From positions 5,293,001 through 5,357,000 of the forward strand of contig NEEC01000002.1 of assembly GCA_002189035.1 (NCBI GenBank): 64,000 bases of DNA, read 5' to 3'. The translations under genes were made by a program, and so were the position numbers. The notes beneath the pieces were generated by a model. That model searched no databases and was not told the origin of the DNA. It was given only the letters and a program-made list of their open reading frames with translations. Each line of letters begins with the position of its first letter. Positions within the stretch are counted from its first letter, which is position 1. Positions 1 through 64,000 of the stretch are shown piece after piece. Source of the stretch: Utricularia gibba. Taxonomy: Eukaryota; Streptophyta; Magnoliopsida; Lamiales; Lentibulariaceae.

Positions 1-796
1 AATGGAACATTAATCTAAATCCATTTTTTGATATTATTTTAAAACATATCTTTTTGTTTTGTTGTTGATTCATTTGGAATCATAATTTTTAAGAAAATTC
101 AAATAATCAATATCTCGTAAATACAATCTTTATTTATTAATTTGATTGTTTTTTTGACTTTCAGAATTACAATAAATGGTAAATAGATAACATTGAAAAA
201 AATCAACTTGAATTCATGTTTTTTTACATCCCAGTAATATATATATTGTGTTTATAATAAACTATTTGATCTCCCACATAATTTATTCATGTTCTTTGAC
301 TCACGCCCTTGAATTGATCATTTTAGACATGGTCAACTGAACATATTTTGTCATTTATAAGACCTTTTTGTTTTGATATTTGAAAAGTAATAATTGTGAA
401 TTTAAAATTCCAAATATACAGGGCTTATTTTGTATACCTAATTTGTGGTCTAGTAAATTTATCCACATCTTCTTCTCTATTTGGTCAAGGAAATCCATGC
501 TGAATTTTCTGTCGCACTGTACCTTGCAAATCTTCAGAAAACAAAATACATGATTCTTAGCATGATGTATTTTATTTTGAATGAATTGATAAAATTATTT
601 TTTAAAAAAAGAGCATAATCTTTTTATGCTAAAATATATTCTTAAAAAATATTTATTATCTCATTCTTAATTTATCAATATTTATTTTTTATTAAAATAT
701 TTTTCCAATATACCGATTTCTAAAAAATAAACCTTTTCTAATACAATTTAAAGAAAAACTACATACGTCAAAAAAAAATGAAAAAGAAAATTCCGC
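1..796. other. AT-rich upstream intergenic region, no gene seen
   Basis: Very AT-rich sequence with no conserved open frame. It includes the upstream region of the cytochrome c gene. I recognise no repeat or RNA gene here. Confidence 0.5.
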
Positions 797-883
797 TTGG
801 GGGCTATGAATACGATTGTGGAGAGAGGAATTGTCTTGATTTGGGCGGTTTCCACACGCGTCTTTTGCAGCGACGGAAATCCG

Positions 884-1874
884 ATGGCGTCTTTCGATGA
901 AGCTCCTCCCGGCGATCAGAAATCTGGCGAGAAGATCTTCAAGACTAAGTGCGCGCAATGCCACACCGTCGACAAAGGGGCCGGCCACAAACAAGGTTGG
1001 TCAGCGGCCAGAATTTCTTTCTCTTTTTTGTTTTTTGTTGTTTCTGGTTTTATTCTGCTGCGCGCATTCCAGATCTTACGAGTTGTGCTTTTTGCCTTGT
1101 AATATAGTTGTGTCATTGTAATGATTGTTGTCGGATGAGCTTCGAGTCTGTTTCATTGATGATTGTTGATTGTTACCGCGCTCGATGTAGTGGACAGATG
1201 GGCCTGAATTCTTCCTCATAACGGTTTTGTCGTGTAGTGAATTTTTTTATTAAAGATTTGCCCTTTTCGTGATTAAAATGCACAATCTGGATGACCGAGG
1301 TGCTCTCTGGCAATCTGACCATTGAACTTTTCAGATTTTCATTTGCTTGTTTCATGACATTCTGTTATGCTCATGGTCAGACACTCAATGGTTACCTGGA
1401 ATAAGCATTCTGGGTATCTTTTCTTTTAGATTGAAGCTTGTGGTGCTTTATTTTGAAAATGCACCGTTAAGCTGTGGATCTTACCACCCTTGGCGTTAGT
1501 TGCGTTACATGCTCTGAGGTATGTGAACTCTTTTTCCACCAGGCCCCAATTTGAATGGTCTCTTTGGAAGGCAGTCTGGTACCACGCCTGGATACTCCTA
1601 CTCAGCTGCCAACAAGAACATGGCTGTGATCTGGGAAGAGAAAACTCTGTACGACTACTTGCTGAATCCCAAGAAGGTACTATATACATGAGTTCACGTG
1701 GGCTTTCGAATGCGTAAATGAGATTGTGATAGCTGCTTGTGACTCAAAAATCTTTTGCCAACGCAGTATATACCTGGAACCAAGATGGTGTTCCCTGGAC
1801 TCAAGAAACCTCAGGAGCGTGCTGATCTAATCTCGTATCTGAAGGCGGCTACTGCCGATGCAGACACATCCTAG
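884..1874 (+). CDS. CYTC: cytochrome c, 3 exons
   Basis: Soluble heme protein of the mitochondrial intermembrane space that carries electrons from complex III to cytochrome oxidase. Coding exons read as 884-995, 1543-1676 and 1767-1874, all with GT/AG borders and matching phase, giving 117 residues. Exon 1 starts [10 protein letters not shown] and carries the heme attachment motif CAQCH; exon 2 continues with [13 protein letters not shown]; exon 3 has the GTKMVFPGL block containing the axial Met ligand. The start was chosen by family alignment: an upstream in-frame ATG at 797 would add 29 non-conserved residues. The tail (ATADADTS) is a few residues longer than the usual ~112-residue plant protein. 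There is no targeting peptide, as expected for cytochrome c. Confidence 0.95.
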
Positions 1875-3800
1875 AACACCGAGAAACCATTGGCAGGTAG
1901 GCTTCTCCATCCAGCCTACACTTGAAAGAATAAGTTATAAGAACATGATTTTTGGCATTCATTGGTCACACTGTGGGGAGGACTTGTTGGTTGTTGTTCC
2001 CTTACTAGTCATGTGGCATCCATACCTAAACGTGCCATTGATGGCTGATTCATTTCCATCATGAGATGGACATAACATGTTTCTGCATCACCACTTACAC
2101 TTGAATGCGTGTAGGATAGTAATTTGTGGCATTCCAAGTCCTCTTTATTTCTTTATTTTCCTTGGATTGTTTGATAGAATAATTTAATGAATTGTATTAT
2201 TAAATTATTTATAGATAAATAAAAATACATTTGGTTAAGAAAATTCAATCAAAAACGTTTTCAAAATATGAAGATTATGTAAATATTTATAAATCATCAA
2301 ATAAATATGATTTTAAATAAATTTTCGAGTACAATCTTGTTGTTTTCCTTTCATCACATGAGAAGGTGCTTTCATTTCCTTCCAATACATGGAAGCATTA
2401 AATGTTGCATCAGATTAATTGAGTTTCAATGGTTTACTATATGTATAATCGATTGGCGCTTGAACGGCTCAATTGTAATTGATTTGAACTGTTATTTCTT
2501 AAAAAAAATTATTCAATATTTTTATTATGAGAAAATATTATACTGTAATTGTTCGTAGTTGAATTGCAATGGATCCTGATTTATTTTTTTACATTTTAAA
2601 ATAATTTAAATTTAATTCAATCATTATTGCGAATGATCTATGGTTCAATTATGGTTTTTAAAACACTGATTTGAATATCATGGAAGAATTGAAAATTGGG
2701 TGATGGAGAAGTGAGCTTTTTTGAGTTTACCATGCCATTGGTATCAAACTGAACAATAGTCAATTGGTCTGGATTAAAGTGAACTTAGATTTCAAGTTTA
2801 AAATTTGTTGTTTTAGAATTAGATTTGGATTTGTAATTTGAAAAATCAAATCTAACCCACTTTTTTAAATTGTTAAAAAGATCATGAATTGTTTGTACAA
2901 ATAATTTGTGGTTTGAGAGATTTAATTGTGGTTCAAACTGTCATTGAATTGTTCTTTTTTTAAAACAAAAATAATATTTTATATAAAAAATATCAAAATA
3001 TGATTAAACATTAATTGAACTACAATTGAATTGTGGTTAAACTATAATCAGATCATGATTCCTTTTTTATATGTTGAAATGATTTAAATTTAATCTAATT
3101 ATTTTGATAAAACCATTCACAATTCAATTATAGTTGAATTGTTGTGATCTAACCTCAACTCTGAAATTTAATTTGAAAATAAAAAGATAAAAATAATAAT
3201 GGAATATATCAAAATTTATGACTTTGATGATTAATTTGTTTGAGGACTCTTAGGGCAATTCAATATGACTATAAATTTAATGGCGGATTTATTTGAAAGT
3301 GAGTAACATTCTATCAGTTTGTTTCACTAAAAAATTAAGCATCTTTTTGGTGCAACCCTAGTTTCAATAAAAACACTCTAAAAAACAATTATTGGATAAA
3401 AAATGGAAGCTCCAACAGTTCATACAAATAGAAGCACAAGATCCGATGTAGATGTAATAGTGAAATGCTTCATGTTGAGAAATTGAGGGGTTACTATTGT
3501 AATAAAAAAATAAATGCTTCTGAAATATATTTGGCCTATTTTACTTTTATTCTATTTTAAATTTCAACAAATTAACATTATCTTACTTCTTTTTAGTATT
3601 GAATAGTTTGCTCTAAAAAGAATCATTAATAATTAATGAAGATAAATTAATAATATTATTAAAAGGAAGTATTTCACGTGAACCAAGGTACACCAAATAC
3701 ATTTTACTTCTATTTGTTTGTAGTTAATGAATGAAACATAAATTATTTAATAAAAACATTTACTTTTTTGGAGTTGAGCAAGAAGAATGAGGATGTAAAT
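1875..3800. other. Intergenic, 3' UTR then AT-rich repeats
   Basis: About the first 250 bases look like cytochrome c 3' UTR. The rest is AT-rich with recurring 'ttcaattatggtt' and 'aattgaattgtggt' phrases. I see no supported coding sequence. Confidence 0.5.
2475..3135. repeat. Diverged direct-repeat pair, AATTGAATTG-rich
   Basis: Two segments, about 2475-2650 and 2945-3135, share the order of short blocks: aattgaattg/gaattgttc, a T-run, atgatttaaatttaat(c/t)(c/t)aat and att(c/g)(a/c)(c/g)aatg. They look like two diverged copies of one AT-rich repeat, possibly a non-autonomous transposon remnant. I found no clear terminal repeats. Confidence 0.4.
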
Positions 3801-4135
3801 TGTTAGAGTTTCTAGTAATTTCATTGGAATACTAATCGTGTATAACTATTTGAATATTATAAATGAGATTTTTGAGAAACCTTGATATTTATTGAGAAGT
3901 TTAAAACTTTTAGGTACACGAAGAGTTATGACTCTTTGAATTCATGAGATGGTTTCTTCTCTTCTTATAAATGTTTCATTTCTGCTGATTTCAACGTTTG
4001 GGTTGAAGAGCTTGTTGAATCCTGAGAAATTACTTGATTGTTCTTAAAATAATCTCTTAAGGGTAGTGCGCTTTACACACCCCTCAAGCTTTCCATCATC
4101 TTCACCTTACTTGCAGCAGGAACTCTGACCCTACA
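3801..4135 (+). repeat. 5' LTR of copia element
   Basis: 335 bp, TG...CA ends. It aligns without large gaps to 6475-6789 from base 3821 onward, sharing for example ATACTAATCGTGTATAAC and TTAGGTACACGAAGAGTT. Confidence 0.9.
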
Positions 4136-4148
4136 ATCTTAAGAGATT

Positions 4149-6499
4149 ATGGCCAACGTTGTAGGGAATGACAACCAAAGCAACAATCTGGAGAGCAATG
4201 GTCAAGATGAACTCAATGAGATCTTGAGTGAACACACATTCACTGATCCATCATACTTTGTTCCTCATATGGTTGAACCACCAGTAGCGATGATCAGATA
4301 TCTTGATACTTCCAAAATTGAAGAGTTCAATGGAACCAACTACAAAACGTGGAAGGAATGTGTCTATAGCCTACTCGACATGCATGGAGTGAGTTGGGTT
4401 TTGACAACCCCACTCACGGAGGACACCAATTATGTTTTGTGGGACCAAGCAAACAAAATATGTCGAAACACCATTCTTTCCACTCTTACTAACTATCTCT
4501 TTGACATCTATGTAAGCTCCACAGTTTCAAGGAAGATATGGGATTCAATGATGGAAAAGTGCACTGTAGAAGACGCAGTAAAACAAAAGTTTGCTTGTTT
4601 CAAATTCTATTGTTGGGAAATGATGGAGGATAAGGATGTTCATGAACAAGTGAATGAGTATCTTCAGCTGCTAGAGGGATTGAATGGTAAAAACATCAAA
4701 CTACCTGATGAGTTTCTAGTCGAAATACTCATTGAAAAACTACCTCCATTGTGGAATGACTACAAGCTGCAATTCAAATACAAAAATAAGAGGATGGATC
4801 TCTCTGAAGTAATGAAGCACATTATCATTGAGAATAAGCATAGAAATCAGATACCCATCTTGGGGAAGAAGCTTGAAACTACAGCAAACCTCGTAGAAGA
4901 TAGAGGTAAAAATTTTAAATTTATCAAGAAAAATGACTCTACTTTCAAAGTTGAGAAATTCCTTTGGTGTGAAATCTTCCAACTTCAAGAGGAAGAAAGT
5001 CCACTGCTTTGTTTGTGGAAAACCAAGGTATTATGCTGCTTAATGCCGAATGAGGGCAACTCTTGAGCCTTGAGCATAAGAAAAAACCTTCTACTAATAT
5101 CAAGGCAAAACTTGTTATTGGAGATAATGAGATTATTGGTGCCATGATTTCTAAAATAAATCATGTTGTCTCTACATGAAGAGATGTGTGGCTTGTAGAC
5201 TCTGGGGCTACATAGCACGTGTACTTCAATAAAGAAATCTTCAATGATTATGAAATCATCAATGGGAGAGAAATTTTGTTGGAAGATTCACACACAACCG
5301 TTGCCATTGACAAAAGAAAAGTTAATCTCCGACTCACCTCTGGAAAAATTCTCTCTTTAAACGATTTGCTTCATGTTCTAAGCATGAGATCCAATTTGGT
5401 GTCAGCTTCCATACTAGATGATGCTAGAATAAAAGTGATCTTGGAATGTGGGAAACTTATTCTCACTAAAAATAATGTATTTATTGGAAAGGGATACAAA
5501 TCTCATGGTGTCTATGTATTGAATGTTGATTCAATGAATGAAGCATCTTCTACTTATTTTCTTGGGTCCTTTAATCTTTGGCATTGACGTTTAAGTCATA
5601 TAAACAAAGGATATATGAAGAAGATGATTAAAATGGGAATAATAAAAAATATTTGAATTGAAGATACAAATAAATGTGAAATTTGTATAGAATCCAAATC
5701 AAGAAAGAAAACATGTCACAAAATTGAAAGGAAAGCTCAACCTCTTGAGTTAATTCATAGTGATATTGGTGATATGAAGTATTGTGAAATAAGATGAGAT
5801 AATAAATATTATATTACCTTTATTGATGATTATTTCAGATTTTCTAAGCTTAATCTTCTTAAATCTAAAAGTGAGGCTCATGAAAAATTCATCATTTATA
5901 AAAAGGAAGTGAAAAACCAATTGGACAAGACAATTAAACGCTTGAAAACAGACCGAGGGGGTGAATATGTGACCCTAAATGGGTTCTATGAGAATCATGG
6001 AATTGTCCATGAAACAATGCCACCTCACTCACATGAATCTAATGGCATAGCTGAGAGGAAAAATCGAACTCTCAAAGAAATGATGAATGCCATGATGATC
6101 ACAGCAAATGCTGATGATAACCTATAGGAAAAGACCATCTTAATAGCCCGAATTCCATATAAGAAAACTGGCAAGATCCCCTATGAGATGTGGAAAGGTT
6201 ATATACCCAATATTAAATATCTTAAAGTGTGGGGGTGTTTGGCAAAAGTCTTGTTGATGGGACCAAAGAAGAGGAAAATTGGGTCCCCAACATGTGACTG
6301 CATGTTCATTGGATATGCACAAAGTCTGGATGCCTATCATTTTCTGTTATTAAAAAGTGATGAAGTGGCCTTAAACGCTATTCTTGAGTCAAAAAATGGT
6401 GAATTCTGTGAAACAAAATTTCTACTCAAAAAGGAAATGGAAATTAATGATGAGAGAACTCCTAAACAACCTACTCATTCAAATACTAATCGTGTATAA
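4149..6499 (+). pseudogene. copia gag-protease-integrase polyprotein remnant
   Basis: The gag part (4149-5066) starts with a clean 305-codon frame holding the copia gag core (FNGTNYKTWKECV, KIWDSMMEKC, ILIEKLPPLW). A frameshift near 4960 scrambles the zinc knuckle. Frame then shifts to positions congruent with 5219: protease motif WLVDSGAT (about 5190-5212), GAG-pre-integrase (LWH*RLSH, about 5577), integrase with HSDIGD, TDRGGEY and AERKNRTL as the D-D-E blocks (5755-6075). At least six in-frame stops interrupt it, mostly TGA or TAG where CGA or CAG is expected, which fits C-to-T decay at methylated sites. Reverse transcriptase is absent. Not functional. Confidence 0.9.
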
Positions 6500-6789
6500 C
6501 CATTCGAATGTTATAAATGAGATTTCTGGGAGATCTTAACATTCATTTAGAGGTTTAAAACCTTTAGGTACACGAAGAGTTGTGACTATTTGAGTTTAGG
6601 AGATGGTTTCTTATCTTCTTATAAATGTCTCATTTCTCCTGATTCCAACGTATGGGTTGAAAAGATTGTTGAACCCTGGGACATTACTTGATTGTTCTTG
6701 AAATAATCTCTTAAGAGCAGTGTGCTTTACATACGCCTCAAGCTTTCCATCGTCTTCATCTTACTTGCAACAAGAACTCCGACCCAACA
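6475..6789 (+). repeat. 3' LTR of copia element, missing first 20 bp
   Basis: 315 bp matching 3821-4135 at roughly 85-90 percent by eye. Similarity begins at a TCATT shared by the integrase side and the LTR side of the junction, which suggests microhomology-mediated deletion. Confidence 0.88.
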
Positions 6790-7708
6790 CAAATGAGTAG
6801 GGATTCGAAGCCAGGAATAGGAACCAGAAGGAAATCTGATGATGATCGGTATTATGACAAGATTGTCTGTCCAGAAGGCAGAGGGCTCACAGACAAGACA
6901 TGCACGAAAAAGCCTTCATGTGAATGATATGTAATATGTTAAGACACAAAATTTGAGAGTTGGATAGAAGTAGAAACTGTAGATAAACTTCCTGGAGCAA
7001 TCATCAAGCTCCCCTTAGAGTTGGTGCATTGGCTTCTTATCTTTGGAGCTATACTGACTCCAAGAGAGACAAAAGTTAAGATGTTCTGAAAACTTAACTA
7101 TAATACTATGTATGTAGTTAACCCATCCTTATTTATCTCTTGCATATCTAGGTAGTATGTGGTTGTCTTGTCCTCTTGCCCTTCTAGTGTGCATAATGTC
7201 CCCATGTGCTGAATGTCCAGTCCTTTCAGTATTTGATTGGCTGTCCCTTCTTCACCTGACCCATGTGCAGCTGTTGTCCCTGCTCCATCTTTGTCTTGGG
7301 TGCGCGCTTCCATAACAAAAGACCGTGGCAGATGGCTGGTAACCAATCCTCTCAAGATCAGGGTGTGATGCGTCTATTTGTCTAAATGGGTGGAGAGGGA
7401 ATTGGCGATCGTGTTTTCCAATGCAGGGCATCGTTAACATTGGAAAAAAAATCAAATTAGCAGCAAGTTCAATTCACTTTTGAGAAAACTATAGCATGTG
7501 CAAGGGGGCGCTAGTGGTTTCTTCATCAAATAGAAGCTAAGGATTATAAGATGCACATGTAGCTCCAATACATATAACTTGGTCCCGGGTAACCAAAATG
7601 GCACAACACAAGATACGAAAATAAACCAGTCTACTAATGATACTTGAGAGCAGGGCAACATGTGTTCCTCAATAACTGTTTGAAGGCAAACCGGCATTTT
7701 GTACTTGG
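6790..7708. other. Intergenic between copia element and ARF gene
   Basis: Includes the 3' flank of the ARF1-like gene (its 3' UTR probably covers about 7450-7708 on the minus strand). An 85-codon minus frame at 7098-7355 has no recognisable family and I do not call it. Confidence 0.45.
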
Positions 7709-10700
7709 TTAGTAGTCTGTACCGATAGTTGATGATTGTTCTTCAGGTCCAGCAATGGCGTCCGACTGCAGCTTTGCTGATTTGGACTCTCCCGTGGGAA
7801 GCTTTATCCGAGGTGAAAGCATCTTAGCTTCCTCAGTGGTGTAGATGTATATCTTCTTGTTCCTTACCATTGTGCAGAACTCCCTGGAAGAAAGGGGGGC
7901 AAAATTATTGGAGTTCAAGGAAATGTGGAAGGCTGAAATTGAAGAGTAGCTCATGAACGTCACTTAACTGCCATGGATCATCTCCAACCATCATCATGTC
8001 GTCTTCATCATCGGTGTAAACAACCTGCCATTTCTTGATTGTTCCTGTGAGCTCCCCTGCGATTTCGAATAGGTCCTCGAGTTTCTTGAGAAGATCCTCA
8101 TAGCAATCAAACTTGGTTAGATCAACAGCTCTCCCAACCGCAACCCCTTGCATGTGAACCTACACGACATTGTCAGAGTTCTTCACTCATGGAGTGTCAT
8201 GCTTGACTACAAAACTTTGAAGTTTCCAGGTTACTCAAGTCTTATGAGAGAATCCAAAATTCTCTACCTTAGTACAACTGCGATTTTTCCGGCTGATAGA
8301 TGGCTCATGAGGGGACCTCAGAGACGACTTTTCAGGATCACAACTAACATTGGATGGATTATGGTTTGACGGCTCTGATTGTTGCTCAGATTCAGCGCAT
8401 AAAGGAGGACAATGGTTTTCAGCTACTGCTCCAGATGAGGCAGCTAGCATAGCATCATCTGCAGCTGGAGGATCAAGCAACTCTATTCCGAATAACCTGC
8501 AACGAGTCATCTGTCTTTTTTCACTAACTGGGTTAAGTGATTGTGATGCAGCTTCAGTTCGAGCAGACTGGTAAATGGAACTTGTTGAAGCAGGAAGCAG
8601 ACTCTCATAATTCATATTACTGAGTCTGCCTCCGGAACCATGCTTATGCGATGGATACAATTCTCGCCCCCGCAATGGATCATGATATGTGAATGCAGGA
8701 GTATCAGACGGTAATTTTCGTACACCTACAATTATCAAACATCAACCTTTTAAAAAGTCTATTAGCTGAAAATGGGTGAGAAAAATGAGAATGAAGAATT
8801 CACTGATAACAAACAAAGATATCTCCGGTTTACCAAGTGAAGATAACTCAGGTGTGGATGAATTCAAAACAGCAGGTCGAGTGCGCTTCGCCCTCTGTTG
8901 AGTCTGAGAATTTGGAGGGGCTGAAGCTACCAGTGGTTCTGCTTCCCATGGTGAAATTTTGTCTGGCCGGACAATTGAGGAGGGCTCATCCCATTGAACC
9001 TGCATTCACATGATATTTGAATGATCAAAGAAAATACTGACAGGCACTTTTGTATTGACAAACAAGATTTGCAGCATGTAAGGGGACAAATTGCATCTGA
9101 TAAATACTTCCTCTGAAAGGCACTGCAGGGTGCCTTGCACCATAAATAACAACACGCTGTGCTGTAAGGAAATCCCTTTTAAAATTGACAATCTTCCCAG
9201 GAATTGAACAAGTTGCCTATCTATTATGACACCATTTCATACATGACACGTAAAGCTATGGGTATAAACAACCAATGTTCGAAGATGAAAAACGAGAAGC
9301 TACCTTCAAGGACCTCCATTCAGAATCAGGCCATGGAGACGAAGCATCATTCTCAATGCCAACAATTGTCCCGCTGAATCTGCACTCATGACAGGGATAA
9401 TTATCACTTATCCAATATGGTGAGAGGCATTTAAAAATACAATGCATGAACAAAGTAAGCCGCAGAATTTACCTTCTCTCAGGAACCTCTTCGCCTTCAA
9501 ATCTCATCTTAAACCTCATCCCCGCAGATAGCTTGTGATTTTGGGCTTCAAGATACTTGTTCACACTTACTAAAAATTCAGATCGACTAGTCCTGAAAAA
9601 GAAAGCAAATGATTCAAGATTCCTTTTTGGAAAGATTAATACTCCATGAGCTCTCTTACTAAACTTAAAATGGTACTTGCCATACCTTGGTTTATAAAAA
9701 ACTGAAAACATAGTCCCAGTTGTTAAAGCATGTGATGCCGTTGCAAGCACTCCTAAGTGCATGCTATGACTCGATATAACAGAAGATGGAACATTATTTA
9801 GCTGCCTCATGAGTTTCCTCACACCAACTCGAAGCTCCCCATTTTCTCCCCTGCCGAAGGGTGGAAATGATGTTTTAATATAAGTTTCCAGTGGCATGTC
9901 ATAAAACTTATCTTCAAGAAAGTGTACCTCAGAAAAATAAAAGCATCTCCAGCCACCAACTTTTTTGAACTAACAAAGACACTCCACCCTGTTGTCAGTA
10001 AATGTCGCCTGGGTTGACCTATATATGATATCAATTAGCACCAATAGTGGAAACCAAAATGCAAAATATGATATACTGTTGTGGCACAAGGGCATTGTGT
10101 TGATGTGTATCAACCTGGTAACCTTCTTGAGTTTATCAACATTATTATATTTTTGGGTTGATTCAATTCAAAAAACGTAGATGAAACTGAACCAGAGTCA
10201 ACCACATTTGCAAACGGCAAAAAAAAAAGCGTTCCAAAATTACTAAAATATAGACCTCGAAAAATGTGACGAAAATGCCATTCATTGCCATGGAGATCAG
10301 AAGCAACTAATTCCTGAGAGGGAGGTTGCTGGGTCATGTCCTAAACATAAGATATGGTTGTTAATGCCTTCATACATTAAAAATGCAGAAACAAAATCAT
10401 TTGCAATCGAGGGTTTTCTTACAAGTGGGGGCAAGCAATCATCTGCATGCCTTCTTAAAACTGAGAATCCCCCATGGGTGCTTGTGTCAGAAGCTGTAAG
10501 TGTCTTACAAAACGAATGGACCGTGCACCTTGGAGGCTCTGGCGCTGGTGGATCTGAACTTGTAATTAAACTTTGCTGATTCGTGTACAGAATTACAATA
10601 TCATTTAGCACCCAAGAAAAACTAACAAAGATAAGAACAACTAACGAGGCTAACTCACATCTGGTTCAGGAAGCAAGGTGATCTGTGCATACACTTCATC

Positions 10701-11186
10701 TGTGTCAGGCTCAGCCTGAAATTGAAACGAAACACACATTGATAGAAAATGTTACTAAACATACATGGAAGTGATGGAAGCAAATAATCTGACTGAAGGA
10801 AAACCATCATTTTTTACAAGAATAAAACCTTACCCGAAGCTGAACATGCATCACCTTGCATAGGATTTTACTGGGCAGGTTGAATGAAGGAAGTTGCTGC
10901 TCTAATCCATGATTTGTTGATGCCTCAAGCTAAAATCAATAAATTAATCACAAATGCAGCGACAGTGTGAGATTCAAAGGTAAGAAAGGAGATCTCATTC
11001 AACAAGGCTGGTTCAAAACCAAACCTGTTCCATGTAACCTTGAGGAAAGTAATAGACCCGTTCTCCTTCACATGGTACACTGACTATAGGACCAGCACAA
11101 GCGTGCCAAAGTTCCCTATATAGAGTATCATTTGGAGGACCCGTAGGCGGGCCTCCATTGAAATTATTTGCAGAACGACATGCCAT
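7709..11186 (-). CDS. ARF1: Auxin response factor, ARF1-like, 13 coding exons
   Basis: Nuclear transcription factor that binds auxin response elements; ARF1-clade members act mainly as repressors. Coding exons on the minus strand: 11025-11186, 10834-10929, 10659-10715, 10423-10575, 10256-10340, 9928-10018, 9686-9850, 9473-9592, 9304-9379, 8834-8999, 8268-8725, 7969-8159, 7709-7883. They sum to 1995 nt, 664 residues, close to Arabidopsis ARF1 (665). Order: N-terminal [12 protein letters not shown]3 DNA-binding domain ([17 protein letters not shown] to [16 protein letters not shown]), ARF ancillary domain ([20 protein letters not shown]), a short middle region with [19 protein letters not shown], and C-terminal PB1 domain ([32 protein letters not shown]). 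The start MACRSANN lies before the ancestral ELWHACAGP block. All introns have GT/AG borders. The middle region lacks Gln-rich tracts, fitting a repressor. Confidence 0.95.
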
Positions 11187-12150
11187 AAGAAATTCTCCAC
11201 CCTTCAGAAGTTCTTTTGTTCGCTAAGCAGAAGCCCTGCATCACAAAAGATCATAACAAGTGAGTTGACGAGATTCATATCCTAACACAAGAATGTAAGC
11301 TTTCAAATGCTTCTAACTGAAGTTCCTGTACACCCATTCGTAAGAAGTTCGTGTCTACCTTATGCTTTTGATAATTCTCTACGCCTATAAGGAATGCAAC
11401 TGTTCTTTAACCCAAAGAGAAGCTAACAACAGGGACATAATTCAAGCCAAATACCTCCATTGAGAAGTGAACTACAAAATCATATAATCAACGATCTCTA
11501 CAACATCACCATATCAAATCTAATATCAACGCAGATGATATCAAAGTTTAATACCGCCCCCAGACCTCATCGTCACATGCCATCTCAATCTATCAATTTG
11601 ACTCACTATGTGAACCAAACCAACACTTGCGATCCAAACGCCAAAAGCACAAAAAAGAAACCCAGAAAACGATAAAGCATCCGCAACCCCTTCCCTTAAA
11701 CTTGGAAAGGTCTCACAAACACAAATTGACCGGCAAAATCAAACCACAAAATCTAAAAGCCCAACATGAAAAATTAAAAAACATACCACATCAGGAACTA
11801 TGTTAGCTCCCCAAAGATTCTAACAAGCCGACCAAAACCCTAGAGAGTCCACGCTTCCTTCCCACATGCAAACGACGGTTTCTCACGCAAGTCAATTCAC
11901 ACCCACCTCAAAGTCCTTCCCCCTTCAAACCGCAGGTACAAATAGAGCAAATACAGTGGAAAAATCAAACCTTCCTTCGTTCACCAATCCGGAAACGCGC
12001 AGAGAACGGATAGAAAACAAACCCAAACCCAAAGGAAATGGGGGAAAAAAAAGAAGCAAAGTAAAAGAGGGTACAAGGACAAGGAGAGAAGAAAATAAGA
12101 GCAGGACGTGGTGGGCTGTTGATGGTCCCCTTGCTCGGTAGAAGCCGACA
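11187..12150 (-). promoter_or_regulatory. Probable 5' leader of ARF1-like gene with a leader intron
   Basis: Reading the minus strand, an acceptor (tgatgcag) near 11236-11240 and a donor (GTG|gtatgt) near 11781-11787 would define a ~540-nt intron in the leader. Upstream of that is a CT-rich minus-strand stretch (about 12,000-12,070), typical of plant 5' UTRs. Inferred only from splice-like signals; transcript data would settle it. Confidence 0.4.
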
Positions 12151-15100
12151 GCAAATGGGTAGTCCCGAATGTGTGAGAGAATGAATACAGAGATACATGT
12201 ATCCCCCATTGGTCGCCTAACCCACTGCAGACCACACAATTCCACAATGTCATTACACGTTTGATACTTTGGGGCAAAGGTCTGGCCTTCTTTGGGCATA
12301 ATGAAATCCTACGAAAAAAGGACTAGCACAGCACAGCAGCTTGTGTATGCATCCAATGTTGTAATGCGGTTCTTGTCTGTCATTATCCTTTACACCTAAC
12401 TCTTCTGATTCCCACCCACCTGACCTCCACACTTTTCGATCGCTACAGTTCCTCTTAGTTTCAGTTTCAGGGAAATAAGACAAATCTGTCTGCTTGGTAT
12501 GCATGTTTAAATGAGTTTATGAGTGGTTTATTAATTTATTCATGTTAAATATGCATTTTTTATTTAAATCTATTTTTACTCGTTCCATTATACTCGACCT
12601 AAACATGCATATGAAAAAGGAAGGCATAGTATGTTATTTATTTACTGTTTTACTCTTAATTAATAATTTCATATAAAAAATTCTTTTAATTAAATATTAA
12701 TTTAATAAAATAATTCAAAAAAAGAGCAACTTAGGTCGTACGTATGTTACTAAATTGCATGATCCATCTTAAATAATTCTATAATTTATTCTCTAAATCC
12801 TAATACATGTTGATGAACGCGATGGGGTTTTATTTATAATTGTATTTCTTTAAATAAGGTATTTCCTATCATGTAGTTTAATATAATCCACATGGTTCCA
12901 ATTTTTTTTTACTTTTTTTATCCTGATATATCATCCAAAATACATGCAATTTGAATTTCGAAATAAATTAAATAATTCAATGAATTTGCTCTTTTAGACC
13001 CAAAAAACTTCATTTATAATTGTATTTTTAAAATAAATAACTTTAGGTTATGCGTTAGTGCAATTCACACGACATCAAACTACACATAACCATACAAAAA
13101 ATTCTCGAAATAATTAACACATTAATTTTTTCTTGAATTTACTCTTTCAGCCTAGGCATCATGTTTGCCTTCATATTTAATAATAAAGATTAATTATACT
13201 CGATTGATGCTCAAAAAATGAGAGAACAAAAACGTTTAAAATATAAAAAGTTTAAGAACTAATTATACTGATATGTCAAAATTTGAATACTAATTATAAA
13301 TAATATGTAAAATTTTGGAGATTGATTTTAGCAATGGGGATAAAATATGTAATTTATATTAAAAATAATAATAAAAAAATGTAATAATACAACAATTGAT
13401 GAAAAAATTAAACAAATATGCTACGATATTGATGAGACTTTGAATAAATTATTAAAAAATGTTATTCCACAAAATATATTTAAAATATTTTGGCAATCAT
13501 AAAGTGGGTCCCTACGAAAAAAGATTCTATGGACCTCTCGAATCTCTTTTTTCCTGATTTTATAACTATAATTAATAGCTTTGTTTAATTTGTTATGAAT
13601 CAATTTTATCTTTATTTTAAAACATTAGAGATAGATTATATCAAATTTTTAAATGATGTAAATAACAATAAAACAATAGCGATTATAATATTGGAGATTA
13701 TAATAGATCGTTTTTAAATCTATTACAGTCAATCAATGATGCATGTACCATCATTATTTTATTATGAATAATAAGAATAATTTCTTTTGTTTTTGCTGAC
13801 CATATATTATTGTTATTATTGTATCATTTTTTTCAGCCATTATTTTGAAATAATTTATAATTATATGAGAAACCCAAATTATTTAAACAGAATTATATTT
13901 ATTATTATAGTATCATTTTTTCTTGCCATGATTTGTTTCTTAATAATGAGAAACAGAATTAAAAAATAAGAAGTGAGTAACTAATTATGTTTAATTAAAT
14001 AAAACTGAAATAAAAGGTATAATGATATTGTTATTATAGTATCAATTTTTTTTCTATTTCTGTATATTACTTCTCAAAATAGAATTATATAAGCATTTCC
14101 ATAAATTAATGAATTAATTATTTTGAAATTCATAATCATTTATTCGAAAATTTTTAATTTTATATTTAACCTTAGTAAATTATATAATATTTATTCATTT
14201 AGTAATTCCCATGTATTTCGGATAAATGCACATATCAATATTCTTAATAATTATTAAAATAATAGGACAGAAGAGAAAGTAAATATTAAAAAAGAGAGGG
14301 GAGAGGTAATTTGTATGTAATAGAAGAGGGATAATAGTGATAAATAATTTTGTGTCAATTATATTTGTATTTTTTATGACTCTATTAGATTAGTTTTATA
14401 AATATTTTATTTCATTTTTCTATATTTTTAAATGAATTATATATCTTTCATATAAGTAAGTTGACCACCGTATCATATATGTTCATAAGTAATTTTATTC
14501 TAATATTTTTCAAAAATATATCTCGAGTATCTTCAAACTTAATCACTTCAACAAAGAAAAGTTATTAAAAATGTAAACTATATAAAGAAATTTTAAAAAT
14601 ATTTAAATTATACTTTCTTCTTTATGTACAGTATGCATAAATTCATATCTACTAAATAAACCAAAAAGGTTGAAATGTTGTGCTCCATCCATGTATGTCA
14701 TATAAATATATGAAAAGTCACAAATAGATACTTGTCAAACTCTATCATTTGCAGATCACATAATTCTTATGTGCAAATAACAGTTATAATCCATGTTAGC
14801 ACAATTACATTTACCCTCCCAGAATGTGGAATGACTAATCGAAACAATGAATTCATATCCTTATTTTATATAATAGTAGGTAAGACAATATTGAGAATGA
14901 ATCTTACTAGCAAATGTATTTTTTTTTTTAATTCATATACCTTCTTATCGTAGCACCTATATTTGTCACCATATTTAAATTTTTCGAATACGAAATTGTT
15001 TACATGATTGTTTTGGAAAGGGGTACTCCTCCCTTACGGAACACCCCAGAAAATCATCGAGAACAAGATCCAGGCATTTGTATCGTACGAGTTGCCTTGA

Positions 15101-16239
15101 TTCTGGTCTTTGGTACTTCATTCTCAATTCTTTGAAGGGATTTTAGAATCCTCATTTGAGTCGGTGTCTACATCGTCATCATCATGATCGATCATATCAT
15201 AAAAAAAAAGTAAATGACAATAATTTCATACATTTAGACTTAACATCACTAAAATTATTTTCTAAGATAAATCCTTTAATCACATTCACATTTAGGTTGT
15301 TATCATGACTTAAAATATAATAATTAAAGATTAAGATATATACTTACAATATAATTAATTATTAAAAATATAAAAAATGAATAGTTATTAACATATTCAA
15401 TAAAATAAATATTTCCATAGTTAACATCTAGCATATTGTCGCAATATCATAAATGAGTATGCGAAATTTCACTCTAATTGTAGTGCAAATAGACATTTTC
15501 GCTATTAAATGTCATATTATTTGTATATTGAAAATTGAATGACATTCTCAAAAAATCGAAAAATTTCTTAATGTATTTGTCTATTCTGAAATGATAAAAT
15601 AAATAAAAATTTAAATAAAAATAATCTATTGATAACAATAATAATACAATCAACAATTGTATGATTATAATAAAGCATTAAAAATTTAAATAAAAAAATT
15701 ACAAAGGAAAAAAACAATATTATCAATTTTTTTTCAATTATGACTTTACTCAATTTTGAATATAAATGAAAAAATTTATGGAAATATAAGATATATATAG
15801 AATAAGAGGTATAAGCTTAAGAATAAAATGACATCAGTAATAATGTGTTGTAGTAAGTCACGTTGATGATGACGCCTTATCTAAAACGGTATTAATGATG
15901 GCACGAGTCATTCCAAGACGCAAGGTGCCACTAATGATGATATATAATGTTATTAATATAATATAATTGTTGATAACAACTCAATTTCAAATGCACTACA
16001 TTATGTAGCTGATATCAAATTTTGTCCTTTTTTTCGTTTTTATTTTTGAGAAAAAATACTTCGATTTTTGGAGGCCGAGTTTCTTGTTTTTCGAAAGTCA
16101 CCCGTAGGTGCCAACTCGCAAAGAGACGTTGGAGCGTCCTTTGAGTTCAATGCAATTGAAGCCCTAGGTTCCACATTCTTGCGCGTCCAATCGAATTGCC
16201 AAGTAGATTCGTGAGCGTTTGGTGTGAATTAAGGCTAAG
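12151..16239. other. Long AT-rich intergenic region, no gene seen
   Basis: About 4 kb, strongly AT-rich, with only short open frames of low complexity (for example around 13.79 and 15.5 kb). Nothing resembles a conserved protein. A GC-richer patch at about 15,010-15,190 has no frame I recognise. The last 200 bases are the probable 5' leader of MAD1. Confidence 0.55.
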
Positions 16240-19200
16240 ATGATTTTACGAACGCCTCCACCAAAGAAGAGAAGGGGGTGGAATTGAAGTTGTTGGAAGA
16301 TGATTGCGGCAACCATGGACCGAGTACTTGTTCAAGCAAGCAGATACAGGTTTATGAGGGTGCGCATGGGCACCCCGAGTCTTCGCAGGAACATTCACTT
16401 CCGATCGTATCCGACCAGATGCTCTGTACGTACCAATGCCGTCAGATGGTACGCGTGTTTGGAAGATATTGTTTTGGGGTTTGAGATTCGTCTAATGAGT
16501 GAAAATGAATGATTCTCATGAGTATATTTTATATTTTTTGTATGGAGTGTGCCAGTATTTATGCGTTGGCTCCCCTGAGGATTAAAACCAACACGTTTGA
16601 TTTTTCCTGATAATTTTTTCCTGTTTTTTTGTGTCATTGGTTACGGTGCATGGATACTTATCACGGTTCCTTGTCGTTGGAATAATATGCTGATTCAATT
16701 GTTAATGTGTGACTTTGAAATTCCACTGTTTTAGGTGAAGTCAGAGTTTTTTGATGCGTTAAGCAGCGCAGAAAAGCAGGTGGGCGATTATAAATCTAAG
16801 TATGAGGCATTGAATGAAGAGTTCTCGAAAGTAGGTATGATCTTGCTAAGTCTTTGTGGGCGATTACAATCTAGCTCTCCAATATAAATTTCACTGCTCA
16901 CAAAAAAAGAAATTAACTTCTGAGTCTCCATACGCATGTCATGCTGTAGAATCATAATGTTGTATCACATATGGCTTCCAACAGAATCTGAGAGGAAGAA
17001 ATTTTGTGATAAATTTCTCAATGCTGAGCAAGAACTGGCTGCTGCTAAAGGACGTGAACAGATGCTGCGTGATCAGCTTAAGAAAGAAACTGATTTTTGC
17101 CATGAGCAGCTAAAATATCAAATAAAATCGTATAGTGATCTTGAGGTATGACTGTCATGTTTAATGTTATCAGGGTTTTGTAAGATGTATTTTCATGGCA
17201 GTTTAGTATCGTTCATCCAATCATAGTTCCCATAAAGTTGATACTATCCATGATTGGGAATTCAAAAAATCATCTTCCTATTTCTCCAGGTAAGATTTCG
17301 AAATGAGATGGATCTCCGTAAAAAGGCAGAGTCTTCTGCTGCGAAAGCTGCAGATAAAGCCATTATTCTTGAGGAAAAGCTGAATAGTCTGTCAGAAAAT
17401 GCACAGAGGGAAAAAGCCCGCCTCCAAAATGAGCTTGCTCACTTGAGAAGTGAATCACAACTTTCTGTTAGAAGAATAACTGCTGATGTAAGCCCTGTTT
17501 ATTTTATCATGCTCAAAATCGTATTTGTTGGGGAATCATAATTTTCAGTTTCTTACAGCTTGAGAAAATGGAAATTAGAGCTAAAAATGCAGAAAAACAG
17601 TCTGAGATACTGAGAGAGCAGATTGAAGGCCTTAAAAAGAGACTGGATGAGGTAAACTACCTTATGATTACAAATGTTGCATTTATCTTTATGATTAGAT
17701 GCACTTAACTCTATGCTATTCCCATATTTGAAGCTATCATTCAATATTTTTTCTGCTTTTCTCCTGCAGTCCAAAATCGAACAAAAAATACCCATCAAGT
17801 TCCCAGAGCCACCTTCTTCAGACATGAGTTTGCTGGTTAAACACTTGCAAGAAGAGTTGAAGAGCTATGTAAGCATCTAGTTTTTTCCATGATACAATGC
17901 TTGTTTTGAGGATATTCTTTTTATATTTGAAGCAGGTTAAATATTAGAAGCAAGGGAAACTTGCGATTAGACCATTTTTTAGATGTTTTTTTATCAATTT
18001 TTTTCTTCATCATTGATCGTGATAATATGGGTACTTATGCTTGGTAGGATCTCTTCTTGCATGCCCGTAATGGTTTAATGTGTAGCTAGATTTTGTGATC
18101 CTGTAAGCGAGTTATTCTTGGTGTGAGAAGCATGTAAATTAGAGGTTGTAGATTTTTTTTTCTTTTCCAATGCTGTCCATCTTTGATCTGCCAAAGAATA
18201 TTTTTCTTATCATCGTTCAAATTTGATGGTTATCACATTGGTGATCTGCTTGTTATTCACATATAATAGAATGACGTTATTGGTGATCTAATTGTTTTAT
18301 CATGCAGGAATATGAAGTGAGAGAAGCAAAAAAGCTAAAGGCATCCCATGAAGGGATTGAGTTATTGAGAGAGAAATTGTATGAAGAAAAGACCCGCACG
18401 GAGAGAGCTGAGCATGATCTGCTTAAATTACCTGAGCTCCAGATAACTGTCACTAAGTTACGAGATGAGCTGTCTACCTGGAAGTCCCTGACTAATGGAA
18501 TGCCTGGAGTTTCGTCTGCTGATGATTTAATTTGCAAAGTAGCTGCTCTACAGAAGTGCGTATTTCTTCGGAGTTTTTGAATTTACATGCACCAGTATTT
18601 CTTTTGCCAAAGCATACCATCGTGCCATTCTCCAATCTGTTCATTTTACAATGCTCATGTATATCTGTAAATCAGCGTTTCTCCTATTCGGAAAAGAAAT
18701 GTGCTCACTTCTTGTTTAATGAAAACGTATTGAGAATTCAAAAGACCTTTTCCTGCTGCCTAAGTTTTTTCTGATTGTCATGCCACTGTGTCATCTTTTA
18801 TGGAGGCCGTCTCACAGTTTTATTTAAGCATATGCAGAGAGGTTATTGATAACATGACGAGAGCAGGTGATGCTCAGGCACGTGTTAAAGAAATCCAAGT
18901 TGCCCTTGATGCAGCGGTGCTTCAGAAGCAAAGTGCTGAGACTGAGGCTGCAATGGCGAGAGAGAATGCAGAGTCATGTAAAGCTGAAGCAAAAAATCTG
19001 GAGTTGATGGTTAGTGCATAGTGCATAAGTTTTACTAATGCATGATTCAAAAGTTTCAAGATACTGAAGTTTTAATGCATCTTTTCTTAAAGTAGTAATA
19101 TATGTGTTCCATATATATTTCTCGTAAATTCTGAGACTGGAGGCCACATCCTCTGCCTGTTCCACATAAGATGTTCCAGTATTTTATTAATGCATTATTC

Positions 19201-21395
19201 TATTTGTTCTTTTTTATTGGTGAAGGTTGGTTTGCTTAAAGATGAAAGAGATAGCTTGAAAAAACTGATTAACTCCGAGAATAAAGATCATGGGCTTGAA
19301 TCATCCCATTCCAAGAAAGAACAGTATGTAAAAGAGCTGGAGAAAAGCTTGGTAGAGGCAAAAGAATCTTGTAGCCGCCAGCAAGATGAGATAAAATTGC
19401 TTAATGGGAGGTTGACTGATGAGGTCAAGCAAATCAAGATGCTGGAGAGAGAAGGAGACCGCCTGCGTGCAGAGATCTCTTTGTTGGAGTTCAAGGTTTG
19501 CCTTCAGTACTCTACAATTTTGTCTTGTTGTATGTCTTCTGTTCGTGAGCGTTTTTTCATTTCTATCTCATGCTTGCGCAATGCTTTCATCAGTTGGTTG
19601 TCTTTTAATTATGTGTTTTTTTTTTCGATTGATTTGTAATATGGAAGGTTGTTTTAAAAGCCTAAATGCATGTATTCATTAGAGATTGTGATGCCTCCTT
19701 AATTTGTCTCATTCTTTTGCAGATTGGTCATGGAGATTTTTCCTCTGCTAACACAAAAGTATTACGGATGGTCAACACCCTTACTGTTGAAAATGAGACA
19801 AAGCGAACGATAGAAGCTCTTCAATATGAGCTGCAGAACACAAAGGAAAAGTTGCAGGCCGCTGAAGAGCTTAAAAAGCAGTCACGTAAGAAAGATTAGT
19901 TTTTTTTTCTTGAATTAAAAAGCTTTCATCATCGTCTTGCATGCCATCTATGTTTTTTTGGTGGATTGGCGAAATTCTGGTAGCTGTTTCTGTACACTGA
20001 AGCATCTCTGGGGATTATGTTGTTTTCTTAAGGTTATTTTTCTAATAGTCCCTCTCAGGTAGCCTATGGTGCCCATTTAAGGGAGATGATTGTTATACTG
20101 GTGTGATCCAGGCTAATTTTTGTTCATGATACTCCTTTGATGCATTTTCTTGAAAGAGTCATGCAAAGATTTATATTTTTACTGATGATTGGATTCCTGT
20201 GACGGTCCATAAGCTCTTTTTTAATGCCATTCTTAGCAGCTGATGCTGGCACACTCGTTGATTCTCATGTTGTTGGAACCATTAAGCAGCTTAAAGAGAA
20301 AATTGCAACACTAGAGAAACGCGAAGAAAGGTGAGCATGTCCAATTTATCGACTTTTTTTCCCTTTAGCATGTAACTTCTTGGAGGTATGTGATGAACAG
20401 ATATAAGACAGTTTTCGCCGAAAGGATTTCTGTCTTTAGAAGGGCATGCTGTGAACTCTTCGGTTACAAGGTGTCACTACTTTTTTATTATTTCTATGCG
20501 ATATTATAAAATGGCGTCCATTTTCTCCTTTTTCTTGAGGCATCGTTTCATGTCTTGAATGCGGGAGTCTCTTATCTTATAACTGCATATGCTGCAGATC
20601 ATAATGGATGATCACCTGCGAGCCGATGGTATCCCTGTCACACGATTTACTCTCGTATCCATTTATGCCCTGAATGAAGACGAAAAGCTTCTGTTTGACT
20701 ATGAATCAGGCAACACGACTCTTGTGGTAAGAGCATGCATAATTTCCTTTCCTTAGTGATGATTAGCCCATTGTCAAACTGAAGATCAGGATAAGACTGC
20801 AATCCATTCCTTTTATTACATTTTGTTGGGTTCTACTGTAGTCAACCTCTCATATTTCTTCTCATGTTCCCATCAGTATAATTTCTGAAAACGCTGTGGT
20901 AGCAGCAGCCATTGTCATGTGTGGATAGAGTTCTAGTAAATCTTTACTTCCGATTATCAGTCACTCAGCATTCTATAAAAATGTCAGGTCAATGGTTACA
21001 CCTCACAACCTGAAGTATCTCGGCAGGTATAATTTATGATCACTTTCCTATCTATGTGGGAAAGTAGAAAACCCGGGGTCATATAGAATCTTTTCCTGAT
21101 CTAAATAGACGTTTTAACTTGAGATACCCGAGTGCGGTGGTTGACCGAATTCTACTTAAGATTCCATGTATACACTGAGCCGTTGGTGTGCGGGGTGATT
21201 TGTAATAAAACAAATAAGCATGGTTTCAACGAGGAATCATGATTGTATATTGCCTTCATACCAAGTCTTTTGAGTGGGCTCATATTTCCGTCATTTTGTT
21301 TGCAGGTTGATGTTTTTATCAAGAAGATGAATTCAATTCCTGCTTTCACAGCAAATTTGACCATGGAATCTTTCAACAAGCGCACTCTCTCTTGA
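16240..21395 (+). CDS. MAD1: Mitotic spindle assembly checkpoint protein MAD1, 15 exons, frameshift in exon 1
   Basis: Coiled-coil protein that recruits MAD2 to unattached kinetochores and nuclear pores. Exons: 16240-16448, 16735-16834, 16985-17145, 17290-17487, 17559-17651, 17770-17868, 18308-18555, 18838-19009, 19226-19495, 19723-19885, 20240-20330, 20401-20470, 20598-20726, 20988-21026, 21306-21395, phases all consistent. Marks of the family: MILRTPPPK start, DQMLCTYQCRQMVKSEF, AEQELAAAKGREQ, LVKHLQEEL, PGVSSADD, REGDRLR, IGHGDFSSANTKVLRMVNTL, YKTVFAERISVFRRACCELFGYK, C-terminal FTANLTMESFNKRTL. Most of the protein is coiled coil; the last ~100 residues form the globular RWD-like end. Exon 1 starts in one frame (stop at 16285) while the rest of exon 1 lies in another; one extra G in the G5 run at 16274-16278 would join them (about 710 residues; Arabidopsis about 726). 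Sequencing error or real lesion cannot be told apart here. Confidence 0.92.
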
Positions 21396-22121
21396 AGGTT
21401 CAATGTGCTGTTACAGTAAGCCCTTTGTTTATATATTTCAAGTTACATGAAGCCAGCACGTATTTGAGTAACTCAGTTTTCATTCACTTGCTCCCTTACG
21501 AGCCATGCTTTTTCTTCTGCTAGAAACGCTCACCCACAAACTCTACACTATCCAAGAATCAAACCATTCAACTTCAACCCCTGCCCCGGTACTCTCTTCA
21601 TCCGGGCGGGTGTTTGGTGTTTTTAAAATGTGTTTTGTATGGTATTTCAATATTAACGAAAAAGCTATTCTATCTTAAACTAGTTTTTAATATCTGATAC
21701 CATTGATATAATTGATCTTCAATATTTGATGCATCAAATATATTTAATTCCAAACTTTAACATATCAAAAAAACTAGTTTTTAATATCAAAAAAACTAGT
21801 CTTCAATTTACGTTGTTCGAATATTTAACACAACGGATTTCTATGATTCTAAAGTTCATATGATAAAATTGGTTTTTGAGTTAAATTAGCATCACATATC
21901 TTCATTATTTTTATAATGGTAAAATTAATCTACAATAATGGTTGGAGCTTTAATAAAAATACCAGTTTTTTACATAATGGGGATTGGAAGCTCAATTATT
22001 AAATAATGAGATTTATCCATGCAATTTTCTCGTTTTTAAAATTAGACTGTTTTGGGCCAGGGCCGAGCCCATACTAAAACTCGGTACAAGTATTGGTTTA
22101 GGCTCTTGGGATGGCGGCCCA
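21396..22121. promoter_or_regulatory. MAD1 3' flank and DTW-gene promoter with site II motifs
   Basis: After the MAD1 3' UTR comes AT-rich DNA, then a GC-rich start. Site II (TCP-binding) motifs: TGGGCC at 22053-22058, AGCCCA at 22066-22071 and GGCCCA at 22116-22121, the last touching the ATG. Such motifs are common upstream of plant genes for translation and organelle function; the link to this gene is inference. Confidence 0.45.
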
Positions 22122-22903
22122 ATGGGGGACTCGGATGCTTGCTCCCGGGGGAACCACCAATCACGGCGGCGGATATGCACCACCGGATGCGGCCGTCCAG
22201 AGAACGTCTGCCTCTGCAGATTCCTACCTGAAAGTCCTCTCCAGACAGCGACCAGGTTAGTCATTCTCCACCATCCGCATGAGCAACGCCACCGGCTAGC
22301 CACCGTTCCCCTTCTCGCCAAGTGCCTCCAAAATTGCGAAATCATCGTCGGCCGGAAATTGAAGTACGGTTCTTCCAGGACACTTGATTCGCTACACGAT
22401 CGAGCTCGGGATTCCCCAATCACTCGAGCCTTATATCTCTTCCCTGGTCAGATCCCCCCTACAATCATTCTCTTCCTAGGGTTCACAAATAAAGCAGCAT
22501 TGCCTTCTCTACAGGCCCGAATGCTCAGCCGCTCCGCGAAATCCACCCGGCGTCTACCGCCCATCCCAGCGGTGATCCACGTGTTTTAATCGTGTTCGAC
22601 GGGACCTGGAATCACGCCAAGGAAATGGCCGCCGCGAGCGCACCTTTTCTGTCGGAGTTCGCCACTGAAGCCTGCTTGGAGTTCGACCGCGGCGTCGATG
22701 GAGGTACCATTTTCGACTCGGAGTTGACGCTGAGGAGGGAGCCATTTGCAGGGTGCATGAGCACGATGGAGGCCGTCGCCAGGGCTTTGAGAGTTCTGGA
22801 ACCAAACAACGGAGTGGAGGTCGAGACCAGAATTGTTGAGGTTCTAAGAGCCATGGTCAGGTTCCAAGCGCGCTTCTTGAACCTGCGCACGGCCAACAAC
22901 TAG
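22122..22903 (+). CDS. DTW domain protein, predicted tRNA-uridine aminocarboxypropyltransferase
   Basis: DTW/TapT-type enzymes move the aminocarboxypropyl group of S-adenosylmethionine to a uridine in tRNA (acp3U). Two exons, 22122-22446 and 22515-22903, give 237 residues; the 68-nt intron has GT/AG ends and preserves phase (G|GC at LFPG|PNAQ). Seen: N-terminal cysteine cluster CTTGCGRPENVCLC (about residues 16-29), LVILHHPHEQRHRLAT, then the signature DGTWNHAKEM (D-x-T-W) and a TMEAVARAL segment. The start MGDSDACS precedes the Cys cluster by a typical short leader; an upstream in-frame ATG at 21984 lies in AT-rich non-conserved sequence. The exons are clearly GC-richer than the flanks. Human DTWD2 and Arabidopsis homologues are the family reference. 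Confidence 0.88.
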
Positions 22904-23746
22904 TTTCAAATGTCCAATTTCTATAACCTTTTAATTTTAAAACTATTGGAAGTAATTTAATATAAAAAATTATGTTTATTTTAATTTAATTGATTCTGTT
23001 TGTTGAAAAATATTTTTAATAAAATAAAAATTAGATTTGTACAAGTTTTTAAAAATAAAAAACATTTTTAAATTTATGTTTTTTTAGAATAAAATCTCAT
23101 CATATTTGATAACACAATTATTTTAAAAATATAATTATCTCAAACATTATTTTATGTATTTTGCTAGAGCTTTTTTCTGTCATTTGGGGGCAGTTTCGTA
23201 TTTCTCCAACAAAGCTGATCCTCTTCTATTTGGGCCGAGTGAGGTCCGTACAGTCCGCCCATTGAGTTTCGGGCCCAATACTTGAAGAATTGATTCGCTT
23301 TCTTCGATAAACCCTTAAATTTACAGTGGGTTCTTCTTCCATGCCATTTCCAGCAACAGAACACTCCAGTCCAAGAGCAGGAGAAGAGTCAGTCGTATGA
23401 TGAGTATTTGTGAGCGTTTCTTCATATGCCTTCCCTGCTCTTTATTGTTCATAAAGGTTTTCTATTCGTGTGACTTTGCGGTGATGCTGAACTCTCGACG
23501 TTTGTGATGTAAATGAGCATGATTTTTCGGTTTTAGGATGTCGGTTAGTTCCTGTAAAAAAATTGTATGGAGTTTGGAAGATTAGTGACTTCTATAACTT
23601 CTGTGCAGATTATTAATGCTTCCAATTGATTTGCACTGATATGGAGTTTGGAAGATTCAAAAGATGTGTTTATTTGTAAACTGCGGGCACTGGATATCCG
23701 TAGATTGGGATTCTATTTTTTTTTTTTCGGAATCTTGTGATCAGAA
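22904..23746. promoter_or_regulatory. PPR gene promoter and leader with paired site II motifs
   Basis: AT-rich to about 23,160, then GC-richer. TGGGCC at 23231-23236 and GGGCCCA at 23271-23277 form a pair of site II elements about 500 bp upstream of the PPR start codon, an arrangement frequent in nuclear genes for mitochondrial and plastid proteins. The rest may be leader, possibly with an intron I cannot define. Confidence 0.45.
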
Positions 23747-26086
23747 ATGCTCCAATCCAGGCTTTTCTGCACCATTGATACGGCTGTGGATAGAAGGCTC
23801 TGGGAGGAGCTCCGGAAGATCATAGTCCTCATCCAGGAAAATCGAATAGAAACTGTGAAAAGCAGTCTCCGGGGCCTCATTCCTTTGCACACAGCCTCAC
23901 AGCTCGTTGGCACCTTCTCTAAGTGTACGCCACCACAGAAGACAAAACCAGTTTTCTGTGACTCCCTTTTGACTGTTTATGCTGAACTAAAGCGCCTGGA
24001 AGATGCACATGAGTTGTACAGATTGGTGAGGTCTGATGGTAATTTCCCTTCGCCATCCGCTTTCAATATTTTTTTAGGCTGTTTGGTGGCTTTGGGCCAA
24101 TGTGATAGGGCTCTGGATGTCTTTTCTGGTGCTCTGGGTGCTGGTATATGGTTGAATAGAAGTAGCTACGAAAAAGCCATAGAAGCTTCTGTAAAATTGG
24201 GGGATATGCAGAAGGGGTTAGATTTTTTTAAGCTTATGAAAAGAGGTGGGGCCAGGCCATCATCGTTTGTGTACAATGTTTTGCTTCGAGGGTTGTGCAA
24301 GGAGATGAGAGTTGATGATGCAATGAAGCTGTTTGATGAAATGATCAATAAGAATATTAAACCTACTGCAGTTACGTATAATATCCTTATCGATGGGTGC
24401 TGTAAATCTGAGGATATGAAGAGGGCATTTGATTTGAAAGAAAAGATGAAAGGTGGCAATTTGGGGCCGAGTATCATCACGTATAACACGCTGCTCAAGG
24501 GGCTTTTTCGAATTGGCAGAATAGAAGAGGCAAATAATATTTTGAAGGAAATGAATTCCTGTGGCATTTTTCCTGACAAGTACACACATACCATTATGTT
24601 CGAGGGCTATTCTAAACATGGGGATGTGGAGGCCTCGTTGGAATCGTACGAGGATGCATTGGGGAGAGGCTTAGCGATAAATGAGCATTCATTTCTCAGT
24701 CTGATAAATAAATTATGCAAGGATGGCAAAATGGAAAAAGCCGAGGAGTTTTTAACAAACATAAATAACCATGACCTTGTTATGTCTGATGTTGCCTGGA
24801 ACACTGTGGTGCATGGATACTGCAAATCTGGGAATGTTTCCAGAGCTCTTATGCTGATTGAAAAAATGGAAAATGACGGTGTGAAGCCCAGCTCTATTAC
24901 GTATCATACTTTGATCTGCAAGTTTAATGAGTTGGGGCAGATTGATCAAGTGAATCAGTTAATCCAGAAGATGAAGGCAAGAGGGATTGCTCCTGAATTG
25001 CGAACTTATAACATATTAGCAAATGTTTATGCTCACAGGGGTCAGCTTGAAAATTGCTTAGAGCTCCTTGGGCTAATTGAAGCAGATGGCTTAAAGCCAA
25101 ATGTTGTCACATATGGATCTCTAATAAACGGCTTCTGCAAGAACCATAAACTGAAAGAAGCTGCACTTATGTTCGAGGATATGTTGAATAGAGGAGTGTC
25201 TCCAAATGTGCAAATATACAATATGCTTATGGATGGCCATTGCTCCATAGGAAACATCGATGATGCATTTCAGTTGTTGAAGGAGATGAAGGTAAATCAT
25301 GTAGCACCAACTAGTGTGACATACAATGTACTCGTAAATGGATTGATCAAACAGGGAAAATTTGCAGAAGCAGAGGAATTAGCCTTTAGCATGAAGGATA
25401 AAGGTGCAAGTCCAGATTTGGTCACTTATAACTCCTTAATATCTGGATTTGCTAAAGCAGGAGACCTACAAAAGTCAGTAGAATTATATGCAATGCTTAA
25501 GAATGCTGGCTTTAAGCCCACCTTATACACCTATCATCCTTTGATTAGAGTATGCCGGAAAGGTGGACTAGATCACATGGAGAACATTTTTGAGGAATTG
25601 GCGCATGCAGACGTCACTCCTGATTTGATCATATATAACGAGCTTATTTTTGGTTACATACAATATGGAGAGCTTGAAAAGGCGAATGCCCTTCACACTG
25701 AGATGCTGAGAAAGAGTATAAATCCAGATAAAACCACTTACAACAGCTTCATCCAGGGGTTCTTAGACAAAGGGAATACACAGGAAGCAAAAAGTCTTTT
25801 TGAGGACATGGTTAGAAAAGGCATATTACCAAATGATCAAACTTTTAATCTACTAATTGAAGGGCATTGCAAGTCAAAGGATCATGATAGTGCATACCTA
25901 TGGTACAGAAAAATGTTGGAGGCCGGTTTTTTTCCGTGTATTTCTGCATGCAATATGCTCATTTCCTGTCTGCAAGAAGAGAACAGACACAAGGAAGTCG
26001 AAATTATATGCTCCGAAATGGTTATCAAGGGAGTCGCTTCTTCCAGTTCAAGTGAAATGGTTCAAGAAGAAGCTTCTGTGGTCTAG
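23747..26086 (+). CDS. P-class pentatricopeptide repeat protein, At5g12100-like
   Basis: Intronless 779-residue protein built almost wholly of 35-residue PPR motifs (about 18), for example TYNILIDGCCKSEDMKRA, TYNTLLKGLFRIGRIEEA, TYNSLISGFAKAGDLQKS. PPR proteins bind organellar RNA in a sequence-specific way; P-class members act in stabilisation, splicing or translation. No E, DYW or SMR domain follows, so editing is unlikely. From memory it is most like Arabidopsis At5g12100, a predicted mitochondrial protein (shared phrases YNMLIDG/YNMLMDGHCS, KTTYNSF, SAYLWYRKM). The N-terminus (MLQSRLFCTIDTAVDRRLW) is short and only weakly like a presequence, so the true start could lie in an upstream exon. 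The end (ASSSSSEMVQEEASVV) is not conserved. Confidence 0.9.
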   Translation: MLQSRLFCTIDTAVDRRLWEELRKIIVLIQENRIETVKSSLRGLIPLHTASQLVGTFSKCTPPQKTKPVFCDSLLTVYAELKRLEDAHELYRLVRSDGNFPSPSAFNIFLGCLVALGQCDRALDVFSGALGAGIWLNRSSYEKAIEASVKLGDMQKGLDFFKLMKRGGARPSSFVYNVLLRGLCKEMRVDDAMKLFDEMINKNIKPTAVTYNILIDGCCKSEDMKRAFDLKEKMKGGNLGPSIITYNTLLKGLFRIGRIEEANNILKEMNSCGIFPDKYTHTIMFEGYSKHGDVEASLESYEDALGRGLAINEHSFLSLINKLCKDGKMEKAEEFLTNINNHDLVMSDVAWNTVVHGYCKSGNVSRALMLIEKMENDGVKPSSITYHTLICKFNELGQIDQVNQLIQKMKARGIAPELRTYNILANVYAHRGQLENCLELLGLIEADGLKPNVVTYGSLINGFCKNHKLKEAALMFEDMLNRGVSPNVQIYNMLMDGHCSIGNIDDAFQLLKEMKVNHVAPTSVTYNVLVNGLIKQGKFAEAEELAFSMKDKGASPDLVTYNSLISGFAKAGDLQKSVELYAMLKNAGFKPTLYTYHPLIRVCRKGGLDHMENIFEELAHADVTPDLIIYNELIFGYIQYGELEKANALHTEMLRKSINPDKTTYNSFIQGFLDKGNTQEAKSLFEDMVRKGILPNDQTFNLLIEGHCKSKDHDSAYLWYRKMLEAGFFPCISACNMLISCLQEENRHKEVEIICSEMVIKGVASSSSSEMVQEEASVV

Positions 26087-26669
26087 CCCCCCAGAGCTGG
26101 TATTGTTATTAACCACTGTGAACTTCGGGCTTGCTCTCTCCCACAAAAAGCTGCTAGGAGCTGGGCAACCACAGCCTAGTCCGATATGAAACTCCTCCCG
26201 CTTATGTTCGTTTCAGTTTAAAGATGGAGAAGGGCCTCCATATTTCACTTTGCAGCATACGTGCTGAGGGGCGTTGTATAGCTGTTATTGCAAAAGGAAC
26301 AGTCTCTTTTTATAGCTTGCAGATGCACTACTAAGGGTGTGCATTCAGAGCCGCAGCCACATCATAAGCGGTGTCAAAGTAGGGGTTTGAGCCTGTGAGC
26401 ATGCATGTTCACATTTCAAATGAGGAGCATGTTGCCTAATGAATTTTTTTAACAATATAGTAGGCATATTTGTCTGTTTTTCTACCTTTATAATGTAATG
26501 AAATTGCAATGTTGAGTTCAGTTCTCAGCTTCCTTTAGTAGTTCAGGTAAGGTTAAAGATTACTGCCAAAATGTTGATTCGGTACATATTCCAGAGCATG
26601 CAGTACACACACACAAATGAAGAGCAGAGCAGCAGCATCGCATCGCACATTCACTCATCCATGTCTAGT
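26087..26669. other. 3' regions of convergent PPR and TSJT1-like genes
   Basis: The PPR gene (+) and TSJT1-like gene (-) converge here. An AT-rich tail with AATGAAAT-type polyadenylation context lies near 26,490-26,500. No coding sequence seen. Confidence 0.45.
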
Positions 26670-27732
26670 CTAGTGATTCCAATCCGCCCAGTTGGCCTCG
26701 CTGCCGACCCTGGGAATGCTATTCATCCTCTTGTACATGTCCACCTTGAAGTTGGCCCCGCACATCACCCCTTCGCTGTCCACCCGCGGCATCGCCCGCA
26801 TCTCGTTCATCGGGTGCTCGAAGCTCAGCAGCCCGCCCTCGCTGTGGAACACGCACCCTGCGCACCCATTCCATCATCTCATCACCCTCCGAGGTACAGC
26901 AGATGAATATCGAGCTGGATTTGAGAGAAGATACCTGGCGGAAATGGGGCGTAGGAATTGGCACAAGCCCCCTTGATCACTTCTTTGTCATCGGCGATGA
27001 CGACGGAGCCATCCCCTCCGATGCCCCAGTACAGCTTCAGTGCCCCATCAGCCCCCTGATCCAATCCCCACACTCTCAGTACAGTGCAGTAGGAGTTAGG
27101 ATGTGTGTGCTACGTGAAAAAATATAGACGACGACGTACGAGGGCAACGAAGACCGTCGGAGACTTGGCGTCGTACAGCACGAAGGCGAAGGTGCCGTCG
27201 AAGTCGCGAAGGACCTGGTCCACCGGGTACGGCCCGCGGTCCCTCAGCGTCCGGTAGGCCTCGATCACCACCATCGCTTCGTTCGCGTTTTTGCCCAGGC
27301 CATACTGCTTCATCTGGCCGCTCAGGTTGTTCAGACTCCCCATGAAGATGCAGTACATATCATCGTACCCGCAGAAATACCTTAAACAAATCAAACTCTA
27401 AGAATTATTAATCAAGAAAAAAAAATCAAAAAAGGTTTCCAACACTGGCCAGCATTACCCATCAGCTCTGCAAGAACAAACAATCGAGACCTTTAGTTTC
27501 TTTATAACTATTTTTTGTTTTACCTTGGAGTTAAGGAGTGGGGAGTTGCGGTTGTGTAGGCAAGAAGGGCCGCATTCGAAGGCTTGACTGCGAATGAGTT
27601 ATTGGGGTTGGAGCCCAGGAAGTCGCGGAGGGTTTCTTCCGGAAGCTTCTTCGGGTTGCTGTTGCCGGCGGATGCTGGGCTTCGGAGCTCCGACGGCGGA
27701 TTCGCCACCGCCTCCTCGAATATCGCCAACAT
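26670..27732 (-). CDS. TSJT1: TSJT1/AILP-like stem-specific protein (YGL and LRDR motifs), 4 exons
   Basis: Member of the plant aluminium-induced / stem-specific protein family with a class II glutamine amidotransferase-like fold; its molecular activity is unclear. Exons on the minus strand: 27524-27732, 27140-27380, 26935-27055, 26670-26857, phases consistent, 252 residues. Start MLAIFEEAVANPP matches the family; a longer in-frame start at 27762 adds an acidic, unconserved leader. Seen: LPEETLRDFL, YFCGYDDMYCIFMGSLNNL, the family signatures QYGLGK and LRDRGPYP, LYWGIGGDGSVVIADD, CVFHSEGGLLSFEHPMN, and RVGSEANWADW at the end. Closest in memory to the Arabidopsis At4g27450 branch. A possible 9-nt micro-exon lies in intron 1 (27459-27467). 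The gene is GC-rich compared with its flanks. Confidence 0.92.
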
Positions 27733-27844
27733 TTCTGCTTCTTCTTCTTGTTGCTGTTCCAAAATCCAAAAAGGTAGAGATCCCCAGAGGGCAGGCTTCC
27801 AGCATATAAAGATGCAGAGGGGAAAGAGATGGCGTTCTGGATAA

Positions 27845-30800
27845 GGATTTGGTCCCCCTTTTGAGTTTATCCATTGCTAATATTCCACGTCACTGTTTGT
27901 CAACCAGGCACCAAAATAAATAAATGTAATTATTATTACAATTTGCAGCCCACAGAGCGGGACACATAGTATCCAGTAGCCGCAGGAAACCCGCTGGTTG
28001 TTTAATTATATTTAAGAAGAAAATAAATGGTGCTTCTTATGGATAATATCTTTCTTTTTTAAAAATTTAATTACAAATGATTTTCATCCAATTTAAGTGA
28101 TTAAATAGTTTTATAAATGAGTTGAACTCATTTTTAGATCTAGTCATCGATTGGAAAATGTTAAACTCAATTATGTTTTATGTTTACATTTGAAAACGTA
28201 GAAAATATTATTTAAATATATTAAATTCATTTCTCCGTTTGGATAAATAGGTAACTCGTAACTTAGAAATGGTAAAAATCGTAATTAATTTATTGATGAA
28301 ATTACAAGCAACTTATAAATAATTATAAAATAAATTCAAGTTTCAAATAATTTAATACATAAATTCAAACATACAGTTTTTACGATACATATTATGACCA
28401 AAAGTCAAAAGTAAGTTCATAAATTATTATTCAATCTAAAAAAGTATATGATATTTCTTCTTCAATTTCTTCTACTCACTCTTGTTCTTACTGTTCTTCC
28501 ATACCATTATCATTTTTCATAATTTGATTTTCAACATTGCATTCAACCATATTGGATACATCAAATCCGTGTCAAACAAACGGGTCATCTCATAAAGAGG
28601 AGATATTAAATTCCAAAATATAGTCAATATTATGCCAAAAGAATCATTTAATAATATGTTTTTAATCTTCTTTGCTTTAACTTTATCACTTTTACGTGGA
28701 CTAGTCCACTCCTCTTCAACTACCATTTTCTTCATAGAACTTGCAATTTTTTTGAATTTTCATAGCATCACAATAGTTGAGGCAAATGAAGTATCAACAA
28801 TACAAGGTAACTGCAAGCTTGAGTATTGTGTAAACATGTGATAAACAAATTTTTTTTAAAATCGTTGCAATAAATAAAATCTTCATATCAAATCAAATTT
28901 ATAAGCTCTAATCAATGTAAAATACAAATTTAGAAAACTTGTATTGTGGATTTTGGGATTGATCACAAGGACCTGGTGCTTGCAAAATGTTTTAGTAAAT
29001 GCAAAATTCAGAATAAATGTTGTTATTAATCTAAGTTCAAACTAATAACAGTAAACAAGTTCAATAAACAATATTTATATATTCACAACTTTAAACAATT
29101 CAAATTTACCCAAGCCATTTCTTATATTTTCGGCTAAGATAATCCTCAATATCATCATCAATTTTGCAATAGAGTCTACTCACATACAAAATATATAAAA
29201 CTAAGTCTATCCGATTCTATTATCCTCAACTTCATGTATTAGTTTATCTCTAAATCAAACATTTGAGTTATAAAACTATTCATTTACTCCCTTCAAGTCT
29301 ACTCATGTAATGATAGAAATGAAAACTAAGATACATTGATCAAATCTCCTATCAACCCTAGCTCTAATTATCATGCTATACCTTAAGGTATTCCTAAGAT
29401 CTAGCTACTCATACTTGGATGATAAAACATAATATCATTAAGATGAAATAGCAAAAGTATCAAAGTCATCGTGAGAAAGTTAATCACATAAACTTAAAAC
29501 ATTCAACAAACAAAAAGAAATAAAGATTGTTCTACTTCCTATTTGCTACAATTCATGGCCTGAAATAGTAGCATTGAATTGAATCTTGGGTATTGTTCTT
29601 GAGGATATGAGTCTTCTTCTTCGAGAGAATCTCCTTCTTCTTCTTTTCTGGTCGGTGTTCATGTTCTTGCTAGGGAAGCCCACCTTCTCGATTCTCTTTC
29701 TTCTCTAAAAAGATCTCTCGTTTATTTCATTGCATTGTTCCTAACACTAATACTGTTTTCGACTTGAATTTGCAAATTGCAGGTGGCAGAATAATGCTTT
29801 TTGTCTCCCTTCGGATGTGTATCCTTTTCTACTTATTCCATACATCTTTAAATCTGATTTATTGTTAATCCTCTTGTTAAAATTAATTAAACATCAGTAA
29901 CAAAAGATGGATTAAATCACAGAATTTAATCCACTTTTTAATATAAACACAAATTTAAGCTAAATAGCATATAAAATATTAAAAACGACACAAATCTAAT
30001 CCAAACCACAACAAAATATCATAATTTGGTATTATAAAATACCAAAAAAATATGTGTCATCAATATACATAATCTCATAATGATGAAATTCCTAATCATC
30101 CCAATGCAGCCCACTATTTCACTAATCCAATGACACATATTATAGATGAAAGCGTGTCTTTCTTAATTCACTAGAAAACTATGATTTTACCTTTCAACAT
30201 GTGTGGAAAACTTGTAGAAGATGGTTTAGAGTGTGTGTGAAAGTGGTTTGGTATTTGAATCTCTATTCATATTTAATTTCGAAAACAAATGTTTTTATGT
30301 GAATTGAATTTATAAAATCTATTTGATATAAATATTTACTTTTATAACGATTTATCAAAAATTTTCATTTATCAACATCTTCATATTGATAATTCAAATT
30401 AACTCAAATATACATTAAAATTAAAACAAACTAAAAACTAAAGAAAACACATTACCTATCATCTTGCATATAATGTACGCCTCCAAAACACCTTAGATGC
30501 ATGACGCATTTGCCCAAGGTGGACGCACCCAAACAAAAGTATTGAACCATGAACCGAATGACCCGAAGAACCCGCCCCGAAATGGATGTCTGACCTCTTG
30601 AGCAGTTGTAGAGGAGTGATCTCTTACTCACACATCATAATGAATGTTGTTATCATCTCTAGCGACTGAAGAATGAAACGAGTAAGAAGCACTTGCATAT
30701 CTTGCAATACCATCTCATTGAGTGAGTCAAATGGGAGTTGAAAATCGCATTCCATATGAATAGAGGCCATAGAGAACCCAAATCATTTCTTCACATAAAT

Positions 30801-33260
30801 TATTATCTAATTAAATAACACAATTACTTATTTACATAAAAAACAACCTATAAATAAAAACAGGTTGGTGTGCAAAAATCATGTCTTTAATAAGGCAAAG
30901 TTTTACTTATGTAAAAATCATTTCTTTGCATAAAAAATAATTTTTTTAAAGAACAAATCATTTAGTTTAAAAAAGAAAAAGGTTTTTTTAAACAAAAAAC
31001 CATTTATTTAAATAAAAGATAATTTGTTTAAAATAAATATAACAAATCCTACATAAAAATCGTTTTTGACCAAAGCAATACCTTGGTTGCAAAAGGAAGA
31101 GAATATTCATATTTATGATTACTTTTAAAAATTAAGATAATTACTATTAATGTATATTAAAATGGATTATATATTTATTCATTAAATAAATATTATGATT
31201 CATAATATTGAAAAAAAAATAATTCATTATTTACACATGTAAAATTATCGGATATTTAATTATATTAAAAAATATAATTTATGCTAAATTTGTATAGTTT
31301 TTTTTTTTCAGAAAATCTAATTCGAACATTGGTTATGGCTCATATATGGTGAAGTGCGAACGTATGGGAAGTCTACATAGCGGAGTGGTTTATGATGTAA
31401 CCCACACCCATATGCCATGTACTGTGGAAAATCTGCTACATGTGGGTGATGGATGACATATTTGACATTTGTAGTAGATTCTTTTCTAACTTTACAGTTT
31501 ATAATACTAATTCATATTACAATAGACTATTTTCTTATTTATTTGAAAATATCATGCTTCATAATATTGAAAAAATATAATAATGATTTACATATATGAA
31601 TTTATTAATTGTATTAAAATATTTTATTATTAAATAACAAGACTATTCTTCAAATAATTATTTCACAGTGGCCTAGTTTGACAACGCAACTTAATAAATA
31701 TTATTATAATTTTTTTCTAGAGGATTTGCTATTCTGCAAATAATTATTGGATAAGCCTATTCTAGAAATAATAATTTTATAGAAGTCTAGTTTGCCAACG
31801 GAGTTTAATATTATTACCATTTATCCTAAAGGAGGGCTTTGTTTGCTCCATTGATTATTGGGCAAAAGTGTGCTAGTTCTTGGAAACAAACTTAAATAAA
31901 AAAATTACAATAGGTGTGGAGTAATTACTACAAAGAAAAATCCCATAACTCACAAATCAACAAAATTACAACTGAATACCACACAAACATCCAAATAAAA
32001 AAATCCCACAAACCCATATGCAAATATTCTTATGTTACTTGCTGTTTTAATTATTAATGGTATCAAATAAAAAATGCCCAAATTATGTTTTTTTATAAAA
32101 AGAAATATTGCAAACATAAAGTATTACACATGGGTTCTTGCTTGGAATTTTCCCTGAATCAATCAAATATTGTTGTGGTATGTGACATAAGTATTGGGGA
32201 AATTGCACTACAAATATCTAATATTTATCATTTTGGTAAAGCTAGTCTCCACTATTTAATATAAATGATATAATTGGTTTCCAATTTTTTAAGTATTCTT
32301 AATCCCTAATATTTAAATAATGGATACAATTAACTTCCATTATTTACAACTTTGACATGATTGGTGTTCATTGTTTGAATACTCCACATATTTAGGACTC
32401 AAATAAACTTCCCATTAAAGTTTCCAATATTCTAGTTTTTAGTACAATTAGTTCCCAATATAAATATAATTTTTTACAACAATCCCGTCGCTCATTAGTC
32501 ATATCCGATGCATTGCCCGCAATGTATAGATGTGACCCAGTGTCATTGGCTGTCACTGTGTTCATGTGATTGAGTTTTTGTATTTTAGGAATGCATGCAT
32601 GCATACACAGTTGGAAACTAATTATTCCAAATAGTGTGGAATATTTATATCAAATTGTTGGGAACCAATTTTGTTAATTTACTAAAGAATGTTGTTATTC
32701 TTTTCAAATAATGAGAATGAACAGTAAATTGTGGGGATTAAGTTTGCTAACATTCGAAGCTTTGGAGACTAGTGTGTATAAAGTATTATACATGGATTCC
32801 TGCATGAAATTATTGGTGCAGCATTAAATAATAACCACATAAAATATTTTTCAATAAAATAATAACATTTTGTAACCATTATGATTTATGTATTGCATGT
32901 CTAGAAGTAATACAATTATTTTTGGGCCATTTTTTTTGTAAATACATACAATAATGAACATAGTTATAAAATATTAATATTATTTATATTTATTAAAAAT
33001 ATATAATTTAATCACTATATATATATTAATTACTTAATTTACATTTATTAAAATAAAATCATAAAAAATCATGTTTTTTTAAAATTTTAAATTCTTGAGA
33101 TTGACTATCTTAAAAATAACCCAATTTTCTTGTGTGCCTATTAGTTATTACCATTACAATAATTAGCAAATAATTCCCCCATTTCCTCCGGGTCGGGGCC
33201 CAACAAGCCCCTTGCTACTCTAATGGCTTTTTCCCAGTAAATTATGACCTTTTAAACATT
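27845..33260. other. Long AT-rich intergenic region, no gene seen
   Basis: About 5.4 kb of AT-rich DNA. Only short frames without family resemblance occur. The patch at about 29,520-29,860 (CT-rich, TTCTTCTTC runs) and the phrases around 28,950 and 30,040 look like worn LTR or leader sequence from a retroelement but I cannot delimit one. At 32,200-32,760 the sequence repeats short 'aattagttcccaa' type phrases, a possible old tandem or transposon relic. Confidence 0.5.
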
Positions 33261-33421
33261 GTGTTAAGTCAAATCCATAATATACCACGAGTTCATTTCA
33301 GTATACATAAGCAGAGTAAAGCAGGGCTGGTGAGTGGTGACCATCCAAGACTATATGCAGTGCAACAAGAGCTTCTGATCCGTAGCTCCGGAGCATCCCC
33401 AGTTCAGTTAGTAGCCATTTT

Positions 33422-34725
33422 TCACACCTCAACTCCAATCCTTTCAGCAACCTGAAACAACAAAGCAAGACAAGATTCAGCCCCGGAGGAGGAGCTACCA
33501 ACGGTTGGTGACCAAAGTAGGTACGGTACCTCTTTGAATGAGTTGGCATCACTTCCCCAGAGCCAGGCATCGCAGCCAGCATCCCTAGCGCCCCACAGAT
33601 CGTTTCTCCGATCATCACCCACATGCACAGCATCCTCCGGCTGCACCCCCAAGTACTCGCAGGCCTTCAAGAATATCATGGGGTTTGGCTTCTCAGCGCC
33701 AACCTGGTTGAGGAATGAGGAAGTCGTTTAAGAGATGACTTTTGAGTGATTGATTCTTGGAAATGATGCACTTACTTCAGCTGAAACAGCCACAGCATCG
33801 AACCAGTGATCGCAATTCAGTGCACTCAGTAACGGCCTCAGCCTCGTATCAAAGTTGGAAACCACGGCTACTTTCACACCAGCTTTTCGCAGAGCCTCAA
33901 AAGCCTTTCCAGCATCTGGATCACAGAGGTGCCAAGCCTGAGAAAGTGGCATATGAACAACATGTACTTAGCTAGAATTTCATTGAAATTATCAAGTGTA
34001 GTTGGTGAATTTTGTTACACAATCATCTAACCTTGTCGGTCATGTAGTAGTTATAGAGCTCTTCGAAGTACTCGGGATCCGAGCATCCCGTGGAAGAGCT
34101 CACTATGTGCTGCCAAAAGGGCCTTCCATCGTTCACATATCTACACATCATAAACAGAAATTAACATAGGAACATATCGAGGAAGGCACAATAGTGGTTC
34201 CTCCAGCTATGCATACAAAAAAGAAATTAACCTGCGGTAGGATCTGCCCCAAGGCTGCGCATAAGCTGATCTGTATCTGTTAAGTATCTCACTTTCAGAG
34301 TAGTTTACTCCATATTTTTCACCAATCTTACGGTAGATCTACATAAGTAGAAAAGAAATACAGACATCAGACAGATACACCCAAGTACTGATTATACTAA
34401 TTTTCCAGATATAGAGTACCCAATAAATCCCACAACATAGCGAGGCATGAGAGGAATGTTTTGAGCTAAAAATGGATACCTTAGCCGTGGGCTGGGAAGG
34501 TACAAGTAGGGTACCGGCAACATCTACAAGAAGAGCCTTATGCGTGAGCCCACCGCACAATCGCCTGCGATACTCTTCGTAGTCTTCAATCATACCCATC
34601 ATTGGTGACCCACTGAGCACCTCAGCGGCGGAGGTAGAGAGCGGCGAGTGTCTGTTGAAACAAAAACTCCCCGATTTGGAAGAAGCTGAGAATTTGGTGA
34701 TCAGGGATCGCGCAGAAGAACCCAT
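33422..34725 (-). CDS. HAD-superfamily hydrolase, HDHD3-like, 6 exons
   Basis: Haloacid dehalogenase-like hydrolase, probably a small-molecule phosphatase of unknown substrate. Exons on the minus strand: 34480-34725, 34232-34338, 34032-34140, 33776-33937, 33530-33703, 33422-33451; 275 residues, phases consistent. Seen: motif I ALLVDVAGTLL (about residues 64-74), cap region with YRKIGEKYGVNYSESEI and GRPFWQHIV, motif II VVSNFD, motif III Lys in AEKPNPMIFLKAC, motif IV VHVGDDRRNDLWGARDAG. Motif I reads D-V-A-G-T: the nucleophile Asp is there but the second Asp (acid/base) is not. As I recall this is shared by the Arabidopsis homologue At2g41250. The Ser-rich N-terminus (MGSSARSLITKFSASSK) could be a transit peptide. 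Intron 1 and others have clean GT/AG borders. Confidence 0.9.
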
Positions 34726-35225
34726 ATTCCTAATTCTGCAGGGATTCTGTTTACATTTTTCGCTTCACTGTTAACCGTGAAGAAAGAGCAGCGATTCACT
34801 TGGATGAGAGCAGTGGTTCGTCCTCAGCTCAGGCGAATCCATTCCGATGCAATGCTTTAAATCGAATAGAAGATGGCGTGAGATTCTTGCAGGAAAAGTT
34901 TGTGGATGCAAAGCATTCTCCTCGTGCAACATCAGCCACAGACTTTTGACGCAGACTCGGCGCCACAAATTTTGCGTTGGGAGTTGGACCCAGCCATGTG
35001 TCGAGGATTCTTACAAATCAAACCGCGGCCCAACTGGCGTCAGGATCCTGAATTAGATTCGGGTAGCCGTTGATAAGAACGATCGCTACAGTTATTAGAG
35101 GTAGAAATAACAAGACACGTTTCTTGGTTCCTATAGACAAGTGTAGAGTGACAACATAACTTTATCCATTCAACTCGTCCACACGAATAGTCTACCACGT
35201 GTTTACCGTACTTTAAGACATTCAA
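34726..35225 (-). promoter_or_regulatory. Upstream region of HAD gene
   Basis: GC-richer than the flanks to about 35,040. GGCCCA at 35027-35032 is a site II motif (TGGGCC on the gene strand) about 300 bp from the start codon. No divergent gene is seen on the plus strand. Confidence 0.35.
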
Positions 35226-35374
35226 ATTTAGACCATTTTAATTTTGCTAAAAACAGTAACTTGGAGGGGATGATGGAGGTTAGATCCACATAACTTGGAT
35301 CATCTTTTTATATTTGGTGTAGTAAACATATAACGGTGTGTTTGGTTTTATAGTATAATTAATAATATATTTAA

Positions 35375-35378
<4 letters not shown>

Positions 35379-35413
<35 letters not shown>
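35379..35413. repeat. (AT)n microsatellite
   Basis: About 35 bp of near-perfect AT dinucleotide repeat in otherwise AT-rich intergenic DNA. Confidence 0.9.
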
Positions 35414-35416
<3 letters not shown>

Positions 35417-36371
35417 TTATTTATATTATGTAATTAAGATAATATTATATTCTATAAATGTGTTTAAAATAAATACCTTATAAATTGGATTGTTTAGCAA
35501 AATTTACCTAAAGAATATTACGGTAGTTTTGAAATACCTTAGAATGTGAATTTTGAAATATCCTATTCGAAGTGTTTTATGATAGTTTTGTAGGATAGCA
35601 TATTCATGTATTGTTAGGGTTGAGGAGGTATGGGTTTCTTGGGTTTGAAATTTTGGGATTTTTTCGAAAAAACTCATTTTTTTAAATATAATTAAATTTG
35701 GATTTTTTCATAAAATATATTTTTTATAATGATAAATTAGTTTTAATATTATCAAATATTATATATTAATATGATTTTATGTATAACTATTCCCTCAACA
35801 CATCATTCATCACTATGACCATTTTCTCATCTACTCCATTCATTCAAACTTTCTTTATGCTAAGGGAATTGAAGGTTGAGTTCTTTAGAAAAAAAAATGT
35901 CTAAGCTCAAGATGAAGACGATGTTCTTATAGATGTGAAAAGCATTAATTTTTTAGGAGCCATTAAACAGCCTGAAAGAAAAGTAGATGAAGTTTGATCT
36001 CCATTCATCGAGTTCGCTACTCCACAACGAGAAGATTCTTCAATCTGTAAGCATTGCAAATTGACAGTAATATATCGATATAAATAGGAACAAGCTTTTC
36101 ATTCAATCAATGATGATAAAACCTGTAAATGAGCATCCGCTCTAGTTGTAGTCAAGAAACTCAGGATCTTCTAACAAGAAACAAAAAATGATGCTAAGTT
36201 TAAGTTCTCAAGGGTTGATTAAGCAATTCATGCTTTCAATACTATCACAATGAGAGAAGTAAAATATTGTGCTCAGTATTGCATTGTATTATTTTATTAC
36301 TAGAAATTCTTTTCATAGAATTCAAGAAACTAATATCCCTAACCTTTTTTTCTATGTCATCCTACTATTGA

Positions 36372-36573
36372 GTTATCTCATAGGAAAAAGTTGGTAGAGC
36401 TATTGCTAGACAAATGCTATGAAATGGTTAAAGCTCAAGTTAACTTGAAAATACAGAAAGTCAAGTCAATATTCTACTTCTTGAGATCGGATGACCAGAA
36501 AAATATTAAAAATGATCCAATCATGAATTACATGTTGATTAGTGGTAATTCTTCTTATTTTTTAAGCAGATGA
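36372..36573 (+). pseudogene. DUF659 domain fragment, N-terminal part
   Basis: An open stretch of about 65 codons whose pattern (RKxLxxxLLDxxYExVKxxV ... SDxxxNIxNxPIMNYM) is that of the start of DUF659 in BED-finger transposase-like proteins. Upstream (about 36,045) a CKHC could be a worn BED zinc finger. Followed by stops. Confidence 0.6.
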
Positions 36574-37458
36574 TTGATAGAAGAAAAATTCTAAAGATAT
36601 CACATGTCTAAAGGTTTTTCTCATCAAAATATGTTTATAAAACTGAACAAGCATTTTATATCACATTCATTAAGAAAATAATGTAGTAATGGAAAGTTCA
36701 AAAACACGAGCATGTTCATGTAATTAAGCACAGAAGAAAAGTGCATAAAGTAAAATGTTTGTTGAAGTTTCCAAGTCAACTTATTCTTGTGCAGACTGGT
36801 TCTGAGGTCTTGCTGGAAGATTCCTTTTGTTCTGCTATCGTTTTGGGCGATGGATGTAACTCTAGTGTCACTCTAGAACTGTTTCTGTCATCTTCTTTGC
36901 ACAGACAGATTGGCCGTGTTACAGGGCACCAAGCGTTGAAGGTGGGTTATGCTGTCATGCTAGAACTATTCTTTCTTCAGCTTCTCCCCTAAAATTGCTT
37001 CTAACTCATCGGAAAAACCTCTTCTAACATCTAAAATCTCTATTCTCTCTCTACTCAATTGTGTCTGCACCTCTTGCATACCTTGGGGTGGCTCAATTTC
37101 TCGTTTCTTGTTTTCCACTACTTGTGCTATCTCCTCGTGCATGCACATACATATTTTTCATTTTGCCCCTAAACTAATAAATACTGCATGGTGGTCAAAG
37201 TGCGCTGTCCAACCCAAATGAACTGTCCGTCTCTACGCCTGGATGAATAGTAAGTTCACCCCAACAAGTAAATTAATGCAAAATAGATCCAAAACATGTT
37301 TTTACACATACTAAATTTACTAACACTAATTTTGATGTTTTTATATATTTTACCTCATTTCATTCCTTATCTTAACACTAAAAATACCACAAATATAACT
37401 AACTTTAACTCAACATCAATGATTTAAGCAGAGTGATTGAAAATCAATTAGCCAGAGG

Positions 37459-40400
37459 TAGGAATGAGCGTGGTGCATGTTTGAGGTGTGTTTGATCAAA
37501 CCCGTACCCATCCCATCTTTTTTAAAGCCAAATCCAAACCCGATTCTCCCCTCCTATGGGTTTACTTTTTAAATTCATATATGATCTATCAGGTAATCCA
37601 CCCTATTATGAGTATCCATCACATTAGTTCTTCTTTTGAAATAAAAAATATAAGTAAACAATTTTACGATTCAATGGAACTATTATTAACTTGACATACA
37701 TGCTCTTGAGAGTCAAAGTTTTACAACCTTTTTGTCTCTCTTCAAAATCATGCATGAGCTAATAATTAACATACCAAAAAGTTGGACAAAAAAAGTACAT
37801 TCATAAAGATTTAAAGTTAATACAAAAAAGTTATATATTTTTTGATCTTCTTTTTCATATACTAAGATCTCCTCCTTGCATTCCTCATCTTTCAAAAATG
37901 TTACAAATAGAGTTAATATAGTCATAAATCCTAAAATTACGTCATCCAATCATAATTATTCAATAATAAATAAAATAATAAATAAATAAATATTGATTAT
38001 AAATAGTGTATTACCTTTTTCATTGGATATCTAGTTTCTTAAAGAAACCAAACCTTGAAGTAGAGATAAATGTAATTTATTCCAATGTGGATTAATGATC
38101 CAACCTCTTGTGCTAAAATTTGATTCAGAAACCATTGACGAAATAGGGATAACTAACATATCTATTGTAATTTTTTGAAAAGTTGGATATTTCACTCCAT
38201 TTGTTTTACACTAATCCAAAATAGCAAAATTTTCAAATAGCGGCAGAACATCATCATTCAAGTAGTAATTTAACTTTAACTTGAACTTAGACTGGTTGCT
38301 CTTTTTAGAGCTAACAAAATCAGTTTAAGATTGCATATATGAACCAACTCTAAAACTAGATCTTTCAATTGATGAAAATTTTTTCTTTGTACTTTCATTT
38401 TGTCTTTGATATCCCAACAACATTCTCAAGCAAATGTTCACAATTTTTTCAACATGAATATTATTCTCCTAGCCATAAAACTTCTCATAATATAATTCTC
38501 AAAGATATGATTTATGTCTAGGTCTAACAATCAAACAACTACCACAATACCATGAATCATATTTCAAAATTTCATAAATTTATCAAATATCTTAATTGTC
38601 ATATCCCTTGTCAACTCATCATGATGATTAATCTATTTGTTTAAGGCCAATATGATTTCACATAATAGGGAAAAGAATAAATTTGTAGTTGGATAACATG
38701 TCACTAAAAAAATTTATTAAATGTTAAATCTAAAAATCATGAGTATAATTAAAAAAAAATATTTTAATAAGATATACTTGAAAATAATTTTGTAGTCTAA
38801 TGAAAATTCTCAATTTTTCACAAACTTTGGAAGCAATCAACCAATCTTCATTTAATAACCTAACTTTATATTTTGGATCTCTTTGTTCTAACTTATAGAA
38901 AACTTCTTTATAGGAAATGACACTTTCAAGCCTAAGAAATATTGAATTCTATCTAGTTTTTACATTTAAATATATTTTTTCCTAGATATTGATATTTTCA
39001 AATGACGTGTCATTTCATCAAATTTCTCCTTTCTTATTAGTATTGATGACCAATATGCTACACCTTCATAGATTTTTTCTATTTCTCTCCCAATAGTAGT
39101 CATGTAATCTTGAACAATGAGATTTAAAATATAAGATACACATCACATATGGACATAATCACCATCTAACAACAATATACCACTACTAAATCGATTCACT
39201 ACTAATTCAATCATCCCAGTGTTCACTGAACAATTATCTAAAGTAATAACGCAAATATTTCTATCAACATTGCAATCTATCAGAGATTGAAATAAATATT
39301 ATTATTTAACTTCTTTAGCATGAGGGTCAGCACACAACAAAATCTATAACATGAAAAGATGAAATATAATGACAATATGTTAATAAAAATTAGAATATAA
39401 TAAAGTAGTGTACCTTAAAACTTTATTTTGTAGTATCGAATTATCATCAATGTAGTGTACTATTATTGTCATATATTTTTTGGCTTGATGATTTACTGTT
39501 CACATATCCATAATAATGGAAATTTTACCTTCACATGCTTCTAAAATATTCATAATATCAACTCTTGTCCTCTTGTACATGTTCTGAATATCTTTACAAG
39601 GTGTTCTCCTACTTGGCATTTTAAATAAAGACCGTAAACTTGCTACAAAATTTCTGAACCTTTTATAGTCAACCATAAAAAATTGAATACTCATGTAAGA
39701 TAATCGTCTTAACTAACTCTTTTTTAGAAATTTACTGATCAAACATAGAAGAAGTCACCCTTGTTTTATCATCTGTTTTTCTTTGTTTTACCCTAAGCTT
39801 GACGAATATCTGATTGATTCCCAAGCTTTTTACACTTTTGAGAATGTTGCCTCAAGTGTAAAATTCCACTCTTTGGTTCTGAAGTAGGTGATGATAAGCA
39901 ATAATTGCAAATTGTCTTCCACTTTTCATCAATTTGTATCTTTTTGAAATGCTGTCAAACCTAACGTGTCAATTTAGAATGATCATACTCATCATTCTGC
40001 TCTATCTCTTGATTTTTTGTTAAATGAGTACCAAATTTTGCTATATTTTTAGAGTATTGAATATCCGGTCAAATTATAGAATTTTCTTCATTTAAAGCGA
40101 TACCATTGAAATTGAAAGTAGAAACAACAAAGTGAGCACGAGAAGATATTGAGAAAAGAAATCTCACTTTCTTTGATTTGAAAAATAAATTATTAAATTA
40201 ATACAAAAATATAAAGAACTGTAAAGCTAAAAAAAGAAACTCATTCCATATTCCAATGATTATAAATTTGGGTCTTTTAATGGATGAATTTAATGATCTA
40301 ACCCACTAAAGAGCAAAAAAGAATAATTATTATCGTTGCCTTTGAAACCTTATTCACAAGCAAGAAGAGGTGGGAAATTAAAAAAGGAAGATATAAATAC

Positions 40401-40816
40401 AATGAAAATTGTTTGTGATAGCTTAGTTATCCAGTCTTTATAATTTTCAACCTACCAATTTGCATCACAACCTACCTCTAAGTTAGCTTCTATTGTAGAA
40501 CATTGTCCTCATTTTTAGAGAAAAGAAAATTGAAAACTAATATGGAAGGGAAATACGGTAATAGAAAAAATATGAATTTTTAATAGAGTTGCTCAAACCC
40601 TATGTCATGTACTTTTCAATCCACATAAAATTTATTACAATTATTTTTTTTTTTAAAAAAACATGTTTGTGAATTGGGCATGCAGGGCATCCCCACCCCA
40701 CACCAACATGGTTTAAGATTTTAAAATTCATATTTGCTCCTTATTCATGAAAAATCTGACCCTTACTGGTTGGGTGGGGGCAGGTATCCAAAGGTTGGAT
40801 TTTTTGCCCATTCCTA
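37459..40816 (-). mobile_element. hAT (Ac/Tam3-like) DNA transposon, decayed, full length
   Basis: 3,358 bp. The left end starts TAGGAATGAGC and the right end, read on the other strand, starts TAGGAATGGGC: an 11-bp terminal inverted repeat with one mismatch. Flanking 8-mers GCCAGAGG (37451-37458) and GCCAAAGA (40817-40824) match at six of eight positions, fitting an old 8-bp hAT target duplication. Subterminal regions are rich in CCC/GGG words (ACCCATCCCATC on the left, GGTTGGGTGGGGG on the right). The transposase lies on the minus strand. Confidence 0.85.
38020..39975 (-). pseudogene. hAT transposase remnant with BED finger and dimerisation domain
   Basis: On the minus strand, in order: BED zinc finger (about 39,790-39,930: KTICNYC ... 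HLRQHSQKCKK), a worn region with VDYKRFRNFVASLRSLFKMPSRRT and MNILEACEGKISIIMDMWT (39,500-39,694), ITLDNCSVNTGMI and ILNLIVQDYM of the RNase H-like core (about 39,090-39,290), and the C-terminal hAT dimerisation block YPTFQKITIDMLVIPISSMVSE (about 38,095-38,200). Several stops and frameshifts. Not functional. Confidence 0.85.
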
Positions 40817-41624
40817 GCCAAAGAATTGATAATTTGTGTTGTGTTAACTAGTAATACAATTACAAACAAATCTGTATGGTGAATTTTCCAGCAAAAATAT
40901 TCTACAATGTATTTTCAAGGATGTGTTTGTCATAATTACATCTTCTCAAGGATATTTTTGACGTCTCCAAAGCCCAACGTGGGAGACCAGTTTCTAATTA
41001 TATTGAAGGTTATCCTTTCTCATACTTGAATTTACTCAAAGTTGCAAAGAGGTTGTTTCCTTCTTTTCACATCATCAACAAATCAAAGCTAAATTAGTTA
41101 AAGATCAAGTTTCTAGAAAGGTTTTGGGATTACTTCAAGCAACACCTACTCATTGGGAAAGCTTGAAAGCTTGCTTGATTAGCTTGTTGTAGAGTAAATC
41201 TATAATTCATAATATTGTTACTGAGAGGTTTTTAATCACAAACAACAATAGATTGAAATCTAATGTTCAAAGAATATATGAAATTGTTACAAACTTCTAT
41301 TTTGTATCTCACATTAAAAAGTCTATTGCAATCCTAAAACCAATTGACAAGGCCGTTGTCCACTTAGAAGTTGACTTTGTTTCAGTATGATAAATTTATT
41401 ATCTCCTCGTGTTTGATCTCAAGAAACAATATGAGTTCATGGAGTGTCTTGAGAATTTGGAAAAAGCGTATATGATTAAACTTATTCAAACTAAAATGAA
41501 TTTTCTTTATGGCAATGTGATAGGGATTGCTTATTTGCTCGACCTTCATTATTTAGGAGAGGCTTTATTAATGGAGTACACACATTTTATGATTAATGCT
41601 AGTCAAGACATAGATGCTAATTAA
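40817..41624 (+). pseudogene. DUF659/hAT-type transposase fragment, C-terminal part
   Basis: Shifted frames carry a C-x-x-H block, THWESLKACLISLL (family: TRWGSxLxCLxSLL) and LKPIDKAVVHLEVD. The last open piece (41,409-41,624) contains LLDLHYLGEALLMEY, comparable to the 'AAxFLNPxxxY' region. Continues the fragment that ends before the hAT insertion. Confidence 0.55.
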
Positions 41625-42039
41625 ACAAGCCAAGATCATTTTTTCATATTGGTTGATTGAAGGAAAGCATTATCCCTTACTTTAAGAGATTGCATTGAAA
41701 GTCTTTGTAATGGTAACATCAAGTGCAGCTTCATAGAGAAATTTTTCTACTACTAGCTTTATCCATTCAAAGTTTCAAAGTTATTTAAGTGAACAAAGCG
41801 TCAAGAAGCTCATCTATGTTAAAATGAATGCACAACAATTTGGAAAAATGATTTCAAGTTCAAGTTTTTATCATGATTGTGCCTCAGGCTTTGAAGAAGA
41901 CAAAGATGATCTTGATTTGTGTGTATATGTTATGGAATACTAGTAAATGAGTTATTCTTTGCATTTTACCTTACCTTTATGATTTTTTAATACATTAATG
42001 TTATGAATAATAATATATGGTTGATTTAGATTTATTTAG

Positions 42040-42640
42040 TGGTTCACTTCTAGGATTCAACATTTTGTCTTTATAATTTAGGAATAGTATAATATTAGGT
42101 TTTCGGGATTTATGGTTAAGCTTTATGGTACAGTAATTTAGTATTTAGTGTTAATTTTTGGGGGTTTAAGATTTAAGTTTAGAGTTTAACATTTAGGGTG
42201 TATTTGGTTTATGAGATTATATGTGTTTAAAGTAACATTACAAATTATAAGATATTTAGTTGATATATTTAAATAAATCTAGGATTATATATATATTTTA
42301 ATCCCATGTGCATGGCTCTATTTAAAATTATACCTCTCTCTTACCTTATAAAACCATTTAATCTCATTTCTAATCTCAATAACTAAATATTACTTAAAAA
42401 ATTAATTCAAATATATCAATTTTATTTAAACCCAAAAAAGCTAAACCCATTTTATTACATTCCCATTAACCAAACATTAACTTAAGGGTTTAAGATTTCG
42501 TATTTAAGTTTTGTATTAGAAATTGGTAGTTTAGAAGTTAAGGTTTAGGCTATGGAATTTCAAATTTCGGATTTACGTTATAATTTAAAGTTTAGAGATC
42601 AAGCTTTTAGTATTTCTATTTTGTTATAAGTTATTTTAAA
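42040..42640. repeat. Degenerate telomere-like (TTTAGGG-related) tract
   Basis: Many variants of TTTAGGGTTTAAG and GTTTAGAGTTTA, on one strand, on both sides of the MITE at 42,196-42,481. It could be an old interstitial telomere-type repeat or a low-complexity tract; only a minority of units match exactly. Confidence 0.45.
42196..42481. mobile_element. Tourist-like MITE with TTA target duplication
   Basis: 286 bp. The left end GGGTGTATTTGGTTTATGAG and the reverse complement of the right end GTTAATGTTTGGTTAATGGG form imperfect terminal inverted repeats. It is flanked by TTA on both sides (42193-42195 and 42482-42484), the usual target duplication of PIF/Harbinger MITEs. No coding capacity. 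Confidence 0.7.
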
Positions 42641-42892
42641 AATTAAATTTTAACATAGGGTATATTGTAAATGATAACTAAATATAATAATATATTACAA
42701 ACGGAATTTGAAAGTGGAGTATTTAATAAAAAAATAATATTCTACATTGGCGCCACCTGGCCGAATCATGTCTAGGGTCGCATTACCAAAATACATATTT
42801 AAAAAATATTTATTGGTAAAATATCTAATGTAATATAATATTTAGTAAAATACATGTATTCAATATGTGTCAGTGTTGCAGTGGAGTGACGA

Positions 42893-43440
42893 GTCATTTT
42901 GAAAACTACCCTCTGTAAAAATACCTTTTTAGAAACTACCCATTGTGTGAACTGTGTGCATCTGAATTTAGAAAACTATCCATCTTACTGTTTATATGTA
43001 TATACATATTATAAATGTAATAATTTGTATTTTGTTAATATGCAATATCCATTTTCAATAAACGGAATCTACATACTTTTTATTATAATATTTACAGAAT
43101 TTTTTTTGTTTTATTAAACCTGTATCCATAATATCAAAATTATTAACTAAAAAATATTCATTATAAAAAAAAGAATTGGTTATTATTATATACAAATAAT
43201 GATATATTACTTATTTAAAATAGAAGTTTGAAAAACTTTTTATTAAATTTTTAAGAACAATCTAACTTTTTTTAAATAAAAATTTTAAAAATTTTTGAAA
43301 AAAAATTATTCTGGTTTTTCAAAATCATAAATCTCTATTCTTTCAAATCAATTCTAAAAATTTAAAAGAATTAATTCATTTTTCAAAAATTTTATTATTA
43401 AACATTTTATTATTAAAGTTTCCAAAATTCATATTTCTAG
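42893..43440 (+). repeat. Left terminal inverted repeat of MULE
   Basis: 548 bp, starting GTCATTTTGAAAAC. It matches the reverse complement of 52,250-52,741 throughout, for example CTGAATTTAGAAAA, ATAATTTGTATTTT, CATAAATCTCTATTC and CAATTCTAAAAATTTAAAA. About 60 extra bases near 43,130-43,195 explain the length difference. Confidence 0.88.
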
Positions 43441-44236
43441 ATTAAAAAAATATCTCCAATTAAACAAAAATGACCCCCCATCAAAAAAATGTTCTCCGTT
43501 ATAAGATACATGACAATTTAATCTCTATTATTAAGTAAACAAAAAGTTACCAAAATAAAACAAAAAAATTCGAGTAATTGGGTACTCACCGCAATCGAGT
43601 AATTGTGGTGACCTACCTATTTTTAAATATTACCTACCTATGTAAATAGTCAAATAAATCATTATAATTATTTGATTCTATGTATGATATTTTAGATTTA
43701 TTTTAAATATCATTAAATTTAAAACAAATACTTGAAAAAATATTTTTTAAATAGTGTAAATAAATTATTTAATACTTTAATTTATAAAAACTATAAGGCA
43801 CATTAATAAACTATAAAAAAATTAATTATAATTAATTTATTATTGAAATTTATTATTTAAATTTATGTGATTGAACCTTTTTATTGAAATAATGAATAGA
43901 TAATATATTTTATTAACTTGAATTTGATCGATAATTAATTAGAAAATAAATTTAGATGATCAAATTAACTATTGAAAAATTATGTGTATTTTACTTAAAT
44001 AGAAATAATATAATATCCAAAAGTATATAATTTATAAAATATTATGATTTTGATTTCATTTAATATCATAAATAAATTATGATCAAATAAATTAAAATGC
44101 TTTATGTTAATTACGATAGTATTATATTAACTTGGATTTTACTATATATAAATAACGTTGAATCCATTTAATTAATTAGATAAAAAGACACAAATTGAAA
44201 TAAGATACATTTAGTAGGGATAAATAGATATTTTCT

Positions 44237-47149
44237 TTACTTGAATGGACTACTAATTCGATCCCATGCTCTCCGTGCTATATTTTTTTTCTTTTTGCGA
44301 CCTTGGCTGGAAGTGGAAGGTATGTTTTCAAAGTCCAAATGAAGGCTGGATGGATGTTCTTGAACAGAGGCACGCGGCGGATGATGGAAATGATCATATA
44401 GTTCCTCTCTTGGAATGTCGACGGATGCTCTATGCATTCGTGGTGGCATAGATGAGGTTGATTCAAATTCTGTTGACATGGTATCCCTTGTAAACTTGTC
44501 TCATCCATGGTCCTCATCCACTGAACCTCTATGCATAGTTGGGGGTGATTCAGCATCAGGTTGATTAGTATATCTCGTTGATTTACCTCGAGTGCCGTGC
44601 CAATGACCCCTATCCATCGACATTTGAAATCGTTTACTACGATACCGGCCTTTACTAATAGCTCTCCGATGTGTTGGATCATGCTTCAGAGTGAATGGCC
44701 CCGGCGCCCAATGAATCTCAGCTCGAAGTGGACGAAATTGTAAGCGAAATGTAGTGATGAGTTGTTGAACCAAAAGCGATGGGTTAACACACATTATCGG
44801 GTCGACATTCAACAATTTACAAGCCTGCGCAACATAGAAATATATTTGTGAATGTTATGTATGATATTAATAGAGGGAGATATTTTCTTCGATAAATACC
44901 TGTTGAGCATGTGAGCATGGTACTCCGTAGTTTTGTCACTTCCCACAACTACAAGTGCCATTTTTCAACCGTACGATACACACATTGTCGTCCGTTGGGT
45001 TACTTTGATGCCTACGGGTTTGTACATGGACGATCATTTCTATGTGATCGTAAACCTCCACTCGCATATGTGGGATAGGCTTATCCCAGTGATCAAATAA
45101 TTTACGCGCTTGTTTGGCCAATGTTTCATTGTTTGATTGAGCTTTCATTGCTTCTTCCAGTCCTTCACAAATGTATTTTTTACATCTTGCAAAAGTGGCC
45201 TGCAAATTTGTAATCATATTAAGTTGATGCTTATAAAAAAATATAAATATAAATGATTGAGATGAAATACTTGCGCAAGTGCAGTAATAGGAAGATGCCG
45301 AGCTCAACGAAGTACTGTATTCATCCCCTCGACTTGATTGGTCGTCATGATGCCAAACCTTCAACATCCATCGAACGATATTGTCCATGTTTCGGGTTTC
45401 ATCTTGGACAAATATGCAAATGCACTTCTATTCTTCTCTTCAATTCTCTTCATATAAGCAGTGAATTTCTCTTTATATCCTGTCAAAGCCGCTTTAATAA
45501 ATAGACTTCTCAAATCTTCAGACTTATAATGATCAAAAAAATTAGAACGAAGGTGACGAAAACAATAACGGTGGCATCCACTCTATTCCTCCATGAAAGC
45601 AGGCACTTGTTTTGCAGCATTTTTTTGACTCATGCCTATCTGAAATAAGGCATGTGGGTTTATCAAGGGCGATGTGAGTTCCTACTTTATCCAAAAACCA
45701 TAACCAAGAATCATTGGTCTCTTCATCAACAACGGTAAAAACTAATGGAAGAAGCTTGCCACTAGGTGATAGAGTTACTGCGATTAGCAACTTGTGTCTA
45801 TAAGTGTTGTATAGATGAGTTGCATCAACTGATATAACCGGTCTTAAATGCTGGTATGCACAAATACATGGACCAAAAGACCAAAACACATAGTGCATAG
45901 TAACACCATCACCTTTGTATTTCCAATCAATCAGTGTTTCAGGATTTTGAATAGCCACCTCATTCAAAAAACTCGAAAGTTTTTGCAAAGATACCTCCCA
46001 AGTACCATAAATGAGTTCGAAAGCTTTATGTAGCCCATACCATGAACGATGATACGGGATTTTGTAACCAGTAGCAGTTTCAACAGCAGTAATTATTGTC
46101 ATCACCTTTGTAACTGTATCTGCTTCCACAAACGGTTTTGCTATCTTCGCAATGTATGTTGAATCCACATTTTTGTGTCAGAAAAAACCCACTCCGAGCC
46201 GTCTACACGTGTGAGGGTCAGTGTGCTTAGTAATTTTCCACTCTCTAATCCTTTTATGATAAGCAGCACGGATTCTCCATTTGCAGTTGGTTTCTTTGTG
46301 ATGTTTACATATCATAGCAAGCACCCCTGGTTCACTATCAACGATTGTGTACTCTTTTCCAATTTTTATTGAAAAGTCTTGGACTGCTCTACGAAAATCT
46401 TCTTTTGTAGAAAACCATTGCCCCTCCGAGAAAATATTAACATAGGCCGGTGAAAGTGGTTCATCTAAAGGGTCTCCCCCTTCTGCCAAAGCAGCCATTG
46501 GTACCCATTATGTATCCCCTAAATCTTCTTCTTGATCTTCATATTCTACCTCAAAATCTAAGTTTTCAGGATCTCCTTCAGGTGGAATATCTGCACCAGG
46601 AACTTCATAATCATTGTTGTAATTTATCATTGAATCACCATCAATATTTGGAGCTGTGCTCACTAGCCATTGGTACCCATTCTACATAATTGTCTTCATT
46701 CTCTTGTAAGAAATCATAGGAGTTGTGCTCACTAACCACCTCATTCAAATATGGTATTTGATAATAACCAAGCGGCTGAGATGAATGTTCTGAAATATAA
46801 ACTCCACTAGAGCTTGCACTGAATCGATGACTATCAAGTATGATAAATAAATCTACCGAAATAGTGGTATGACTAGGGTTGTGCAAAAAGAGTAAATCCA
46901 TTTGAGATGATAGTTGCATATAGCACATTTCGCTGCTTTCATAGTTGAATATTGTACTGAGAGCTGCATATTATATAGAGAGGTTGAAACTTGAATTACC
47001 TCATATAACTCACATTGTAGATCATCCAATGTAGCATCAATGTGAAATTGCATGATTCGTATTGGTGGTTTGTCATAAGAAATGTAACTTCCGTAGTTGA
47101 GTATATTGCCTCCAAAAAATACTCTATATGTAACAAACTCAGAAGCCAT
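44237..47149 (-). pseudogene. Mutator-like (mudrA-type) transposase, decayed
   Basis: Minus strand, reading from 47,149: a leader part (MASEFVTYRVFFGGNI ... IDATLDDLQCELYEVI, then acidic linker to about 46,510), MuDR N-terminal DNA-binding domain (46,178-46,498: FSTKEDFRRAVQDFSI, CKHHKETNCKWRIRA, HTCRR), MULE catalytic domain (45,542-46,168: VISVDATHL gives the first Asp, LISDRHE the second), and after a frameshift a piece with RYCFRHLRSNF and TTNQVEGMN, which supplies the Glu (to about 45,350). Next comes a SWIM zinc finger (CSCGK ... GVPCSHAQQ, 44,882-44,960) in which a TGA stands where Trp is expected, then an intron and a C-terminal exon (44,237-44,820). Several stops and frameshifts; not functional as read. 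Confidence 0.88.
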
Positions 47150-48432
47150 GGCGTTGGAAAAGAAAAAGCTTGCAAATTTCTTTGCGGAGCAGAAGAACAG
47201 TGAATTGTAGACACACCCGTTGTGTCATGATTTCTTTAAGGATCCCCCGACAATATAATATGAATAAATTAACAAAATATTATATTAAGTCTTTAAATAT
47301 AGTGGATATAGGTGTACTCCACATTATGTCAATTATTCATTTGAGAAAATGACAAGTTTGTAATTTGGTAATGTAATTACAGTAAGTCTTATTATTTTAA
47401 TTAAATGTAATTCTGTGAAAAATTATACAATATGCAAAAGCTAAATTAAATATATACGATAATTGTAAACATAGTATATTGACGTCGCAATTATTAAAAA
47501 AAACTTTAAACCAACTGTTTTTTTGGATATCCGTAATATTTAGAAGAATACACTTCAATTTAAGTAATTGTTATTATATATTTAATAATATATAAAAAAT
47601 ACATTTGAATTGAATAATTTTTAACATAACAAAATATTAAATGAATTCTTTTAATGTGTGGAATACAACTGTACTCCATCTTGCGTTAATAATGCATCAT
47701 ACAAAACGACAAGATTGTGATTTGAGAATGGAATTACGGTGAGTCTTACTACATGAATAAAATGTAGTTATGTGAAAAAAATAATTACATGGTGCAAAAA
47801 CTAAATCAAAAGCATGCAATGATTGAAAACATGATAAATTATATTTAGGTAGTACTCATTAAGAAAAATTTTCAAAAATTTACATTTTTGAGGCTCTTTT
47901 TACATTTAATAACACATACTATAATATTTCATTTAGAAATTGATATGTTATTATCTTAGATTTGAATTGTAATGATTTATATTTTTTTGAAAACTAGTTT
48001 TTCCATGTTTTTAGATTGATTTTGAGTAAAATACTTATTATCTACACTTTTTATATATAAAATTTCATCATTTCATTGAATAATTACTAAATTAGGTTGA
48101 TCTGCATAGGGTTTTGGGGGTTTAGGGTTTTTTAGGGGTTCGTTAGTCACTGTAATTGCTTAATTACAGTGACTATACAATTTCCTCCGTTCCTGCCCAT
48201 AGAATTCCCACGTAGAAAATTTCACTGCAATTTCCTTCACTAATTTTTTTATTCTTTTTCAGATTTAGCATTCCAAGGCTCATGGGGAATCTAAATTTTC
48301 AGATTTGACTAACATGCACACCATTCCAACATTGACTTCACGAAATTCAATAAATTTTCAAAATCTTTACCTCTATATATGAGAGCATTACACTGACCTT
48401 TAGCTCATTTTGAGCATTCCTTTGTTTCACTT
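47150..48432. promoter_or_regulatory. Divergent promoter region of the MULE, with a duplicated segment
   Basis: 1.28 kb between the two divergent start codons. Two diverged direct copies of a ~190-bp segment (about 47,290-47,475 and 47,640-47,850) share TGTACTCCA, AC(A/G)A(G/C)AAG/TTTGT, GTAATT(A)C, GTGAGTCTTA and TGTGAAAAA. TTTAGGGTTT telobox-like words at about 48,120-48,140 are followed by a perfect 12-bp-arm inverted repeat (48,146-48,173). Confidence 0.6.
48146..48173. repeat. Perfect inverted repeat, 12-bp arms, 4-nt loop
   Basis: GTCACTGTAATT, loop GCTT, then AATTACAGTGAC. The same half-site recurs elsewhere inside the MULE (see 43,586, 47,372, 47,735 and 51,675-51,813). Confidence 0.85.
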
Positions 48433-50362
48433 ATGGCCCCTAGAATGGATACTTCCCTCAAGCTCAAGGTGCGGTTTGGTGTTCCGTATGAATATCAAAT
48501 GTTCGACAAAATGGGCAATGAGAAGATTACCGATCCATTACTGGAACAGGTCGGTACTAATGGTATCGCTATTTCTACCGAACATTTTCGTTGCGGATTA
48601 TGCTTACCAATCTTGCCATTTATTTTATCAATGCTTCATTGTATTGATGTTCCCCTAGCCCAATTGACCCCAAAATCAATAGGGTATGTTTTAGCCTTCT
48701 TTGAAATTTGCAATGAACTAAATATACCTCTTTATCTTGGCATTTTTTTTGCTATTATCGTATGTGCTTATACCAAAAAAACCAATGGTTATACACTTCG
48801 AGGAAGACCTGGTATTAAGTTGATTAGGGGTTTACGGAGCGGATATGATGATTGGAGAACATCTTTCATATGGGTTGCACTACCATATAATCATCGATTA
48901 GATTTTCCACTAATGTTAATTGGCGGAGATGGCGTTGGTAAGCCAAAAGTTAACAATTTTCTATCAAAAATCTTTTAATTTTGTTATAAATGATTTTAGA
49001 ATTTAAATTTAGTTTGAATTTTTTTTATGAATTGTATGATAATTTATTATAAATTTTATTTTTTGTACCCTTCTTGTTTTGCTAGGTATTTTATGTTTTT
49101 TTAATTAATTTAAATTTTATTAAATTCTTTTTATTTATCATTTGTACTCATATTTATTTTATTCTATGTAGGTATTACTCTATTAGATGTAGAGCAAAAA
49201 AATCACTACTTGAATTTATTTGATGGCAAGACAGTTTCATTTCGAGACATTGAGCCTCGATTTCTAGAAGTTCCTGGAACAAAGAAATTTTTGTGTGATA
49301 CGGTGAGACGTAATTTGCTAAGGAATGATGATGATGTTGTTGAAGATGAAGAACCAGAGCTAAAAACCGTCAATTTACAACATGGAGAAACATCATCATT
49401 TCATGAATCAGTGGTACCAGTTGAAGTAATTTATAATGATCGCCCAATTGCAAGGAAATTGTTTATTGTCGACGTAAATGAGATCTTTTGTGACCTACTA
49501 TCATATAGAACTACTTCAAGAGATAGTCATGTTCGCATCCCGGACATGAAAATATATCATCAAGAAGGTAAAATTATTTATTATTTGATTTCATGGATAT
49601 TCAATTATTTTTTTATTACATTAGTTAACTTTGATTTTTTATTTTAAATTAGCTATCAAAATTAGTTCCCTTACATATTTTTTTGAATATGCAGTGTATT
49701 TGAGACCTTTTGCTAGAGAATTCATGTATTGGTGCCTTTAACACTTTGATGTTGCAATTTGTTCATCACGTGGAGGGTATTATATAATGTTTAGACTATC
49801 ATTATTTTAAAAACTAACACTATTTTTATTAATTATGTTTTCAGGGTTCAATTGTCAGGAATACTTCAATGGATTTTTGGATTTGGTAGACGAAGCCAGT
49901 GGATATTTCAGTGGGATGCATCTTATGTTACTCCAACCGACGTAAAGGTTATTGATAAGGCATTCAAGAAGGTGGTCTTAAAAGAGTTAGCAAAATTTGA
50001 TATGAATATAGTAGTGTTTACAATATTAATAACACATTATTGATAGATGATTCACCTTACAAGTGCATTAAAAATCCGGTAATATATCATTTTTTACATT
50101 TTAAATTTTACAATCTACCTTCTTTTATAACATTTTTGAGTTTAACTTATATTTACAGATGCATACTTGTATTCATCCGGAGTCGTACACTTATGACAAA
50201 CTTGAAGATAATGCACTTGGTGAAGGTGGTGAAATACGTAATTATCTTGAGGGGTTACAGTTGGCACAAGATGTTGAAAATTACTATCGTAGGCATTTTT
50301 TTGGACAAATGCTTATAGATCAGTGTCATCCTTTATTTCCATATTATCGTCAACTATTTTGA
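48433..50362 (+). pseudogene. PF04195-like transposon domain fused to FCP1/NIF-like HAD phosphatase, broken
   Basis: Five exons with GT/AG borders and matching phase: 48433-48937, 49172-49567, 49695-49776, 49845-50078, 50159-50362; about 473 residues if intact. Exon 1 has the 'putative gypsy type transposon' pattern (LPILPFILSML, LAQLTPKSIGYVLAFFEICNEL, RPGIKLIRGLRSGYDDW). Exon 2 has an acidic linker, then KLFIVDVNEIFCDLL, which fits motif I of plant NIF-like phosphatases (typical KLLVLDLNGLL). Exon 3 has VYLRPFAREFMYW and HFDVAICSSR (motif II). Exon 4 has FQWDASYVTPTD, VVLKEL (Lys) and LLIDDSPYKCIKNP (motif IV). Exon 5 has the family tail HPESYTY, LGEGGEIRNYLEGL, FFGQ. Breaks: TAA at 49739-49741 in exon 3 and a 1-nt frameshift in exon 4 near 50,000. 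Domain calls are from memory of family patterns. Confidence 0.75.
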
Positions 50363-51640
50363 AATGTTTCTATTTGTTTAAGTAAGATCTTTTTTATTTT
50401 AAAATGTATTTTGAGAATTCCAAAAGAATCGTAGGTTTTTGGATGAAAAAAAAATAGGTATTTTTTTAAAAAACTTATTTATTTAAGTTTTATTTGAAAT
50501 AGTTGACATCAATGCTTATCTATATATTTATTTTTAAAAAAATATTTGGATTTTTTCACGTATTATTATTTTTTTTTCATTTTTTCTTTTCTTTTCTATA
50601 ATTATGAATGATAAAATTTTTATATTTTAGTAAAATTGTTTTAATCTATCTTTTTTTATTAATATTTAACTATGCATAATGTGTTAAAAATGTATAATTT
50701 TTATTTGAAGAACCTTATGTACTTAATATTACCTAAATAATTCTATTCATTATTCATAAAAACATTAAAAAATGGTACGAACATGTATAAACAAATTACG
50801 AACAACATTTACGAATATATAAGTCTATTAGATTTATATGATTTATAAAAATAAATAACTATAAACATGTAGTAAAATTCAAATTTCAATGAATTTTGAA
50901 ATAAAATAGCAAAACCATATCTATATATATTTGAAATTTATTTCTTATTGTATATATTTTAAATTAAAAAATATTTTTTATTTCATTCATTACATTTGAG
51001 AAAAAAATCTTTAATATTATTTGAAAGAAAATAACAAAACACGAATTTAAAATATAAAAATAAACAAGATGTCCAAATAACATTTAATGATTAGATGATA
51101 TATAATACAAATTTAAGATAAATAAAAAAGTCAAACCTTCGGAATAATACTTTGACATTTAAAATAAAAATATACACTCAATCTAAACAATACTATAGTG
51201 GATGATGCATAGCAAATATAAAATAAAAAAATAGTAAGTTGATCCAAATAACACTTTAAACTTAAGTAATACATAATACAAATTTCAAAGAAAATAAAAG
51301 ACACTTGATTCAAATAAGAAATAAAGATTAAATGATATATGATATAAATTTAAAATAAAAACATAGGTATTCTAAAAAGAATTTGATGCAAATAACATCC
51401 AATGTTCAAATGATTTATATAAGAAAATATATCACATATTCATTATTTCAATAAAATGGTTTAAAGAATTAAATAATAAATATAATATTTTAAAGTAAAT
51501 TTATAATTTTTTAAGTGTTTATAAATTAAAATACTAAATAATTTATTTATCATGCTTTAAAAATATTTATTCGACTATTTTCTTAATTTAACAATATTTA
51601 GAGTAAATGTAAAATATTATCTACGAAATTGAACAATTGC
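50363..51640. other. AT-rich interior of the MULE, no gene seen
   Basis: Downstream of the fusion gene, extremely AT-rich, with repeated phrases such as 'gatgatatataatacaaatttaa' and 'ccaaataacatttaatg' at about 51,070, 51,180, 51,250, 51,330 and 51,390, a worn ~65-80-bp tandem array. No coding sequence. Confidence 0.5.
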
Positions 51641-51674
51641 GGTGACTTATGTTTTTTAAAATATTGTTTTTATA

Positions 51675-51813
51675 GTTACCGCAATCAAGTAATTACATGG
51701 ATTTTCCTATTTTTAAATATTATTTACGTAGTCACCGTAATCGGCTAATTACAGTAACTTAACCATTTGAAAATATTATTTACATAGTCACCGCAATCGA
51801 TTATACTACAATT
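51675..51813. repeat. 56-bp tandem repeat with GTCACCGCAATCG motif
   Basis: Units at 51,675-51,730 and 51,731-51,786 and a partial third from 51,787. Each starts GT(T/C)ACCG(C/T)AATC, runs through TAATTACA and ends AAATATTATTTAC(G/A)TA. A further direct-orientation copy lies near the other end at about 43,590-43,645. Confidence 0.8.
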
Positions 51814-51991
51814 AGAGCTGGTACGGGTGGGACTGGTACGAGTACGAGTCCGACCTGCCAGATCAAAAATTAAGTGGCTGAGTCGGCGGGTCAAACTTGT
51901 GCGGGTAAAGTGCTTGACCCGACTCGTACCCGGGTCATGCTGAGTTGGTGAGGACACACAGACGTGGGTTACATATCCCACGCCCCACGTC

Positions 51992-52095
51992 CGTGTGTGA
52001 TGCTGAGGACTACGCCCGTGTGAGTTGCCGTTGGACGTGGGTTCGTGTGTGATGCTGAGGACTATGCCCGTGTGAGTTGCCGATGGACGTGGGTA
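51992..52095. repeat. GC-rich 52-bp tandem duplication
   Basis: Two nearly identical units (51,992-52,043 and 52,044-52,095), each running from CGTGTGTGATGCTGAGGAC to GGACGTGGGT. They sit in a GC-rich patch (about 51,820-52,100) unlike the surrounding AT-rich DNA. Confidence 0.88.
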
Positions 52096-52249
52096 ACACA
52101 TGAAATTGTGTTTACTTATAATTTTTATGTAAATCAATTAATATAATTTAAATAATTTAAACATCATTAATTCATTTTTGTATATTTAATTCATAAGAAT
52201 TTACAATTATATTGTTCATTTTATTATAGACATTTTGAATTTAGAAATA

Positions 52250-52741
52250 TTTGGAAATATGAAATTTTGAATCTTTAATAATAAAGTGTTTAATAATAAA
52301 ATTTTTGAAAAATGAATTAATATTTTTAAATTTTTAGAATTGATTTGAAGGAATAGAGATTTATGATTCTGAAAAACTAGAATAATTGTTTTTCAAAACC
52401 TTTATAGAAATTTATTTTTTAAAAAAAATTTAGATTGTACTGACAATTTAATAAAAAGTTTTTGAAACTTATATTTTAAATAAATAATATATTATTATTT
52501 TTGTGTCAGGTTTTATAAAATAAAAATATTTCATGTAAATATTATGATAAAAAATATGTAAATTCTATTTTTTTGAAAATAGATATTTTATATTAATAAA
52601 ATACAAATTATTATATTTATAATACGCATATATACATATAAACATTAAGATGAATAATTTTCTAAATTCAGATACACACAATTAACACGGTGGTTAGTTT
52701 TCTAAAGAGGTATTTTTATATTGAATAGTTTTAAAAATGAC
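52250..52741 (-). repeat. Right terminal inverted repeat of MULE
   Basis: About 492 bp. Its reverse complement starts GTCATTTTTAAAAC and follows the left TIR base by base with perhaps 80-85 percent identity by eye. Confidence 0.88.
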
Positions 52742-53381
52742 ACATAGAGAGACGGGGGAAGAGAGAGGAGGGGGCGAGGGGTGAATGGAAGTTAAAAAAG
52801 CTGCAAGAAAAAACAATCGAAGGTTGACTCTACTGTCTGGTTTGAAATATTGATTTAAAATGGGAAAGATGATCGACGGATGAAGATGCACCAGTGTGTG
52901 ATTGTAATGGATTGATGAATGAGAATGAAGCAACTATAGACTGTGTTTGCGTTGAACTCCATTGACAATTATGTAAAACCTTACATGTATTTTACAAAGA
53001 CTTCAAAAATCATGGGTATTTTGTCAATTATTTTTTTAAATCGTGTATTTTACTAATTTTATCCATGTGCGATAGTAACTACACGTGGGAATTGTTTGAG
53101 AATGATTGCTTGGAGAACAATCCCTTCTGGGAATTGCTGCTCCAGTAAATTAGATCATGAGTCAAGCAACGGTTATGGCGTGTTGGTCTCCATCTCTAAC
53201 AACAGCCACCACCTTTAGACATTCGCATTAAATAGTAGGTCTGCTGCTTTTAACCACTCGACGGCCGGCCGTTGACATCTCCGTTCCACCTGCACATCAT
53301 CTGGAGATGCTTTTGTGTCCAAAAGGGTGTTGCAAAGGAAAGCTTTGTGCTCTTTTTGGTGGGTTTTGATTTGGCTTCATA
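52742..53381. promoter_or_regulatory. Upstream region of glutaredoxin-like gene
   Basis: Contains the right flank of the MULE and, from about 53,080, GC-richer sequence that is the likely promoter and leader of the downstream gene. No separate gene seen. Confidence 0.4.
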
Positions 53382-54551
53382 ATGGGCTGTTCTGCTTCTC
53401 GTTCTGCTGATTTTGTTGCTCATTGTCAAAAGCCTGAGTCGAATGCTTCTTCTTTGCACTGGAAAACTCTGTTACAGTCACCCTGCAACTCGTTTTCTGA
53501 CTTGAATTCGACTCCGGCTTCGCGGACTCGTTCTCTTCTGACCCCTGTAGTGCACCACCCGCCTGTGAGAAAAGGGGATTCGAATCACTTTGTTGCTCTC
53601 ACGTCCACTACCTATGGCTCGCTTTTCCTCCTCAATCCACCTAACTCGAGTCCGAATATCGAGACCCAAGGAGATAAGATGTCACAAGAGGAACAAATTG
53701 GGGGCTCTGCGAAATGTGTGTCCCCTGTTTCTGTTGTCAACACATGGGAGCTCATGGAGGGCCTTGATGACAACGAATGCACCTTCAAAAGAGTTGATTG
53801 CCACAAGGGGAATCCTGAAAGTGAGATGAATGCAGCTGACATGGCGAAATCTCTTGAGTTTGTGGAGCATCCGGTTCCCAGGCCCTTGTGGGAACACTTA
53901 CATGAAGAATCACTCTTTCCTAGAATCGATGGGCATGTGGGTTACAGAAAGGCATCATCAATGAGGAGAAAAGTTGGATGTGGGAGGCCAATGGAAATTC
54001 CAAATCATAGAAAGAATGATGAGCCTCTCCCTTCACATAATGCCATGGAATCCAATGGTAGTGATGAATTCTGTTGTTTGTGGGGCGGTGCAGAGGATAG
54101 AATAGTGCTTTACTACACAACTTTGAGGGGCATTCGAAAAACATATGAAGATTGTTGTGCTGTTCGAAATATTCTGAGGGGATTCAGAGTACCTGTGGAT
54201 GAAAGAGATATCTCCATGGACAGAGCTTACAGAGCCGAGCTGCAGCAGGCTCTAAACTCAGAAGCTGTGAGCTTGCCGCAAGTGTTCGTAAGAGGGAAAT
54301 GCATCGGTGGAGCTGAGGACATTAAGCAGCTCAACGAGGCCGGAGATTTAGCCAAACTACTAGAAGGCTTTCCATTCAGCGACTCAGGATTTTCTTGCGA
54401 GTTCTGTGGCGATGCTCGATTTGTTCCATGTCCCAATTGTAATGGAAGTCGAAAGGTTTACGAGGAGGAAGATGGGTCGCTGAGGAGATGCCCTGACTGC
54501 AATGAGAATGGATTGGTTCGATGCGCCTCTTGCCGCCTTTCATCAGACTAG
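53382..54551 (+). CDS. Glutaredoxin-domain protein with C-terminal Cys-rich zinc region (At5g39865/At3g57070-like)
   Basis: Single-exon protein of 389 residues. Starts MGCSASRS, a good N-myristoylation signal, so membrane attachment is likely. The first ~235 residues are Ser/Pro-rich and probably disordered, with a conserved NTWELMEGLDD segment (about 125-135). The glutaredoxin-like domain (about 245-345) runs from RIVLYYTTLRGIRKTYEDC through VDERDISMD to LPQVFVRGKCIGGAEDI. The usual CPYC-type active site is replaced by TLRGI, as is normal in this plant family, so classical redox catalysis is doubtful. The end carries four C-x-x-C pairs (CEFC, CPNC, CPDC, CASC), a DnaJ-type zinc-binding pattern. 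The next in-frame stop is TAG at 54549-54551. Confidence 0.93.
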   Translation: MGCSASRSADFVAHCQKPESNASSLHWKTLLQSPCNSFSDLNSTPASRTRSLLTPVVHHPPVRKGDSNHFVALTSTTYGSLFLLNPPNSSPNIETQGDKMSQEEQIGGSAKCVSPVSVVNTWELMEGLDDNECTFKRVDCHKGNPESEMNAADMAKSLEFVEHPVPRPLWEHLHEESLFPRIDGHVGYRKASSMRRKVGCGRPMEIPNHRKNDEPLPSHNAMESNGSDEFCCLWGGAEDRIVLYYTTLRGIRKTYEDCCAVRNILRGFRVPVDERDISMDRAYRAELQQALNSEAVSLPQVFVRGKCIGGAEDIKQLNEAGDLAKLLEGFPFSDSGFSCEFCGDARFVPCPNCNGSRKVYEEEDGSLRRCPDCNENGLVRCASCRLSSD

Positions 54552-55545
54552 CCATGGTTCTCTCTACAGACACCGGAACGGGAAAATTAGCAAAATACTT
54601 AATATTTTCAATAGGTTTGGCAAAATAATTGAGTTTTTAAATTTATTGGCCATATATCTATATTTATAGATATAAAAAATAAATTATGATAATTGAATAA
54701 AATATATTTGATTAATTTTACTTTTTAATGAATTGATTTCTAAGGAAAACTAAGTGTTAGTTTGAAAAACCGGCATATGGTCAATTTGTTCCCTAATTGT
54801 TTAAACCATTAATTTTAAATTTTTAATATATGTTTATAAAACATCAATTTTCGAAAAATATGAATTATTTAAATTATAATTTCAAAGTTTAATAATGAAA
54901 TACATCTTTTGTACTGTTAGTATAAAAATAATTAAAAAAAATTAATATTAATATGTTTATTAAAATATTAATTGAAATTGATGTGTAATTATTTTCAAAC
55001 TTAAGTTAATTTTTAAATGCACAAAGCTAAGTTCAGTTAAATAATAAATCAATTTCAAAACTTATTTATTTTTTTTAATGCGACTGTTCCGACATAGGCA
55101 AATCACCAAGGGAGCCGCACGTTTGAGTTTATGGGTCAGGGTTTCTTACACGAAAATAAATATTTAAATAATCAGAAATTATTCTAATTCTACAATTTCT
55201 AATATTTGCTAATAGAAAAAATTGCATTTTTCGTAATATAATAATTTTTAATTGGCGATTTTTTTTTGTATTAATTTTTTGGAGTATTAAAAAATCAAAT
55301 ACGATCTTGAAGTCTGTTTATAAAAGAAGTCAACTTGTACGAAATTAAGCATTAATTAATTATTTTTTATTCTAAAATTTAGAATTGAAGAGCTTTTTAC
55401 TTTAAATGTCCTTTAAATTCATTTAAATCTGTATTAAAAAATGGAAAAGATAATTTTTTGCTGGCTTTGTCTTGTCTCCGGAGCATGAAGGGGCTTGTCC
55501 TAACGGAGATGGATTCTTGAAGTCAGTGAGTACCTGATTAAAATT
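54552..55545. other. AT-rich intergenic region, no gene seen
   Basis: 3' flank of the glutaredoxin-like gene followed by AT-rich sequence. No conserved frame. Confidence 0.5.
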
Positions 55546-56373
55546 AGGGGCTTCCATCTGGAACCCACCACGCGTTTTGTCTCTCCGTGATCGAAAAGTT
55601 ATTCTCCTGATCTTTTGTGATTGCTGTTGAAAGAAAGCCATATCTGGTTACTGAACTAGGAGCTATATTTTCTGGTATGAGTTTTTTCTGGGTTTTCGGC
55701 ATGAGGATTATCTGCAGCAGGGTTCGAGGAAACCCATGTCCAATATTGTCTCTGAGAAATTTTCATTTGTATTCGTAAATTGTTTTGATTCTTCTATGAT
55801 AAACCAGTAAAGGGGATTTATGCTAGTTCTATGAAATCTATCAAAGAAAGTATCCCACGGGCTTGCAATTTTTTTTTCCAGCTCACTCTGTCTGCTGACT
55901 GCTTCTATCTTTCTAGGTGCCATATTTGCCAATATTATGACCTTTTTTGTTGATGCTTCTCTTGAGGCTGGAATGAAATGTTCGGAATTTGAATGATCAT
56001 TTGTTATTTGTTCTCTTATATTTGATCCGGGTTACAAATCGAATCCTATACAGTCTTTTATGTATCATTTTTTTATCCACAATGGTTGCTTAAATTATTT
56101 AATGCTATTAATGTGACGTAATGAAGGCGATATGGGTGATGCACGCATGAATTTGAAAGTGTGTAAAGTTGTTCTGTGGTCTAATTTAGGTAACTTGGTT
56201 GCTGTCAAAAATTGTCTCTAGCTTCTATCTTTCTCAGTTTTTGATGTGCTAACCCTTTGCATTTTGAATGAGTCTCTTCAGGTTGGATTGAACAATTTGC
56301 ATGCAATACATGGCTGAGATATAGCCCTTGACATGCTCGAATCGTAGTTATTCTTGTTACCAAGCGTGATAAA
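55546..56373 (+). promoter_or_regulatory. Leader region of first TIGR01589-type gene
   Basis: Starts with CCATCTGGAACCCACC, which also occurs at about 60,907 upstream of the second copy. Shared blocks such as TTTTTCTGGGTTTTC, AGGGTTC(G/C)(A)AGGAAA and GGGGATTT show that the leader was duplicated with the gene. A leader intron is likely but I cannot fix its borders. Confidence 0.55.
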
Positions 56374-57968
56374 ATGTCTAATGGGGAAGTAAGAAAAGTT
56401 TCTCTACAAGATATACAGTTGGTAAGTCTCATGAATAGAGTTGTTTGATTTACTTCTCTTATCCTATGCATATGTAGACGTGGGGTCTTGAATTTGAAGT
56501 TGCAATGTCCAATGCTCTAAGTCAATACTTAAAGCAAACAACAAATGTATTGCTTTGCCTTATTTGTCTTTTTATCTCATGATATCAGGTTCAAAATCTG
56601 ATAGAAAGGTGCCTTCAGCTTTACATGAGCCAGAGAGAAGTTGTCAAGACCCTCTTGCACCAGGCCAAGATTGAACCTAGTTTCACTGAGCTTGGTAATA
56701 TGTGGATTCCACATTTGTTGTTTTCTTGCCCCTCCTGGTACCGCATCAAGGGTTGATATGGCACATGGAGTGCTAAGTTGTTTAACGAGTGGAAAAGCCG
56801 TTTCATGGGGAACATTTGATCCTATTTCTCTTCATGGATTTTACTCAATTTTTGTCACTTGTCATATCTGAAATTACTAAAGCAACTGTCTTGGCAACTT
56901 TCAGTGTGGCAAAAGCTAGAAGCTGAAAATCAAGACTTTTTCAGAGCATATCACATGAGGCTAGTAGTGAAAGACCAGATTTCCAGATTCAATCAGCTGC
57001 TTGAGAAACAGGCTGAGCTAATGGATCAAATGAGTAAGGCCAAAGTGGCCCCATCCATTGCTTCAGAGGCACATCCAAGTAAGGCTTCTTTTCACGGCCA
57101 CGCCTCCAGTGCTTGTCTATACTCTTTTTTCGTGCTCGAATGAACCACCCCCATTCAACTCCATAGCTTCAGACAATATGTACAGTAGCTGCACACTGAG
57201 GCTAATATTGCAATTCCAGCTTACTCTACACCACTCTATGGACCATCTACTAATGAAGAGAAAATGCTTCCAAAACTTGCAGCAGCACCTCATGTTCGCA
57301 CTGTTGGTATGGCGTCACTACAACCATGTGCTCAAGTTGGAGATTATCTGGCAGCTGGTCATGGTGGAAGGTTTGATGGTGCTGGAAGTGTTCTGTTAGT
57401 ACAGGGGCTAAATGCTGGAGCGAGGCATGGTGCAAATGGTGCAATTATCAAAGCCGAGGATGGGTATCCTGGAAAATCTGCAGTGTTTGGAATAGACAGC
57501 AATCTTGTCGATCATCAGAATGTTATTGGAGAAGTGTCCATATCGCCCTTCAGCGGAGGAGAATCTCATGCCGAGCCAGTTGCTGATTCCTTCTTGGACC
57601 TAGAGATGAACTCGTTTGGGTTCTTAGGACAAATACCCCGGAACTTCAGTTTATCTGACTTGACAGCAGACTTTTCGAATAGTGCGGGTGAGTCCCTCCA
57701 AATTTTCTCCCTCTGTAGACTAAGGGAATAACTAGACTTGCAACTGCAGACATACTTGGGAGCTATTCAAGATCTCCCTTCCTGGCAACGGAGACGAACT
57801 ACATGGATTCCCATGCCCATGGAGAACAAGGTAAGCTCATTTTGTCCTCATTTTCAGTTACAGAAAGGTACCATGAAGCCTATGCGTTTGTGGTTACTTC
57901 TACCAGACATCAAGAAGCTGGATACTATATCAGAGGGGTTTGCTTGTGAAGATTTCGGAAGTGAATGA
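56374..57968 (+). CDS. Plant-specific TIGR01589-domain protein, copy A, 6 exons
   Basis: Plant-specific protein of unknown function, family 'uncharacterized plant-specific domain TIGR01589'. Exons: 56374-56421, 56589-56694, 56905-57078, 57220-57687, 57750-57830, 57907-57968; 312 residues, phases consistent. Domain at the N-terminus (about residues 10-90): VSLQDIQLVQNLIERCLQLYM, SQREVVKTLLHQAKIEPSFT, VWQKLEAENQDFFRAYHMRL, FNQLLEKQ. The rest is low-complexity with IIKAEDGYPG, SPFSGGESH, MNSFGFLGQIPRNFSLSDLT and a conserved end DIKKLDTISEGFACEDFG. No transmembrane segment. Exon 4 uses an acceptor (attccag) further in than copy B, which shortens the Pro-rich linker. Copy B lies about 3.5 kb downstream on the same strand. 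Confidence 0.88.
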
Positions 57969-60899
57969 TGCAAACACCAGGAAGCTGGATCCTGCGTTGG
58001 TTAGCTTCACTATGAAATCCCCTCAAAGCGATACATGTAGCCTGTTGCAGAATAGCATTTTCCAAGAACGAGCCCATTTGTAAAATGCTGTGCCTGATAC
58101 ATTGCTTCCATGTGGCTACAGGCAGAGCTGGGTGATCATCATTATCTGGAATTTGGCAAGCTGTTAAAATCAATAACCTGCTGTGTCTCGTTGACTCTTG
58201 TCGTAGATAGAGTTTCTTGCATCATTCTGGGCACACGTCAATAGGGCAGCATGCACTACATGGAACGCGAAGGTGCAGCTGCCAATGAAACCTCGCATCT
58301 TCAGACAAATATCTTGTCCGTTCATGCTCTTCAACTAAATAAATAATCAGAGCGAGGCCTCCCAAATTGCTCCTCCGTAGCGTGGCGTAACCCTATGGAT
58401 CAAACAAACTTACATGCAAAGCCGGGCATGCGTCCGACTCCATGGGTTACGGATAAACCGCCGAGTTAGGAAAAAAATTCTGTGACTCGATACGTATGCA
58501 TTGACAGGTTGAGCACCTTGACCCGTTTCCGGTCAACTAGTATATATACATCAAAGAGTTAGTCTGATATTGTTAAGCACCGCAAACATTAAACTGTGAT
58601 GTGTATTTCAGGCACCACAAATATTGAATTGCAATGTGCTATAAGATTTTTTCTCCAATTGAAATCACATAATTTATTCATTCGATCATAATGCACCAAA
58701 AATATCTAATGTTATAATATTTATTCCATAATTTTAAAACGTATTATTTAATACATTTTAGCTATACGATGCGTAAGGATCGAGTACTATAGCTGTTTTA
58801 TCCTATTTATCATTATACAATCGATCCATTCACATCGGTTGTGTCGAACAAGAACACACTTGGGGCAAAATTGGTACCCTAATCGTGACGTCAGTGCTGT
58901 ACCAATCTACTAGAGTTGGGCACTGCAAATGTTGATCAGACATGCATGGGCATCAAAGAGTCAGTCTGCCTATCCTAGGCACATCAAACGTGAATGTGAA
59001 CGTGAACTCTATGAATTCAGCTTCAATTATGGTTCAAAAATCTTGGGTAAATCGAAATTATTCTCTAGAATGCGCAATAAACAGTTAGTAGGACGTTCGG
59101 CTCAAACTCATTCACAAGCCAGAAAATTCAAACTTATTCACAGTTCATTTAATTATACTTAATTGGGTTGGATTTCAATTTAGTTGTATTAAACCCAATA
59201 ATTAGGCTGTTAAAAGTTTTTTTAATAAAAAACAATCTTTTTTTGTTAGATTGTATTATAGGTTCAATATCAAACTACGGACTCGTCCGGTACCCATTTT
59301 TTATGAATATGGATAATGGGTCCGATTTATCATAGTTCGATAAAACATATATATGAGGCGACTCGTATTCATGTTCAGTTCTACTCCCATATCCATATCA
59401 GCATATTGTTGCAAACTTGCACACAGCCCAAAAACTATAAAACGTAGCTGAAATTAGCGTGTTCTTCCCCTGCAATCAACGAAGACACTACCCCATCTTC
59501 CGTTGCAACGGAAGATGGAGATGACGCCTTGTTTCACGACTAGATGCACGCTGGCGCCATTGTTCACTCCTGCTCGTTTAGCAGATGACTTTTTTATGTG
59601 TAATAAAAATGATTATCTTTAGAATCTATTAAATAAAAGGTTTAAGATGAAATTTATTAATAAATAGTTTACCTAAATCGTATTTTATAACCCTTTTTTT
59701 TTTACCATTAAAGCCTTTTTGATTCAATATTATTTAAATCTTCATCCTTTCTCTTTTCTATTTAAAGTATTTTTTATTTAAAAAATTAGACAGCGTAATT
59801 ATCATTTCAAATATCTATATGATTAATGTACAATTTATCAATATTTTTAAAACTATCCAATAAACTACATCTTTAATTAATCTATCCAATAACCTTCTTT
59901 TGCTTAATAATTCTTTAATCATATCTACCATTACTCAACTATATTATTATTTATTTAAAAAGGAAATTAAAAATAATCAATTTTCCAAATTACCATGCTT
60001 TAGCTCCACCACTCCAAACATTAATAAGGTAGAGGATAAAGGTATTATGTAAATCACTATGATGTACAAGTGCGGGATCGCGAATCTATGGATACACGCA
60101 TAGAGTATTCAGGAAACTTAAATATATCAGTATTTATAATAAAAATTATTTATTAAAAATACATATTTTTTTTAAAACATTAGTTATATAATAATAAATA
60201 ATTAAAAATTGATAGATAAATTTTAAATTTAATTATTATAAAAAAGTAATAAATCAATATGTAAATATTTAAATACCATATTAACCAATATTTAAAAGAG
60301 AAATCTAATATAAAAAATATTAAGATTAATATTAATGAATAGCATAATTTTAATCTCAATAAAAAAAGATAATCCATACAACCACTGGTAAAATAAACAA
60401 AATAATGATTATAGAATTGAATAAAGTTATTGAATAATAATATTATATAGATATATATATATCTATTTCTTGTTTTTAGTTTTTATTTATAATAAAAAAT
60501 TATTGAATACATGTACATGAATTCATATGTGTATCCATGAATTAGTGTATTGAGTATGTGAATTTGCATAAAATAGGAAAATCTGTGTATCATATTTATA
60601 TTAACAATTAAAACATCCCATTATTTTCTTATTGATTTTTCAAGTTTTATACTAAAATAAAAAATACATTTTTCGAATTTTTAAAATGTTTTTAATTTGA
60701 TTTAAAAAGAAATGGAAAATTATGAATATGACATGCAGTCCAATATTGAGATAATTATATAATGTAAATATTGATGTTTTATTTTCCTTTTAGGGCCATT
60801 CCCATCAGCAAAAAGGTAATTATATTATGTTGCTCACTTTGGCTCCATAAACGGTTTATTTAAGTTTTAGGTCGCTGGTTCAAAAGTTGCCTGAAAGAT
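57969..60899. other. Intergenic spacer between the duplicated genes
   Basis: First ~500 bases are 3' UTR and flank of copy A. The rest is AT-rich with no conserved frame. Contains a perfect 26-bp palindrome (59,493-59,518) in a short GC-richer patch, and an AT palindrome near 60,445-60,470. Confidence 0.5.
59493..59518. repeat. Perfect 26-bp palindrome
   Basis: CCATCTTCCGTTG followed directly by its exact reverse complement CAACGGAAGATGG, with no loop. Function unknown; it contains CCGTTG/CAACGG, the core of a MYB-type site, on both arms. Confidence 0.85.
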
Positions 60900-61446
60900 T
60901 AGGGCGTCCATCTGGAACCCACCTCACCTTTTATCTGCCCCGTGAGCCAAAAGTTGGCCTCCTGATCTTTCGTGGGGAAGGCCCATATCGTCCCGCTGAA
61001 CCAGTAGCCTGTGTTCTTCGGGTGTCAGCTCTGGCTTCAGTTCAGTTTCCCTGGTGATTGCTTTTTCTGGGTTTTCAATACGAGAGAGTATCCGGAGTAG
61101 GGTTCCAAGGAAAGCCGGGTTACATAACTGAATCCCTGCCAAGTTTCTCATTTTATTGATGAATGGTTGTGATTTGTGTGTAGTACGGCATTGAAGGGGA
61201 TTTGCACTGTGCTGTCTGTGGAGAAAGTATCCATTGGCTCATTCTGTGTCTGCTACTTTCTTTCTTGGTATAGTTTGCTCAGTTAATTTTCCCGTTCTAA
61301 TGATTCTCTTCAGGCAGGAATGAATTTTCTGGCTTATTTGAGCTATGAGCCTAAAGAAAATCCAGGATTTGACGTGTGATGAAATCTTGCCTGAAAAGCT
61401 CAATTCGTAGTTGTTCTCGTTGGCAATCTTGAAAAAAAAAAAACAA
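60900..61446 (+). promoter_or_regulatory. Leader region of second TIGR01589-type gene
   Basis: Homologous to 55,546-56,373 (see that entry). Ends in an A-run just before the start codon at 61,447. Confidence 0.5.
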
Positions 61447-63280
61447 ATGTCTACTGGTGAAGCAAGAAAATATTCTCTGCAAGAAATGCAGATGGTAAGT
61501 TTCTTACATCTGTCGAATATCCAAGATATGCCAGTATTTATGCGTCATGTATTTGTGATTGATATTCTATGTCGTGGACGAATGTGAAACTGTAGTTGGG
61601 ATGATTCACAATAGTATATATGCAAGTTTACCCAACTCATCATTCGGGTCATCTTATTTTTTTTTTTATGTGTCTAGCACATTGTGTATAAATTGTGGTT
61701 ATGGTCTTCATCTTGTCATAGAATCATGTTGATACAGTTGAAGTTTGTTTCATACTCGTGGTTATGAACTGTTTCTTTAATTAACTGGATTGACTCAGGG
61801 CGAGGTTTCTTTTTTTTTTTTTTTTTTTTGAATTTTATCAGGTTCAGAGTTTAATAGAAAGGTGTCTTCAATTTTACATGAGCCAGACAGAAGTAGTTGA
61901 TACCCTGCTGCAGCACGCCAAGATTGAACCTAGCTTCACTGAGTTCGGTAATTATATTGCTCTTTTCGTTTTTTCATGTCATCAATTTATCATTGTTGCT
62001 TCGATTGTTTCAAGGGTCTCACTACCTCACATTGGAGTTTATTTACAAGTTGAAATTTCTGATTTTCGTCTTGGCCCTTAAGCGTATATATACTAAAAAC
62101 AGTGCGGAAGCAAGTCATTTTCTTAATTTTGGAATATTTAAAATCACTGCAGCTCTAATGCAACTCACATAAACTTTCAGTGTGGCAGAAGCTAGAAGCT
62201 GAAAATCAGGACTTTTTCAGAGCATATAATATGAGGCTAATTGTGAAAGACCAGATTTTTAAATTCAATCAGTTACTTGAGAAACAGGTAGAGCTAATGG
62301 ATCAAATGAGTAAGGGCAAAATTGTTCCTGTTCCTCCACCGAATGGGTCCGAGGTGCACCCAAGTAAGCTCCTCTTTTTTTTTGGGTGGGGGGGGGGGGG
62401 GGGTGATGTTACTACTCCGCAAATTTTACTTTTTTGAACATGATTTCTCCTTGCTTCTTCTTGATATCTGATAATATGTTACATTTCCATTATATTTTGG
62501 TAGAGCATGAAATCCCAGCCTACCATACTCCACAACTAGCAGGGCTATCTATAAATGAAGAGAACTTGCTCTCAAAAACTTCTGCAACGCCTGATGTTTG
62601 CATTGGCATGACGTCACTGCAACCATGTGTTCAAGTTGGACCCCATCTGGCTGCTGGTCACGTTGGAAGGTTTGATGGTGCTGGAAATGTTATGCTGGCT
62701 CAGGGCCTGAACGCCGGAGTGAGACATAGTATGAATGCTACGATAATCAAAGCCGAAGATGGTTATTCTGGAAATCCAGCGGTATTTGGAATAGACAACA
62801 ATCTTGTAGAACATCAGAATGTTATCGGAGAGGCATCAATTTCACCCTTCAGTGGAGGGGAATCCCATGGCCAGGCAGTGACTGATTCTTTCTTGGATCT
62901 TGGGATGAACTCATTTGGGTTTTTGGGTCAGATAGGTCGCAACTTCAATTTACCCTACCTGAACTCCGATTATCCTAATGGTGCCGGTGAGAATCCAAAT
63001 TCCCATTCACCCTCTTCCACAAAAGGAACTCCCCTAAACTAAAGTGACTGCTGTTGACTGAATTTATGATCAGACCTACTTGGGGGCTATTCGAGATCTC
63101 CATTCCTGGCACCAGAGACAAACTTTTTGGATATACAGGGGGAACAAGGTAACTAAGTGAATGCTATTCATTTATTCTCTGATCCACGGAATGTCTTAGT
63201 TTTGCAACTTCTGGCCAGACCTCAAGAAGCTAGACAATATTTCGGAGGGGTTTGGTTGTGAAGATTTTGGAAACAATTGA
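61447..63280 (+). CDS. Plant-specific TIGR01589-domain protein, copy B, 6 exons
   Basis: Paralogue of the gene at 56,374. Exons: 61447-61494, 61842-61947, 62181-62363, 62504-62986, 63074-63148, 63219-63280; 318 residues. Every exon phase equals that of copy A, and exons 1, 2 and 6 have identical lengths (48, 106, 62 nt). Domain: YSLQEMQMVQSLIERCLQLYM, SQTEVVDTLLQHAKIEPSFT, VWQKLEAENQDFFRAYNMRL. The C-terminal half keeps IIKAEDGYSGNPAVFGIDNN, SPFSGGESHGQAV and DLKKLDNISEGFGCEDFG. Intron 1 has a 20-T run before its acceptor and intron 3 a 16-G run (62,388-62,403). Function unknown. Confidence 0.88.
62388..62403 (+). repeat. G16 homopolymer in intron 3 of copy B
   Basis: Sixteen consecutive G (a T interrupts just before). 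It could form a G-quadruplex in DNA or in the unspliced RNA, and is also a place where sequence length is uncertain. Confidence 0.8.
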
Positions 63281-63852
63281 ATGTTACTCTAGCAGGTATG
63301 AGGTATATCCTTTTTTTTCTGATCATGTCATAGGTTGCTACGATGACAGTTTCTTATTATTTTCTTGCATCTGAACTGATAAGGTTTTGTTACAGGGATG
63401 ATTGGGTGATGGACTTGATCCATTTCCGGCTATTTGTTTCGTCCCCCCAGCCACCAACCAACTCACAAGCGAAGTAAAATGAACATGGTCTGTGTTTCTG
63501 TACTCCGATTTGCTTCTACTTTCTTACCGATGTAAAAAGGTGATTTCCCCGATTACTGTATGTTGTTACTTAGGCTGTACAGGCACTCCGGTATGGGTTC
63601 TGTGGTACAGCGTGTGTTTGAAAAAACCCTTTTGCTTTTGGACATTCAAGAATGCCATTCTCTTACAAGAAGATCCCAACTTTTGTTTGTGTACGTGCAT
63701 GGTGAGATGCCTTGTTTCAGGTACTCCAGGGTGGCAATGGGTGTTCTTTAGGCTTTGATTTATTGATTTATGAGTATTTTGTTTAAAAAACATGAATAAA
63801 TATTCGAATCCAAAAGATTGATACTTGGCCGAAGAATTTCATGGCATCATCT
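63281..63852. other. 3' flank of copy B
   Basis: Probable 3' UTR, possibly with an intron (cag at about 63,395), then AT-rich flank. No conserved frame. Confidence 0.4.
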
Positions 63853-63999
63853 TCAGCAGAGACTGTTCCTGCGCAATGCTTCGATCACCATATGAATTTC
63901 AGCTGTCTGACAATGCAATCTGTCCCAAGAGACGAACATGTGGAAACTATCGCCACACTCCAAGCAGCTCCAGCCAGGAGGCTTCATCAAGTTCATGTC
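63853..63999 (-). CDS. Possible 3' end of a minus-strand gene, cut by window edge
   Basis: Minus frame open from the window edge for 48 codons to TGA at 63853-63855. It encodes PPGWSCLECGDSFHM then WDRLHCQTAEIHMVIEALRR. The C-x-x-C and later C/H residues could form a zinc site and the base composition is GC-richer than the flank, but I recognise no family. Could be chance. Confidence 0.3.
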   Translation of the reverse strand, partial: DMNLMKPPGWSCLECGDSFHMFVSWDRLHCQTAEIHMVIEALRRNSLC

Positions 64000-64000
64000 T

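Follow-up and report, generated by a model that had tools for sequence, protein, structure and literature searches.

Many MULEs of the plant MuDR, MUDRAVI2, and MULE clades carry an antisense ORF for a plant mobile domain (PMD) (PMC6446971). They share with the element described here the MULE transposase, the antisense second gene, long terminal inverted repeats (TIRs), and target duplications of 9-10 bp, but the second gene here encodes a Transposase_28 domain and a HAD domain, and neither Transposase_28 nor a phosphatase appears in that survey (PMC6446971). VANC of the VANDAL elements is an anti-silencing MULE accessory protein, and it and the ULP1 gene of the Kaonashi (KIU) elements resemble the present gene in being MULE accessory genes, one of them with a captured host enzyme domain; those elements, however, are non-TIR MULEs, the proteins are unrelated, the enzyme is a protease, and no sharing of the accessory genes with hAT or Harbinger elements is described there (PMC13317346). 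According to the available part of the report on Retand (Ty3/gypsy), Transposase_28 is likewise an accessory domain there, and 23% of the elements have it in an additional ORF; these are LTR retrotransposons, and a HAD fusion is not mentioned in that part (PMC6317226). In MAIL3 and MAIN/MAIL1-PP7L, a transposon-derived PMD is joined to a PP7 phosphatase, with roles in transposon silencing and gene expression (PMC7156037). There too a transposon-derived domain works with, or is fused to, a phosphatase domain, but these are host genes that repress transposons, the phosphatase is of the PPP type and not HAD, and the domain is a PMD and not Transposase_28 (PMC7156037). The initial annotation of the present locus knew of no described phosphatase-bearing MULE, and our search of the open-access literature likewise found no report of such an element, of any MULE that contains a HAD domain, or of PF04195 together with PF03031.

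The window element and its two genes

The window, i.e., the whole 64,000-nucleotide stretch of Utricularia gibba DNA that was analyzed, holds a MULE of 9.85 kb at 42891-52743. Its features are as follows, with the splice sites of the plus-strand gene inferred from relatives.

42881-42890, no strand: left target-site duplication GTGGAGTGAC, 7/10 versus 52744-52753
42891-43442, plus strand: left TIR, first bases GAGTCATTTTGAAAACTA, with 57 related TIR pieces genome-wide
43684-43915, plus strand: inner inverted repeat arm, subterminal, matching 51420-51620 at 72%
44237-44854, minus strand: C-terminal part of the transposase, in two frames, from reading frames
44936-45427, minus strand: SWIM-side part of the transposase, conserved across copies at about 48-95% identity elsewhere
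45542-46177, minus strand: MULE transposase catalytic domain (PF10551, E=6.2e-14), then a frameshift
46178-46507, minus strand: MuDR DNA-binding domain (PF03108, DBD_Tnp_Mut, E=1.3e-07), with an in-frame stop before the catalytic part
48433-50362, plus strand: spliced but degenerate Transposase_28-HAD gene, facing the transposase head to head
48433-48937, plus strand: exon 1, Transposase_28 domain, open (Pfam, 3.5e-07)
49172-49567, plus strand: exon 2, with the linker and, immediately past 49453, HAD motif I (FIVDVNEIF)
49695-49776, plus strand: small exon with HAD motif II (VYLRPFAREFMYWCL, then a stop, then HFDVAICSSRG), with TAA at 49739-49741
49845-50078, plus strand: exon with HAD motifs III (KEL) and IV (LLIDDSP), with a frameshift between the motifs
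50159-50362, plus strand: final exon, with the conserved C-terminal tail and a TGA at its end
51420-51620, minus strand: inner inverted repeat arm, pairing with 43684-43915
52249-52743, minus strand: right TIR, from the TIR alignment
52744-52753, no strand: right target-site duplication ATAGAGAGAC, pairing with 42881-42890

The arms of the TIRs, each about 0.5 kb, are 88% identical over 486 ungapped columns, and their alignment score is 621, compared to a mean of 96 for 200 shuffles (sd, 16; maximum, 133). The inverted repeats first reported at 42,893-43,440 and 52,250-52,741 are therefore real, but their outer ends fall two bases short of the outermost bases of the element, as set by the termini of its relatives (G-N-GTCATTTT). 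The subterminal inner arms seen in the window element are also present in two of these relatives, L041_42 and L043.

Directly outside the termini lies an imperfect, degraded 10-bp target duplication, GTGGAGTGAC/ATAGAGAGAC, identical at 7 of 10 positions; only 0.2% of the locus's other 10-mers show an equally good match. In five relatives, 10-bp duplications match at 9/10 (L041_42, L043, L048, and L050) or 8/10 (L045) positions. Duplications of 9 bp had been expected, but this length was rejected, with 9-mers matching at 0-3 positions and 10-mers at 7-9. Because 9-mers and 11-mers almost never match and the 10-bp register does, we assign these MULEs a 10-bp target duplication. A mudrA-type transposase with a MULE domain, long TIRs, a duplication of 8-11 bp, and multiple copies, which together mark a MULE, are all present.

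Pfam matches bear out the initial annotation of both genes: the minus-strand gene is a mudrA-type transposase, and facing it is a plus-strand gene of about five exons in which Transposase_28 (PF04195) and an FCP1/NIF-like HAD domain (PF03031; 1.3e-06 for the joined window exons) are connected by a coiled-coil-like linker. The Pfam scan of this second gene gave only Transposase_28 and NIF, with no PMD (PF10536) and no ULP1 protease domain. A single-sequence AlphaFold model of the Transposase_28 domain was too poor for use (pLDDT, 40). The transposase is broken by an in-frame stop between the DNA-binding and MULE domains and by a frameshift past the catalytic region. In the HAD part, the motif II exon, which reads intact in copies L055, L049, and L026, is interrupted by the TAA, and a frameshift separates KFDMNI from NNTLLIDDSP. 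With stops and frameshifts in both genes, the window element is a dead relic copy of a MULE lineage, and its earlier description as autonomous-type is not supported.

Distribution of the gene among transposon superfamilies

The genome searched comprises 100 Mb in 516 contigs, and of the places that match the left TIR several occur in pairs. In all six MULE insertions examined with their ends and 10-bp duplications (the window element, L041_42, L043, L045, L048, and L050), the transposase and the Transposase_28 gene are opposed, and four of the five relatives keep the HAD part; L045 is truncated and has lost it. L048 and L050 make up a second subfamily, with a transposase core 66-69% identical to that of the window element, compared to about 37-50% for Transposase_28 and about 25-37% for most HAD exons, so that the accessory gene has changed faster than the core. 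A Transposase_28 match lies within 8 kb of at least 30 of the 139 MULE transposase matches listed (3 expected); 17 of these pairs are head to head, and nine have Transposase_28 downstream on the same strand, a tandem arrangement that would mark a second class of MULE and that comes from spacing statistics and not from defined element ends.

The genome search for other copies, as initially proposed, thus yielded TIR-bounded relatives with target duplications and both genes (L041_42, L043, L048, and L050), and five further MULE insertions with the Transposase_28 gene beside the transposase rule out a one-off association. This recurrence, together with selection that maintained the Transposase_28 and HAD parts alike between subfamilies (see below), supports the idea of a MULE lineage that possesses a HAD-domain gene of its own. 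The same recurrence, and the single clade formed by the head-to-head MULE copies, would also follow if one MULE lineage had captured a host phosphatase and used the active enzyme against silencing. We consider that explanation unlikely, as its restriction to MULEs is already refuted by hAT and PIF/Harbinger elements that hold the same gene.

Copies L054 and L066 lie within hAT elements whose mutual homology ends at TAGAGSTGGGCA... and ...TGCCCAGCTCTA, with 8-bp duplications (ATTGAATC/ATCGAATC and GATGTAAC/GGTGTAAC, 7/8 each) and a transposase with BED and hAT dimerization domains. A related hAT transposase is found within 6 kb of at least 27 of 139 Transposase_28 matches (2 expected); in most cases it lies 1.7-3.2 kb upstream and on the same strand. 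In hAT elements the gene is either convergent or tandem to the transposase, the tandem arrangement again being known from spacing statistics rather than from defined element ends. A single colinear unit, some 7-8 kb long, is common to L053 and L069, with a DDE_Tnp_4 transposase followed by the Transposase_28-HAD gene; its inverted termini are related to GGCCTCGTTTGTTAGGTGGGTTTA, and the flanks are TAA in L053 and TTA/TAA in L069 (TWA). A Harbinger transposase lies upstream of at least 40 of the 139 Transposase_28 matches (1.6 expected), on the same strand in 40/40 and at a distance of 1.06-2.78 kb, all of these pair counts being lower bounds that include a few duplicated contigs (C506/C451, C41/C451, and C66/C451). 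Minisatellite-like blocks flank the gene in L053 and L054. In termini, target duplications, and transposases, L053/L069 are like PIF/Harbinger elements and L054/L066 like hAT elements; to our knowledge, the Transposase_28-HAD gene is outside the standard gene set of either.

Orientation and spacing reject chance nesting of the gene in transposons. Its position next to several kinds of transposase, and the minisatellite-like blocks, might suggest that the gene moves independently, as a mobile element in its own right or a component of one, and inserts near or into other transposons. This is very improbable, since orientation is uniform among the 40 Harbinger pairs and their spacing falls in a single range, the gene is found inside elements with MULE, hAT, or Harbinger ends and target duplications, and the whole unit is common to independent insertions. 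The initial annotation had treated occurrence of the gene by itself, with flanks that break inside this element, as one sign of a one-off insertion; the gene does occur outside MULEs, but through carriage by several superfamilies and not through a single insertion.

HAD motifs and host relatives

Within 6 kb of a Transposase_28 match there are 53 HAD matches, of which 51 are downstream and on the same strand, usually at a distance of 0.3-1.7 kb. The HAD part of copy L055 matches NIF/PF03031 at 5.5e-10, and a profile of six HAD copies, compared with PDB structures, matches UBLCP1 at 7.8e-4. The domain is like the FCP1/SCP/UBLCP1 HAD phosphatases (PF03031, NIF) in its fold family, as judged by profile, and in motifs II (SSR), III (K), and IV (DDSP), which are largely kept across 20 copies from five subfamilies; it differs in motif I, which is D-x-D-x-T/V in those enzymes and D-x-N here. 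Most of the 20 copies read D-[VI]-N-[GE]. Asparagine occupies the second Asp position in 19 of them, the exception being L057, which reads K at a partly deleted site, and the first Asp is gone in three (L041, L043, and L051). No DxD motif I, and with it no catalytic DxDx(T/V), was found among the 20.

The acid/base of ordinary HAD phosphatases is the second Asp. Because this residue is Asn here, a normal phosphatase is an unlikely identity for the Transposase_28-HAD protein, and because the D-x-N motif I is common to host genes of the same HAD subfamily, it would be at best an atypical one. The name phosphatase, in the usual sense in which it was first applied, does not suit a family with this substitution across its copies, and the occurrence of Asp at this position in none of them also speaks against the use of an active captured enzyme by a single MULE lineage. 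A search for the SCP1 D98N mutant yielded nothing.

The nearest host relatives found, L072 and L073, read LDVNGLL and have no listed Transposase_28 nearby, so the Asn is not a product of decay in the transposons. Identity to L073 is 47-48% for four transposon groups among the five examined and 39% for the fifth. The HAD part most likely came from the host, where genes of this DVNGLL subfamily are its closest relatives found. Other host genes were rejected as sources: the SCP-type genes L063 and L064 are distant and read DLDETL, and the TIM50-like gene L065 reads DLNETL.

Gene history and possible role

On a gene tree of 27 copies, to which the group labels are limited and six of which are unlabelled, the head-to-head MULE copies are united in a single clade (99/97). 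A separate grouping (98/97) joins the hAT-convergent copies with the Harbinger copies, and another hAT-linked pair stands by itself. Because the hAT-convergent and Harbinger copies cluster away from the MULE copies, the simplest reading of the tree is that the gene was repeatedly transferred between superfamilies.

Between L053 and L054, dN is 0.31-0.37 and dS is saturated, in both the Transposase_28 and the HAD parts, and judged by these estimates the comparison shows purifying selection on both parts of the gene between subfamilies. Among close pairs, dN/dS is mostly 0.33-0.61 (one value, 0.91) in groups A and B and near 1 in groups C and E, and nearly all copies examined carry lesions. With low dN between lineages and values near 1 in groups C and E, the dN/dS test suggested at the outset indicates that the gene was kept while lineages diverged and that the present copies are decaying. 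The stops and frameshifts in the window copy and most others, and the dN/dS of groups C and E, might also be expected of a functionless captured host fragment carried as passive cargo, and capture by Pack-MULEs is common (PMC13317346). Passive carriage is nonetheless improbable, since several diverged subfamilies preserve the multi-exon coding plan and the HAD motifs and show a dN much lower than dS, the gene keeps a fixed orientation and spacing, and transposases are present too, whereas in a Pack-MULE the fragment replaces the transposase.

The reading that we favor, with a probability of roughly 0.7, is that DNA transposons of this genome have in the fusion gene a general accessory gene, which would have been assembled from a captured host HAD domain and the Transposase_28 transposon domain, kept by selection, and exchanged among MULE, hAT, and PIF/Harbinger elements. 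Because three unrelated transposon families carry it, the gene would be a helper module that they have in common and not a feature peculiar to one of them. The predicted protein may work in trans within the nucleus, on a host target that is phosphorylated, e.g., the RNA polymerase II C-terminal domain; localization or partners would come from the Transposase_28 part. Given its D-x-N motif I, it would most likely bind or trap phospho-substrates or be a slow or altered enzyme, and elements of any superfamily could thereby stay expressed.

As the gene is common to three transposition mechanisms, a benefit that concerns expression, silencing, or repair is more likely than one in transposase chemistry. 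An anti-silencing role for the Transposase_28-HAD protein is suggested only tentatively; by analogy, it would accord with VANC undoing silencing and with MAIL3/PP7L in transposon control. The MAIL3/PP7L parallel offers a directly testable hypothesis, that of a transposon counter-player with a different phosphatase fold and without the canonical catalytic Asp. That a host HAD pseudo-phosphatase and a transposon domain together make up a transferable anti-silencing or transcription-tuning module, repeatedly exchanged by MULE, hAT, and PIF/Harbinger elements and directed at a general target, is possible, though we would put the odds well short of even.

Plant transposon accessory genes such as VANC, ULP1, and PMD have opened new silencing biology. 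The fixed position of the present gene in three unrelated superfamilies implies a benefit independent of any given transposase or terminal sequence, as well as gene exchange between superfamilies. If our reading is true, unrelated DNA transposons would have a helper gene in common, with a target general enough to serve them all.

Right end of the MULE and its neighbor

Just internal to the right TIR of the window MULE lies a G+C-richer segment (51811-52090), whose start, TTAGAGCTGGTACGGGT, is similar to the termini of two hAT elements that carry the Transposase_28-HAD gene (L054 and L066). The segment is possibly a small insertion derived from a hAT element; a search for an inverted repeat within it found none. 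Immediately downstream of the MULE is a host gene (window 53379-54551) with glutaredoxin and GRXCR1/2 C-terminal domains.

Probable duplicate stretches

The stretches C506:21395-35410 and C451:3293861-3308200 are nearly identical and contain the same MULE pieces; they probably represent duplicate contigs or a recent duplication, which makes copy counts slightly too high.

Harbinger and hAT copies

Minisatellite-like blocks lie on the 3' side of the Transposase_28-HAD gene in two of its carriers:

L053 (Harbinger copy), 7227-7650: minisatellite-like block
L054 (hAT copy), 6983-7604: minisatellite-like block, 56-bp unit

A short reading in L053 (8754-8981, minus strand) looked like the PIF/Harbinger second gene of Myb/SANT type, but it had no Pfam match.

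Diverged and HAD-less genes

Two far-diverged Transposase_28-HAD genes, at C304:866361 and C304:971442, appear identical to each other and have long open frames; at L061, noted with this pair, the HAD part stops short after the motif-II exon. The genome also has Transposase_28 genes without HAD, for example L060 (C460:107084), in whose protein no HAD domain was detected and which has a long coiled-coil-like reading.
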